A DNA stretch of 50,985 nucleotides, from assembly GCA_945905815.1 (NCBI GenBank), contig CAMDQH010000017.1:1-50985 (forward strand), in the 5' to 3' direction. Shown here one piece after another: positions 1 to 50,985 of this stretch. The stretch's first letter is position 1. Each line of letters opens with the position of its first letter. The DNA comes from Bacteriovorax stolpii. Lineage in GTDB: Bacteria; Bdellovibrionota; Bacteriovoracia; Bacteriovoracales; Bacteriovoracaceae. Under the pieces are notes generated by a model, which searched no databases, had not been told where the DNA came from, and was given only the letters and a program-made list of their open reading frames with translations. A program made the translations under genes and the position numbers.

Positions 1-129
1 GGAAAAGTTATGCGCAGAATTCTGAGAAAAATTGCGGCCACTGAGTACAGTGGTTTAGGAGACATTTCGACACTTGCTGACCCAAACGTAGTTGAGGCGT
101 TAGTTAATGAGCACAAAGCAGGGTCTTAG
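1..129 (+). CDS. acs: Acetyl-coenzyme A synthetase, C-terminal end (partial)
   Basis: Only the last 42 codons lie in the window, in frame 1, ending at TAG. The reading [15 protein letters not shown] followed by [16 protein letters not shown] is the characteristic C-terminus of AMP-forming acetyl-CoA synthetases, which activate acetate to acetyl-CoA in the cytoplasm. In this family the lysine of the G-K-(I/V)-M-R-R motif (second residue in the window) is the catalytic lysine that is switched off by reversible acetylation; it is present. The start and all other domains lie to the left of the window. The product would feed the acetyl-CoA used by the thiolase at 8423-9586, though that link is inference. 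Confidence 0.93.
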
Positions 130-495
130 TTGGAAGAGCTATGTGAAGAAATTTGTAGAGAGCTTGAAGGTGAGAATGTTAACCTCAATACAATATTGTT
201 ACAGCTCAAGGAATTAGAAGGTTTTCTTACTAAAACAACTTCTCGATTTGTTGATATAGACTCATCTGTAAGGGAGGACCAACTTTTGAATCAAAAAGTG
301 ATGAATAACCTTTCAGGTTCAGCACTTGATAGCGAACAAAAAATAAATTTATTCAAAATCTATGAAGCGTTGAAAACGTATCTAGGCCTGAAGTTTAAAT
401 ATGGTGAAGCAGCAGATTGGTATTTAAAAAATGAATTTGATTCTTCTCTGGGAGAATTGATCGAATCTTATTTTAAAGCAGCCATCACTTCGTAA
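130..495 (+). CDS. Hypothetical acidic helical protein, 121 aa
   Basis: I do not recognise this protein. It starts with TTG directly after the acs stop codon, and no ATG is available in frame until about codon 58, so the start depends on a weak purine-rich site (AAGCAGGG) inside the acs end. The product is acidic and predicted mostly helical by eye, with no signal peptide, membrane segment or cysteine motif beyond two cysteines near the N-terminus. The abutting position suggests co-transcription with acs. Its 3' end overlaps the convergent gene at 468-974 by 28 bases. The uninterrupted frame and amino-acid composition look coding, but the TTG start keeps confidence moderate. Confidence 0.55.
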   Translation: MEELCEEICRELEGENVNLNTILLQLKELEGFLTKTTSRFVDIDSSVREDQLLNQKVMNNLSGSALDSEQKINLFKIYEALKTYLGLKFKYGEAADWYLKNEFDSSLGELIESYFKAAITS

Positions 496-974
496 TTTTT
501 CAAAAAAGCCATATTCATTAAAAGCCTAACTTGAGGCCATCCTAATTCTGGAACTGATGGGTGGTAGTAAAGATCACACTCATATTTTCCGCGCTTATTA
601 AGAATGCGAATATGATGAGCATTTTTAAGATTACCAATATCAACTCGACCGGCATGATGAATTGTAGCTTTGTCTGAATCTCTGAATTTGGTTATTTCAA
701 GATTGAGATAGCCTCGCTCATCTTGAAATTCGAGTGGAAGCTCTAATACCATCGAACTTTTTAAGAGCTCAGCTGATACCGGAACCAAAGGCTTTTTAAT
801 TACATCGTACTTAATAAGTACTTCTATCATTTCATTCGCCACATCGATTTTAGCTGCAGAAACTTCCAGTATACCACCTTGATGATATTTTCCTGGCTGG
901 ATTTTGTAAGTTAGGGTGTCCATTGCGGCATGAAGCGTGGTGCTTAGTAAAAGAAGTAAAGTTAACGCTTTCAT
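468..974 (-). CDS. Exported protein of unknown function, 168 aa
   Basis: The first 17 residues (MKALTLLLLLSTTLHAA) form a typical Sec signal peptide with a likely signal peptidase I site after LHA. The rest is a compact, probably beta-rich domain of about 150 residues that I cannot place in a family. The ATG at 974 is chosen because AAAAGGA lies five bases upstream; a TTG at 989 in the same frame would put that Shine-Dalgarno sequence inside the gene. The gene is monocistronic, convergent with 130-495 and separated from the TPM operon by about 120 bases. Probably periplasmic or cell-surface. Confidence 0.7.
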   Translation of the reverse strand: MKALTLLLLLSTTLHAAMDTLTYKIQPGKYHQGGILEVSAAKIDVANEMIEVLIKYDVIKKPLVPVSAELLKSSMVLELPLEFQDERGYLNLEITKFRDSDKATIHHAGRVDIGNLKNAHHIRILNKRGKYECDLYYHPSVPELGWPQVRLLMNMAFLKNYEVMAALK

Positions 975-1092
975 TGAAATCCTTTTCAATAAAAAATAAA
1001 TAAAGTGTACAAATTATGTCGCCCAATTTACGACTTGGCCATTTATTCTATAAGATATCTAATTCTGCGTAGCTTCCATCTTAGAAAAATAG

Positions 1093-1725
1093 CTAGTTAT
1101 GCAAGAAATGGATGGTGTCCGAAAGTTCAGATACATGAGAATCACTCGCTTTACCCCCAAAATCGGCCAGGATTTTAGTTTCAAGCCTCTCAATGCTGTT
1201 AATAAGCCCTAGCCCTACGTTGCCGACTTTGAAATGAATTCTCATAATTTCAATTAACTCATCCAACTCAGCTTGGGTTATTTCAGTTTTAAGAGTTTCA
1301 TCGATTAAGAGTTGAATGTTTTTTTCTAGGGTTGAAACCATAATCATGGCAGTAAACTTATGAGAGACTTTTGAAGTTCCCAGAGTATGAAAATACTCAA
1401 CAGCTTTTTCCCTGCACTCTCTTTGTATTTCCCAATCACTTAGTCCCAAGCGCTTGGCCCAGCTAAAATGTCCAATCCAAGTCATACAGAGTGAAATCAG
1501 TAGAAAACTTACAGGCCACATCCAGCTATAATGAAATTCCAGATAATAACTAAAAATCAAAGAAATAATAAATCCACCAATCAGACCAAAGCGCCATGAA
1601 GCCCCTGGATAGGGATCAGAAGCATTTGTGATTACGAGCAGTAACTCACACCCTGTCTTAGATTCAAATTGCTTAAGTCTATCTTCTACTAGCGCTACAT
1701 CATCTTGAATTAGAATATTTCTCAT
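1093..1725 (-). CDS. TPM-domain membrane protein, 210 aa
   Basis: This is the third gene of the lemA-TPM-TPM set. Residues 1-30 and 80-190 resemble the TPM (TLP18.3/Psb32/MOLO-1) fold, interrupted by two closely spaced hydrophobic segments at about residues 42-80, so it is probably anchored in the inner membrane. The function of these proteins in bacteria is not established; they recur next to LemA and are thought to act in envelope maintenance. The start ATG at 1725 is supported by GGGAG seven bases upstream and overlaps the stop of the preceding gene (TAATG), which implies translational coupling. A longer reading back to 1779 would run through the Gly-rich tail of the neighbour in another frame and is not credible. 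Confidence 0.72.
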   Translation of the reverse strand: MRNILIQDDVALVEDRLKQFESKTGCELLLVITNASDPYPGASWRFGLIGGFIISLIFSYYLEFHYSWMWPVSFLLISLCMTWIGHFSWAKRLGLSDWEIQRECREKAVEYFHTLGTSKVSHKFTAMIMVSTLEKNIQLLIDETLKTEITQAELDELIEIMRIHFKVGNVGLGLINSIERLETKILADFGGKASDSHVSELSDTIHFLHN

Positions 1726-2582
1726 TACCAACTCCCCGAAGAACCGCCGCCTGAAAAACCACCACCACCACCGCCCCAACTGCCTCCGCCACTTCCTCCA
1801 CTGAATCCACCGCCGCCGCGATGACTAGAGCCAGCTGCAAGTGCAAAAAGTAGATTTTGAAGACCAATGAGACCAATTAAAAGGCCCATCAAAAACATAA
1901 AACCAATCATGGCCAATCCGGCAGCTCCAACAAAAAATCCTACTCCCGCCATTCCTGCACCGGTAAAGATTCCGCGAGCAACAGGTTTTTTACCTAGGAT
2001 AATCTGCCCAAGAATCAAGATCCCGATTAAAAATGGGAAAGCAACTTTTAAAGGACCAGGTATAGAGCTAGATTGAGGAGCGCGACGTACGTAACGATTG
2101 CCTTCGCTTAATTTTAGATTAAATTTTTGGGCGACATCTAGCATGACCGCTTTCAGTCCACCGTGAAAGTCCCCTGCCTTAAAAGCAGGAGTTAAAATAT
2201 TATTGATGTATTGATTGGATTCATAATCAGTAATTTCACCTTCAATACCGTTTCCTACTTCAATTCGCATTTTATGTTCGGCTTTGGCGATAACTATGAG
2301 CAGACCATTGTCTTTTGCTTTCGTTCCGAGTTGCCATTTTTCAGCGACACGAATAGAAAAATCTTCTATCGCATATTCCTGAAGATCCGGGACAGTCAGA
2401 ATGGTAATTTGTGGGCCCTGATGAGTATTAATCTCATAGGCCAGTTGACTTAAATCCTGCTTCTGTTCAGAAGTTAAAAAACCTGCCTCATCCATAACGG
2501 GTGAATTAAGTACGGGGATCTGAATTTCAGCTCCCCATACATTTAGTGATAAAATAAGAATTAAAGAAAAAAGATACCGCAT
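1725..2582 (-). CDS. YgcG-like TPM-domain exported protein, 285 aa
   Basis: A signal peptide (about residues 1-18, ending VWGA) is followed by a TPM domain at about residues 25-155 with the usual opening pattern VMDEAGFLT and the core stretch containing NGLLIVIA. Two or three hydrophobic segments follow at about 178-250, and the protein ends in a Gly/Ser/Trp-rich tail (SGGGGGGFSGGGSSGSW), which is typical of YgcG-type proteins. This layout is a periplasmic TPM domain tethered to the inner membrane. The gene overlaps lemA upstream and the second TPM gene downstream by one base each (TAATG at both joints), so the three are translated as a coupled unit. Precise biochemical role unknown. Confidence 0.85.
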   Translation of the reverse strand: MRYLFSLILILSLNVWGAEIQIPVLNSPVMDEAGFLTSEQKQDLSQLAYEINTHQGPQITILTVPDLQEYAIEDFSIRVAEKWQLGTKAKDNGLLIVIAKAEHKMRIEVGNGIEGEITDYESNQYINNILTPAFKAGDFHGGLKAVMLDVAQKFNLKLSEGNRYVRRAPQSSSIPGPLKVAFPFLIGILILGQIILGKKPVARGIFTGAGMAGVGFFVGAAGLAMIGFMFLMGLLIGLIGLQNLLFALAAGSSHRGGGGFSGGSGGGSWGGGGGGFSGGGSSGSW

Positions 2583-3154
2583 TAGAATTTAACTTCTGGA
2601 GTCTTCTGTTCTGCTTCAGTCGCTGTGAACTGAGGTTTCTTTTCGAAATGATGAATCATCGAATTGGTTAAACTTGAAGGAAAAACGGTCACAAGATTAT
2701 TGAACTCCTGAACTGTTTCAATATAACGACGGCGAGCAATAGCAATACGGTTTTCTGTGCCTTCAAGCTGAACCTGTAAACCCTGGAAGTTTTGATTCGC
2801 TTTAAGATCCGGGTATCTTTCAGAAACCATCATCAATCGACCAAGAGCTTGAGAAAGTTCTCCCTGAGCTGCCTGGAATTTTTTCATCGTTTCTGGATTT
2901 AAGTCTTTAGCATCAACATTGATGGAAGTTGCTTTTGAACGAGCAGCAATCACTCCTTCAAGCGTCTCTTTTTCGTGAGTAGCGTAGCCCTTTACGACAT
3001 TTACCAAATTCGGAATCAAGTCCGAGCGTCTCTTATATTGGTTTTGTACTTCGGCCCAACTTCCTTCAACTGCATTGTTTGCTGTTGGGATTGATTGAAG
3101 CCCGCAAGAGACGAGAAAAAGTGATATTAATAGAACAGCGAAAGTAGATTTCAT
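2582..3154 (-). CDS. lemA: LemA family lipoprotein, 190 aa
   Basis: The N-terminus carries a lipoprotein signal with lipobox LVSC, cysteine at about residue 17, instead of the simple membrane helix of many LemA proteins. The LemA core follows with the signature YKRRSDLIPNLVNVVKGYA and a long helical body; the order of conserved blocks and the length of about 190 fit the family. LemA proteins are envelope helical-bundle proteins of poorly known function, commonly encoded next to TPM proteins, as here. The ATG at 3154 is chosen because AGGAG is well placed upstream and it gives a proper signal peptide; the frame is open back to 3193 but that region is a terminator hairpin. The space between the rpsT terminator and this start is too short for a normal promoter. 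Confidence 0.88.
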   Translation of the reverse strand: MKSTFAVLLISLFLVSCGLQSIPTANNAVEGSWAEVQNQYKRRSDLIPNLVNVVKGYATHEKETLEGVIAARSKATSINVDAKDLNPETMKKFQAAQGELSQALGRLMMVSERYPDLKANQNFQGLQVQLEGTENRIAIARRRYIETVQEFNNLVTVFPSSLTNSMIHHFEKKPQFTATEAEQKTPEVKF

Positions 3155-3169
3155 GAAATCTCCTAAAAT

Positions 3170-3202
3170 AAAAAAGCCCAAAGTATTATTCATACTTTGG
3201 GC
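3170..3202 (-). terminator. Rho-independent terminator of rpsT
   Basis: On the minus strand a perfect 10-base-pair stem (GCCCAAAGTA / TACTTTGGGC, positions 3176-3185 and 3193-3202) with a 7-base loop is followed by a run of five to six T (3175-3170). It sits 34 bases after the rpsT stop. Its T-run ends only about 15 bases before the lemA start, so transcription into lemA must involve read-through or a promoter embedded here. Confidence 0.9.
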
Positions 3203-3235
3203 TCAATTCTGATTTAATCAAGGGTCTATGGCAAT

Positions 3236-3499
3236 TTATTTAATTGTCGCAACTTGCTTAGTAAGACGACTAGTCTTACGAGAAGCAGTCTGCTTTTTCA
3301 TAGCTGGTGACTTCGCAAGTTTTGCAAGAAGTGACTGGCATTTTTGAAGAAGAGTTTTTGCTGTGACTTTGTCACCTTTAGCAATAGCGTCTTTTAAAGC
3401 TTTAACAGCAGTACGAGACTTCGCTGTTTTAACTTTGTTCGTCATACGACGAGTTTTTTCTTGTTTTGCTCTTTTTACTGATGATTTGTGATTGGCCAC
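3236..3499 (-). CDS. rpsT: Small ribosomal subunit protein bS20
   Basis: The 87-residue, very basic protein begins MANHKSSVKRAKQEKTRR and continues with Lys/Ala-rich helices, matching bacterial S20 in length, composition and start motif. S20 binds 16S rRNA early in 30S assembly. The gene has its own good promoter (3539-3568), a Shine-Dalgarno TAGGAG seven bases before the ATG, and a strong terminator, so it is a single-gene unit as in many bacteria. No unusual residues were noted. Confidence 0.95.
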   Translation of the reverse strand: MANHKSSVKRAKQEKTRRMTNKVKTAKSRTAVKALKDAIAKGDKVTAKTLLQKCQSLLAKLAKSPAMKKQTASRKTSRLTKQVATIK

Positions 3500-3538
3500 T
3501 GCGTTCTCCTAATGGTCGTTCTGTCAAAATATTGCGAT

Positions 3539-3568
3539 GTTATAGAACACTTATGACCTTTATGGCAA
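3539..3568 (-). promoter_or_regulatory. Sigma-70-type promoter of rpsT
   Basis: Read on the minus strand, TTGCCA (3568-3563) and TATAAC (3544-3539) are separated by 18 bases, each matching five of six consensus positions. The predicted start at about 3532 leaves a leader of about 33 bases that carries the rpsT ribosome-binding site. Confidence 0.6.
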
Positions 3569-3679
3569 GAGTTGTGGTTTAAATTCTCAAAAAATCAGCC
3601 GCATACCTTTTGGCAAAAGACGAGGGATAGGGTACTTTTGGATCACTTTATTTTGAAATTGAAACAAGGATTTTTTGTC

Positions 3680-4537
3680 ATGGGAAACATTCAACTAATT
3701 GGAATTGTTGGTGCTGGTCAGATGGGACGTGGGATTGCACAGGTTGCTGCCCAGACAGGTTATGAGGTAATTCTCTTTGATGCTTTTAAAAATTCGCTTG
3801 ATTTCGGTCATGCATTTATTAAGACGCAGTTGGACAAAGGTACTGAAAAAGGAAAATGGAGTGCTGATGAAGCCGCCCAAGCCTTTTCTCGAGTCAAAAC
3901 AACTTCCGAGATGTCTGATCTAAAAAACTGCGATTTGGTAATTGAAGCAGCAACAGAAAAAAAAGAACTTAAGTTTGATATTTTTAAAAAGCTGGATGAA
4001 ATTGTTAAATCTGGCGCCATACTTGCGACCAATACTTCTTCTATTTCGATTACTGAAATAGCTGCGACTACAAAACGTCCTGATAAAGTGGCCGGTATGC
4101 ACTTTATGAATCCAGTTCCTATTATGAAATTAGTTGAAGGTATTCGTGGTCTTGAAACCTCTGATGAAACTTTTAATACTGTCGCTTCTGTTTCGGAAAA
4201 AATGGGGAAAACTTTCGTTCGTGCTCAGGACTACCCTGGGTTTGCTGTGAATCGAATTCTTATGCCGATGATTAACGAAGCTGTTTATGCTCTGTACGAA
4301 GGTGTGGCAACCGCTAAAGATATTGATACAGCTATGAAGTTAGGAACGAATCAACCAATGGGTCCCTTGGAGTTAGCAGACTTCATTGGTCTTGATACGT
4401 GTTTAGCAATTATGAACGTCCTTCACGATGGACTTGCAGATACAAAATACCGTCCATGCCCCCTTCTTCGTCAGTATGTTGCTGCTGGAAGATTTGGGCG
4501 CAAAAACGGAAAGGGATTCCATGTCTATGATAAGTAA
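3680..4537 (+). CDS. hbd: 3-hydroxybutyryl-CoA dehydrogenase
   Basis: The 285-residue protein has an N-terminal NAD-binding Rossmann motif (GIVGAGQMGRGIAQ, residues 7-20) and the 3-hydroxyacyl-CoA dehydrogenase signature around HFMNPVPIMKLVEGI. Length and order of blocks match the stand-alone Hbd/PaaH type. It oxidises (S)-3-hydroxyacyl-CoA to 3-oxoacyl-CoA in the cytoplasm, or runs in reverse in butyrate or polyhydroxybutyrate metabolism. The ATG at 3680 has AAGGA nine bases upstream and begins the family's first strand; the frame is open back to 3572 but that part is not family-like. It leads an operon with a crotonase and an acyl-CoA dehydrogenase whose genes overlap, giving three successive beta-oxidation steps. 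Confidence 0.93.
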   Translation: MGNIQLIGIVGAGQMGRGIAQVAAQTGYEVILFDAFKNSLDFGHAFIKTQLDKGTEKGKWSADEAAQAFSRVKTTSEMSDLKNCDLVIEAATEKKELKFDIFKKLDEIVKSGAILATNTSSISITEIAATTKRPDKVAGMHFMNPVPIMKLVEGIRGLETSDETFNTVASVSEKMGKTFVRAQDYPGFAVNRILMPMINEAVYALYEGVATAKDIDTAMKLGTNQPMGPLELADFIGLDTCLAIMNVLHDGLADTKYRPCPLLRQYVAAGRFGRKNGKGFHVYDK

Positions 4538-5297
4538 CTTTGAAACACTCAGTTTTAGCGTCAGTGATGAAATCGGGATATTGACAATTAATCGCCCTGA
4601 TAAACTTAATGCTCTCAATATTCAGGTACTTCGTGAACTTAAAGGAGCTTTGACTGAACTCAAGGCAGCTCCCATTCGCGGCTTGATTCTAACTGGAGAA
4701 GGCGAGAAAGCGTTTATCGCTGGTGCAGATATTGCTGAGATGAAACCAATGGAGCAAGGTGAAGCTTTGGCTTTTTCGGAGCTTGGCCAATTGGTAACTC
4801 TGGCGTTTGAAGCACTTCCTTATCCGTGTGTCGCTTGCGTAAATGGATTTGCTCTTGGTGGTGGATTTGAAATGGCACTTGCTTGTGATTTTATTTTTGC
4901 CACAAAAAATGCGGTCTTTGGTTTACCTGAAGTAAAACTGGGGCTTATTCCGGGTTTCGGTGGAACTCAGCGCCTTTTAAAAATTGTTGGCGAAAGACGA
5001 GCAAAAGAAATTATATTCTCTGGCCGAAATATCGCCAGTGAAGAAGCCAAACTTCTGGGTATTGCACTTGAAGTTTATGCGGATAAGGCACAACTTTTAG
5101 CTGAAACTCAAAGTTGGTTCAAAATGGTACTTAAGAATTCTTCTTGCGCCATTTACGAAGCAAAACAAGTCCTTGGCAAAGGTTTAGTTGAAGAAAGAAA
5201 AGCCTTTGGAAATATTTTCCAAACAGAAAATATGATCGAAGGAACTGCGGCGTTTATTGAAAAGAGAAAAGCACAATTCACAGGAAAGATTTTATGA
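4521..5297 (+). CDS. crt: Enoyl-CoA hydratase (crotonase family)
   Basis: The 258-residue protein has the crotonase fold blocks in order: NRPDKLNALN, the oxyanion-hole block AFIAGADIAEM, GGGFEMALACD and GLPEVKLGLIPGFGG. The two catalytic glutamates of true hydratases (the E of GGGFEM and the E of LPEVKL) are both present, so it should hydrate 2-enoyl-CoA, probably crotonyl-CoA given the neighbours. The start at 4521 lies inside the end of hbd, 17 bases overlapping, with GAAAGGGA just upstream; the open frame back to 4428 runs antiphase through hbd and is rejected. The stop overlaps the next start by ATGA, so the three enzymes are translationally coupled. The symbol is by analogy with butyrate-pathway clusters; a general fadB1-type role is equally possible. 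Confidence 0.9.
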   Translation: MSMISNFETLSFSVSDEIGILTINRPDKLNALNIQVLRELKGALTELKAAPIRGLILTGEGEKAFIAGADIAEMKPMEQGEALAFSELGQLVTLAFEALPYPCVACVNGFALGGGFEMALACDFIFATKNAVFGLPEVKLGLIPGFGGTQRLLKIVGERRAKEIIFSGRNIASEEAKLLGIALEVYADKAQLLAETQSWFKMVLKNSSCAIYEAKQVLGKGLVEERKAFGNIFQTENMIEGTAAFIEKRKAQFTGKIL

Positions 5298-6436
5298 TTT
5301 TAGATGAAAAGTACAAAGAAATTCGAGATATGGTAAAAAAGTTTTCTGATTCAGATGTCGCACCTTTAGCAATGAAAATTGATCACGAAGGGCACATTCC
5401 AAAAGAGTTAATTGCTAAGATTTCTGAAAATGGTTTTCTAGGATCTTATATACCAGAAGAATACGGCGGAGCAGGTATGGACTACTTGTCTTACGCACTA
5501 TTGGTTGAAGAAATTTCACGAAACTGTGCATCTACGGGTGTTTTTATTTCAGCGCACACTTCACTTACGGCTTGGCCTATTTTAAATTTTGGAACAGAGG
5601 CTCAGAAGAAAAAATATCTTCCTAAGATGGCTTCTGGTGAATGGATAGGTTGCTTCTGTTTATCTGAACCGAATGCAGGGTCAGACGCGGGATCTCTTAC
5701 AACTTTCGCAGAAGACAAAGGTGATCATTGGGAAATTAATGGTGTAAAAAATTGGATCACCAACGGAAAAGAAGCTTCTATTTGTCTTGTTTTTGCAAAG
5801 ACGAAAAAAACTCCGGACTATAAAGGGATATCGGTATTTATTGTTGAAACGTCTAATCCTGGTTTCTCAATCATTAAAGAAGAGGACAAACTTGGAATCA
5901 GAGGATCATCAACCTGTCAGCTGGCCTTTGATAAAGTAAAAGTTCCAAAAGACGCATTACTTGGTGAAGCTGAAAAAGGTTTCCGTGTAGCGATGGCAAC
6001 TCTTGACGGTGGTAGAATCGGAATTGCTTCACAGGCATTAGGAATTGCACAAGGAGCTTTTGATTACGCAATACGTTATACGAAACAGAGAGTTCAATTC
6101 GGTGCGCCACTTTCTGATCTGCAAGGAATTCAGTTTATGCTGGCAGATATGAGCACAAAAATTGGTGCGTCAAGACTCCTAATCTACCACGCATCAGCGC
6201 TTAAAGATGCAGGGCAGCCATATTCTAAAGAGTCTGCCCAGGCGAAACTTTTTGCTTCAGAATCAGCTATGTGGGTTACCACTAAAGCAATTCAGCTCTG
6301 CGGAGGCAATGGCTATACTAAGGAATACCCTGTTGAGCGTTTCTTCCGTGACGCCAAGATTACCGAGATTTACGAAGGTACTTCCGAAGTTCAACGCATG
6401 GTAATTGCAAACTCTGAATTGAGAGCAATTCAGTAA
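5294..6436 (+). CDS. Short-chain acyl-CoA dehydrogenase (butyryl-CoA dehydrogenase type)
   Basis: A full-length 380-residue flavoenzyme of the acyl-CoA dehydrogenase family. It has the N-terminal helical domain ending GFLGSYIPEEYGG, the FAD-binding signatures LSEPNAGSD and WITNG, and the C-terminal box EIYEGTSEVQR with the catalytic glutamate at about residue 361, the position used by short- and medium-chain enzymes. It would convert butyryl- or other short acyl-CoA to the 2-enoyl-CoA used by the gene upstream, passing electrons to ETF. ETF genes are not in the window. The ATG overlaps the upstream stop (ATGA). Substrate chain length is inferred from the operon rather than from pocket residues. 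Confidence 0.92.
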   Translation: MILDEKYKEIRDMVKKFSDSDVAPLAMKIDHEGHIPKELIAKISENGFLGSYIPEEYGGAGMDYLSYALLVEEISRNCASTGVFISAHTSLTAWPILNFGTEAQKKKYLPKMASGEWIGCFCLSEPNAGSDAGSLTTFAEDKGDHWEINGVKNWITNGKEASICLVFAKTKKTPDYKGISVFIVETSNPGFSIIKEEDKLGIRGSSTCQLAFDKVKVPKDALLGEAEKGFRVAMATLDGGRIGIASQALGIAQGAFDYAIRYTKQRVQFGAPLSDLQGIQFMLADMSTKIGASRLLIYHASALKDAGQPYSKESAQAKLFASESAMWVTTKAIQLCGGNGYTKEYPVERFFRDAKITEIYEGTSEVQRMVIANSELRAIQ

Positions 6437-6536
6437 AAATCTCTCGTCAAAGAGACCCGCACTTTGTTAGAGTTTCTACTAAATTTGTTTTATACGCGAT
6501 TACCGTGGTCGGTTATTATTTTTTAGGGAGAAAATC

Positions 6537-7769
6537 ATGGCGAAAAAGAAGCCTGCTGCTAAGATGCCAGCAAAGAAACAATTAGCAAAAACTACGGTCA
6601 AGAAGCCAGTTAAAGCTGCTCCTAAAAAAGAAGTTAAAAAAATGGCCAAAAAAGCTCCTGCTAAAAAAGCAGCTCCTGCAAAAAAAGTGGCCCCTAAAAA
6701 GGTTGAAAAGAAAGTAGTTAAGGCTCCTGCAAAATCTATTAAGAGTTCATTTCTTAAAAGTGCCGGAAAGCTAGTTGCTAAAGTTATGCCTAAGGGCCTT
6801 ACTAAAGAGCAGATCAAAAAACAAAAAGACAAAGAGTTAAAAGAAAAGAAGGCCATTGAAACTAAAGAGAAGGCCCTCGCTGCAAAAGATAAAGTAAAAG
6901 CCGAAGCCGATAAGAAAAAAGCTAAAGAACAAGAAAAGAAAGATAAAGAAAAAGCTAAGATTCAGGCGCAAAAAGATAAAGAGAATGCCAAGCTTCAGGC
7001 CAAACAAGATAAAGAAGATGCCAAAAATATTGGAAAGAAAGGTAAGCCTTCCAAAAGCAAATTCAGCGATGATGAGGATGAAGAAGGGGATATCGATCTT
7101 GGACCCGATGATGAACCGGAATTCGGTGAAGAGCGCTCAGCACGTAAGTCAAGTGAAGACGATGATGTTGATGAATTTGAAGAGGATTATAAAAAATCTA
7201 AAACAGTTAAAAAATCTGGTAAAAAAGCTTACGAAGAAGATGACGGAGCTGTTGAAGCCTTTACTCCAAAGATGTCTAAGAAATATCAGAATGCTATTCT
7301 TTCAGATCTTGAAGGTAAAATTGCCGATGAGATTGCAGAGTTAAGAGAGCATTTTAACTGGAAAGATATTGCTGAATCAATTGGGACAATGGATTTTTTC
7401 ATTAATGCCAAAAATGATGAATGTATCGAAAAAGGTTGCGATAACATCCGTACAACTCAGAGTTACTGCCGTCTTCACTACATTCGTAACCAAAAAACAC
7501 TTCAGAAAAAGCGCGAGATCTTGAAAGAAAATAAACTTCAGGAATATATCGAAGAGCTTATTTCTAAATATCCTGTTAAATATATTGAATCTCTATTGTC
7601 TGATCTTTCTGATGATAAAGAGTTCTACAAAGTTCTTAACGAGCTTAATATCACTTCTGAATTTGATTTCGAAGAAGATGAATTAGAGAATGCTTCGGAT
7701 GATGATGATGATGACGGAGATATCGGAATTGAAACGATCTCTTCAAGTTTGAGATACGAAGACGAATAA
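6537..7769 (+). CDS. Histone H1-like Lys/Ala-rich protein with acidic linker and C-terminal zinc-finger-like motif, 410 aa
   Basis: Three parts are visible. Residues 1-75 are Lys/Ala/Pro-rich with AAPAKK-type repeats like bacterial histone H1-like proteins. Residues 76-165 form a charged helix with three 11-residue repeats. Residues 175-240 are an Asp/Glu-rich linker. A globular domain at about 240-385 holds C296-x4-C301-x9-C311-x2-H314, a pattern also found in zinc-binding knuckles of HNH-type and phage proteins, and the tail is again acidic. Nucleic-acid or nucleoid binding is therefore likely, but the function is unproven. A good ribosome-binding site (AGGGAG) precedes the ATG, and a bidirectional terminator follows. 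The first part resembles unstructured chromatin proteins, so composition-based matches would be unreliable; the C-terminal domain is the informative one. Confidence 0.8.
   Translation: MAKKKPAAKMPAKKQLAKTTVKKPVKAAPKKEVKKMAKKAPAKKAAPAKKVAPKKVEKKVVKAPAKSIKSSFLKSAGKLVAKVMPKGLTKEQIKKQKDKELKEKKAIETKEKALAAKDKVKAEADKKKAKEQEKKDKEKAKIQAQKDKENAKLQAKQDKEDAKNIGKKGKPSKSKFSDDEDEEGDIDLGPDDEPEFGEERSARKSSEDDDVDEFEEDYKKSKTVKKSGKKAYEEDDGAVEAFTPKMSKKYQNAILSDLEGKIADEIAELREHFNWKDIAESIGTMDFFINAKNDECIEKGCDNIRTTQSYCRLHYIRNQKTLQKKREILKENKLQEYIEELISKYPVKYIESLLSDLSDDKEFYKVLNELNITSEFDFEEDELENASDDDDDDGDIGIETISSSLRYEDE
6921..7019 (+). repeat. Three tandem 33-base (11-codon) repeats inside the H1-like gene
   Basis: Units 6921-6953, 6954-6986 and 6987-7019 encode AKEQEKKDKEK, AKIQAQKDKEN and AKLQAKQDKED. 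The 11-residue periodicity suits an extended, highly charged helix or right-handed coiled coil. The repeats are diverged at DNA level, so this is an old duplication rather than an active slippage tract. Confidence 0.7.
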
Positions 7770-7771
7770 AT

Positions 7772-7804
7772 AAAAAAAAGCCCTCGTAAGAGGGCTTTTT
7801 TTTT
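7772..7804. terminator. Bidirectional Rho-independent terminator
   Basis: A six-base-pair stem GCCCTC / GAGGGC (7780-7785, 7790-7795) with a GTAA loop is flanked by eight A on the left and nine T on the right. It can end transcription from both the H1-like gene and the convergent gene 7803-8321; the stop codon of the latter lies within the T-run. Confidence 0.92.
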
Positions 7805-8321
7805 ACTGATTATATTCTGTGTCTTCTGGGTCCAAAACTTCTTCTACCTCACCCATCCCTTCATCTTCATCAAAATCTTCACCCAAAAGTTTATTTGCCT
7901 CAAGAGTCAAATTAACATTTTCTCTAGAGAGTTTAAAAAAGTAATTCTCATCTTTGTAATTTACCTCCTGCCAATTCGGTTCAAATTCACTCCAGTCATC
8001 AGAGGCAAAAACTTGATCAAAGAAAATTCCCACAACATCGATAAAATTCAACTGTGTGCTCTTTACTTTCTTTTCATCATTCATTTGCTCGGGCCCGCAA
8101 GATAAAAAGCAGGTTATCGGAGCAATATACTCATCTTTTTCGGAAAGCCATGAAACAACCAAAAGAAGTTCCTCTTTGTAAATCTGACCATAAACATCAA
8201 AAGTACGCTGTTTTTTCTCACATTCATCCTGATAAGTTTCGTTGAGTAGGATCGATAAACTTAGAAGCCAGTCTTCCGGTATACTTTTTCCATTCTTAGA
8301 GTCTACTTTTCGAGCGAACAT
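7803..8321 (-). CDS. Hypothetical acidic cytoplasmic protein, 172 aa
   Basis: I do not recognise a family. The protein has no signal peptide or membrane segment, two cysteines close together (FLSCGPEQ preceded by ITC), a mixed alpha/beta centre and a very acidic C-terminus (DFDEDEG, then EVEEVLDPEDTE). The ATG at 8321 is preferred because GAGGCAGG lies about seven to eight bases upstream; a GTG at 8366 in the same frame would add 15 residues but has no ribosome-binding site. It stands alone, convergent with the H1-like gene through a shared terminator and divergent from the thiolase. Confidence 0.7.
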   Translation of the reverse strand: MFARKVDSKNGKSIPEDWLLSLSILLNETYQDECEKKQRTFDVYGQIYKEELLLVVSWLSEKDEYIAPITCFLSCGPEQMNDEKKVKSTQLNFIDVVGIFFDQVFASDDWSEFEPNWQEVNYKDENYFFKLSRENVNLTLEANKLLGEDFDEDEGMGEVEEVLDPEDTEYNQ

Positions 8322-8422
8322 GACGACCTGCCTCAATTTAAGATTTAGTAGCAATTTATCTATCACTTCATTAAAATAATCTTACAAGAAAGACAATCTT
8401 TCTCTCTTCAAGGAATCATATT

Positions 8423-9586
8423 ATGACCGTTTATATTTTAAGTGGTGCCCGTACGGCCATTGGTTCGTTCATGGGAACACTCTCACAAGTGCCAGCTCCC
8501 AAATTAGGGGCAGCAGCGATTGAAGGTGCGCTTCAAAAAGCTAATATTGAAAAAAATAAAGTAGACGAAGTTTTTATGGGTAACGTGCTTTCTGCGGGCG
8601 TAGGTCAAGCACCTGCTCGTCAGGCCTTATTATTTGCAGGCCTTCCGGAATCTGTTCCTGCAACGACTGTTGGCAAGGTTTGTGGGTCTGGACTTCAGGC
8701 CGTGATTTTAGGCGCACGCTCAATCATGACTGGTGACAATCAAGTTGTGGTCGCCGGTGGAATGGAAAATATGTCTCTCGCTCCACACTTGCTTATGAAT
8801 TCTCGTTCGGGTGCTAAGTTTGGCCCGACTGAAATGAAAGATTCTCTGCAATGGGATGGTTTGTGGGACGTCTACTCAAACCGTGCGATGGGAAATTGTG
8901 CTGAAGAGTGTACTAAAAAATTTAACATGACTCGTGAAGAGCAAGATGCTTTTGCGATTGAATCTTTTAAGCGTGCGCAAGCATCTGTTAAAGAGGGAAT
9001 CTTTAAAGATGAAATCGTTCCCGTAAAAGTTCCGGCCAAAGGTGGAACAAATGACGTTGTGGAGGATGAAGGTCCTTTCAAGGCAAATTTTGAAAAAATG
9101 CCAGGGTTAAAACCTGCTTTTGAAAAAGATGGAACGATTACTGCCGCCAATGCCTCAACCATTAATGATGGTGCAGCTGCAGTTGTTTTGGCGGGTGATG
9201 CTTATGCTTCCCAAGCTGAATTCAAAATTCTTGGTTATGCCTCTCATGCCCAGAATCCTACATGGTTTACTACGGCTCCTGTCGAAGCAATAAACAAATC
9301 TTTAAAGAAAGCTAATCTTACGATTGATCAAATTGATTTATTTGAAATTAATGAAGCCTTTGCCGCTGTTACGATGGCGGCCATGAAAGAATTTAAAATT
9401 TCACACAGTAAAGTGAACGTCTTTGGTGGAGCAGTGGCCATGGGCCATCCAATAGGTGCTTCAGGAACGAGAATTCTTGTGACTCTAATGAATGCCATGA
9501 AAAAGAAAAAAGCTAAATATGGTTGTACTGCTATTTGTATCGGTGGTGGTGAAGCCCTCAGTTTAATTATTGAGAGAATTAAGTAA
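8423..9586 (+). CDS. atoB: Acetyl-CoA C-acetyltransferase (thiolase)
   Basis: The 387-residue protein has all thiolase landmarks: the nucleophilic cysteine C87 in GKVCGSG, NEAFA, the histidine H342 in AMGHPIGASG, and the second catalytic cysteine C372 in CIGGGEA. Length and motif wording are those of the biosynthetic/acetoacetyl-CoA type. It condenses two acetyl-CoA or cleaves acetoacetyl-CoA, the step that links hbd (3680-4537) to acetyl-CoA. AAGGA lies nine bases before the ATG. Its stop overlaps the next start (TAATG), tying it to a cyclic-nucleotide-binding protein. Direction of use in the cell cannot be told from sequence. Confidence 0.94.
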   Translation: MTVYILSGARTAIGSFMGTLSQVPAPKLGAAAIEGALQKANIEKNKVDEVFMGNVLSAGVGQAPARQALLFAGLPESVPATTVGKVCGSGLQAVILGARSIMTGDNQVVVAGGMENMSLAPHLLMNSRSGAKFGPTEMKDSLQWDGLWDVYSNRAMGNCAEECTKKFNMTREEQDAFAIESFKRAQASVKEGIFKDEIVPVKVPAKGGTNDVVEDEGPFKANFEKMPGLKPAFEKDGTITAANASTINDGAAAVVLAGDAYASQAEFKILGYASHAQNPTWFTTAPVEAINKSLKKANLTIDQIDLFEINEAFAAVTMAAMKEFKISHSKVNVFGGAVAMGHPIGASGTRILVTLMNAMKKKKAKYGCTAICIGGGEALSLIIERIK

Positions 9587-10683
9587 TGACTACCGGAACA
9601 CAAACCACAGCTCAGGTTAAATCGGGAATACGAAGTCTGAAGACTGGAGAGATTCTATTTAATGATGGAGACAATGCTGAATCCCTTTTTATTATTCAGA
9701 AAGGTCAGATCCGTTTATTTAAACCGAAAGGTAAGGGGTTTATTGAGCTTGCTGTTCTTCGCACAGGTGAAGTTATTGGTGAGATGGCATTTTTTGATGA
9801 TGACGGCTCGGGTAAGAAGCGTTCTTGTTCTGCTTCTGCTATTTCCGGAGTTGATATTGTTGAGATTTCGTTTTTAGCTTTCGGTAAAACTATGTTGTCG
9901 CTTAATCCTTGGTTTAAAACCATCATTAATACTCTTGCTGCTCGTCTGCGTAAGGCAAATTCTCGAATTAAAGAATTGGAAGACAATGCAACGGCTTCGT
10001 ATGGGAAAAATGCCGGCACTTATGAGTTTATGAAGCCCATTGAGGTCATGAGAATTCTGGGTACTTTATTTTTAGTTTTTAAGGCCCACGGAGATGTTAA
10101 AGGTCAGGCACTTGCCGTAAACCGAAGAACTCTTACTTTATACACGGCCGATATGTATCAGATCATGGAGGTAAAGTTAGAATCCATCTTGAATTTACTT
10201 GTGTCTCTAAATTTGATGGAAATTGTAGATGACGAAGATAAAGTTCCAAACTTACTTCTTTTGAAAAATGTCGAACTGATTAAACAAATTTTTATTTTTT
10301 ACAATACTGAAAGACATTTGGTAGATAATAAAAAGATGCGTATTTCTGACAAATGTGAATTGATCATTTCTAAAATGCTGGAGAAGCTTCCTTCCAATCC
10401 TGTCATAGATATTCCGAACTTGAGAAATTCAGCAGATGAACCTGCTAAATTTACCAAGTATTATATTCTAAATCCCGTAATCGATGATTTTAAATTGAAG
10501 AGTATTCCTCTGAACCCAGATCATCTGGATGATGGAAAGAGTATTGGGATCTTTGGTGAGTTGATGATGGAAGATGGGAAAATTTTTATTGAAGCAGACA
10601 TGCCAAAAGTTCAGAAAATGTATCCGATTATTCGTTTTATGAATGCTGTGAAGAAGTCGAATGTTGAGAAGCAGAAGGAATAA
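9586..10683 (+). CDS. Cyclic-nucleotide-binding domain protein, 365 aa
   Basis: Residues about 15-125 form a CRP-type cNMP-binding beta-roll (GEILFNDGDNAESLFIIQKG, then GEVIGEMAFFDD with a downstream arginine in the phosphate cassette), followed by a long helix with RLRKANSRIKELED that could dimerise. No helix-turn-helix of the CRP kind is obvious. Residues 150-365 are an unfamiliar, mainly helical region. It may therefore act through protein contacts rather than as a classical transcription factor. The start codon overlaps the thiolase stop (TAATG), so both are made together. No membrane segment. The ligand (cAMP, cGMP or none) cannot be decided by eye. Confidence 0.82.
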   Translation: MTTGTQTTAQVKSGIRSLKTGEILFNDGDNAESLFIIQKGQIRLFKPKGKGFIELAVLRTGEVIGEMAFFDDDGSGKKRSCSASAISGVDIVEISFLAFGKTMLSLNPWFKTIINTLAARLRKANSRIKELEDNATASYGKNAGTYEFMKPIEVMRILGTLFLVFKAHGDVKGQALAVNRRTLTLYTADMYQIMEVKLESILNLLVSLNLMEIVDDEDKVPNLLLLKNVELIKQIFIFYNTERHLVDNKKMRISDKCELIISKMLEKLPSNPVIDIPNLRNSADEPAKFTKYYILNPVIDDFKLKSIPLNPDHLDDGKSIGIFGELMMEDGKIFIEADMPKVQKMYPIIRFMNAVKKSNVEKQKE

Positions 10684-10696
10684 CTACGCCCGGCAA

Positions 10697-12106
10697 TTAG
10701 TTACTTGCTGGGACGTAGAACACTTCAACGTTATCGCCTGATTTATAATAATAATTTGATGTCAGTTTTAACATATACCCCTGTCGCATAACAGGTGGGG
10801 TATTAGGGTAGCCGTTGTGGGCCACTTTAATATTGATATTTTGTTGACCTTCGGCTGCCATAAAAGACCAACCAGAAGCCGGAATTTCAGCACCATTAAT
10901 TTTAATCACGACTGATTCGAGTTTCGGAATTTTAGGAATATTCACGTAGCCAAAGTACTCCAGGTTTGAACTGGTAGAAATTGAAATACAGTCTGGATAT
11001 GTGACGTAATGGCTGGCATCAAACTCAACTAAATGTGCTCTGGTTGTTGGCTCACCAACAGTGGGTAGGATTCTAGTATTTTGGTTTCCAGGATTTGGCA
11101 AATAAGTCCAGCCAGAAGTCATTTCCACCGGAGCAGAGCTGGGAGAACTCTTAAAGACTTTGATCTTTCCTGGTTGAGTATCAATCACACCGTCAGTAGA
11201 AGTAATCGGCCAATACTTATAAGTATGAGGAACAATGATTTGTTGGATGCTGCTATTCACATCTGCAAAAACGGAACTTACATTAGTTTTTGAACAGAGG
11301 TCATAATGATCGGCAGATGCTTTAGGAGTAAATCCCGAATGACTATCATAGAGCGCTTGGGACATGGCCCCATATGACAGAGGAGAAGCAATGTATCCTG
11401 TTCTAACCGGATTACATTTAGTATTTGCAGTTACTGAGAAAAGACGCAGCTGTTGAGATTGCAAATAAGTTTTAAGAGTTAAGAGACTTGCTTTTCTAGT
11501 ATTGAAGACAGCAGCATTCTGAGCTGTCTGTGTATTTTGAGGGTATTCAACTTCTGTATCTCGCCCGTTAGAAACTAAGACCACAAAGAGATAAGCACTC
11601 TGTCTAAATAGACCATCTGATTGATGGGCAGTAATAAATTCTTGAACTCTTCTAATACCTGCCTCAGGTTGGCCAGAAACAATATTGGTAAAAAATGTGA
11701 ATTGTGAAGAAGATGTTAGAACCTGAGTTGAGGGAATTGTTATTGGTAAACTAGATGGATCTTTTGCCAGAACCTGATAGTCGCTATTTCCACCAGTTGT
11801 TTCTAGAAGTGGAGTTCCAATCACTCTATAATCGAACTGACTAGAAATGCTTGCGATCGTTTTTTGAATACCAGTTTTAACATCGCTAGAAATCCAATAA
11901 TTACTTTGTGAATTATCTACAACATAAAGGATATCAACTGCTGGCTTAATTAGGGTATGACCTGAGCAAGATGATTGTTGATAAACCTGCAGTGGATTCG
12001 ATTGATTCGAAGTCGATTGTGGAGTAGTCCCAAACTGTTCGGCCCCACATCCGGCAAGCGCCAAGAGAAGGAATAACGAGAGAAAAGCTGACCAATAAAT
12101 TTTCAT
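10697..12106 (-). CDS. Large lipoprotein with a von Willebrand factor A-like segment, 469 aa
   Basis: A lipoprotein signal peptide ends in LLALAGC (cysteine at residue 20). A low-complexity Ser/Gln/Thr linker follows. From about residue 57 the stretch VDILYVVDNSQSN contains D64-x-S66-x-S68, the metal-ion (MIDAS) start of a vWA domain; residues 57-290 fit such a fold (FVVLVSNGRDTEV could be its fourth strand). The C-terminal half, about 300-469, looks beta-sandwich-like. It is probably surface or periplasmic and might bind partners through a metal site. The ATG at 12106 has AAGGTGA five bases before it and is preferred to the GTG at 12115. Monocistronic; no family name assigned. Confidence 0.78.
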   Translation of the reverse strand: MKIYWSAFLSLFLLLALAGCGAEQFGTTPQSTSNQSNPLQVYQQSSCSGHTLIKPAVDILYVVDNSQSNYWISSDVKTGIQKTIASISSQFDYRVIGTPLLETTGGNSDYQVLAKDPSSLPITIPSTQVLTSSSQFTFFTNIVSGQPEAGIRRVQEFITAHQSDGLFRQSAYLFVVLVSNGRDTEVEYPQNTQTAQNAAVFNTRKASLLTLKTYLQSQQLRLFSVTANTKCNPVRTGYIASPLSYGAMSQALYDSHSGFTPKASADHYDLCSKTNVSSVFADVNSSIQQIIVPHTYKYWPITSTDGVIDTQPGKIKVFKSSPSSAPVEMTSGWTYLPNPGNQNTRILPTVGEPTTRAHLVEFDASHYVTYPDCISISTSSNLEYFGYVNIPKIPKLESVVIKINGAEIPASGWSFMAAEGQQNINIKVAHNGYPNTPPVMRQGYMLKLTSNYYYKSGDNVEVFYVPASN

Positions 12107-12291
12107 AAATATCACCTTAAGAGTTTCCTAGTGACCAGTTCGGTTTAAACCCTTCCAAACTTTAGCGAAGTAGTGGCAGTAGTTGAGTCAGGGATTGCCT
12201 TAAGGCCGGGAAAATATTGCCTTTTCCCCTCATTATAAAAGGAGCTGGGGTAAGATAGTATTAACAATTAATTCAATAGGTTGAGGATTTT

Positions 12292-13068
12292 ATGGCCGAA
12301 AATTGGTATTACGTTCAAAAAGGCAATCGTCAGGGTCCAGTCGATCAGGACGTTATTTTGACAATGATTTCAAAACAAGAACTAACTTCTTCCGATTTTG
12401 TTTGGAAGAAGGGATTTGATAATTGGAAAAAAATTAAAGAAGTTACGGAACTTCAATCAGCTCCTGAAGTTCAAACATTTCCATCGGCTCCGGTTATGAA
12501 TGAGGAGAAAAAGGAATTCAGTTTCACGAATATGAACGAAGCTGAACCTTGTATTTTTATTCGAATAGGCAACGATCGTGAATCGGCCTCCTCTGATTAT
12601 GGCCCTTTTTCTTTGAAGCAATTAAAACAGCTTTATAAGGAAAATCGAATCAACGGTAAAACATTTATTTTTACGACAGGGATGAAAGAGTGGAAAGTCA
12701 TGGGAGACCTTCCTGAGTATCAGGATTTATTCCAGGAACTTCCTCCACCAATTAAAGATACTGACCGTCGTACCGCTGCTAGAAAGCCTTTTATTGCGAG
12801 ACTTTTTGTCCAAAACAACAAAAAACTTTTTGAGGGCATATGCCGTGATATTTCGATTGGCGGCATGCAGGTCTTAGTAAATGATTTTAAAGGACTGGCC
12901 GGAGACAAGATTTCGATCAATGTTCACCCTGAAAACAGTGAGTACCACTTTACAGCAGCTGGTCTAGTTGTCCGAGTACTTGAAGGAAATTCCGGTTTTT
13001 CTTTTAGGTTTCAAGAATTGAATGATGAAGCTAAACGTTCAATAGAAAAATACATTCAAGAAAATTAA
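12292..13068 (+). CDS. GYF_2 (DUF4339)-PilZ protein, likely c-di-GMP receptor
   Basis: Two GYF_2-type domains (residues about 3-55, opening WYYVQKGNRQGPVDQD, and about 83-145, with YGPFSLKQLKQLYKENRI) precede a C-terminal PilZ domain at about 157-255. The PilZ c-di-GMP signature is intact: RRTAAR (R160, R164) and DISIGGMQ (D186-x-S188-x-x-G191). It should bind c-di-GMP and pass the signal through the GYF_2 domains, which in bacteria are usually protein- or proline-peptide-binding modules. It has TGAGGA before the ATG and leads a coupled operon: its stop overlaps the hydrolase start by one base (TAATG). Cytoplasmic, no membrane segment. Confidence 0.9.
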   Translation: MAENWYYVQKGNRQGPVDQDVILTMISKQELTSSDFVWKKGFDNWKKIKEVTELQSAPEVQTFPSAPVMNEEKKEFSFTNMNEAEPCIFIRIGNDRESASSDYGPFSLKQLKQLYKENRINGKTFIFTTGMKEWKVMGDLPEYQDLFQELPPPIKDTDRRTAARKPFIARLFVQNNKKLFEGICRDISIGGMQVLVNDFKGLAGDKISINVHPENSEYHFTAAGLVVRVLEGNSGFSFRFQELNDEAKRSIEKYIQEN

Positions 13069-13970
13069 TGGCAAGACCCGCTTTAAATATTTTTTCATCT
13101 AGAGATCATTCGCTACTTTCGCTACTTTCCAGTGATGGAGAGTCGCAAGTATTTGTTCGCCATTACGGTTCAACAAAACCGAAACTGCATTTTCTTCTTA
13201 TCCATGGTGCCCTGGAGTATTCGGCCCGGCACGTTGATCTTATCCATTTTGTCCTTCGAAATTTTGGGCAAGATGTTGCCATTACAACTTGGGACCATGT
13301 CGGTCATGGGCGTAGCGGTGGAGCAAGGGTTTATGTACCAAGTTTCAAAGTGTATGTTGAAGATATGAATTTGGTGGGCGAGTTCGTTAATAAAATGAAT
13401 GGGCCAGAAACGAAATCAATTATTCTCGCACATAGTATGGGTGGATTAATTGCTTTAATCCGTATCCTAGATACTACTTATGGTTGGGCATATCCTCTAC
13501 ATGGAATCATTTTATCAAGCCCATGTATCAAGCCGAGGCTGGCTTTTGGGGCTTCTTCTAAACCTGTTTTGGATAACCTTAACAAGTTATCTGGAAAACT
13601 CCATTTACCAATCATATACACGGGCAAAGATTTAACTCGTGATCCTGAGCGTGCGAATGATTTCGATAGTGATGCCTTAATTCCACGTTTCATTACTGTC
13701 AGGATGGCCAAAGAAGTGGTTGAGGCAAGTCATCGCATTCGCGGCTTATCTTATTATCTAAGAGTGCCCAGTTTGTTTTTAATTGCCGGAGAAGACAAAG
13801 TTGTGGATCCGGAAAGTACCGCACTCTTTGCACACGGAATAGAGAAGAAACTGACTAAGACCATCCATTACCCGAAGCATTACCATGAACTATGGAATGA
13901 GATTGACCGCTTTGAAATATTTGAAACAATGAAGAAGTGGATAGATAAGACTCTTAAGGAGAACGTATGA
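13068..13970 (+). CDS. Alpha/beta hydrolase, monoacylglycerol lipase / lysophospholipase-like
   Basis: The 300-residue protein has an alpha/beta-hydrolase core: oxyanion segment LLIHGALEYSARH, a GHGRSGG turn, nucleophile elbow LAHSMGG (S123; alanine replaces the usual first glycine), the acid in GEDKVVD, and the histidine in KHYHELWNE. These motifs and the cap region are typical of the PldB/monoacylglycerol-lipase group. It probably hydrolyses monoacylglycerols or lysophospholipids; no signal peptide is seen, so it may act inside the cell. Translation is coupled to the PilZ protein upstream and, by an ATGA overlap, to the lipoprotein downstream. Confidence 0.85.
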   Translation: MARPALNIFSSRDHSLLSLLSSDGESQVFVRHYGSTKPKLHFLLIHGALEYSARHVDLIHFVLRNFGQDVAITTWDHVGHGRSGGARVYVPSFKVYVEDMNLVGEFVNKMNGPETKSIILAHSMGGLIALIRILDTTYGWAYPLHGIILSSPCIKPRLAFGASSKPVLDNLNKLSGKLHLPIIYTGKDLTRDPERANDFDSDALIPRFITVRMAKEVVEASHRIRGLSYYLRVPSLFLIAGEDKVVDPESTALFAHGIEKKLTKTIHYPKHYHELWNEIDRFEIFETMKKWIDKTLKENV

Positions 13971-14494
13971 AGGCAATTCCCTTCCTTTTACTATTTTTAG
14001 CTGGGTGTGCGAGTTATAAAAGTTATAACCAGACGACAACTGGAAAAGTTGTTTTAAGAGGTGGAATTTATCAAAAAGAATCTTGGAAGGATCCATTAAT
14101 ATTTAAGCGAATGAGCTGGTACTACGGAATGACCTTATACTTTGATGCTCTCATATATCGTGCAGATTCAGGATCACCATTTTCAAAATGGTTTTCAGAA
14201 AGTGAAAAAGAGTTTTTTACTAAATGTGAAAACCTTTTAGTTACAGTTGCATACAGTTCTGATGCGACAAAAATTTCGCATGTGAACTTTCGGGAACAAA
14301 TGAAGTTAAATGGATACGATGATGTTGTTTTAAATAACTTTGCGTCCTACCTAAAGACTCACCCTTCTTCTCAGGAATGGCGGACAATGACATATAAGGT
14401 TATGGGTTACTGCAAACGATCCCCTTCACACTTAGGTACTGAAAGCATAGGTATCAACTTCCCAAGTTTCAGCTACTTGGAAGTCAAGCTTTAA
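13967..14494 (+). CDS. Small lipoprotein of unknown function, 175 aa
   Basis: The N-terminus MKAIPFLLLFLAGCAS is a lipoprotein signal with lipobox LAGC (cysteine 14). The mature part of about 160 residues has several aromatic residues and three further cysteines or so, but no family I recognise. The ATG overlaps the hydrolase stop, with AAGGAG upstream. The residue after the lipid cysteine is alanine, compatible with outer-membrane sorting. Its place as third gene behind a c-di-GMP receptor and a lipase suggests an envelope role, which is inference. Confidence 0.75.
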   Translation: MKAIPFLLLFLAGCASYKSYNQTTTGKVVLRGGIYQKESWKDPLIFKRMSWYYGMTLYFDALIYRADSGSPFSKWFSESEKEFFTKCENLLVTVAYSSDATKISHVNFREQMKLNGYDDVVLNNFASYLKTHPSSQEWRTMTYKVMGYCKRSPSHLGTESIGINFPSFSYLEVKL

Positions 14495-14559
14495 AGAATT
14501 TAAAAAGGTTCAAAGTGCTTAAGAAATATCAAGGCTGACCGATATGTATCTGAGGCATT

Positions 14560-16518
14560 ATGACTGATAAGAAATTTCAACGATTCGGAAAATATTTAAT
14601 TTTGGACCATCTGGTAGATGGTGGTATGGCCAAGATTTGTCGTGCCCGCTTTCTTGGTGAACAGGCCAATAAAATGGTTGTGGTCAAGATGGTTCAACCA
14701 CAATTCTCAAATGATGAAGCTTTTGTTCGCATGTTTCAGGATGAATTGAATATTACTTTCGGTATGCTTCACCCAAACATCATGCAAGTTTACGATTATG
14801 GTAAAACAAATGGTCAACTTTATACGGCCATGGAATATATCCATGGAGCGAATTTAAAACAATATCTAGATCGCTTAAAAGAGAAGAAAGTTGTTTTTCC
14901 CGTTGAGATATCTAGTTATATCATTTCCCAGGTTTGCTTGGGACTTCATTATGCTCATACATTTACTGATAAACTAACTGGCAAGCCATACAATATCGTA
15001 CACAGAGACATTTCTCCTCACAATATCATGCTTACTTATGATGGTGCAGTTAAGGTAATTGACTTTGGTATTGCGAAAGCAAACACAAACTCAGAAGCCA
15101 CTCAGGCAGGAACGATTAAAGGTAAGCTATCTTATCTTGCTCCGGAATACCTGGATGGACTTGAACTTGATGCCCGCTACGATGAATTTGCTGTAGGAAT
15201 TACCCTTTGGGAATTGCTATGTTCGCGTAAGCTTTTTCAGGCCAGTAATGATCTTGCTGTCCTTAAACAAATTCAAGCCTGTAAAATTGTACCACCTTCA
15301 CAAATCAATCCATCAGTACCAAAAGAGCTGGATGCAATCGTCATGAAGGCATTATCTAAAGATCGTGCCAACCGTTATGATAATCTTGATCAGCTAAATC
15401 GTGCTTTGGTACGTTTCCTTTATTCTCAATATCCTGATTTTAATGCATCTGATTTAAGTACTTTTTCAGAAGATCTGTTCAAGACAGAAATTCAAAGTGA
15501 TAAAGCAAAGTTTGTTGAATACGGTAATATAGACACAAATGTCTATATTGAGGACATGAAGAAAGAAGATAGTAAGACAGGGAAAATATCTAAAAAAGAA
15601 GTAGGTATCAAAGTTCAAGCTGAAGAAAGACTTAAAATTCGTGAAATTGATTTTTCCGAAGAATCCAGTCAAGTCATTGGTCTGGAAATTGAATTGAAAG
15701 GGACAGAGAAGACTGGAACCCGTAAGGCTGGCCGTTCCGCAGGTCCAGCGGCAGCCACATCAATTACTAAAAGTGTAAAACAAGCACCATCATCTACTGT
15801 TGCGAAAAAGAATGAAAAAGATAAAACGAACCCGAGTAGAGTTATCTCGAAAAAACAAGCAGCAGCTGAAGCGAAAAAATCGAATTCACAACCTATCATT
15901 ATAGTGATTATTGCAGCCTCTCTCGCAGCGATTGCCTACATTCAGTCTGATATGGTTGAAAGCATTATGGGGATAAATGTTTACAAAATGATTCATGGAG
16001 AAGAAGTCACTCGCGGAATTTCTTCTTTGCCTACAAATAAAAAACCGCAGGAAGCTGATGTAGAGGTTCCGAAAGTTGTTGCGCAGTTTGAAGGAAAAGT
16101 CGTGCTTAGTGGTGTAGATGTCACCATGGAAGTCTATATTGATGGAACAAAATTTGATTATGTTGGATCTGGGCTTAAAGTACCTATGGATAAAGATGTA
16201 GTCGTACTAATTAAAAAACCTGGATTTCAGCCTTTCACGAGTACTGTTAATTTGACTAAGGAAAAAGACTCATCAGTTATAAACGTTCCTGAACTTGAAC
16301 GTGCAAGAAATGGACTCTTGACTACATCTTTGAACTATACTGCCGGCTCGGTACTTGTATATGAGGAAAGTGGTGTCATGGTAGAAAGAGGACTTCCGAT
16401 TAGGGATCTGCAAATTCCCGAAGGTAGTTATCATGCTAAAATTGTGAATCCGATTTTAGGGACAGAAAAGAAAGTTGATTTTCATATTGAAGAAAATAAA
16501 AAGTTTTTTCTAGAATAA
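14560..16518 (+). CDS. Membrane Ser/Thr protein kinase with PEGA-like extracytoplasmic domain, 652 aa
   Basis: Residues 9-300 form a eukaryote-like (Hanks) kinase: ATP-binding lysine K43 in VVVKM, catalytic loop HRDISPHN (D150), DFG at 168-170, and an activation segment with several Thr before APE. Residues 300-440 are a charged linker, a transmembrane helix spans about 445-462, and the C-terminal 190 residues are outside the cytoplasm and resemble PEGA-type beta domains (VEVYIDG and similar turns). All catalytic residues are present, so it should be active. Likely phosphorylation partners include FHA proteins such as those encoded at 22197-23108 and 28920-29675, but nothing in the sequence proves this. 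The start has GAGG four bases upstream. Confidence 0.92.
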   Translation: MTDKKFQRFGKYLILDHLVDGGMAKICRARFLGEQANKMVVVKMVQPQFSNDEAFVRMFQDELNITFGMLHPNIMQVYDYGKTNGQLYTAMEYIHGANLKQYLDRLKEKKVVFPVEISSYIISQVCLGLHYAHTFTDKLTGKPYNIVHRDISPHNIMLTYDGAVKVIDFGIAKANTNSEATQAGTIKGKLSYLAPEYLDGLELDARYDEFAVGITLWELLCSRKLFQASNDLAVLKQIQACKIVPPSQINPSVPKELDAIVMKALSKDRANRYDNLDQLNRALVRFLYSQYPDFNASDLSTFSEDLFKTEIQSDKAKFVEYGNIDTNVYIEDMKKEDSKTGKISKKEVGIKVQAEERLKIREIDFSEESSQVIGLEIELKGTEKTGTRKAGRSAGPAAATSITKSVKQAPSSTVAKKNEKDKTNPSRVISKKQAAAEAKKSNSQPIIIVIIAASLAAIAYIQSDMVESIMGINVYKMIHGEEVTRGISSLPTNKKPQEADVEVPKVVAQFEGKVVLSGVDVTMEVYIDGTKFDYVGSGLKVPMDKDVVVLIKKPGFQPFTSTVNLTKEKDSSVINVPELERARNGLLTTSLNYTAGSVLVYEESGVMVERGLPIRDLQIPEGSYHAKIVNPILGTEKKVDFHIEENKKFFLE

Positions 16519-17394
16519 TTATTCTTTATTATCATTCTCATCGAAGCGCTTTGACTGTTTGAATCGATTAACTTTTCTCATATTAAGAAGTTTAATGATT
16601 TCAGCAGCAGTTTCTTCAAGGGCCTTGCCTGTTACGTTAAAAATAGGCCAGCGCTTATTTACAGCAAAAATCCTATTAGCCCATTCAATTTCCTCTGTCA
16701 CCTTTGACATGTCAGCATAGTCACCCTCGTCGTTAGTTAGTCCTAAGCGATTGAGTCGATTTTTGCGAATCTGAAAAAGAGCATCGGAGTCAATTGTCAG
16801 CCCAAAAATTTTTCGCTGATCAATTTGAAAGAGTTTCTCTGGTACATCCACCCCCATTACAATTGGAACGTTGACGACTTTGATTCCTTCAAGTGAAAGG
16901 TACATGGAGAGGGGAGTTTTAGAAGTTCGGGAAATCCCAACTAAAACAACATCTGCCTCATCTAAGGAGCTTATATTTCTTCCATCATCATGATTAAGGG
17001 TAAATTCTATCGCAGCAACACGCTTAAAATATTGATCATTAACTGCATGAAGAATTCCTGGTTGATAATCAGGTTCTGATTCAAAGAAATTAGAAAAGGC
17101 AGACAATAGTGGTCCCATAACATCTACTGACCGCACGTGATCACGTTTGGAGAGTTCAGAAATATACAAACGGAGTTCAACTGACACAATGGTGTAAACA
17201 ACAATGTCATGATGAATAGCTGCTTCTTGAAATATGGCGTCAATTTGTTCGCGGCTACGGATATTTTTGTATCGAGTAAAAAATATTTCTTTTTCTTGAA
17301 ACTGGGCCATAGCAGCACGGGTAATAGCTGATGCTGTTTCTCCAGTACCATCGGAAATTACTATAACTTTCAGTTTGTCATGGGCTTGAATCAT
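16519..17394 (-). CDS. ppsR: Phosphoenolpyruvate synthase regulatory protein (PSRP, DUF299 family)
   Basis: The 291-residue protein has the DUF299 signatures: an N-terminal VIVISDGTGETA motif and the P-loop-like block GISRTSKTPLSMYLS, followed by the conserved region leading to GLTIDSDAL. These ADP-dependent kinase / Pi-dependent pyrophosphorylases switch PEP synthase (or pyruvate, phosphate dikinase) off and on by reversible threonine phosphorylation. Neither target gene is in the window. Length is a little above the usual 270-280 owing to a charged C-terminal tail. The ATG has no clear Shine-Dalgarno sequence. Its stop codon abuts that of the convergent kinase gene within a 14-base palindrome (16512-16525). 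Confidence 0.9.
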   Translation of the reverse strand: MIQAHDKLKVIVISDGTGETASAITRAAMAQFQEKEIFFTRYKNIRSREQIDAIFQEAAIHHDIVVYTIVSVELRLYISELSKRDHVRSVDVMGPLLSAFSNFFESEPDYQPGILHAVNDQYFKRVAAIEFTLNHDDGRNISSLDEADVVLVGISRTSKTPLSMYLSLEGIKVVNVPIVMGVDVPEKLFQIDQRKIFGLTIDSDALFQIRKNRLNRLGLTNDEGDYADMSKVTEEIEWANRIFAVNKRWPIFNVTGKALEETAAEIIKLLNMRKVNRFKQSKRFDENDNKE

Positions 17395-17426
17395 ATAAAA
17401 TTAATTTTAACTGACCTGGAGGCCAA

Positions 17427-17483
17427 ATGCATCTAAGAAAAATATTGTTGGTTATTGCCCTACTTACAAACGTGAATGAATAG
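17427..17483 (+). CDS. Possible 18-residue hydrophobic peptide or gene remnant
   Basis: An ATG at 17427 follows a perfect GGAGG (17418-17422, five-base spacing) and opens a frame encoding MHLRKILLVIALLTNVNE before TAG. The composition is that of a signal peptide start. It could be a short translated peptide or the leftover 5' end of an exported-protein gene whose body was lost. No good promoter was identified on this strand; it lies in the gap between two minus-strand genes. Evidence is the ribosome-binding site only. Confidence 0.25.
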   Translation: MHLRKILLVIALLTNVNE

Positions 17484-17513
17484 GCCAGGAAACAGATAGG
17501 GCCTTAGTTTCTT

Positions 17514-19616
17514 TTATGGGCGGCCGGAAGGTTTACGTTTCGTGCCGCCAATATTTAATTTCAAACTAGCGCCGGCCATAGGAATGGGTTTTATTGTGGA
17601 AGTACTGAAGCCTCCATAGGCTGAAACAGTACCTGAAAAATTCTCTTTCTTATTGGAAAAGCCTTGAGAGGCACTTAGACGAAATCCATCCATATTATTA
17701 AAGTTTTGAAGAAGGTTTACGTTCTGAAGAGTGTTACCAATTGCAACCGGTTTCACGCCACCTTGGTATGAGGCCATAATGCTCGTATTCTTATGAATAA
17801 TTCCGGTTGAAAGAAATACTCGCCCACCAACTCTAGTCATTGTCAGATTATTGTTACTTACGAAACTGGTGTTGGAGTTAATTTTTTTAGTGAGATTGGC
17901 ATCAAATGAAAAGGCATTGAATGCAAGTGGGTTGACGTTGGTTGGAATTGAACTTAAATCAGTCATAAGGTTCTGGTTTCGGAGAGCAATGTTCGCCTCG
18001 TAAGTTGCCCCTAAGTGTACTGATGTTCCATTTTTATTATAATCGGCAACTACGCCTAACAGAGTCGCAAAATTTGCATCACCTATAAGAAGACCCTGGT
18101 CGTAAGTGGCCACGAAGCCATCGAATTCATACCCAATGATTCCCTTGAACTGAAAATGCTCAGATTGATACACATGAAAAATCTGACCACCTTTCATATT
18201 TAGATATGCATAAAAAGTATTGTCAAATCCGGCTTGGCTTAGATCCACCAAGGAACCTGCAAGTCCAACAGAGAAGTACTTGTTTTTTTTCAGGACACAC
18301 TTATTTTCTTTGGGATCCCAACGATAAATATCTTTATAAACATCATGGGAAACAGCAACTCCATAGATTTGAGCATTGTCTGTTTGACCTTCGTAAATAA
18401 TGAGGCCTTCAGTCACGAATTTATCTGTGATCTTGTTTCCTTCATTTTCAAGCTTCGTTACTTGCCTTGTTTTTTGTCCAGAAACTTGTTCTTTTCTAAA
18501 ATTCTCATTACTCGGCATGGCCTTTGATATTTGGTATTCTTTTTTAAATAGGTCCGTCATAAAACTACCTAAGGCAGTAGGAACCGTGGCTATTTGTTGC
18601 ATTTTGCCGAGACCATCTCCGGTCTTATCATTCTTAAAAATTCTCATCTGGGTTCCAACATCTTCCCAACCAGGTGTCGTTGGGGTTGGGTTGACTGAAT
18701 TTCCATCATTTAAGGCATGTTCTTCATATTGCCCGTAGTTTACGATCATAAGTTTATTGGGTTCATTTGGATTCACCATTGCAGTGACTACATGTTGCGA
18801 TTGTTCAAGGCCATAACCAACAGTGAATGCCTCCCAGCCACGTTGTTCGGCCATTTTGGCGGCCATACTGTGGATGTCCCCGCAGATACCAGATTTGGTT
18901 CCCATCATTTGTTGAAACGGCGTCACTATTCCTTGACCAGTTTCAGGTGTTTGTTGAAAGGCCGCACGTCCATCGTTGTAGTCTACATATCCTGCGATTG
19001 CAGAGACAAAACGAGTAAATTCCTGATCACTCATCGATCCAGAATAATTTTTGATTTTACTCATCATATCTGCATCGTTTGTAGTGAATGCGGGATTGGT
19101 CAACTGATCAATGATCAGTTGTGTACGAATATCAAATACTTCGGGGAAAGAACCATATCGAGACTGATACCAATCCTGAATATTTTTGGTTTCAGCGTCG
19201 AGATCAGAACTCGTGATAAGGTTTGTCGCCTGATCCCCAGTATTAACTCGATAGCCAGCAAAATTATAGTTTCTATAATTTGCTGATGAAGTGGAACTTC
19301 TTTTTCTTGGATCAATCGGTCTGTACTTAATTTCTAAAAGTGTTTTCCATCCTTTCTCCTTAAGGCCTTGAGGCACCAGAGAATTTGCGAAACCCTGACA
19401 ACTTTCATGGGTTTCAATTTCATTAGAGCATTCATTTTTATCAATTAAATCTTCCAACTTGGAAGCTTCTTTAGCGATAGTGGTATTTGATTGCATGCTA
19501 CTGTTTGTAACAATATCTGTGACATCTTTAGTTGTTTGAACAATTGATTGATCTAGCTGGGCCCAAAGTGGGAACGAAATGAAAGCACTTAAAAAAAGAG
19601 AGTAGTGTAGTTTCAT
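17514..19616 (-). CDS. Exported transglutaminase-like protein with beta-barrel-like C-terminal half, 700 aa
   Basis: A Sec signal peptide (residues 1-19, ending PLWA) is followed by a region at about 200-320 that resembles a transglutaminase-like cysteine peptidase: C245 in SGICGDIH, H275 in QHVVTAM and N293 in IVNYGQ are in the right order and spacing for a Cys-His-Asn/Asp site. The last 300 residues alternate polar and hydrophobic residues in repeated short strands with tight turns, as in outer-membrane beta-barrels, although the final residue is not the usual Phe. ATG 19616 is chosen over 19643 because it gives the signal peptide directly. It lies downstream of miaA with about 38 bases between. 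I know no family with this exact layout. Confidence 0.78.
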   Translation of the reverse strand: MKLHYSLFLSAFISFPLWAQLDQSIVQTTKDVTDIVTNSSMQSNTTIAKEASKLEDLIDKNECSNEIETHESCQGFANSLVPQGLKEKGWKTLLEIKYRPIDPRKRSSTSSANYRNYNFAGYRVNTGDQATNLITSSDLDAETKNIQDWYQSRYGSFPEVFDIRTQLIIDQLTNPAFTTNDADMMSKIKNYSGSMSDQEFTRFVSAIAGYVDYNDGRAAFQQTPETGQGIVTPFQQMMGTKSGICGDIHSMAAKMAEQRGWEAFTVGYGLEQSQHVVTAMVNPNEPNKLMIVNYGQYEEHALNDGNSVNPTPTTPGWEDVGTQMRIFKNDKTGDGLGKMQQIATVPTALGSFMTDLFKKEYQISKAMPSNENFRKEQVSGQKTRQVTKLENEGNKITDKFVTEGLIIYEGQTDNAQIYGVAVSHDVYKDIYRWDPKENKCVLKKNKYFSVGLAGSLVDLSQAGFDNTFYAYLNMKGGQIFHVYQSEHFQFKGIIGYEFDGFVATYDQGLLIGDANFATLLGVVADYNKNGTSVHLGATYEANIALRNQNLMTDLSSIPTNVNPLAFNAFSFDANLTKKINSNTSFVSNNNLTMTRVGGRVFLSTGIIHKNTSIMASYQGGVKPVAIGNTLQNVNLLQNFNNMDGFRLSASQGFSNKKENFSGTVSAYGGFSTSTIKPIPMAGASLKLNIGGTKRKPSGRP

Positions 19617-19653
19617 TTCTACTGTATCGGAATAGGCCGGCATTAACTTGAGA

Positions 19654-20595
19654 TTATAACCCTTTGAATCTACGAACTTCTTCCAGTATTAAATTTTTGT
19701 CTTCAATGGGATGAAAGGTCTGTTTGCCAGAAATCCGGTTAAACCAGGTCCTCTGTGATTTGGCCAATTGGCGGGTAGATATAATGATGCGGTCAATGCA
19801 ATCAACTTCGTTTTTTAAAAGACCATGTTGCAGATCGATAACTTCTTTGTAGCCAATACTTTGAAGAGGTTTTTCAAGGCCTGTAAAACCCTGCAAAAGA
19901 AGCTCTTTTACTTCCTGGATAAGTCCAAGCTTCATCATCTTTTCCGTTCGGTTTTTGATGATTTCGATATGTTCTTCTTTAGGAAGATCCAGATGCAAAT
20001 GAAGAATGTCCCAGCCATGAACGTTGGATTGCTCGCGTAATTCATTTTCTTTGTCTTTGCGTGCGCGCTCAAAAGAAAGAGGTATTCCGGTATGCCAGAA
20101 GTGCTCAACTGCCCGACGTACGCGGTAGTGATCATTTTCGTGGTAGAGGGCAAAGGTCGTAGGATCTTCTTTTTGTAAAATCTCTAGAAAAGGCAGAATG
20201 CCTTGTTCTAGATATAATGTTTCTGATTGCTCTGAAATTTCTTTTGGAGTTGTGGGGGAGTCGTACATTCCTTTCACCAAGGCCTGCAGATAAAAGCCGC
20301 TTCCACCTACTAAATAAACTAATTTATTTTTAGAATGAAGATCATTAATGATCGGCAAGGCCATTTTGGCATAAGCGGCTGCATTCATCGGATGAGAAAT
20401 ACTGGCGACATCAATCATATGGTGAGGAATTTCTCCTCGCTCAGTAAGTGTTGGTTTAGCAGTTCCAATATTGATTTCTTTATAAAGAAGAAGAGAGTCG
20501 AAATTAATAATTTCGCCGCCAAACTTTCTGGCCAGTTCAATGCTGATATCCGTTTTTCCGCTTGCTGTAGGTCCTGAAACAATTATGACTTTCAC
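19654..20595 (-). CDS. miaA: tRNA dimethylallyltransferase
   Basis: The 313-residue protein begins with the P-loop GPTASGKT (residues 8-15) and continues with IGTAKP and the tunnel block GGSGFYLQAL, which define MiaA. It adds a dimethylallyl group to A37 of tRNAs reading UNN codons. The segment usually read as DSMQIYRGMDIGTAKP is DSLLLYKEINIGTAKP here, a modest divergence with the catalytic aspartate kept. The start is GTG, overlapping the mutL stop as GTGA, so it is translated by coupling behind mutL. The mutL-miaA pair is also seen in other bacteria. Confidence 0.95.
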   Translation of the reverse strand: MKVIIVSGPTASGKTDISIELARKFGGEIINFDSLLLYKEINIGTAKPTLTERGEIPHHMIDVASISHPMNAAAYAKMALPIINDLHSKNKLVYLVGGSGFYLQALVKGMYDSPTTPKEISEQSETLYLEQGILPFLEILQKEDPTTFALYHENDHYRVRRAVEHFWHTGIPLSFERARKDKENELREQSNVHGWDILHLHLDLPKEEHIEIIKNRTEKMMKLGLIQEVKELLLQGFTGLEKPLQSIGYKEVIDLQHGLLKNEVDCIDRIIISTRQLAKSQRTWFNRISGKQTFHPIEDKNLILEEVRRFKGL

Positions 20596-22196
20596 TTAAG
20601 CTTTTCTTCAAGGAGCTGTCTTAAATCAAGACTTATTTTTTTATCCCTGAGTGAACTTATTCCTGAAGTGGCCATCATTTCTTCCCATGTACTTTGAGAC
20701 CATTCTCTAGGATCGATAAGGATTTTTTCCAGAGATTCTCCACGCAGTAATGATCCAACGATGTCTTTCAAAGGGAATCCATTCATCCAATCAGGAATTC
20801 CTCGTAAAACAATGGTGTCACTTGAAAGTTTTTCCAACTCAAGTCCATACTCAACAAGTTCTTTTACTTTGATGGATTCGGGGTTAATTTTAAAAGGTTC
20901 ACTGACAAGCAATGGGATAATTTGGACCGGAATTGTTTTACTTTTCTCATGAATATAATGAGTCAGAAGCTTCGTTGCCGAAATCGCCTCCCACCTTTCC
21001 TGGTTATAATAAAGAAAAGTATTCCCCATCCAGATGAAATTATTTTGAGTTTCATGAGAAAGTTGATGGGGAGAGAAAAATCCCTCCATGTTGTACTCAT
21101 GTCTCTCCTGACCCAGCGAAGACTGAGATGTCCCAAGACTTCCAAAAGCTCCTTGTTGCTCAAGTCGAGGTGGGATTGTATCAGCTCGTGAAGTCTTATC
21201 GGAGTTTGCAAGTTCTTTAATTGAGGCAGTGACCAGACTTAAAACCTTTGAAGTTTCAAATAATTTTATGATGGTCTTATTGGGGTGAACATTTACGTCG
21301 ATGTGATCAGTTGGCAGTGTTACAAAGGCCAGGAAGTGAAAGTCATCAGTACCAAAACTACTTAAAAGAGCATTGTTAATTACTCTTAAAAGCTGCTTAT
21401 CCAAAACAAAGCGCTGATTGATATAGGGATATTGAAATTTGACCGGAGAACGCAGATTTCCTGGGATGATATAGATTTCAAGATCATTGTCCTCATAGGA
21501 TTTTTTTGTATGCAGAATATGATCACGACTTTTTGGCACAATATCCAGAATTCTTTCTTTTAGCGTCTCACGTGCCGGATAAATTTCCTTTTCGTCTTCA
21601 TCCAGCTTAAAAGAAAATTCAACATGAGGGTGAGCAAATATAAATGAGAATATAATTTTTTTAAGAAAATTTTTCTCTGACTGCTGAGACTGAATAAATT
21701 TTAATCGAGCGGGCGTATTAAAGAAAAGATCCTGAATATTAATCTCAGTTCCCGTTTGCCTGGAATTCTTTAACCGCTTTCCAATATAGGTTGTGAGCCC
21801 ACCCTCAATTCTGATTTCCGAACCTTCTTCTTCAAAATCGTTAAAAGTGAGACATTGAAGTTTTGATATAGAGGAAATTGAGGCGAGTGCCTCTCCTCTG
21901 AAACCAAATGAGTTAAGTTGATAAAGATCTTCAAATCGATGTATTTTAGAAGTGGCATGACGGGAAAATGCCATAGGAAGATCTGTTGAGGATATTCCAT
22001 GTCCATCATCTTTTAAATTAATAAGATCAAGACCGTTATTTTTAATAGTTAATTCAATGCGCTTTGAGCCGGCATCAATAGAGTTTTCAAGAATTTCTTT
22101 TATGAGATTACCAGGACGTTCAATTACCTCGCCTGCTTTGATTTGATCAATCAGGTGTTCGGGTAGAAGTTCAATCTTCGGTAGGGAAGAGAGCAT
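20592..22196 (-). CDS. mutL: DNA mismatch repair protein MutL
   Basis: The N-terminal GHKL ATPase domain is complete: QIKAGEVIERPGNLIKEILENS with the catalytic region E and N, DDGHGI, RHATSKI and GFRGEALASISS, then the transducer domain to about residue 330. The protein has 534 residues, short for the family because the linker is small. In the C-terminal domain the endonuclease motif DQHAxxExxxxE is not present at the expected place (the region reads YYNQERWEAISATKLL), so it probably lacks nicking activity, as in MutH-dependent MutL. It abuts the FHA-GGDEF gene (TAA then ATG) and overlaps miaA downstream. Confidence 0.95.
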   Translation of the reverse strand: MLSSLPKIELLPEHLIDQIKAGEVIERPGNLIKEILENSIDAGSKRIELTIKNNGLDLINLKDDGHGISSTDLPMAFSRHATSKIHRFEDLYQLNSFGFRGEALASISSISKLQCLTFNDFEEEGSEIRIEGGLTTYIGKRLKNSRQTGTEINIQDLFFNTPARLKFIQSQQSEKNFLKKIIFSFIFAHPHVEFSFKLDEDEKEIYPARETLKERILDIVPKSRDHILHTKKSYEDNDLEIYIIPGNLRSPVKFQYPYINQRFVLDKQLLRVINNALLSSFGTDDFHFLAFVTLPTDHIDVNVHPNKTIIKLFETSKVLSLVTASIKELANSDKTSRADTIPPRLEQQGAFGSLGTSQSSLGQERHEYNMEGFFSPHQLSHETQNNFIWMGNTFLYYNQERWEAISATKLLTHYIHEKSKTIPVQIIPLLVSEPFKINPESIKVKELVEYGLELEKLSSDTIVLRGIPDWMNGFPLKDIVGSLLRGESLEKILIDPREWSQSTWEEMMATSGISSLRDKKISLDLRQLLEEKLK

Positions 22197-23108
22197 TTAT
22201 CCCTTGAAGAAATTGACCTGATTTCTGCCGCCGTCTTTCGATTTATAAACAGCTTGGTCGGCACGCTTGAAAAGATCGGTTCCATTGCTAACACCTTGAC
22301 GATAATCTGCCACACCGATTGAAGCGGCTACCGGAAGACGTTTAGCGTCGTAGATGAATTCATGCTTTTCAATGAGCTTTCTTAGACGTTCAGCTATTTC
22401 AAAGGCTTGCTTAAGGTTTGTATTTGGAAGAAGAATACAGAATTCTTCACCGCCATAACGGGCAAAAACATCACCCTGTCGTATTCCGTTATCACGAATC
22501 AGGCGAGCCTTCTCTTTCAAAACATAATCACCCGCATCGTGACCATAGTTATCATTTAGTTTTTTGAAATGATCTAGGTCAAAAATAATGAGGGTTAATG
22601 GTTTACCAGTAAGTTTCGATTTCTTCACTTCAGTTTCGAGAGCATTATTGAAGTAAGTTTTGTTATAACACTTGGTGAGGCCATCAGTGTTTGCGTCCTC
22701 ATGGAGTTTGTCGTAGGTAAGCCTCTCTGGATCGCCTGAAGGAAGAAACTTCATTGATATAGAGCCAATCTTGATTGTATCAGCACGTTTTAAAATGGTC
22801 GGTGTTTCTAGTTTTTGATTATTTAGATATGTTCCGTTGGCCGAGCCAAGGTCAGTCACTACCACTTCATGTTCAATGACTGTAATGGTGAAGTGCTTAC
22901 GAGAAACGCCATGGAAATCTAAGGAAATTGTACAATCTGGATTACGGCCAATAACATTTTCGCCAGGAACTAAATTAAAAATTGAACCATTCAACTCACC
23001 ACCAACCACTAATAAACAGGCAGGTTTCTGCTTAGCTTCATCTTCTGCAGCAGCAAGTGCCTTTCTAATGTCGGTTATGACTACCGTGGCGTTATTCTCA
23101 TCGCTCAT
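22197..23108 (-). CDS. FHA-GGDEF diguanylate cyclase (DgcB-like)
   Basis: The 303-residue protein joins an FHA phosphothreonine-binding domain (residues about 30-122, with IGRNPDC, SRKH and GSANGT) to an active GGDEF domain (about 140-300, GGEEF at 219-223). An intact inhibitory RxxD site (210-213) lies five residues before GGEEF, so product inhibition is expected. It should make c-di-GMP. The layout, including a flexible N-terminal tail with threonines at 8 and 12, is that of Bdellovibrio DgcB, in which the FHA domain is known to be involved in activation during predation. The start has GGAGA upstream. It heads a tight operon with mutL and miaA. Confidence 0.93.
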   Translation of the reverse strand: MSDENNATVVITDIRKALAAAEDEAKQKPACLLVVGGELNGSIFNLVPGENVIGRNPDCTISLDFHGVSRKHFTITVIEHEVVVTDLGSANGTYLNNQKLETPTILKRADTIKIGSISMKFLPSGDPERLTYDKLHEDANTDGLTKCYNKTYFNNALETEVKKSKLTGKPLTLIIFDLDHFKKLNDNYGHDAGDYVLKEKARLIRDNGIRQGDVFARYGGEEFCILLPNTNLKQAFEIAERLRKLIEKHEFIYDAKRLPVAASIGVADYRQGVSNGTDLFKRADQAVYKSKDGGRNQVNFFKG

Positions 23109-23145
23109 GACTTCTCCAAAAATATCTAGCTCTTAATTAGCATTC

Positions 23146-23174
23146 ATTGTAATCTCTTGCGCCATCTTCAGCAA
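23146..23174 (-). promoter_or_regulatory. Possible promoter of the FHA-GGDEF-mutL-miaA operon
   Basis: On the minus strand TTGCTG (23174-23169) and TACAAT (23151-23146) are 17 bases apart. The -10 box is good, the -35 box weak. It lies in the 91-base gap after pgi and would give a leader of about 30 bases. Confidence 0.4.
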
Positions 23175-23199
23175 GACGTGCTGGGAAACTTATCGGCAC

Positions 23200-24441
23200 T
23201 TATGAATGAGATTTTAGCCAATCGTAAGCATATATTTTTCCTGCCTCTACTCCCGGCTGGTTAAAGGGGTCAACTTTTAATAATTTACCGACTAAGACGG
23301 TCAGGCATTCTGCAAATAGTACTAATTGTCCGAGGCTCTCTTCATTTAGGGTGGGTATCTTTAGATGAACAACATGCCGCTTATTTTCGCTTAGGGCAGT
23401 CAGAGTTCCTTCAAATTCGGCCTTCATTAAAGTTGCTAAACTAAATGAGGAAAGGGATTTGAAAGACTCGCTTGGAATAGAGTTTTTCAATTCAAAGTTA
23501 TGCTGAAATTTTTCTACTTCTAGCAGAAATAAAGTTTTATCTGATGGACCTTCCATAAAGAGTTGCATCTGGGAGTGCTGGTCTGTCGCACCATAGGCCG
23601 GAATTGGAGTTAGACCTTTGCCATCTTTGCCTAAGCTTTCCCCCCACAACTGAACAAACCACGCAGAATACTCTTTAAGTAATGAGGAATAAGGCATCAT
23701 GACTGTCTGGCGGATTCCTTTATCATGAAGGTCTTTTAACCATGAGGCGAGTTTAAAAAAGTCTTCACATTCCAACTTGCTAGATAATTTAGTCTGAATG
23801 GCAGCAGCCCCTGCTAAAACCTGATCAGGATCAATGCCAGCAAATAACATAGGAAGAAATCCAACTGGAGTAAGGACAGAAAAACGCCCACCGATATTAG
23901 AAGGAACTGAAAGTGTTTGCACATTCCATGCTGCCCCAATTTTTCTCAGATCCCCTTTGACGGGATCGGTGCAGAATACAAAATAATCTTTGTATTGGTC
24001 TTCTTTGATCCCGGTCTTATTGAGTTCATTGGTAAGAATGCTCATCGCCGCCACTGTTTCAGCTGTTGTTCCAGATTTTGAAACAATATAGATCAAAGCT
24101 TCTTTGATTTGTACTTTTGCAAGTTGCCGATAAAGATCGTCAGGGTCAATGTTGTTAACGAAAATAAATTCAACACCTTTTGATGAGCCAAACGCCTTAA
24201 GAAACATATCAGGACCCAGTGCACTGCCACCGATGCCTACGTGAATAAAATATTTTTTATGTTTAAATTTCTCGTACACAGCTTTAGTTTCAATTAGAGG
24301 CTCTTTCTTCTGAGGCAGATGAAAAAAACCAGTTTCAGGAGAATTAAGAGTATCGAGGTAGGATTTATAAATCTGCTCAAAATCTTTGGGAGCTGCGGCT
24401 TCTTGGTGAGAGCGTATATTCCATTTAAGCATGTTGTTCAT
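23200..24441 (-). CDS. pgi: Glucose-6-phosphate isomerase
   Basis: The 413-residue protein has the SIS-fold blocks of phosphoglucose isomerase: HVGIGGSALGPDMFLKAF, the phosphate-binding SKSGTTAET, NIGGRFSVLTPVGFLP (PGI signature region) and the catalytic block around GATDQHSQMQLF. It interconverts glucose-6-P and fructose-6-P. It is shorter than the 550-residue E. coli type and belongs to the compact bacterial group. ATG 24441 is preferred to TTG 24465 and lies inside the end of the acyl-CoA dehydrogenase gene, overlapping by 17 bases; ATG 24432 is also possible since no strong Shine-Dalgarno sequence decides. The operon link with two acyl-CoA dehydrogenases is unusual. Confidence 0.92.
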   Translation of the reverse strand: MNNMLKWNIRSHQEAAAPKDFEQIYKSYLDTLNSPETGFFHLPQKKEPLIETKAVYEKFKHKKYFIHVGIGGSALGPDMFLKAFGSSKGVEFIFVNNIDPDDLYRQLAKVQIKEALIYIVSKSGTTAETVAAMSILTNELNKTGIKEDQYKDYFVFCTDPVKGDLRKIGAAWNVQTLSVPSNIGGRFSVLTPVGFLPMLFAGIDPDQVLAGAAAIQTKLSSKLECEDFFKLASWLKDLHDKGIRQTVMMPYSSLLKEYSAWFVQLWGESLGKDGKGLTPIPAYGATDQHSQMQLFMEGPSDKTLFLLEVEKFQHNFELKNSIPSESFKSLSSFSLATLMKAEFEGTLTALSENKRHVVHLKIPTLNEESLGQLVLFAECLTVLVGKLLKVDPFNQPGVEAGKIYAYDWLKSHS

Positions 24442-25567
24442 ACTCTTTTCTAAGGTGGCGGGCAATGACTACACGTTGTATTTGATTAGTACCTTCAACA
24501 ATTTGAAGAACCTTTGCATCTCTCATAAATCTTTCGACTGGATATTCAGTTGTATAACCAACACCACCAAGAACTTGTACGGCGTCTGTTGTGACTTTCA
24601 TTGCTGCATCAGTTGCTTTTAATTTTGCCATCGAACAGAGTTTACTGTTTGTTTTTTTATCGTCAATGGACTGAGCGGCAGCGAGAACCATGAGTCTCGA
24701 CGTCATAACTTCTACGGCCATGTCAGAGAGCATGAATTGTAGTCCTTGAAAATCAAAAATTGGCTGTTTAAACTGTTCGCGAGTCAAACTGTACTTAACA
24801 GCTTCATCTAATGCACGTTGAGCGCACCCAACTCCAATTGCAGCAATTGAAGTTCTTCCTCGGTCCAGACCACCCATCGCAACAGTGAAACCTTGCCCTT
24901 CATTAAGCAGCATGTCTTCATCAGGTACCAAACAATTTTGAAAAACTAATTCACGAGTCGGTGAGGTTTTCCATCCCATTTTCTTTTCGGCTTTGCCAAA
25001 AGTAAAACCTTTAGCGCCATCACGAACGATAAAAGCTGAAACACCTTTTGATCCTTCGCCGCCTGTGCGTGCCATTACAATATAAGTTTTAGCAATGCCG
25101 CCTGATGTGATCCACATTTTAGTACCATTGAGTACGTAGCCGCCCTCAACTTTCTTGGCAGTCGTTTTTAACGATGCCGCATCTGATCCTGAATGAGATT
25201 CAGAAAGGGCAAATGCTCCAATTTCTTGGCCGCTGGTTAAGGCGGGTAGGTATTTCTCTTTTTGAGCTTTAGTTCCATATTCGTTCAAAATGGATTGAAC
25301 CATGGCCGAAACCGAAACAGTCACAGCGTAGGGAACGGACACTTTTGCAATTTCTTCAAGGATGTAACAATTATCAACATAACTAAGACCGGCCCCACCG
25401 TGCTCTTCAGGAATGGTTACCCCTGTTACTCCATATTCGCCAAGACCCTTATAAATCTCCATACGAAATTTACTTTCACAGTCATCATGTTCCATGTGGG
25501 GTTCGATCGAATCATTACAATACTTTTTCAGATTACCACAAAGTTCTTTTTGAAAATCGTTCATCAT
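24425..25567 (-). CDS. Acyl-CoA dehydrogenase, short-chain type
   Basis: A complete 380-residue acyl-CoA dehydrogenase with VTIPEEHGGAGLS, FAD-binding LSESHSGSDAASL and WITSGG, and the C-terminal box IVEGTNQIQR, where the glutamate at about residue 358 is the standard catalytic base. It is clearly a paralogue of 5294-6436, but distinct. The start has two adjacent ATG codons (25567 and 25564) after AAAGAG. It follows the isovaleryl-type enzyme by 15 bases and overlaps pgi. Substrate uncertain: a straight short chain or a branched acyl-CoA such as 2-methylbutyryl-CoA would both fit. Confidence 0.9.
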   Translation of the reverse strand: MMNDFQKELCGNLKKYCNDSIEPHMEHDDCESKFRMEIYKGLGEYGVTGVTIPEEHGGAGLSYVDNCYILEEIAKVSVPYAVTVSVSAMVQSILNEYGTKAQKEKYLPALTSGQEIGAFALSESHSGSDAASLKTTAKKVEGGYVLNGTKMWITSGGIAKTYIVMARTGGEGSKGVSAFIVRDGAKGFTFGKAEKKMGWKTSPTRELVFQNCLVPDEDMLLNEGQGFTVAMGGLDRGRTSIAAIGVGCAQRALDEAVKYSLTREQFKQPIFDFQGLQFMLSDMAVEVMTSRLMVLAAAQSIDDKKTNSKLCSMAKLKATDAAMKVTTDAVQVLGGVGYTTEYPVERFMRDAKVLQIVEGTNQIQRVVIARHLRKEYEQHA

Positions 25568-25582
25568 TATCTCTTTAATTTC

Positions 25583-26728
25583 TTATTGTTTCAAAGCATC
25601 GGAAAGTAAGTTTTTTGCAATGATCATAATCATCACTTCATTGGTTCCCGCACCAATTTCATTTAGCTTGTTATCTCTCATCATGCGCTCAACTGGAAAC
25701 TCTCTTGAGTATCCATAACCCCCATGCAGCTGAATGGCATCAAGTGCAATTTTTGTTGCCATTTTTGGAAGCTGAAGTTTTACCGCAGATGCGAGATTGT
25801 TTGATTTTTGGCCATGATCATACTCATAACAAACAGTATAAAGCATACGTCTCATGGCTTCAGTCTCAGCATACATTTCTGCGATCATCTTCTGAATCAT
25901 TTGAAAGTGAGCAAGAGTTTTTCCAAACTGCTTTCTTTCACCAGCGTATTTCACACACTGATCAAGACAGGCCTGCGCGATACCAAGAGAAATACCTGCG
26001 ATTGTAATACGTTCAATCTCAAGGTTCTTCATCATGTGAAGAGTAGAATCACCTTCGTTCCCAACACGGTTAGCAGCAGAAACTTTACATTTTTGGAAAG
26101 ATAACTCACCAGTTGGTGAAGAACGCATTCCCATTTTATGGATTTCTTTTGAAACAGTGAAACCAGGAGTGCCTTTTTCTACAATGAAAGTTGTAAGATC
26201 TTTTTTTCCTGGTCCAGTGCGAGTATAAAGATAAGCGACGTCAGCGTACTGAGCATTGGTAATCCACATTTTGTTGCCTGTGATCTCATAAAAGTCACCG
26301 GTCTTTACTGCTTTAGTTTGCATACCAACGGCATCTGAACCATATTCAGGTTCACTCATTCCCATACATCCAACATGCTCACCAGATATGAGCTTTGGAA
26401 GGTATTTTGCTTTTTGCTCTTTTGAACCATTGTTATTCAAATTGTTTACACAAAGGATAGTGTGGGCAAGGTAAGAAAGTGTTGAACCGGCGCAGGCCTT
26501 GCCGAATTCTTCCATTACGATGGTTGCAGCAGTTGCACCCATTCCAGCGCCACCATATTCTGGATCTGCCGTAATACCTAGAAGACCGAGGTCACCCATA
26601 TGTTTGAAGGCTTTCAGGTTGAAGCTTTCTTTATTGTCGTGATGTTCAGCAAATGGCGCTAGTTCATTGCGGGCAAAGTCACGGCAAACTTTTTGGATGT
26701 CTTTTTCTTCTGGAGAGTAAAACCACAT
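25583..26728 (-). CDS. Isovaleryl-CoA dehydrogenase-like acyl-CoA dehydrogenase
   Basis: The 381-residue enzyme shows the family blocks MSEPEYGSDAVGM and WITNAQ. The usual C-terminal glutamate is replaced: the box reads EIGAGTNEV instead of EIYEGTSE. A glutamate is instead found in the LEIERIT segment (E239), exactly where isovaleryl-CoA dehydrogenase carries its catalytic base. This pair of changes is diagnostic for the isovaleryl (leucine-breakdown) group, and the wording IGAGT matches it. AAGGAA precedes the ATG. It is first in an operon with another acyl-CoA dehydrogenase and pgi. The other leucine-pathway genes are not in the window. Confidence 0.88.
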   Translation of the reverse strand: MWFYSPEEKDIQKVCRDFARNELAPFAEHHDNKESFNLKAFKHMGDLGLLGITADPEYGGAGMGATAATIVMEEFGKACAGSTLSYLAHTILCVNNLNNNGSKEQKAKYLPKLISGEHVGCMGMSEPEYGSDAVGMQTKAVKTGDFYEITGNKMWITNAQYADVAYLYTRTGPGKKDLTTFIVEKGTPGFTVSKEIHKMGMRSSPTGELSFQKCKVSAANRVGNEGDSTLHMMKNLEIERITIAGISLGIAQACLDQCVKYAGERKQFGKTLAHFQMIQKMIAEMYAETEAMRRMLYTVCYEYDHGQKSNNLASAVKLQLPKMATKIALDAIQLHGGYGYSREFPVERMMRDNKLNEIGAGTNEVMIMIIAKNLLSDALKQ

Positions 26729-26754
26729 AGGTATTCCTTTTGTCTAGAAGGCAA

Positions 26755-26783
26755 AGTGTAGCGGAAAAATCAGTTTTTGTTAA
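26755..26783 (-). promoter_or_regulatory. Likely promoter of the acyl-CoA dehydrogenase-pgi operon
   Basis: On the minus strand TTAACA (26783-26778) and TACACT (26760-26755) are separated by exactly 17 bases. The predicted start lies about 20 bases before the ATG, leaving room for the AAGGAA ribosome-binding site. Confidence 0.45.
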
Positions 26784-26835
26784 TAATTTCAGTCCTCATT
26801 ATTTTGATACACTTCGGATGATTTATTAAGCTAAA

Positions 26836-28554
26836 ATGTTAGCTATGGAAGAATCCCGTCAAGTTTTAGATTCAGTTCGACCTGGTGAGCAGTGGTTTTG
26901 TTATTGGAAAACCTCTGCTTCGCTATGGGAGAGCCGAATTTTCGAATTTCCAAAGCATGAAATCATCTTTATTCCGGTATATTGGGGATTCCACGCTGAA
27001 AGTGCTGGGGTCTGGGATTTTGGAAAGTTTCATCCCGAAAGAGATTTAGTCCGGCTTTGTAATATCTTAACGCAGCACAATCGAAAGTTCTGCTGGCTTC
27101 TGCCTTTGACTCCTGCCCCTTTTCTCCCAAATGGGGGAGTGCCAATTTCGGCCGCTCGAACTCTTAGTATTTCATCGAAAGGTATGAACCTCGCCTGCCT
27201 TGATCAGGACAATACCCTGCACAAAATGTATTCATTTTATGAACCCAAAGTTCTTCCAACATTTGCTTCATTTGTTCAAGCATTTGGTGAAATGCTGGCG
27301 CAAACAAAATCAAAATCTCTCGTTTGGGGTGCTGATTTTTATTATCTTGAAGACGAAAAAGCGGTTTCTTTTTTAAACGACGCTTCACTTTCATTTGAAC
27401 AAGGCTTTTCAAGATACCTTAAGAAAAATTATCCAGAAGGTGTTGAACTTAACCAAGCTTTGGATGAAGAAAAAATTAAATATTCTTTTATGAGTGATGT
27501 TAGAAATATTTTTCAGTCTCTCGCTCAAGAAGCTTTAGCACCATTTTGGGAAGGCATTCAATCGATTACTATGTTTGGTGCCGGCCCAAAAGACACTGTT
27601 GAACGGGCATTAGTAACAGGGAAATCACAAACAAATTATTTTAAAGATCTGTTTGAAAGTTATGTTTCTCATCGTTGGTTCAGCACTTGTTTACTGACTT
27701 CAAAGGAAAAGAAAGAACTTCTCAGGCGTTGTTTAAGTGAGCATTTTTCCAATAATGAAATTGAACATCAGTTTCAATATCTTAAAGACTCATCAGAAAT
27801 AGGACCTGACTTCAGACCGTATGGGTTGATTGATGTTTTCGATCATAACAGGCCCAAAGTTTTTGAGAGAAATGGGCTAAAACCTTTTATTAACGAAAAT
27901 TTTCGCTGGATGTACTACCTACACGAGAATCTTAATTTTACTCCACAATGGATTGACAATAGTCACCATCGAGTAAAGTTTTTTCATGCCAAGGCTATGG
28001 ACCGGACTCTCTTTTCACAAATGTTGAAGCTTTTCATGATGGGCCAGCGAATTATTTTTGACTGCTCCGATCTGAATGATGAGTTGGATAAACGGCTGCA
28101 AGTCTTTTACCTCGAAAACAATCTAAAACTACAGTCGGTGAATTTTTTAACATCAATTAATCTATGTGAGTTAGGCGATGGAAGACTGATCACCTTTGAA
28201 GGCTCAAAACTTAATACGGTAGATGATAAAAAGAAGTTCTGGAGTCATATGTTTAAGTTCTTGAATATGAACCACCCAGAAGTTCAGACTGACCCCGATA
28301 TTTTCAGTCTATGGAGAATTCGCGCTACTTCTCCGCATGAACTTAATTATTTAGATGTTCGGAGAGTGAACTTTTATAATCCAACTAGCTATAAAAAATC
28401 TGTAATGGTTCATACTCAGAAAAAGTTTGCTTTTATGAAAGTGATTGACCCTCTTCATGCAACTGCTAAGATGACAAACGACGGAGTAGAAGTAGAGCTT
28501 CTTCCCAACGGTAATCTTGCCCTCGATTTTGGTCACTACGAGGAGAGAACATGA
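26836..28554 (+). CDS. Unknown protein, possibly a TIM-barrel glycosidase-like fold, 572 aa
   Basis: I cannot assign a family with confidence. The N-terminal part (residues about 40-75), FIPVYWGFHAESAGVWDFGK and on to a segment HPERDLVRLCNIL, resembles the first strands of GH42-like barrels (a pattern of Trp, Asp-Phe and an Arg-rich helix), and residues 150-190 could be a later strand. No catalytic acid pair of that family is evident, so it may be non-catalytic or of another type. There is no signal peptide, and Trp, Phe and Tyr are frequent. No clear ribosome-binding site precedes ATG 26836 or the internal ATG 26845. The stop overlaps the next start (ATGA). Confidence 0.75.
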   Translation: MLAMEESRQVLDSVRPGEQWFCYWKTSASLWESRIFEFPKHEIIFIPVYWGFHAESAGVWDFGKFHPERDLVRLCNILTQHNRKFCWLLPLTPAPFLPNGGVPISAARTLSISSKGMNLACLDQDNTLHKMYSFYEPKVLPTFASFVQAFGEMLAQTKSKSLVWGADFYYLEDEKAVSFLNDASLSFEQGFSRYLKKNYPEGVELNQALDEEKIKYSFMSDVRNIFQSLAQEALAPFWEGIQSITMFGAGPKDTVERALVTGKSQTNYFKDLFESYVSHRWFSTCLLTSKEKKELLRRCLSEHFSNNEIEHQFQYLKDSSEIGPDFRPYGLIDVFDHNRPKVFERNGLKPFINENFRWMYYLHENLNFTPQWIDNSHHRVKFFHAKAMDRTLFSQMLKLFMMGQRIIFDCSDLNDELDKRLQVFYLENNLKLQSVNFLTSINLCELGDGRLITFEGSKLNTVDDKKKFWSHMFKFLNMNHPEVQTDPDIFSLWRIRATSPHELNYLDVRRVNFYNPTSYKKSVMVHTQKKFAFMKVIDPLHATAKMTNDGVEVELLPNGNLALDFGHYEERT

Positions 28555-28943
28555 ACGGTTTAACGCTTATTTATCATTTTCAATCTTCTCAAACACTTAA
28601 GGAGGAGTTCATACAGGCCAGCTACCGGATGGTGTTTTTTTTTAGCGATGAAGGATTTATTGAGCCAAAACTGATTCTTGAACTCCTTAAAGCATTTCCT
28701 GATTCTAACATTCAGGATAGGGCATTTTTAAATCTTGATGACCTTCAAGCTTTTGCTCAAAGAGTTGCCGAAGAAGTACAGGCCCCACAGGTCAGACTTA
28801 TATCTGTTCAGGATTATAATATAGGGATTGATGGGGCAAAAGACCTGAAAACCTATAGAGAATTGTTTAGTAAATACGGTGAAGCTCACCTTAATCGGCA
28901 GGCAGTTAAAAAGAAAAGTCTATTCGGGAAGATCTTCGATTGA
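28551..28943 (+). CDS. Hypothetical protein, 130 aa, coupled to the upstream gene
   Basis: The ATG overlaps the upstream stop and has GAGGAGA just before it, so translation is coupled. The protein is soluble, with a predicted beta strand, a helix-rich centre and a basic end (KKKSLFGKIFD). I recognise no family. The 3' end overlaps the convergent FHA gene by 24 bases. Because the two genes are translated together, a shared complex is a reasonable guess. Confidence 0.72.
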   Translation: MNGLTLIYHFQSSQTLKEEFIQASYRMVFFFSDEGFIEPKLILELLKAFPDSNIQDRAFLNLDDLQAFAQRVAEEVQAPQVRLISVQDYNIGIDGAKDLKTYRELFSKYGEAHLNRQAVKKKSLFGKIFD

Positions 28944-29675
28944 ATCTTCCTCATCTGTAGGCATGTCTTTTAGATTAATAATTTTTTTCTTTTTTTGTTC
29001 AATCTCTGTCTTATGAATTGCCATCTGTGCTTTGAGTTCATCAACAGAACACTGTAGAGTTGTTATGATAATAGATAGTTCCTGTCTTTTTGCTTTTGCC
29101 TTCACAATAATTTTTTCTTTCATCTCTTCTAATTTGATGAGTTCACCCTTTGCCGCTTGCTCAAGGGAAACAATCTCACTTCTTAGCTCTATAATTTGAG
29201 CTTCTTGTCTTTGTACCTGTTCGTAAGGTGTAATTGACTGGGTCGGACGGGCCAGAGAGATCTTTTCTTCCTGAGCAAATTTAAGAATAGGTTTACTCAT
29301 TAACTTATTTGTCATTTCACTTAGGTCTTGGAGGTTTATATCTTTAGATTCAGTAACAACAAATCTCTGATCTCCAACCTCAATAAGGTTGAACATTTTT
29401 AGTTTCGTTTTCTTATGCGGCTCAATTTCAATTCTGTTAATGATTGTAAAGTTTTTTGATCCAAGGTCTTGAATGTAAAGACATGGTACCGACTCTGTTG
29501 CGTCCAAGGTTACCTGAGCATGCTTACCACTCATCCGTCCATCATCCACACATACAATGTCACCAGTCGTGCGACCCAGGGTTATTTGATCTACGACTTC
29601 GTAGAAGGTTAGAGTGTTTATATGATAAAGGTAGAGCAAAACAGTCTCTTTTTTATTTATTTTAAAGTTAATCAC
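28920..29675 (-). CDS. FHA domain protein with C-terminal coiled coil, 251 aa
   Basis: Residues about 12-110 form a forkhead-associated domain: the start strand LLYLYHI, TLGRTTGDIV, the S-x-x-H core MSGKHAQV and LGSKNFTI. The Arg, Ser and His that contact phosphothreonine are kept. Residues 150-235 are a long charged coiled coil, and the tail is acidic. The start is GTG at 29675 with no good Shine-Dalgarno spacing, so an alternative start slightly downstream is possible. The gene is divergent from the secretion ATPase at 29736, only 60 bases away, and convergent with 28551-28943. It likely reads Ser/Thr phosphorylation and may adapt it to the ATPase machinery; this is inference. Confidence 0.85.
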   Translation of the reverse strand: MINFKINKKETVLLYLYHINTLTFYEVVDQITLGRTTGDIVCVDDGRMSGKHAQVTLDATESVPCLYIQDLGSKNFTIINRIEIEPHKKTKLKMFNLIEVGDQRFVVTESKDINLQDLSEMTNKLMSKPILKFAQEEKISLARPTQSITPYEQVQRQEAQIIELRSEIVSLEQAAKGELIKLEEMKEKIIVKAKAKRQELSIIITTLQCSVDELKAQMAIHKTEIEQKKKKIINLKDMPTDEEDSIEDLPE

Positions 29676-29735
29676 CCTTCGGAAAAAGATAATAATTCCT
29701 TTAAAATTTCCGATGAGTCTATATTAGGAGACTTT

Positions 29736-31520
29736 ATGGGTATACCCATCTACCAAACTGGTGACCGAAACATAACTGCTAAGGATGTTCTTGAGCCTAT
29801 GGTTAAGGGGGGGGTTATCCCTGCCACAGAAGCTGAGCAACTCTTTAAATTATGGATAAAGTCCAAGGAACATCCACTCACTTTAGTTTCTGAACTCAAA
29901 ATTGTTGATAGAAGATCAAACGATAAGATAATGACCCAAGATGATATTCTCAGTTTCCTGGCGTTGCACTGGAAGACAACCTACTTTAGGGTTGACCCAC
30001 TAAAGGTATCACTCGAAGTTGTTGGCTCACTAATTCCTTTGGCCTATGCTGAACGCTTAGGAATTGTTCCAATTGAGCTTTCGCATAACAAAGTTGTGAT
30101 TCTAACCTCTGAGCCTTTTGCCCTTTCTTGGGTTGATGAGATTAAGCTTCAGCTAAAAAAAGAAATCGAAATACGAATAGGTGCACCTAACCAAATTAAA
30201 CATCTGTTGAATGAATTTTTTGTAGTCCAAAAAGCATTTAGATCTATCTCACGCGAGCAGGGACAGGCCGGTACGGATAAAATGCGACTTCTAAAGCAGG
30301 GGAAGCTGGGTGAATTAGATAATTTGATTGAAAAATCTCGTGGCAGAGGATTAAGTGCCCAAGATAGTAACGTAGCAAAGATCGTGGACTGGTTAATTAA
30401 TTTTGCAGTTCTTGAGCGTGCTTCAGATATTCACCTTGAGCCTAAAAAGGGTTTAGGCCAAGTGCGCTTTCGTGTTGATGGTGATCTACGAACTGTTTAT
30501 CGCCTCGATCATGATGCATTGACGATGGTTATCGCTCGATTCAAAATTTTGGGAGAAATGAAACTCGATGAGAAACGCAAACCACAAGATGGTGGTATAA
30601 AGCGGCGGCTTGATAATGGTAAGCAAGTAGAAATGAGACTTTCAACTCTTCCGACTACTTTTGGCGAGAAGATGGTTGTTCGAATTTTTGATAAAAATGT
30701 TGCCGGTAACGATCTAAGTTTTATTGGATTTGCTCCAGAAGATTTAAAATTATGGGAAGCTCTTATAAATGAGCCACAAGGTTTAATACTTGTAACTGGA
30801 CCGACGGGTTCTGGAAAAACCACGACACTCTATACGACACTCAATAAAGTTGCCACACCCGACGTGAACGTGTGTACTGCTGAAGATCCTGTGGAGATGG
30901 AAGTTGATACCTTTAACCAGGTTCAGGTAAATACTCAAATTGGTCTGACATTCGCCGAGTGTATCCGCTCATTTCTAAGACAAGATCCTGATATTATCAT
31001 GGTGGGTGAGATACGTGATTTGGAAACAGGGGAGATGGCAATTCAAAGCTCTCTTACTGGCCACTTAGTATTTTCAACGCTTCATACTAATGGAGCTCTT
31101 GCAACCATCCAAAGACTAGTTGATTTAGGACTTCCAACATTTTTGATAAACTCTTCCCTGACTGGGATTCTTGCCCAACGTTTAGTGAAGCGGCTTTGCA
31201 ATCATTGCAAGAGACCGGTTGACTCTAGTCCTGATAAATGGGCAACGCTTCTGGATGGTGAAGAGCTACCAATGCCATCAAAATTTTACGAACCGGTGGG
31301 GTGCGAAGAATGCAAGAACACTGGATTCTCCGGCCGCCTTTGCGTTTACGAGTTGGTGAAAATGAACGATCAAATTAAGAAAGTAATTCATTCCGACATT
31401 CAAATATCAGACCTACGTGAAAAAACGCGCGGGATGTACCATTCTATTCGGGTGAATGGTGCAAGAAAGGTTGCAAATGGGGAGACAAGCTTGGAAGAAG
31501 TATTGAAGGTTGTTTATTGA
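29736..31520 (+). CDS. PilB/GspE-type secretion ATPase
   Basis: The 594-residue protein has an N-terminal GspE_N-like domain (about 40-190) and the type II/IV secretion ATPase core: ASDIHLEP, FRVDGDL, Walker A GPTGSGKT (355-362), the Asp box AEDPVE, Walker B IIMVGEIRD, the His box, and a four-cysteine zinc site (C488, C491, C523, C526). These features are typical of PilB, which extends type IV pili, and of GspE of type II secretion. The neighbourhood lacks pilT, pilC or gsp genes, so the system cannot be named. ATG 29736 has TAGGAG five bases upstream; the open frame before it to 29622 is not family-like. Confidence 0.93.
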   Translation: MGIPIYQTGDRNITAKDVLEPMVKGGVIPATEAEQLFKLWIKSKEHPLTLVSELKIVDRRSNDKIMTQDDILSFLALHWKTTYFRVDPLKVSLEVVGSLIPLAYAERLGIVPIELSHNKVVILTSEPFALSWVDEIKLQLKKEIEIRIGAPNQIKHLLNEFFVVQKAFRSISREQGQAGTDKMRLLKQGKLGELDNLIEKSRGRGLSAQDSNVAKIVDWLINFAVLERASDIHLEPKKGLGQVRFRVDGDLRTVYRLDHDALTMVIARFKILGEMKLDEKRKPQDGGIKRRLDNGKQVEMRLSTLPTTFGEKMVVRIFDKNVAGNDLSFIGFAPEDLKLWEALINEPQGLILVTGPTGSGKTTTLYTTLNKVATPDVNVCTAEDPVEMEVDTFNQVQVNTQIGLTFAECIRSFLRQDPDIIMVGEIRDLETGEMAIQSSLTGHLVFSTLHTNGALATIQRLVDLGLPTFLINSSLTGILAQRLVKRLCNHCKRPVDSSPDKWATLLDGEELPMPSKFYEPVGCEECKNTGFSGRLCVYELVKMNDQIKKVIHSDIQISDLREKTRGMYHSIRVNGARKVANGETSLEEVLKVVY

Positions 31521-31529
31521 GAGAACGTC

Positions 31530-31748
31530 ATGTGGGTCTTAACGAACAACTATTCGAATCTATACATGCTGATGGTTCTTTTTTGTTTTTCCTTTGAAGC
31601 CCATTGTGCCAAAATTCTTTTTGTTGGCTGCTTAGATGCTGAAGCCGAACTAGATTTTAAACAAAACATTCTCCACTTGAATTCTGCCAATGATGAAGTC
31701 GTTTTTACTTCATCTTCCGGGCCTGAGATTAAACTAACAACTCTTTAA
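31530..31748 (+). CDS. Small protein with signal-peptide-like start, possibly the front of a broken gene, 72 aa
   Basis: The frame starts ten bases after the ATPase stop. From Met13 the protein reads MLMVLFCFSFEAHCAKILF, which resembles a signal peptide, followed by about 45 mixed residues. The reading frame continues in phase after the stop: apart from TAA at 31746 and 31767 it stays open to TAG at 31971. That favours decay of a longer gene. The ribosome-binding site (GAGAGAA) is weak. No family recognised. Confidence 0.4.
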   Translation: MWVLTNNYSNLYMLMVLFCFSFEAHCAKILFVGCLDAEAELDFKQNILHLNSANDEVVFTSSSGPEIKLTTL

Positions 31749-31769
31749 AAAGTAAAAAACAATCCCTAA

Positions 31770-31973
31770 TATTCCTATCTTCCCAAAGTCGACGCAACAA
31801 CATTACATAAAGACAAAAGATTTAAAAAAGATTTTTATGACTATATTATTTGGGTTGGGCCAAGAGCTGATCCTGGTGATGAGAAAAACTATGGAACATT
31901 AGTGAAGAGTCTTTTTAACGAAATTACAGAGTCCCAGACTTTGCGTCTGGGACTTGAGTGGAGATTTATTTAG
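31770..31973 (+). pseudogene. In-frame continuation of the broken gene 31530-31748
   Basis: Sixty-seven sense codons follow in the same frame as 31530-31748, without a start codon, after two TAA codons (31746 and 31767). The translation (for example FYDYIIWVGPRADPGDEK and NYGTLVKSLFNEITES) looks like ordinary protein with aromatic and Gly-Pro content unlike random AT-rich DNA. The last part contains a perfect hairpin (31930-31954) and overlaps the end of the minus-strand gene by eight bases, which argues that the tail was not always coding. Likely a decayed small gene; sequencing error could also make one of the stops. Confidence 0.4.
31930..31954 (-). terminator. Strong hairpin after the small exported gene
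   Basis: A perfect 10-base-pair stem AGTCCCAGAC / GTCTGGGACT with a five-base loop lies 12 bases past the stop of the minus-strand gene 31966-32322. There is no T-run on either strand, so it may stabilise the 3' end or act as a weak terminator for both directions. Confidence 0.5.
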
Positions 31974-32322
31974 AGATAACTTCTGAAACACCGTCTGCTT
32001 TACAACCAATTGTTTTGGCAACGTTGACATACTTGTTTGGTGCTACTTTAACGTAAGTATAAGCTAGATCTACACCCTTGCCGTTAATTTTTACTTCCTG
32101 GTAGTTTGCGTAATTTGCGCTGGTAGTTTTTACGCTTCTTGCGACTGAAACTTCGGCCGATGCAATGACTTGTCCGCAAGGCTGACATAGAGAAGCAATC
32201 TCTGATCCATTTTGAAGAAGTAGAGCAGCTCTTTTTGCCATTGCTGCCGACATCAGCTGGCACTGATCAGCAAAAGCTGAAGTAGATAAGACTAGCATAA
32301 CCATTAAACCGAATTTTTTCAT
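31966..32322 (-). CDS. Small exported cysteine-containing protein, 118 aa
   Basis: A clear Sec signal peptide (MKKFGLMVMLVLSTSAFA) precedes a mature domain of about 100 residues with four cysteines: one at the second mature position (DQC), a CQPC pair and one near the C-terminus (IGC). They could form two disulfides or, in the CxxC, a redox or metal site. ATG 32322 is chosen because GGAGA is five bases upstream and gives a proper signal peptide; the frame is open to 32343. No family known to me. Probably periplasmic and transcribed alone. Confidence 0.82.
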   Translation of the reverse strand: MKKFGLMVMLVLSTSAFADQCQLMSAAMAKRAALLLQNGSEIASLCQPCGQVIASAEVSVARSVKTTSANYANYQEVKINGKGVDLAYTYVKVAPNKYVNVAKTIGCKADGVSEVISK

Positions 32323-32536
32323 AAAATCTCCATTGTTGAACATTTATTAGATGGCTTTATGCTAAAGCCTATTAATATACTTTTAGGTTTTTAATGTGAT
32401 TTTGAGTAAAGACTACATAGACCCTTGTCACTGTCTAAAAAGTAAACAATTTCTTCATCCGATACTCTTGAATTTGCATCGATCCACTGGCCTCAGTTTT
32501 GCTACTTAATCTGAAAACTTGTACTTGGAGCGATTG

Positions 32537-34378
32537 ATGAAAGCATGCTTATTAATTCTTGTTGCGTTCTCTTCAGTATGTTTTGGGCAAGAACAATTGG
32601 CCGTACGACTCAATGAAAATGGACTCATGAAGATCATGCAGATGGCCCTAAAATACAACACTGGTACCAAAGGTAGCAGAACGATGGTTGTTCCCAAAAG
32701 TATCTATAAGTTTACAATCAAACAAAAAGATCTCGCTGAAAATAAAGTGATTCAAATATTGAATGAGATTAGTGATCTTGATTTTTCAAAAAATCTTGAT
32801 TTTTACCTTCAAACTTCTGACATTAAAATTACCGGAGTCGTAGACCAAAAAAGCTTAGTTACAACAATTACTAATTCAAAACCTGACGGTTTTGACTTGA
32901 AAATGTCTTTAAATATTTCCAAAGTCACCCTCACTGGAACAAGTTTAAGTCTTTGTGAAGATCGTGAAAGAACTGCGAAGAAATGTGGTAAGGGGCTCAA
33001 AACCACGGCCAATGGATTGACCATTACTACTTTGAACCGTCCAGTCATTCTCACTTCCACGATGAGAGTTTCTGTAAAAAAAGGGCTGGCCTCTGTTAAA
33101 ATTCTCTCAGTCAGTTCTAACCTTGAATCAAAAACACCACCAACTCTAGATGTAAATTTCACAAGTCTCGCAGTACCTAAGATTTCTATAATAATAGATG
33201 ATCAGGAAACTGAACTTGATACTTCGAGATTGCGAGGACAGATCTTAGAAAGGAAAACATTCCTTGGGAAAAAGCTCATGGCCTTCGCTGGTGATTTTAT
33301 AGCTGACGATTTAGCAGAAATGATTAACGTTTACTTAAAAAACTCAGTTTCGACGACACTAAATGTTTACCACCGTGATGACCCAGTTACGTACAGAGAA
33401 TTAAATTATGAACCTGAATTTAATGTTGCGGTTGCTGATAATACATATGTTAGACCTCCGGTACTATTTGCGCCGCCTAAGACTACTTTAATCAATGCTC
33501 CCAAACCGGCCAATGATGTGATGAAGGTTCTTATGGATCAGTTCACTCATGTTGTTCGTCAGGCACAAGTTGATCTCTCTTTAAAATCTATTTTGACGCC
33601 TTCAAATAAGGACATTCAGCTAGCAGGTTTATTGAATTTTGTTTTGAACAATAAGGTTTATACTGTAAAGAAAACTTTAGGCAATTCGACAAGAACGCTA
33701 CCTGCCCTTGACCTCAGTGCCCACCGACTTCATGATATCAACCTTGCGATTTCAGAACCGGTTATAAATGGAGCACTTGATTTAGTGAATTCAACTGATC
33801 TTTTCAACGATCTCCTTGATGAAGTAGCCCCTTCTCCTGAACTCTCAATTAATAGTGTTAAGCTTCATTTTACTAACACAAATAGCTTGAAAGCGATCGT
33901 TAACGTTTCGGTTGACCTTAATAAAGTTCGTACGGATTTTTGGTCGCATCCTGGCGCATGGATTGAAACAGGGATCGGTCAGTGGCTTGAACGCAATAAC
34001 AACAATGGCGTGATCTATTTCCCACTGGAGCTGGAAGTAATACCTACCGTCGTAAAAAATCCGACGACAGGTGAGGCAAGCCTAAGTATCAAAATTAAGT
34101 CAGTATTTAGCGGCGGAAGTCTTTTGAATACTTTTAAGTATCCATCCAATGTTGGGGATATGTTTAACGTGGTCAGAAAGGCTGTCCTTACCAAGCTTCA
34201 TGATCAACTAGATAAGTATGCAGATAAGTCATTTGAAATTGATTTGAAAAAGTTTTTGAATCAATCAGGCGTGGAGTTTATGCCAAAATCCATAACCTTC
34301 AATAATGCAGCTTACATGTTTGTTAACCTAGATATTAAAGACATAAAATTTGATAGCTTAAACCCTAATAAGAAGTAA
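32537..34378 (+). CDS. Large exported protein, TULIP/BPI-like by pattern, 613 aa
   Basis: A Sec signal peptide (residues 1-17, ending CFG) is followed by a long, strand-rich protein of regular amphipathic pattern. A segment at about 405-427, ISEPVINGALDLVNSTDLFN, is placed as the N-x-x-L helix that starts the C-terminal half of BPI/LBP-type lipid-binding (TULIP) proteins, and the final 60 residues form a matching helix-strand end. The next gene encodes a protein with the same plan. Family membership is inferred from the pattern only. GGAG precedes the ATG by six bases; a TTG further upstream is not needed. It likely acts in the periplasm or on the surface. Confidence 0.8.
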   Translation: MKACLLILVAFSSVCFGQEQLAVRLNENGLMKIMQMALKYNTGTKGSRTMVVPKSIYKFTIKQKDLAENKVIQILNEISDLDFSKNLDFYLQTSDIKITGVVDQKSLVTTITNSKPDGFDLKMSLNISKVTLTGTSLSLCEDRERTAKKCGKGLKTTANGLTITTLNRPVILTSTMRVSVKKGLASVKILSVSSNLESKTPPTLDVNFTSLAVPKISIIIDDQETELDTSRLRGQILERKTFLGKKLMAFAGDFIADDLAEMINVYLKNSVSTTLNVYHRDDPVTYRELNYEPEFNVAVADNTYVRPPVLFAPPKTTLINAPKPANDVMKVLMDQFTHVVRQAQVDLSLKSILTPSNKDIQLAGLLNFVLNNKVYTVKKTLGNSTRTLPALDLSAHRLHDINLAISEPVINGALDLVNSTDLFNDLLDEVAPSPELSINSVKLHFTNTNSLKAIVNVSVDLNKVRTDFWSHPGAWIETGIGQWLERNNNNGVIYFPLELEVIPTVVKNPTTGEASLSIKIKSVFSGGSLLNTFKYPSNVGDMFNVVRKAVLTKLHDQLDKYADKSFEIDLKKFLNQSGVEFMPKSITFNNAAYMFVNLDIKDIKFDSLNPNKK

Positions 34379-34381
34379 TTT

Positions 34382-36076
34382 ATGAAAAAACTAATTTCTC
34401 TTGCTCTTGTCTGGTCGATTTTAAGTAGTCCGGGCCATGCCCATGCATTTACGGCGCCAGACATACTGATTAATACGAAGCTTGACTCTGACTGGTCTGG
34501 TATTTTAGTGTCGAGAATTAGACGTGTTGTTAAAAACTTTGGATACCCTGATCCATTCAATCAAGAGTTTTCACAACCATTAATAGTTTCTGAAGCTAAA
34601 GTTCAAGAATATTTAAATCCCAACGCCAAAGAACTTCTAAACGAGTTGGGACACTTGTTAAATATGGATTTCTTAAACGGTCAAACCCAAGTAACTATTC
34701 ATGGTCTACATTATGATGTTAAGGGTTTTAAAACGGAGCTAAGTGGATCTGAAAAAAAAATTGATGGCCTTTCTGTTGCAGCAGACTTTTCAGCATCTAA
34801 AGTCCGGGTTTCTGCAGACAAAGTGACTCTTTCTCTTTTGATTCCAGGCATACATGCGCTTCCAGTTATTAACATTGATATAATTAATCCTGTTATTTTG
34901 GCTTCTGAAGATAAGCTCATAAACTTCTTTGCAAAAATCCAACTTAAGGACAGGCCAGACTCGTTTAAGTTGTTTCTTGAGGATGCAAACTTTACAAACA
35001 TGTCAGCTTGTTTACTTGAGGATCAAAATGCCATCAAGATAGACTACGAGAGGATCGTTGTACCCGCTGTAAGTGTTCGAATTGGAAATAAACTATTAAA
35101 ATTTGATCCTAAGAAAATTGAAGCACTCATAAATTCTAAAAAAGATGGCCTTAAAAGTATTCTCGTCGCTGAAGCAGCTTCTTTTCTTTCTAGCGGGATG
35201 AGTGAAGATGTCTTGAAATCAATAAACTCGGTTTCATTTGCTAAAAGGATGTGGATAGATTCTTCATCTATTCAATCCATGTTAAATATTGATTCATTTT
35301 CAAATGAACCATATGGAAACATTGTCGAAGCCAAATTATCCGGTGATTTTTGTCCTCATGAGCTATATAAGATTAAGGGTGAGGCTTGTATCTCGGATAA
35401 AGTGACTAAACCCGTGACTTCACGGATCACAGAAAACCATCACCTGATTTCAGTTGGTGCAACGAAATCTTTAATTGATCAAGGCAATGCAAATATTGTG
35501 GTTAGTATCTCAGAAGATTATGTGAATAAAGTTTTAGTCTCCACCTACGACGCTGGTCTATGGGATGCAATGTTAACAAAAGCTGGCGTTAAAATGGGCC
35601 CGAATAAAGTTTTTCTTCGGATGGATGAGAAAGGTAGCAATACAGGAACTCTTTATATGGATTTACTTTATGGTGTGAAGAAAATTGAAAGGATGGCAAT
35701 TGGCGCCAAAGAAGTGCGGTTCCCATTAGTCATTAAAGTTGGACTTAAGATCAAGGAAGATAAACACATTCCTACTTTTGTAATCCATATGGCCGGAATT
35801 GATATTTCTGATGCGACTCTCTTAAATGGTATACCGGAATTAGGAGTTGTAAGTAATATTCATACTCTTCGTATGAAGAAGAAGATCCTGGCATCTCTAA
35901 GAGAAGAGACGGCCGGGCTTAATAATCAAGATGTTTTAGAGCTTCGTTACCCTGAGTTGCGTGGACTTGGTCTGGATAAAATTGATTTTGTATCAGACGG
36001 AAACGGCAGGATGAACGCTTTGATACTCCTTCAGGAATCCCAGGAAAAATCGAATTCATTACTAGATTTAAAGTAA
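34382..36076 (+). CDS. Second large exported TULIP/BPI-like protein, 564 aa
   Basis: This is probably a distant paralogue of the gene three bases upstream. A signal peptide (residues 1-22, ending GHAHA) is followed by strand-rich sequence. The stretch ISEDYVNKVLVSTYDAGLW (about 376-394) closely follows the BPI-type pattern (N near the start, then AG-L), and both proteins share FPL-x-(I/L) and R-K-x-x-L landmarks near their ends. A role in binding or moving lipid or lipopolysaccharide across the envelope is plausible but unproven. The near-zero spacing suggests one transcript and possibly a heterodimer. The convergent hemY-like gene ends nine bases downstream. Confidence 0.8.
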   Translation: MKKLISLALVWSILSSPGHAHAFTAPDILINTKLDSDWSGILVSRIRRVVKNFGYPDPFNQEFSQPLIVSEAKVQEYLNPNAKELLNELGHLLNMDFLNGQTQVTIHGLHYDVKGFKTELSGSEKKIDGLSVAADFSASKVRVSADKVTLSLLIPGIHALPVINIDIINPVILASEDKLINFFAKIQLKDRPDSFKLFLEDANFTNMSACLLEDQNAIKIDYERIVVPAVSVRIGNKLLKFDPKKIEALINSKKDGLKSILVAEAASFLSSGMSEDVLKSINSVSFAKRMWIDSSSIQSMLNIDSFSNEPYGNIVEAKLSGDFCPHELYKIKGEACISDKVTKPVTSRITENHHLISVGATKSLIDQGNANIVVSISEDYVNKVLVSTYDAGLWDAMLTKAGVKMGPNKVFLRMDEKGSNTGTLYMDLLYGVKKIERMAIGAKEVRFPLVIKVGLKIKEDKHIPTFVIHMAGIDISDATLLNGIPELGVVSNIHTLRMKKKILASLREETAGLNNQDVLELRYPELRGLGLDKIDFVSDGNGRMNALILLQESQEKSNSLLDLK

Positions 36077-36084
36077 TCTAGTGA

Positions 36085-37344
36085 CTACTCTGCCGAGGTG
36101 TAATCTAGCGGGTGTATTGAAAATGCTTTTGCTGCTGTAATCATTTCTCGGAGACTTATCCCAGCAACATAGTTTCCAAAGATGGCCAAGTTCTCTTCTT
36201 TATATGCCAGCTGGTGCAGTTTTTTTACTGAAAGGAAAAGTTGAAGGTCGTAAATTGGAAGTGCCTTCTCCCAGTTGGTTATCTCAATATGCTGAATATC
36301 TTCTTTTGTTATATCGGAACTTAATAATTGCAAGTCTTGCAGTACTTCCTTATCAGACACAAGTTTTGAGCTTATGAAAGTGTAAGAAGAAACATTCCCA
36401 TTATTGGTGGGGAAAATGGCCTTGTTATTAATTACTCCAATGGAGCTGTAGCCGTTCTCAAGGGGGATTAAAACTCCGAACGCTTTATGAAGAGATTTAA
36501 TTTCCCTTTTGAGGAAAACAGTTGCGCTGCAAAGTTGACGATATTGAATTCTTCCAAGAGCGGAACTTAAATCTGGACGGAGGTCCTTTAAAAGCTCTGA
36601 TGCATTAATTGCATCAGCACAAATAATAGTATTGCCTTTAATTCTGAAGGGTTCTTTGTAGTTCAGTTTAATATCGTTTTTCATTATTTCTGCCAAGCGA
36701 TTGATAAGAGTTTGCATTCCCCCTTCAAAACTAACAGACCCAGAGAGTTCAAGTTTTGGTTGATCCTTCTGGTGCTTCAACATCATTTTAATGAAGGTCC
36801 AATAAGAGTTAAACTGTGCCTTATTTCCGACCTGACTAAAAATAGACTTGAAGTGAAGATTATCAGCAGGTGTTGCGTAAAGACCACCCAGAGCTGGCGA
36901 TAAATAGTGCTTGATATTCTCTTGACCCATTAATGGTCGAAAAAAATCCGCTACGGTTAAACCATCTGATACGAGAGGTGGCTTCTTAAAAATATTGGTG
37001 GCCATCTTTGTAAAGAGACCAAATTGGAATGGGCCCTTTGGCTTACCATTGATCATCAGTAAGCGGCGTAGTTTTTTACTTGCAGGGATCGGCTCGAGTT
37101 TTAATTCTTTTAGAAGTTCCAGTCCATCCTGGTTAAGAAAAAGTGCATTGGGTCCTTTTTCTACTAGACCAGCGCCTGTCCTCTTCGTTTGGATCTTGCC
37201 ACCAACTTTATTAGATTTCTCATAAATGGTTACACTATAGCCCTGATCTTTTAAGAAATAGCCTAGTATTAAACCCGAGAAGCCTGCTCCCCAAATATTA
37301 ACATGTCTTGATTCCGGATTGATTTTTCCAATAATTCTTTTCAT
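36085..37344 (-). CDS. hemY: Protoporphyrinogen oxidase (HemY/PPO family flavoprotein)
   Basis: The 419-residue protein opens with the FAD-binding Rossmann motif WGAGFSGLILGYFLKDQG and the ribityl segment YEKSNKVGGKIQT, has the substrate-domain block with GGLYATPADNL and FEGGMQTL, and ends with the C-terminal FAD motif IFGNYVAGISLREMI. This is the order in oxygen-dependent protoporphyrinogen oxidases, which make protoporphyrin IX for haem. It is somewhat short (450-480 is usual), the missing part being in the middle. No other hem gene is in the window. It is last in an operon with bolA and grxD, with a three-base gap. Another FAD amine oxidase activity remains possible. Confidence 0.82.
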   Translation of the reverse strand: MKRIIGKINPESRHVNIWGAGFSGLILGYFLKDQGYSVTIYEKSNKVGGKIQTKRTGAGLVEKGPNALFLNQDGLELLKELKLEPIPASKKLRRLLMINGKPKGPFQFGLFTKMATNIFKKPPLVSDGLTVADFFRPLMGQENIKHYLSPALGGLYATPADNLHFKSIFSQVGNKAQFNSYWTFIKMMLKHQKDQPKLELSGSVSFEGGMQTLINRLAEIMKNDIKLNYKEPFRIKGNTIICADAINASELLKDLRPDLSSALGRIQYRQLCSATVFLKREIKSLHKAFGVLIPLENGYSSIGVINNKAIFPTNNGNVSSYTFISSKLVSDKEVLQDLQLLSSDITKEDIQHIEITNWEKALPIYDLQLFLSVKKLHQLAYKEENLAIFGNYVAGISLREMITAAKAFSIHPLDYTSAE

Positions 37345-37347
37345 GAA

Positions 37348-37719
37348 TTAATTATTCTTCAGAAATTCCTGAAGCTCACCATTCTTATACATTTCAGTAA
37401 TAACATCATTTCCGCCAATCAATTGACCCTTGATGTAAAGTTGAGGATAAGTTGGCCAGTTTGAATATTCTTTCAGGCCTTGGCGAATTTCGGGGTCGTT
37501 AAGGATATTGAAGGTATTAAATGAGACACCAAGATTCTTTAGAATGGCCACCGAGTTTGCAGAAAATCCGCATTGAGGCATTTCCGCGTTGCCTTTCATG
37601 AAAAGAACAACTTTGGTGCTAGCGAGGAGATTTTCAATTTGAATTTTCAGTTCGAGACTTTTATCTTTTGCTGCAATTTCATTAATTTCGCTGTTTAGAA
37701 CATTGAAAGAGTTAGACAT
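37348..37719 (-). CDS. grxD: Monothiol CGFS glutaredoxin (Grx4/GrxD type)
   Basis: The 123-residue protein holds the CGFS active site (C50) in the block KGNAEMPQCGFS and the conserved WPTYPQLYIKGQLIGGNDV region that binds glutathione. CGFS glutaredoxins carry a [2Fe-2S] cluster bound by the cysteine and glutathione and pass it to target proteins, often together with BolA. The bolA gene directly upstream (three-base gap) fits this partnership. An N-terminal extension of about 20 residues is longer than in E. coli GrxD. Confidence 0.93.
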   Translation of the reverse strand: MSNSFNVLNSEINEIAAKDKSLELKIQIENLLASTKVVLFMKGNAEMPQCGFSANSVAILKNLGVSFNTFNILNDPEIRQGLKEYSNWPTYPQLYIKGQLIGGNDVITEMYKNGELQEFLKNN

Positions 37720-37722
37720 AAT

Positions 37723-37980
37723 TTATCCTTTGTTGGCCTGGTCGTATTTGGCCTTAGTGAAGGTTTCTAGTTTGACGGCATGAATACGTGTTTTTAATTC
37801 ATCTTTTAAGAGATTCATAAGCATTTGGTGCTGTTGAAAAAGCATTTTACCTTCAAAAGCATCAGAGACTACTGTTATGGCCAGGTGATCTTTTGTGCCA
37901 GTCATGTCCTCAACCAATACCATGGCATCAGGAATTCCTGATTTTATAATACTCTCTACAAATTCGAATTCATTGTTCAT
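37723..37980 (-). CDS. bolA: BolA-like Fe-S partner protein
   Basis: The 85-residue protein shows the BolA fold signature: the FEGKMLFQQHQM block (H51) and the conserved histidine H67 in RIHAVKLETF, which is the second ligand in BolA-glutaredoxin [2Fe-2S] complexes. It probably forms a heterodimer with the CGFS glutaredoxin encoded three bases downstream. It lies one base behind the small membrane-protein gene. The classical morphogene role of E. coli BolA is not implied; the short form resembles IbaG-type proteins. Confidence 0.9.
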   Translation of the reverse strand: MNNEFEFVESIIKSGIPDAMVLVEDMTGTKDHLAITVVSDAFEGKMLFQQHQMLMNLLKDELKTRIHAVKLETFTKAKYDQANKG

Positions 37981-37981
37981 T

Positions 37982-38371
37982 TTATTCCTTGGGTACTACA
38001 GCCCAAAAGCTTGTGATAAAAGTTAAAATTCTCATGGTGAACGTAGTCCATCCTAAAAATTTATGGCGAGGTCGGATCTGATTCTGCCCACTCAGCAATT
38101 TACGCCCGGTATAAATCATAAATCCGTACAGGACAACTGTACTGACTGCAATTGAGATATGGATATTTAAGATTAAAGGATTAGTTACGGCATGAGTAGC
38201 TTTCAGGATAGCTGACCGACTTAATTCAATTTGTAGAATTAAAATAACATCCCAAACCATCGCAGTACTCATTATCTTTACGTGCAGTTGGCGACGACGA
38301 CGAACAATGATTCCTGCTGATATGAGCAGAAGAATCGAGAATGATTGAAATTGCATCAACCAAGTTTCCAT
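37982..38371 (-). CDS. Small integral membrane protein, DUF420-like, 129 aa
   Basis: Four hydrophobic helices (about residues 8-24, 35-54, 68-88 and 105-124) with a basic loop (VRRRRQLHVKIM) after the first indicate an inner-membrane protein. Conserved-looking histidines occur in several helices or loops (HVK, HAVTN, HISI, RHKF), reminiscent of small haem-related proteins such as DUF420, but the assignment is a resemblance only. AGAGGA precedes the ATG. It is first in the operon with bolA, grxD and the protoporphyrinogen oxidase gene, which suggests a haem or Fe-S related role. Confidence 0.72.
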   Translation of the reverse strand: METWLMQFQSFSILLLISAGIIVRRRRQLHVKIMSTAMVWDVILILQIELSRSAILKATHAVTNPLILNIHISIAVSTVVLYGFMIYTGRKLLSGQNQIRPRHKFLGWTTFTMRILTFITSFWAVVPKE

Positions 38372-38413
38372 ATGTCCTCTTTGAAAAATAATAATTAATG
38401 CAAGCTAGCATAA

Positions 38414-38445
38414 TTGACTAAAGTCTGCACTTTAAATAATGTAAA
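38414..38445. promoter_or_regulatory. Overlapping divergent promoter candidates
   Basis: Plus strand: TTGACT (38414-38419), 17 bases, TAATGT (38437-38442) for dinG. Minus strand: TTTACA (38445-38440), 17 bases, TTTAGT (38422-38417) for the membrane protein-bolA operon. The two occupy the same 32 bases, so only one could be used at a time. The -10 boxes are weak. Confidence 0.3.
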
Positions 38446-38480
38446 CCCTCATTGATAGCACTTCGCACAAAGGATCCATC

Positions 38481-41336
38481 ATGGGGCTTGGCCTATGGTC
38501 AGTCATAGATATTGAAACTACTGGGGTCAACCCTGGAACAGATGAGATTATTGATCTTGGTTTTTATCAATTTGAAGGCACAAAGCTGGTTCGAGCATAT
38601 TCTTCATTAGTGCGTTGTGAGAATCCAGTTTCTTCGTTTATTACTAAATTGACAGGTATCAGTAACGAACTGATCAAACGTGCTCCTATGTGGGCTCAGG
38701 TCGAACCTGATCTATTGCTTCTCGAAGGACACTCACTCCTTGCTCATAATTCCAATTTTGAAGAAAGTTTTTTAAAAAGATATTTTGATCGGTTACCACA
38801 AACGGGGGATCGGGAAAGTTATCAAGACTCGATGTTTTATCTGGCACTTTTATTTCCAGAAGCCAGTGCACTTAATCTTGAATATTTTATTAATCTTTTA
38901 GGAATTGCAGAGAAAGAAGAACATCGCGGATTGGCCGATTCCCGTGACCTTTTAAAAACGCTTTTAGTTGCTACCTATATGACGCATCAGGACCGCGAAT
39001 TACGCATGAAGCTATCGGAAGTTTTTCAAACTTTACCCGAAGAATTTTGGTATCGAAATTTCTTTGCTTTGGCTGCACTTGATTTGATTGAAATAGGGAA
39101 TCAAATTGATTTCAATGTTGTTGAGACCATCAAAAAATATCAGTTATTTAATAAAGCTGAGGCAATTAAAGATAAAGTTGATTTGAAATTTGATCAGGAT
39201 TTTTCGGGACAAAATATTCAGAATATTCTTCGTTCTGAAAAAGAAATCAAACTACTCTTTCCCAATTATAAATATCGTGCTGCTCAGGAATCGCTTTCAC
39301 TCAGAGTTGGACAAGCTTTCAAGAATAAAATTCATGCTTTGATACAGGCCCCAACGGGTACCGGTAAAACGATGGGCTACCTTTTGCCCTCAATTCTTTT
39401 TTCTAAAACGGAAAAAGAGACTTGTTTAATCGCTACCGGTACCAAAACGCTCCAGGATCAGGCCCTTGCTAAAGACGTGCCTCAAATGAAGAGTTTAATG
39501 AACCTTGGGGAAGAAACGAAAGTTGTGCGTCTAGTGGGTTCAAATAACCATCTTTGTGAGCTGATGTTTAGAGAAGAAAATCCAGAAGCATCTTTTCTCT
39601 CGTCTTTTGGAGAAGATTTCTCAAAAGCGTATTTAGAAATGATCTTTTTTTATAACTCTAGAGCGGTCTATGAAAAGAAGCTTACCCGTGAGCAAATTCC
39701 CTATATTCTGAAAAAATTGATCCCTGAGCTTAAAGAAAAAGAAGCGACCCTCGCCGTTGATTACCGGGCCTGCGCTGGTCAAAATTGTCCTTACGTTAAA
39801 GAATGCAGTTATGTTGGAGGATTAAGAGAGGCCAAGGAGGCCCAGTTAATCATTGGGAACCATGCTTTAATGCTGAATTGGCCACGTAGTTTACCACGTC
39901 CGCAATTTATTGTGGTTGATGAGGCCCACCGATTAGAAAGTGAGGCCACCAAAGCTTATAGTATAGAAGTCACTCAAAACAATTTGGAATCTTTTCAGAA
40001 GAACTTTCCTCAGGGAATGGGAGCTCTGATTTACCTTCTTACCGCAATGGAGGATGAATTTCAGGTTGATGATACGATTCAAAAAATTCGCCAGGACACG
40101 CTGTTCAACATGCGGATGATGAAGGATCATGCAGACGCGCTGCCGGGAGTGATTGAGGCGTACTTTAAAAAACTCCCCAATTATAGTCCTGCCTATGGAA
40201 ATGAATTACCGCTTCCCAAAAAATCTGAGCTTAAAGATCCGCTTGCTGCCGCAATCTTGAATCATGCGGAAAGCTTACATTTTATACTTGATACTCTCTA
40301 CTCATTGTTTATGCCATTTATGGAGCGTTGGGAAAATAAAGATTTCAAAAGTGAGCCTCAGAAACTCAGGGCCTGGACTGTTTTTGAAACGAACTATGGA
40401 GTATTGGAAAAACTAACTGCTGCATTTAAACATTATCTCGAACTTCCAAGCGATTGGTCGACAATTTTGAAATTTTCCGAAAGTGATAATTATGCTCTTG
40501 AATCATCTCCGATAGATGTGGGAAAACGCATTCATGATGAACTATTGATGACGAGTTCATCGGTAGTATTTACTTCAGCAACTCTAGGAAATGCCTCAGG
40601 TGACTCTGGTGTCCAGGGAGTTGAATGGATGACGGGCTATACTTATCTTCCGTCGGACAAACGTTTCAAAACGGGTCTATTTCTAGATGCCGTGTACGAT
40701 TATAAGAATAATTCGAAAGTATTTCTTAGCTCTGATACTCGGAATATTTCTGATCCCATGTTTGTAACAGATGTTTTAAAACAAGTGAATCCTTTAATTT
40801 CTAAACTTGGCGGTAGAACTTTATTGCTTTTTTCATCACGACTGCGCTTTGAAGCCGCCACCGATATAATTCTTAGAGAGTTTGAAGGTCGAATTCCAGT
40901 TTTTGTTCAAGGACTTGGAAAAAATGTCGTGGAAGAGTTTAAACGTGAAGAAGCAGCTATTCTGATTGGCATGGAGAGCTTTGGAGAGGGAATTGATATT
41001 CCAGGTGATAAACTGCAGTTCATCGTCGTCGATAAAATTCCTGATGTTCGTCAGGATCTAGTTATACAAAAACGTCGTGATTTTTTTGAATTTAAATTTG
41101 GAAACGAGTTTAATGATTATTTTCTGGCCCATCGAACTCGTTCACTTCACCAGAAGTTTGGACGTCTTTTGAGAACTGAAAAGGATCATGGGGCCATATT
41201 GTTAGTGGATAACCGAGTTAAGAAATGGAAAGGCGGAACAATGAGAACGTTCCAGAAATTGATGGAGCCTTATCAGATTATTACTGTGCCTCTTGAAAAG
41301 GCATGTAATGACATTGCGGAGTATTTTAAGGTCTAG
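38481..41336 (+). CDS. dinG: DinG-family DNA helicase with N-terminal DEDDh exonuclease domain
   Basis: Residues 1-175 form a DnaQ-like 3'-5' exonuclease (DIETTG, AHNSNFE, and H-x-G-L-A-D-S-R-D), and residues 265-951 an XPD/DinG superfamily 2 helicase with Walker A PTGTGKT (about 291-297) and DEAH (480-483). Four cysteines are placed as in the E. coli DinG iron-sulfur domain: C359 in NNHLC, then C431, C436 and C442 with 5- and 6-residue steps. The exonuclease-helicase fusion is the layout of Gram-positive DinG; here the Fe-S cysteines are also kept, a combination worth noting. AAAGGA precedes the ATG. Its TAG stop shares CTAG with the convergent gene. Role: unwinding of damaged or R-loop DNA. 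Confidence 0.93.
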   Translation: MGLGLWSVIDIETTGVNPGTDEIIDLGFYQFEGTKLVRAYSSLVRCENPVSSFITKLTGISNELIKRAPMWAQVEPDLLLLEGHSLLAHNSNFEESFLKRYFDRLPQTGDRESYQDSMFYLALLFPEASALNLEYFINLLGIAEKEEHRGLADSRDLLKTLLVATYMTHQDRELRMKLSEVFQTLPEEFWYRNFFALAALDLIEIGNQIDFNVVETIKKYQLFNKAEAIKDKVDLKFDQDFSGQNIQNILRSEKEIKLLFPNYKYRAAQESLSLRVGQAFKNKIHALIQAPTGTGKTMGYLLPSILFSKTEKETCLIATGTKTLQDQALAKDVPQMKSLMNLGEETKVVRLVGSNNHLCELMFREENPEASFLSSFGEDFSKAYLEMIFFYNSRAVYEKKLTREQIPYILKKLIPELKEKEATLAVDYRACAGQNCPYVKECSYVGGLREAKEAQLIIGNHALMLNWPRSLPRPQFIVVDEAHRLESEATKAYSIEVTQNNLESFQKNFPQGMGALIYLLTAMEDEFQVDDTIQKIRQDTLFNMRMMKDHADALPGVIEAYFKKLPNYSPAYGNELPLPKKSELKDPLAAAILNHAESLHFILDTLYSLFMPFMERWENKDFKSEPQKLRAWTVFETNYGVLEKLTAAFKHYLELPSDWSTILKFSESDNYALESSPIDVGKRIHDELLMTSSSVVFTSATLGNASGDSGVQGVEWMTGYTYLPSDKRFKTGLFLDAVYDYKNNSKVFLSSDTRNISDPMFVTDVLKQVNPLISKLGGRTLLLFSSRLRFEAATDIILREFEGRIPVFVQGLGKNVVEEFKREEAAILIGMESFGEGIDIPGDKLQFIVVDKIPDVRQDLVIQKRRDFFEFKFGNEFNDYFLAHRTRSLHQKFGRLLRTEKDHGAILLVDNRVKKWKGGTMRTFQKLMEPYQIITVPLEKACNDIAEYFKV

Positions 41337-42031
41337 GTTCTTTTCAAATTCTTTATGACAATTTTCTGATCACCATGAATTAGTTGATAAGGAAGTCCGT
41401 AATGCTTACTAAGGAAAATTTCTACGGGGATTTCCGCCGTCATTGCTGAAGTATCAAATTCATACAGACACAAATGACTGGCCGAAAGTGGTTTGTTGTT
41501 AAGTTTGAAATCAGGTATTTCCCTCGATTTAAATTCAGCGTAAACAATTTTTTCTTCAGGTGGGTGTTCATAGCTCCAATCGTTCTGCGATCCAATTAAT
41601 GAAATCGGCGAGCGTCCCGTTGCGTCAAGTCTTTTAGACAAAGTAAAAATTGCAGAAGTTGAGAAAGCTGGAGAAGTTAAGTAATGCTTGGCGGTAAGGG
41701 GCCGAGTAAAATCCTGAGTGCCCTTGGAATTTTGAAAAACGTATTTTAGTTCCTGAGTGGAAAGGTCGAAATTTAAAATCTCTTGTGAATAGCGATTTCC
41801 CAGGGACTTTTCAATACGTACAAAAGTTGGAAGGTAATTTTGGTTCATTTCAAAATCGACCACAACTTTTAAAAATTCACCATTCTCTATTCGGGAAAGA
41901 ATTTCAGCATAGATATGAAAAGTCTTAGTACCCGGAAAACTGACCAATTTAAAATTTTCTTGTGAGTAATTCACTTCCTTTTGGAAGTAGAGATATTCGC
42001 CTTCAAGAATTATTTCAGCATTTGTAGACAT
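41333..42031 (-). CDS. Hypothetical protein, probably beta-rich, 232 aa
   Basis: I recognise no family. There is no signal peptide or membrane segment, and alternating short strands suggest a beta-sandwich or barrel. The start ATG at 42031 has only a weak ribosome-binding site. A perfect -35 hexamer TTGACA lies on the minus strand at 42087-42082, but no good -10 box is spaced properly behind it. The stop overlaps that of dinG in the shared palindrome CTAG. Confidence 0.7.
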   Translation of the reverse strand: MSTNAEIILEGEYLYFQKEVNYSQENFKLVSFPGTKTFHIYAEILSRIENGEFLKVVVDFEMNQNYLPTFVRIEKSLGNRYSQEILNFDLSTQELKYVFQNSKGTQDFTRPLTAKHYLTSPAFSTSAIFTLSKRLDATGRSPISLIGSQNDWSYEHPPEEKIVYAEFKSREIPDFKLNNKPLSASHLCLYEFDTSAMTAEIPVEIFLSKHYGLPYQLIHGDQKIVIKNLKRT

Positions 42032-42156
42032 GCTTTAACGGTAGTTGATGTCCACAATCTTGCCAATAGCCTTGGACAGTGTGTCAAGTGTTTTTGTTGG
42101 GGATTAGATAATTTGACTTTGTCACTTCAAACACATGGAATTTCTATTAGATAACG

Positions 42157-42185
42157 TTGAGTTTGTGAAATACGGATGATAGATT
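42157..42185 (+). promoter_or_regulatory. Possible promoter of the nuo operon
   Basis: TTGAGT (42157-42162) and TAGATT (42180-42185) are 17 bases apart, each matching four of six consensus bases. The predicted start is near 42192, about 23 bases before the nuoA ATG. The upstream gap 42032-42156 holds no other clear signal. Confidence 0.35.
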
Positions 42186-42214
42186 TTAAGCATTAATTTT
42201 TCCCTAGGGTGTTT

Positions 42215-42604
42215 ATGTCTCTTCCAATCGAAGGTTCATTAAATTATTTGTCTATTTTAATCCTCATGATTATTGCTCTGGTTGTGACTTCAGCAATCGT
42301 TGTGATCAATCAGATTTTCGGAAAAAAAGGTGTGGTTTCTTCTACCAAAAAATACGACACATATGAAAGTGGCGTTCACCCAGAAGGCGATGCACACCAG
42401 CAATTTTCAGTTCGCTATTATTTGGTCGGAATTATTTTTCTTATCTTTGATGTCGAAGTTGTTTTTATGTATCCTTGGACTCTCACGTATCACAATTATT
42501 TAAAATCTGGCCCACTCATATTGATTGAGATGGGTTTGTTCTTTGTCCTGCTTTTAGGTGGATATCTCTACCTACGCCTTCGCGGCGCTTTGAGCTGGGA
42601 TTAA
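42215..42604 (+). CDS. nuoA: NADH-quinone oxidoreductase subunit A
   Basis: The 129-residue protein has three transmembrane helices (about 10-33, 65-85 and 97-118) and the conserved loop YDTYESGVHPEGDAHQQFSV with FLIFDVEVVFMYPW, which define NuoA. It belongs to the membrane arm of complex I at the junction with the quinone site. ATG 42215 is preferred to the GTG at 42209, with AGGG seven bases upstream. It is first in the operon and nine bases before nuoB. Confidence 0.95.
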   Translation: MSLPIEGSLNYLSILILMIIALVVTSAIVVINQIFGKKGVVSSTKKYDTYESGVHPEGDAHQQFSVRYYLVGIIFLIFDVEVVFMYPWTLTYHNYLKSGPLILIEMGLFFVLLLGGYLYLRLRGALSWD

Positions 42605-42613
42605 GGGGGAATT

Positions 42614-43219
42614 ATGTCTAAAGATGGAAGTTCATTTTTTTCTACAACACTTCTAAGTGAAGCGGCCAAGTGGGCCCAGAAAAATTCTTTGTGGCCTATG
42701 CCATTCGGAACTAGCTGTTGCGGGATCGAAATGATGTCGACTCTTTCAAGCACTTACGATCTGTCTCGTTTTGGGGCAGAGGTTGTTCGATTTTCTCCTC
42801 GTCAGGCCGACATGCTGATTGTGGCCGGAACGATTACGACTAAGATGGGTCCTGTTCTTCGTACCATTTATGATCAGATGCTTGAGCCTAAGTGGGTTAT
42901 TGCTATGGGAGCTTGCTCTTCATCTGGCGGTATTTTTGATACCTATTCAGTTCTTCAGGGAATTGATGAAATTATGCCGGTGGATGTTTATGTTCCAGGA
43001 TGTCCTCCGATTCCCGAAGGTTTGATTTACGCTATTATGCATTTGCAGAAAAAAATTGCAAATGGCGAAGATAGAAGACCTGCTGAAAAGCCAACTGAGG
43101 AAGATGCGAACAATGCCATGAGTTACCGCAAAGGTGTTGGATATGACATGCAAGCAAACTTCGTTGTGACTCCTGAGCATGTTAAAGAAATAAAAGAGAA
43201 ACAGGAGTTAAATAAATGA
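42614..43219 (+). CDS. nuoB: NADH-quinone oxidoreductase subunit B
   Basis: The 201-residue protein has the N2 [4Fe-4S] ligands: adjacent cysteines in TSCCGIEMM, one in MGACSSSGG and one in [10 protein letters not shown]2 passes electrons to quinone. The C-terminus has an extra, charged tail of about 40 residues. AGGGGGA precedes the ATG. Overlaps nuoC as ATGA. Confidence 0.96.
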
Positions 43220-43803
43220 GCACCAACTCTGTTTCACCTGCCGCATTCCTTGTAGCAAATCAAGCCAAAGTGGTTGCACGCCTGACTGATAAATACTCTA
43301 CCGAGCGTAAACTTGAATTTGATAAATTAAATGAGCCAGTCCTTTGGGCAAAAAATGTTGATGATATAAACTTATTGGTCAAGATGTTCATGTTGGATGA
43401 AAACATTAAAGTGGATTTTCTTTCTGACTTAACAGCTTATGATAATGAAGATGGCGAAGATGGGGACAAACGATTTGTACTTGTTTATCAACTTTACTCA
43501 CTTGAACTTCATACACGTATTCGTTTGAAGTGCTTGGTTGGTTTGACTGAACAGGCCAACACCATCACAGACTTATTCTTAGGTGCAAACTGGCTTGAAC
43601 GTGAAGTCTATGACATGTACGGAATTACTTTTAAAAAACATCCAAATCTTCGTCGAATCTTAATGGATGAACGGTTTTCTGGTTTTCCTCTACGTAAAGA
43701 ATATCCCATCAAACAAAGACAGCCTTTCAATGACAACATTCGTCTTCACATGGGTGCTAACCCTCTCCAGGTGAACACGCATACTCCTCAAGAGGAGAAG
43801 TAA
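43216..43803 (+). CDS. nuoC: NADH-quinone oxidoreductase subunit C
   Basis: The 195-residue protein contains the 30-kDa subunit signature [20 protein letters not shown] and the following [20 protein letters not shown]. It is part of the peripheral Q module. NuoC and NuoD are separate genes here, unlike the E. coli NuoCD fusion. Start overlaps the nuoB stop. Confidence 0.96.
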
Positions 43804-43804
43804 T

Positions 43805-45019
43805 ATGAGTAGTTTTTTTAATGATAAAGACAGTCAGCAATCAAACGATTTTTATAACCCAAACGTCTTGATTAACCTCGGGCCTTCTCATCCAGCGATG
43901 CATGGAACTCTTCGAGTTATGTGTCGTATCAATGGTGAAACGATTGAAGATGCAGCTTGCGAAATTGGCTACCTTCATCGGGCAATTGAAAAACTAGGCG
44001 AAGATAAAACATATCATCAGTGGATGGTTTATACTGATCGTCTGAATTATTGTTCAGCTTTAAACAACAACATTGCTTATGCAATGGCGGTTGAAAATAT
44101 TATGAACATTACTCCAACCGAGCGTTGTCAGTATATTCGTGTAATCTGTATGGAGCTTTCTCGCATTATCGACCACATTATTTGTGTCGCGATTAATGCT
44201 CTGGATTTAGGTGCCATGACTGTGTTCTGGCTCTTGTATCACTGGCGCGAAGAAGCTTACACCATGATTGAATCAATGTGTGGAATGCGTTTGACAACAA
44301 CTTATGCCCGCATTGGTGGTATGAGCTATGATCTTCCAGATAATTTCTCTGAACGTTTGTGGAAATTCTGTGAAGAGTTTCCTAAAGCTCTTGATGAAGT
44401 GGAAGGACTTTTAACTTCTAACCGTATTTGGATTGATAGAACGAAAGGTGTTGGCGTTATTACAAAAGAAGACGCGCTTAAGTTCTCTCTAACAGGTCCG
44501 ACTCTTCGTGCTTCGGGTATTGATCATGATCTTCGTCGTGATCGTCCTTATTACATGTATCCTGATTTAGATTTTGACGTAGTCGTTGGATCTAACGGTG
44601 ACGTTTATGACCGTTACCTTGTTCGACTTGAAGAAATGAAACAATCTGTTCGAATTCTTCAACAGTGTAACAAGCGTATTCCAAATGGCCCACTTTGGGT
44701 TGATGACAAACGTGTACACATTCCAGATAAACTTGAAGTCTATACAAAAATGGAAGTTCTCATTCACCACTTTAAAATCTTCATGGAAGGAATTGATGTT
44801 CCTAAAGGTGAAGCTTTTACTTGTGTTGAAGGACCGAACGGAGAACTTGGTTTTTATATTGTAAGCCGTGGTGGACCGAAGGCCTGGAGAATGAGAGTTA
44901 AATCTCCTTCTTTTATGCTGTTTCAGGGATTTGAAGCCTCAATTAAAGGCGGAAAAATTCCAGATGCTGTGGCCCACTTGGGAAGCGTGAACATTATAGC
45001 TGGCGAATTGGATCGCTAA
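43805..45019 (+). CDS. nuoD: NADH-quinone oxidoreductase subunit D
   Basis: The 404-residue 49-kDa subunit begins its core with LGPSHPAMHGTLR, including the histidine next to the quinone pocket, and has GYLHRAIEKLGE and the C-terminal DAVAHLGSVNIIAGELDR end typical of the family. It forms the quinone-binding cavity with NuoB. AGAGGAG lies upstream; one base separates it from nuoC. Confidence 0.96.
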   Translation: MSSFFNDKDSQQSNDFYNPNVLINLGPSHPAMHGTLRVMCRINGETIEDAACEIGYLHRAIEKLGEDKTYHQWMVYTDRLNYCSALNNNIAYAMAVENIMNITPTERCQYIRVICMELSRIIDHIICVAINALDLGAMTVFWLLYHWREEAYTMIESMCGMRLTTTYARIGGMSYDLPDNFSERLWKFCEEFPKALDEVEGLLTSNRIWIDRTKGVGVITKEDALKFSLTGPTLRASGIDHDLRRDRPYYMYPDLDFDVVVGSNGDVYDRYLVRLEEMKQSVRILQQCNKRIPNGPLWVDDKRVHIPDKLEVYTKMEVLIHHFKIFMEGIDVPKGEAFTCVEGPNGELGFYIVSRGGPKAWRMRVKSPSFMLFQGFEASIKGGKIPDAVAHLGSVNIIAGELDR

Positions 45020-45029
45020 GGAAAAATTT

Positions 45030-45557
45030 ATGGCGTTATCACAACAAATACAAAACACTATCAATGGAATCCGTGGGGATTTTCCCACGACTCAAGCCTT
45101 ATTGATTCCACTTCTGCTTGAAATCCAGGAAGAACAAAATTGGGTTTCAACTGAATCAATGCAAGGTGCTGCGGACTTTTTGCAGTTGCCACTTTCCAAA
45201 GTCAGAGAAGTGGCTTCGTTTTATACCATGCTCAAGTTAGAGCCTATCGGTAAAGTAAACCTACAGTTTTGTGTAAACATTAGCTGTTGGTTAAACGGTG
45301 CTGAGAAGTTAATGGCATGTGCAGAAAAACGTTTAGGCGTTCATTGTGGTGAAACAACTAAAGATGGGAAATACACGATTTCTGAAGTTGAATGTCTAGC
45401 TTCATGTGGGACAGCTCCCGTCGTTCAAATTAACCAAGATTATTATGAAAATATTGATGTGCCTAAGCTGAATGAGTTGCTTGATCAGGCCGAAAAAGAT
45501 CTCGCACAAAATAGGCCGGTTGGTAAAAGCACTCAAGTTCCAGGAGTTTGGCCATGA
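45030..45557 (+). CDS. nuoE: NADH-quinone oxidoreductase subunit E
   Basis: The 175-residue protein is a thioredoxin-like [2Fe-2S] subunit (cluster N1a): cysteines in CVNISC and in CLASC are placed as four ligands. It lies in the NADH-oxidising module with NuoF. The C-terminal 25 residues after the last strand are not conserved-looking. Stop overlaps the nuoF start. Confidence 0.95.
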   Translation: MALSQQIQNTINGIRGDFPTTQALLIPLLLEIQEEQNWVSTESMQGAADFLQLPLSKVREVASFYTMLKLEPIGKVNLQFCVNISCWLNGAEKLMACAEKRLGVHCGETTKDGKYTISEVECLASCGTAPVVQINQDYYENIDVPKLNELLDQAEKDLAQNRPVGKSTQVPGVWP

Positions 45558-46894
45558 AAACAGCTGCCGAATATGTTGAGCAAGTTCTAACTAAACACGT
45601 AAATGAACCCAATTGTCACACGCTTGATTTCTACGTGAAAAATGAAAAAGGTTATGAGGCTTTGAGAAAAGCTCTCACCATGAAACCTTCAGACATCGTT
45701 GACGAAGTAAAAAAATCAAATCTTCGTGGTCGAGGCGGTGCTGGATTCCCAACAGGGATGAAGTGGTCGTTTATGCCAGCAAAGCCAGTAGATGCTAACG
45801 GTAATTCCAAACCTAAATATATGGTTTGTAATGCTGATGAAGGTGAGCCCGGAACATTCAAAGATCGTCTCCTTATGACAAAAACTCCTCATAAAATGAT
45901 TGAGGGAATGATTATTGCTTGTCATGCGATTGAGTCTAATAAGGGCTTCATTTATATTCGTGGAGAATTTCATAAAGAAATTCGAATTGTTCAAAAAGCT
46001 ATTGATGAAGCAAAGGCAGCTGGATTCCTTGGTAAAAATATCATGGGCACAGGTTTTGACTGTGAGATGATTATTTACAAAGGTGCAGGGGCATATATCT
46101 GTGGTGAAGAAACTGCACTTTTAAATTCATTAGAAGGCAAAAGAGGCGAGCCTCGTCTTAAGCCACCTTTCCCAGCGCAAGTGGGTGCTTACGGCATGCC
46201 TAGTTGTGTAAATAACGTAGAAACTTTTGCAGCTGTTCCTTATATTATAAACGAAGGTGCTGAGAAATACGCTTCATTTGGCATTGAGAAAGCTGGCGGA
46301 ACTCGTCTTTATTGTGTTTCAGGACACGTAAATAAGCCGGGTGTGTATGAACTTCCTATGACTATGACTTTGCGAGAAGTGATTGAAGTCGCCGGTGGTG
46401 TTCGTACTGGCCACACGATTAAAGCAGTTATTCCTGGAGGAGCTTCTTGTCCGATGCTTCGTGCAGATGAAATCGATGTCAAAATGGATTACGACTCTCT
46501 GGCGAAAGCTGGAACGATGTCAGGTTCCGGTGGCGTGATTGTATTAGATGAAACTGTAAATATTGTTGAAGCTGTATATGTACTCTTAAAGTTTTATGAG
46601 CATGAATCTTGCGGTCAATGTACACAATGTCGTGAAGGTTCTCACTGGTTGGCCAGAATGTTTAAACGCATTCTCGACGGCGGTGGCAATACTGATGATT
46701 TGGATTATGTCGCAAAAATCTGCGGCAATATGGCCGGCCAGACGATTTGTGCTTTTGCTGACGCCGTTACTGGCCCAGCTCTTTCTTCAGTCAAAAAATT
46801 TAGATCAGAATTTGAAGACCTGATCCGAAATGGCGGACTTCACCCTGATAAGGGTATGGCCAGCTCGCATGCTAAAGAAGGTGCCCATGTCTAA
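45554..46894 (+). CDS. nuoF: NADH-quinone oxidoreductase subunit F
   Basis: The 446-residue subunit has the NADH/FMN site motifs LRGRGGAGFPTG and AYICGEETALLNSLEG, and the N3 [4Fe-4S] box ESCGQCTQCREG with a fourth cysteine later (in the CGNMAGQTIC region). It oxidises NADH. The ATG at 45554 overlaps the nuoE stop (ATGA) and has AGGAG upstream; the TTG at 45548 is not needed. Confidence 0.96.
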   Translation: MKTAAEYVEQVLTKHVNEPNCHTLDFYVKNEKGYEALRKALTMKPSDIVDEVKKSNLRGRGGAGFPTGMKWSFMPAKPVDANGNSKPKYMVCNADEGEPGTFKDRLLMTKTPHKMIEGMIIACHAIESNKGFIYIRGEFHKEIRIVQKAIDEAKAAGFLGKNIMGTGFDCEMIIYKGAGAYICGEETALLNSLEGKRGEPRLKPPFPAQVGAYGMPSCVNNVETFAAVPYIINEGAEKYASFGIEKAGGTRLYCVSGHVNKPGVYELPMTMTLREVIEVAGGVRTGHTIKAVIPGGASCPMLRADEIDVKMDYDSLAKAGTMSGSGGVIVLDETVNIVEAVYVLLKFYEHESCGQCTQCREGSHWLARMFKRILDGGGNTDDLDYVAKICGNMAGQTICAFADAVTGPALSSVKKFRSEFEDLIRNGGLHPDKGMASSHAKEGAHV

Positions 46895-48437
46895 TTTACA
46901 CGAACATGAAATCAAAAAACCAAAAGTTGATCTGAATTATTCTTCAGATAAAAAACCGGTTCATAGTGATCCGAGTCCAGAGGCCAAACCATTGCCTAAA
47001 GTGACGATTGACGGAAAGGCCTATGAATTTAAGCCTGGTGATACCATCATGCAGGTAGCGGAACGTTACAAAATCCATGAAGAAATTCCAAGATACTGTT
47101 ACCACCCAGGAATGCCGATTGCAGGCACTTGCCGTATGTGTACAGTGGAAGTGGAAAAAGCTCCAAAGCTTATGACTTCTTGTTCAACTCCTGCCGGAGA
47201 TGGAATGATTGTTCATACTCGTTCTGAAAAAGTTTTAAAATCACGTACAGGTGTGATGGAATTTCTTCTGACAAACCATCCGCTTGATTGCCCAGTTTGT
47301 GACAAAGCAGGGGAATGCGAACTTCAGGATTATAACTTTGAGTATGGTCCAGCGCTTTCTAACTTTAAAGAAGAGAAGCGAGTTTACGACGACGCTACAA
47401 CTAAAAAATTATCAAATGACGTTACTTTGAACATGAACCGTTGTGTTCACTGTGAAAGATGTGTGCGTTTTACTGATGACGTGACTAAAACAAATGATCT
47501 AGTCATGGTTAATCGTGGATGGCACAAAGAACTTGAAGCTACGACTGAAGCTGGTCTGACTAACGAATACCAAGGGTGTTTAACCGATTTTTGTCCGGTA
47601 GGGGCCCTTACTTGGAACGACTTCCGTTTTAAAAAACGTTCATGGTTTCTTTCTAAAAAGCCTTCTCTTTGTGATGGTTGCTCGAAAGGCTGTAACATAG
47701 AAGTTCATTCAGATGCCGACATCGTTTACCGTTATGTTCCTATACATAATGAAATGGTGAATGGTCACTGGATGTGTGATTCAGGTCGTAATTCTTATCA
47801 CTCATATATGAACCCGTTGCGCGTGACTTCACCTTTAATGAAACACAATGGTGAGCTTCATGCTACTTCAATTGAAACTCTTTTAACTGAAGTAAAAGCT
47901 CAGCTTAAAAATGCTTCAACGGTTCAGATTGTTATTGGAACAGATGCAACCAGAGAAGAAGCTGCACTTTTAAAAGAAAAAGTTCCTGCACTTATTGGAA
48001 AGAATGTCGCTGTTTCGTACTTCAATGGTACCAACGGCGTAACAACTGCTGCTGATGATAAGAAATTAGATAATCTTCTTAAAATGAAAGATTTAACTCC
48101 CAATACTCGTGGGGTTGAGGAACAAGGTCTAGCAGCTCTTGCAAATGGAGAGATCAGTGCTGACGTTGTGATCTACTTTAGAAGTGGCCGTGCGGGAATT
48201 CCTAAAATGAAAGCTGATCAGAAAATCATCCTTTGGGGTGTCTGGTCGCTCGAAGAAATTAAAAGTCTTCCTTCTAAAAATATTCTTGCTGTGATCGCTG
48301 GTCACGCAACAATTGAAAAAGCGGGAAGTTATAAAAATGCTGACGGCATCGTTCAGAAATTCCACCCGGCCATCGTTCATCGTGGAGGTGCTTTAAGCGC
48401 TCACCAGGTTGTAGGTGTCTGGCAGTCTTTAACTTAA
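46887..48437 (+). CDS. nuoG: NADH-quinone oxidoreductase subunit G, short form, 516 aa
   Basis: The N-terminal Fe-S region is complete: the [2Fe-2S] ligands in [15 protein letters not shown] and further, the [19 protein letters not shown] block, [10 protein letters not shown] and [12 protein letters not shown] further CxxCxxxC-x27-C motif, starting CDGCSKGC and ending in MCDSG, has the spacing of the N7 cluster. The molybdopterin-like domain after it is cut down to about 180 residues, so the protein is much shorter than the usual 700-900. ATG 46887 overlaps nuoF by eight bases with GAAGG upstream; the open frame to 46830 lies inside nuoF. Confidence 0.92.
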
Positions 48438-48446
48438 GTTGGTGAT

Positions 48447-49538
48447 ATGGAAAGTACGTTAATGTTTGATCTTTCGATGATGATGGCAAAAATCGTAGTG
48501 ATTCTTGTCGGAACTCTCGGTGTAGTACCTGTCATGGTGTGGTTTGAACGCCGTGGTGCTGCTTGGATGCAAGGACGAATAGGGCCTAACCGTGTTGGAC
48601 CTTTCGGACTCATGCAACCTTTGGCCGATGTAATTAAGTTTATTTTTAAAGAAACATTCACTCCGAGAGGTGCGAACAAGTTTTATTACTTAATGGCACC
48701 AATCATTGCTTTGATTGCGCCTTTATGTGCATTGGCCGTGATTCCTTTCGGAAGCAAGGCCTTTGTTAATGGGCATGAAGTTATTTTACAAGTGGCACAG
48801 ATGGACACAGGAGTTCTTTTTATTCTTGCGTTCGCTGGACTAGAAGTTTATCCCGTTATTCTTGCAGGTTGGGCTTCACGAAATAAATATACTGTTCTTG
48901 GTGCTCTTCGCGGTTCAAGTCAGATTGTCTCTTACGAAATCTCAATGGGCCTTGCTTTATTATCTATGCTCGTTGTTTATGGGTCATTTAATCCTCATGA
49001 CATGGTTTCTTGGCAGCAGGGAAGTTTAGGCTTTATTCCTCGTTGGGGTGCATTTGTTAATCCAATTGGGGCCTTAATTTTTTGGATTTCAATCTTTGCT
49101 GAAACAAACCGTCTTCCATTTGACCTTGCCGAGGGAGAATCAGAGCTTGTTGCCGGATATCACCTTGAGTACGGCGGGATGAAATTTGCGGCATTTTTTA
49201 TGGCAGAGTATGTTGCGATGATTATGGCTTCGGCCCTTATCTCTACACTTTACTTTGGTGGCTATGGAATACTTCCGGGAATGGAATTTGCCATAAACTT
49301 AATTTCTAATTTTTTCGCTTTTGGTGAAGTTGGAATGCAGAACACTAAAGCCGTGTTTGAATTTATTAGCTTGGCTTCAAAAATTGCAGTTTTCATGTTT
49401 TTGTTTGTTTGGGTTAGATGGACTTTACCAAGATTCCGTTTTGACCAACTTATGGATCTAGGATGGAAAATCCTTTTTCCAATCGCACTTATTAACCTGG
49501 TAGTAGTAACGATTGGTGTTTACTACTTCAATTCATAA
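48447..49538 (+). CDS. nuoH: NADH-quinone oxidoreductase subunit H
   Basis: The 363-residue membrane protein has eight or so helices and the family motifs [11 protein letters not shown] and the quinone-site loop [20 protein letters not shown], with the key charged residues intact. It anchors the peripheral arm and lines the quinone channel. Nine bases follow nuoG; the ribosome-binding site is weak. Confidence 0.96.
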
Positions 49539-49551
49539 GAGGGGGACTTTT

Positions 49552-50061
49552 ATGGGAACAATTAATATTTCTAAAAAGTACACCGCTAGAGAGAAGGCCT
49601 ATCTTCCAGCAATTTTAATCGGGATGAAGATCACGCTTAAAAGATTTATTGAAGGATTCTTATTTCGTAAGAGCTTTACGATTATGTATCCAGAGCAAAA
49701 ACGCACGTATTCAGATCGCTTCCGCGGAATGCATTTCATAACTGTTGACCCAACGAAAACTGAAAATTGTACTGCATGCTTTCTTTGCGAAACTATTTGC
49801 CCCGCCGATTGTATTCATATCGTGGCAGACGAACGTGAAGAGGAAAATAATCCTTACGGCGTGAAAAAAGAGAAAAAACCAGTTAGTTTCGATATCGACG
49901 CTCTTAGATGCTGCTTTTGTGGTTTCTGTGAAGAGGCTTGCCCTAAAGATGCAATTAAACTTTCAGGAAACTATGAACTGGCCGTTTCATCACGTGAAGA
50001 AGCGATCTATGATCTTGATCATTTGAAACGCAATATGAATGGTAGACAGGAAAAAATATGA
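49552..50061 (+). CDS. nuoI: NADH-quinone oxidoreductase subunit I
   Basis: The 169-residue ferredoxin-like subunit has two [4Fe-4S] motifs, CTACFLCETICPADC and CCFCGFCEEACP, which bind clusters N6a and N6b. ATG 49552 has AGGGGGA upstream and starts the family-like part; the reading back to 49513 overlaps nuoH in another frame and is rejected. Confidence 0.96.
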   Translation: MGTINISKKYTAREKAYLPAILIGMKITLKRFIEGFLFRKSFTIMYPEQKRTYSDRFRGMHFITVDPTKTENCTACFLCETICPADCIHIVADEREEENNPYGVKKEKKPVSFDIDALRCCFCGFCEEACPKDAIKLSGNYELAVSSREEAIYDLDHLKRNMNGRQEKI

Positions 50062-50582
50062 GCCCAGTAATTATTATCCTTTGTGTCATCTCAGCTGCCC
50101 TTGCAGTGACCATGCTTTTCACCAAAAGCCCGATTACATCCGCACTTTGTCTTTTAGGTGTTTTGATTATGACAGCGGCAATCTATGGCCTTATCGGTGA
50201 GCATATGATTGCGACTCTTCAGTTAGTGGTTTATGCCGGTGCAATTATGGTTTTATTTATTTTCTCAATCATGCTTCTGAATCTAACTGATTCAGAAAAT
50301 GATTTTAAGAAGAAGCCTTTTGTCTTCATCTTGGGCCTTGCGGCCGGAATAACAGTATTTGGCTCAATTGTTTATGCCATACTCAATCATTTTAAAAATG
50401 AAGCTAATGACAAGACCCTGGGTGCTTTCTCATCCGAGACTGTCCTTGCTTTGGGTGGAAACTCAAAAGTTCTCTCCCATGCTCTCTTTTCACAGTATTA
50501 TGTTTCATTCGAAGTTGTTTCTCTCGCTCTGCTCGTTGCAGTTGTTGGATCCGTTGTACTTGCGAAAAGAAAAGTGGATTAA
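50058..50582 (+). CDS. nuoJ: NADH-quinone oxidoreductase subunit J
   Basis: The 174-residue membrane protein has five hydrophobic helices and the conserved third-helix segment LQLVVYAGAIMVLFIFSIML that includes the pi-bulge region linked to proton transfer. The start overlaps the nuoI stop (ATGA). Confidence 0.94.
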   Translation: MSPVIIILCVISAALAVTMLFTKSPITSALCLLGVLIMTAAIYGLIGEHMIATLQLVVYAGAIMVLFIFSIMLLNLTDSENDFKKKPFVFILGLAAGITVFGSIVYAILNHFKNEANDKTLGAFSSETVLALGGNSKVLSHALFSQYYVSFEVVSLALLVAVVGSVVLAKRKVD

Positions 50583-50591
50583 GGAATTATT

Positions 50592-50894
50592 ATGACAAAC
50601 GAAATTTTACTTCAACTATTAGCAGCTTTTTTATTTACCGTAGGTATGTTGGTTGTTCTTCTTCGTCGTGACACGATCATGATTTTAATGGGAATCGAGC
50701 TTCTCCTTAATGCTGCGAATTTATCAATAGTTGCTTTTTCGAAATCTGCCAACATGATCGAAGGCCAAGTTCAGGTTTTCTTCATTATTACAATTGCAGC
50801 AGCCGAATCAGCTATTGGGTTATCAATTTTGGTAAACTTATATAGAAATTTTGGTTCTATTAAAACTGAAAGCGCAACTACTCTTAAAGGATAG
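50592..50894 (+). CDS. nuoK: NADH-quinone oxidoreductase subunit K
   Basis: The 100-residue membrane protein has three helices and the family motif MGIELLLNAANL with the buried glutamate, and a second conserved glutamate in AAAESAIGL. Nine bases separate it from nuoJ, with AAGGA upstream. Confidence 0.95.
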   Translation: MTNEILLQLLAAFLFTVGMLVVLLRRDTIMILMGIELLLNAANLSIVAFSKSANMIEGQVQVFFIITIAAAESAIGLSILVNLYRNFGSIKTESATTLKG

Positions 50895-50898
50895 AATT

Positions 50899-50985
50899 GT
50901 GGAAATTATGTATTCAGTCCTACCTGCCCTGATTCTTATTTCGCCGCTGGTAGGCTTTTTAATTAATGGAGTCGTTTTACCAATT
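50899..50985 (+). CDS. nuoL: NADH-quinone oxidoreductase subunit L (partial, 5' end)
   Basis: Twenty-nine codons are visible before the window ends: MEIMYSVLPALILISPLVG and on, a first hydrophobic helix in the right operon position. GTG 50899 is preferred because AAAGG sits eight bases before it; ATG 50908 in the same frame is the alternative. The name rests mainly on the conserved nuo order. Confidence 0.82.
   Translation, partial: MEIMYSVLPALILISPLVGFLINGVVLPI

Follow-up and report, generated by a model that had tools for sequence, protein, structure and literature searches.

Tandem genes of Bacteriovorax stolpii and other Bdellovibrionota encode two diverged, exported proteins with a predicted BPI-like double-TULIP architecture

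The window analyzed here, 50,985 nt long, is the complete contig C17 of a draft genome of 3.0 Mb. A preliminary description of this DNA had reported a tandem pair of genes for signal-peptide proteins of 613 and 564 residues, lying three bases apart, and both open reading frames are indeed present (genes A and B, Table 1). We took the ATG at 32537 as the start of A, because this codon is supported by the orthologues and TGGAG lies immediately before it; an in-frame TTG is also present 18 bases upstream. Each protein begins with a Sec-type (type I) signal peptide that has no lipobox and is conserved in orthologues. Scans of the window with Rfam and for tRNA genes were both empty.

Table 1. Positions of genes A and B and of the features of their products in the window
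Feature	Positions	Strand	Description
Gene A	32537..34378	+	Exported two-domain TULIP-like protein, 613 aa, basic, mature pI 9.0
A signal peptide	32537..32587	+	Residues 1-17, cleavage about G17/Q18, no lipobox; from sequence and orthologue conservation
A N-terminal TULIP-like domain	32588..33352	+	Residues 18-272; net positive in most orthologues
A linker between its two domains	33347..33514	+	Residues 271-326, low confidence (pLDDT under 50)
A linker motif DNTYVRPP	33437..33460	+	Residues 301-308; conserved in orthologues
A C-terminal TULIP-like domain	33518..34354	+	Residues 328-606; landmark LAISEPVINGALDL at 403-416
Gene B	34382..36076	+	Exported two-domain TULIP-like protein, 564 aa, near-neutral, mature pI 6.4
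B signal peptide	34382..34447	+	Residues 1-22; from sequence and orthologues
B N-terminal TULIP-like domain	34451..35281	+	Residues 24-300; matches Takeout/JHBP single-domain TULIPs and the BPI N half
B C-terminal TULIP-like domain	35282..36040	+	Residues 301-553; YceB matches 356-549; landmark ISEDYVNKVLVSTYDAGLW at 376-394

Models of A and B were built with AlphaFold2 from two separate family alignments; these are predicted, not solved, structures. The B model had a mean pLDDT of 82 and a pTM of 0.77, and the A model had a mean pLDDT of 72 and a pTM of 0.63. When the models were searched against PDB with Foldseek, the first four rows for B were CETP (E 9.8e-12), LBP (twice, 1.9e-10), and BPI (2.3e-9), and the first three rows for A were BPI (twice) and CETP, with E values from 4.8e-14 to 9.8e-13. 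By a second structural comparison (VIA Z), B scored 14.5 with BPI over 392 residues and also 12.6, and A scored 16.4 with LBP, 15.0 with CETP over 419 residues, and 14.8 with BPI. These double-domain matches span about 380-420 residues, and unrelated folds lie at Z of about 4-6. Single-domain TULIPs (JHBP, Takeout, mite allergen, and YceB) were matched at Z 7-10, on one half only. Thus, on the predicted structures, both proteins are TULIPs by fold, with BPI, LBP, and CETP as the best PDB matches, and the full-length alignment of the models together with the signal peptides places two TULIP domains in one exported chain. This comparison with solved folds agrees with the earlier proposal that both proteins are of the BPI/TULIP type, as the two-domain module was found in A and in B and the three animal families were matched first and over the full length. 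Based on these models, A and B are each almost certainly a full two-domain TULIP of the BPI/CETP architecture.

The preliminary description had likened one segment of B to the opening of the C-terminal domain of BPI/LBP proteins and had reported a weaker counterpart in A at about residues 405-427. In both models, this segment forms a short strand and then a helix that open the second half of the protein, so the B segment lies where it had been predicted to lie. The B landmark (ISEDYVNKVLVSTYDAGLW, residues 376-394) is near-invariant in orthologues (S375, S377, E378, N382, G392, and W394) and ranks with the best-conserved parts of the B family; the A counterpart was seen as LAISEPVINGALDL (residues 403-416), in which E407 and N411 are invariant. 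Other conserved positions are the invariant cysteines C140 and C150 of the A N-terminal domain and a near-invariant FxSDGxGRM at the C-terminal end of B. The A linker contains DNTYVRPP or a close variant in most A orthologues of this bacterial family, with two copies in one A sequence and one exact and one near copy in another. Only A has such a linker. Of the five A proteins without a B partner, four lack the motif, a lead rather than a test because these four stem from only about two lineages.

Comparing the profiles of A and B gave a clear similarity, with an hhalign probability of 98.5% (E 1.7e-15) over 377 collinear columns, and a single-sequence blastp of A against B gave an E of 3e-5. 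When the halves were compared apart with hhalign, N matched N at 97% and C matched C at 96.5%. The similarity of A and B is not due to chance, and as judged from their sequences the two proteins are homologous along their length. Any similarity between the N and C halves inside A or inside B was undetectable by hhalign; this is no argument against a pseudodimer because the halves of BPI are themselves barely similar to each other (PMC6791001). In a tree of 44 sequences from the A and B families, A and B formed two clades, each with an SH-aLRT of 100, and several sub-clades branched in mirrored order, including paralogous second pairs inside one genome (e.g. G202 and G092). The mirrored clades fit one old duplication that was inherited as a pair, and in the simplest history a tandem duplication took place once, long ago, and the pair was thereafter inherited and duplicated as a unit.

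Neither A nor B had a credible match in Pfam, NCBIfam, or PDB sequences, whether single proteins or profiles were used. An hmmscan of A, B, and all members of the family alignments A1 and A2 found no match to PF01273 or PF02886, a search of this genome with PF02886 found none, and the family profiles reached no BPI chain or any other chain in PDB. The DUF4403 model (PF14356) does not match A or B, and at its curated cut-off it was found in 0 of 57 genomes of the class, the matches being weak, partial, and to other, shorter proteins. For P47/OrfX2, the matches to A and B were weak and structural, and the Pfam and PDB sequence searches returned none. By sequence, A and B match none of the named TULIP families tested; they belong to the TULIP superfamily by predicted fold.

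Full-length BPI-like proteins are well known in animals. A and B resemble animal BPI, LBP, and CETP (PF01273 and PF02886) in their predicted two-domain order, matched over the full length, and in being exported, but they have no sequence match to these proteins and are two different genes in a tandem pair. The described bacterial TULIP families are YceB, DUF4403, DUF2140, DUF2993, and P47/OrfX2, among which DUF4403 was the sole full BPI-like pseudodimer in a 2019 survey (PMC6791001). DUF4403 (PF14356) is a bacterial double TULIP of diderm envelopes with the same predicted architecture as A and B (PMC6791001); it is described as one protein, whereas A and B are a conserved pair that its Pfam model leaves unmatched. 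Escherichia coli YceB (DUF1439) is a TULIP whose structure matches residues 356-549 of the B C-domain (Z 7.7), but it is a single-domain lipoprotein, whereas A and B have two domains and type I signal peptides without a lipobox. Clostridial P47, OrfX2, and OrfX3 are bacterial TULIP-like proteins from multi-gene clusters with a weak structural likeness to A and B, but their Z values are lower, the rmsd is high, the context is that of a Gram-positive toxin complex, and no sequence relation to A or B was found. From these comparisons, A and B are best called a new BPI-like double-TULIP family, as judged from the models, that occurs as a conserved, diverged, and coupled pair. In the literature searched, TULIP proteins of Bdellovibrio and related bacteria were not the subject of any paper, and the one paper that contained both words concerned another superfamily.

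The profile of the B family (A2) found members in 31 of 129 genomes of the class (roughly a quarter; nine of 48 genera) and, among 291 genomes sampled from the phylum, in 43 that belong to five families. A scan of genome contigs returned 0 matches with a one-protein query and 19 loci with the profile, nearly all labeled Bacteriovoracaceae, Bacteriovorax, or Halobacteriovorax, and one labeled Bdellovibrio. A lies immediately upstream of B on the same strand at 22 of the 24 loci examined, from four families of the phylum, a count of B genes with the solo C type left out. The two exceptions are a pair that is divergently oriented and a locus (L154) where the overlapping upstream gene is A-like by hhalign only (88.9%). 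The gaps between A and B run from -11 to +12 bases, apart from one of 89 where the B start is uncertain, and most pairs outside the genus overlap by 1-11 bases, which implies that A and B are translationally coupled.

Five genomes (G088, G089, G090, G098, and G100) have an A without a detectable B, and a solo B-like paralogue (type C) is found in many genomes, this one included; a strict A-B partnership is thus not universal. The type C gene of this genome is on contig C29 (L162:8845-10497), is about 26% identical to B, and has no A partner; in several genomes, type C sits between unrelated genes and a tyrosyl-tRNA-synthetase-like gene. The two partners also differ in charge. Once mature, A is basic, with a pI of 8.3-9.7 for 25 of 26 sequences, and its N-domain carries much of the positive charge; mature B is near-neutral, with a pI mostly of 5.7-7.2.

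The neighborhood downstream of the pair consists of housekeeping genes. On the opposite strand 3' of B, in the window and in relatives, are genes for a flavin amine-oxidase-family protein, a glutaredoxin, BolA, and DUF420, then a DinG-like helicase, and the complex I (nuo) cluster lies further downstream (window 42209-49538). Upstream of A, this window has a type II/IV secretion ATPase and other genes, and most relatives of the genus have genes for MlaE, an ABC ATPase, MlaD, a GYF-like protein, a methyltransferase, DciA (on the other strand), a CxGYRF lipoprotein, and one more protein. From the gene order and the CxGYRF start, the two genes that immediately precede A in relatives were considered as LptE and HolA, but these names had no Pfam support and were rejected.

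In these relatives, the same strand encodes the ABC ATPase, MlaD, and, where the contig reaches, MlaE a few genes ahead of the pair, and MlaD and A are about five unrelated genes apart. In this genome, the MlaE/MlaF/MlaD block is not beside A and B; it is on contig C3 (L178:1794-9216) and stops just after the last shared gene, at the point where A and B would start. This broken synteny indicates that the upstream neighbors in the window reflect a local rearrangement, and the presence of the block on another contig means that an operon with Mla is not needed. A short ORF adjoins the C3 block; on visual inspection it resembles the terminal part of a transposase, but it has no Pfam match. Mla is a plausible functional neighbor of the pair, but its folds differ from those of A and B, several unrelated genes lie between, and here it is on another contig. 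These data are suggestive of a link by synteny rather than by operon, and the association may be no more than synteny. On contig C20 (L180:1641-3993), this genome also has a second, diverged MlaE/MlaF/MlaD-like set.

TULIP proteins hold lipid in a hydrophobic tube, and several carry lipid through water (PMC6791001). According to Levine (2019, PMC6791001), a domain of this type is not long enough to reach across the periplasm and may pass lipids to partners, an idea that a coupled A-B pair fits. The export signals, the predicted fold, the homology of A and B, and their conserved gene order with coupling were established by computation, and the explanation that we favor, at somewhat better than even confidence, is that A and B act as a periplasmic lipid-binding or hand-off pair for the cell's own envelope. 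As exported, soluble double TULIPs, A and B would each be expected to contain two hydrophobic grooves, one per half. A single coupled transcript would yield both partners, the basic A and the near-neutral B subunit, and such a physical partnership is strongly suggested by the coupling, the co-inheritance, and the charge difference. In the periplasm, they would most likely bind lipid tails (of phospholipid or of LPS/lipid A); the modeled fold makes lipid a likely ligand. The lipid would then be handed between the inner and outer membranes, or among other carriers, as part of the traffic within the cell's own envelope. Given the other steps, a role in the cell's own envelope rather than in prey is probable, as suggested by the Mla synteny in relatives. 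A more specific form of this explanation seems doubtful to us. In it, the two proteins would be obligate partners in a heteromeric double-TULIP complex that is held together via the charge difference and possibly the DNTYVRP motif of the A linker, and this complex would act, next to Mla or in its place, as a Bdellovibrionota-specific four-barrel conduit or relay by which LPS or phospholipid crosses the periplasm.

BPI destabilizes the envelope of its target, and the pair had earlier been proposed to move or bind lipid during growth on prey. The predicted TULIP fold, from which lipid binding would follow, upholds the structural part of the earlier description, and the link to predation was left unsupported by the patchy distribution and the housekeeping and Mla neighborhood. 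If A and B were secreted into the prey periplasm (the bdelloplast), they would bind or strip prey LPS or phospholipid and so destabilize the envelope or feed the predator. The BPI/LBP-type predicted fold, the basic A with an N-domain that is positive in most orthologues, and the report, in PMC7529429 citing Kuenen and Rittenberg 1975, that Bdellovibrio re-uses the fatty acids and phospholipids of its prey are consistent with such a function. We nevertheless consider it unlikely, as the signal peptide alone leads to the cell's own periplasm and no export route beyond it was found, the neighbors are housekeeping genes plus, in relatives, Mla, and the patchy occurrence of B in its class argues that it is not a general predation gene.

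The ligand of a periplasmic pair could also be another hydrophobic molecule (a carotenoid, quinone, hopanoid, or lipoprotein acyl chain) that is carried or stored as by insect Takeout/JHBP or the beta-carotene-binding protein, all of which match the N-domains of A and B at Z 8-10. BPI, LBP, and CETP handle amphipathic or neutral membrane lipids, and it is these double-domain proteins that give the best and longest matches; as no pigment or quinone cluster was seen to travel with the pair, a carrier of this kind is distinctly unlikely. Clostridial P47/OrfX may be scaffolds or chaperones that do not carry lipid, and A and B could likewise have kept the TULIP fold as envelope scaffolds or assembly chaperones that work without lipid. 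The matches to P47, OrfX2, and OrfX3 (Z 5-10) and the resemblance of the short conserved motif in the A linker to a docking site are in line with such a role, which we regard as very unlikely because these alignments have an rmsd of 8-14 Å and fall clearly below those with BPI and CETP. Finally, the confidence of the A model is middling and the whole-chain Foldseek TM-scores are low (0.29-0.47) with a high rmsd, as might be seen if the resemblance came from a generic topology of a long beta-meander plus helix and the fold assignment were wrong. That reading is hardly credible when two separately aligned models rank the same three families first, over the full length and far above background, and each half also matches single-domain TULIPs; the low TM-scores and high rmsd perhaps reflect a differing angle between the domains.

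If A and B are as predicted, they add a double-TULIP family unrelated by sequence to DUF4403 in a phylum known for predators. Two diverged double TULIPs would have been kept coupled since before several families split, an arrangement that was not found described in the literature searched, and the maintenance of the pair across much of the phylum suggests an unrecognized two-part system for handling membrane lipids. We know of no carriers for the re-use of prey lipid. If A and B do move lipid, they would offer a handle on how these diderms build or supply their outer membrane, including prey-lipid re-use.

A 268-residue exported protein encoded on contig C13 of this genome (L172:3395-4201) had weak matches to DUF4403 (E 0.0014) and LmeA (E 0.0034), both TULIP-type families, and similar-sized weak matches were seen in four other genomes. 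This protein is possibly a further, single-domain TULIP.
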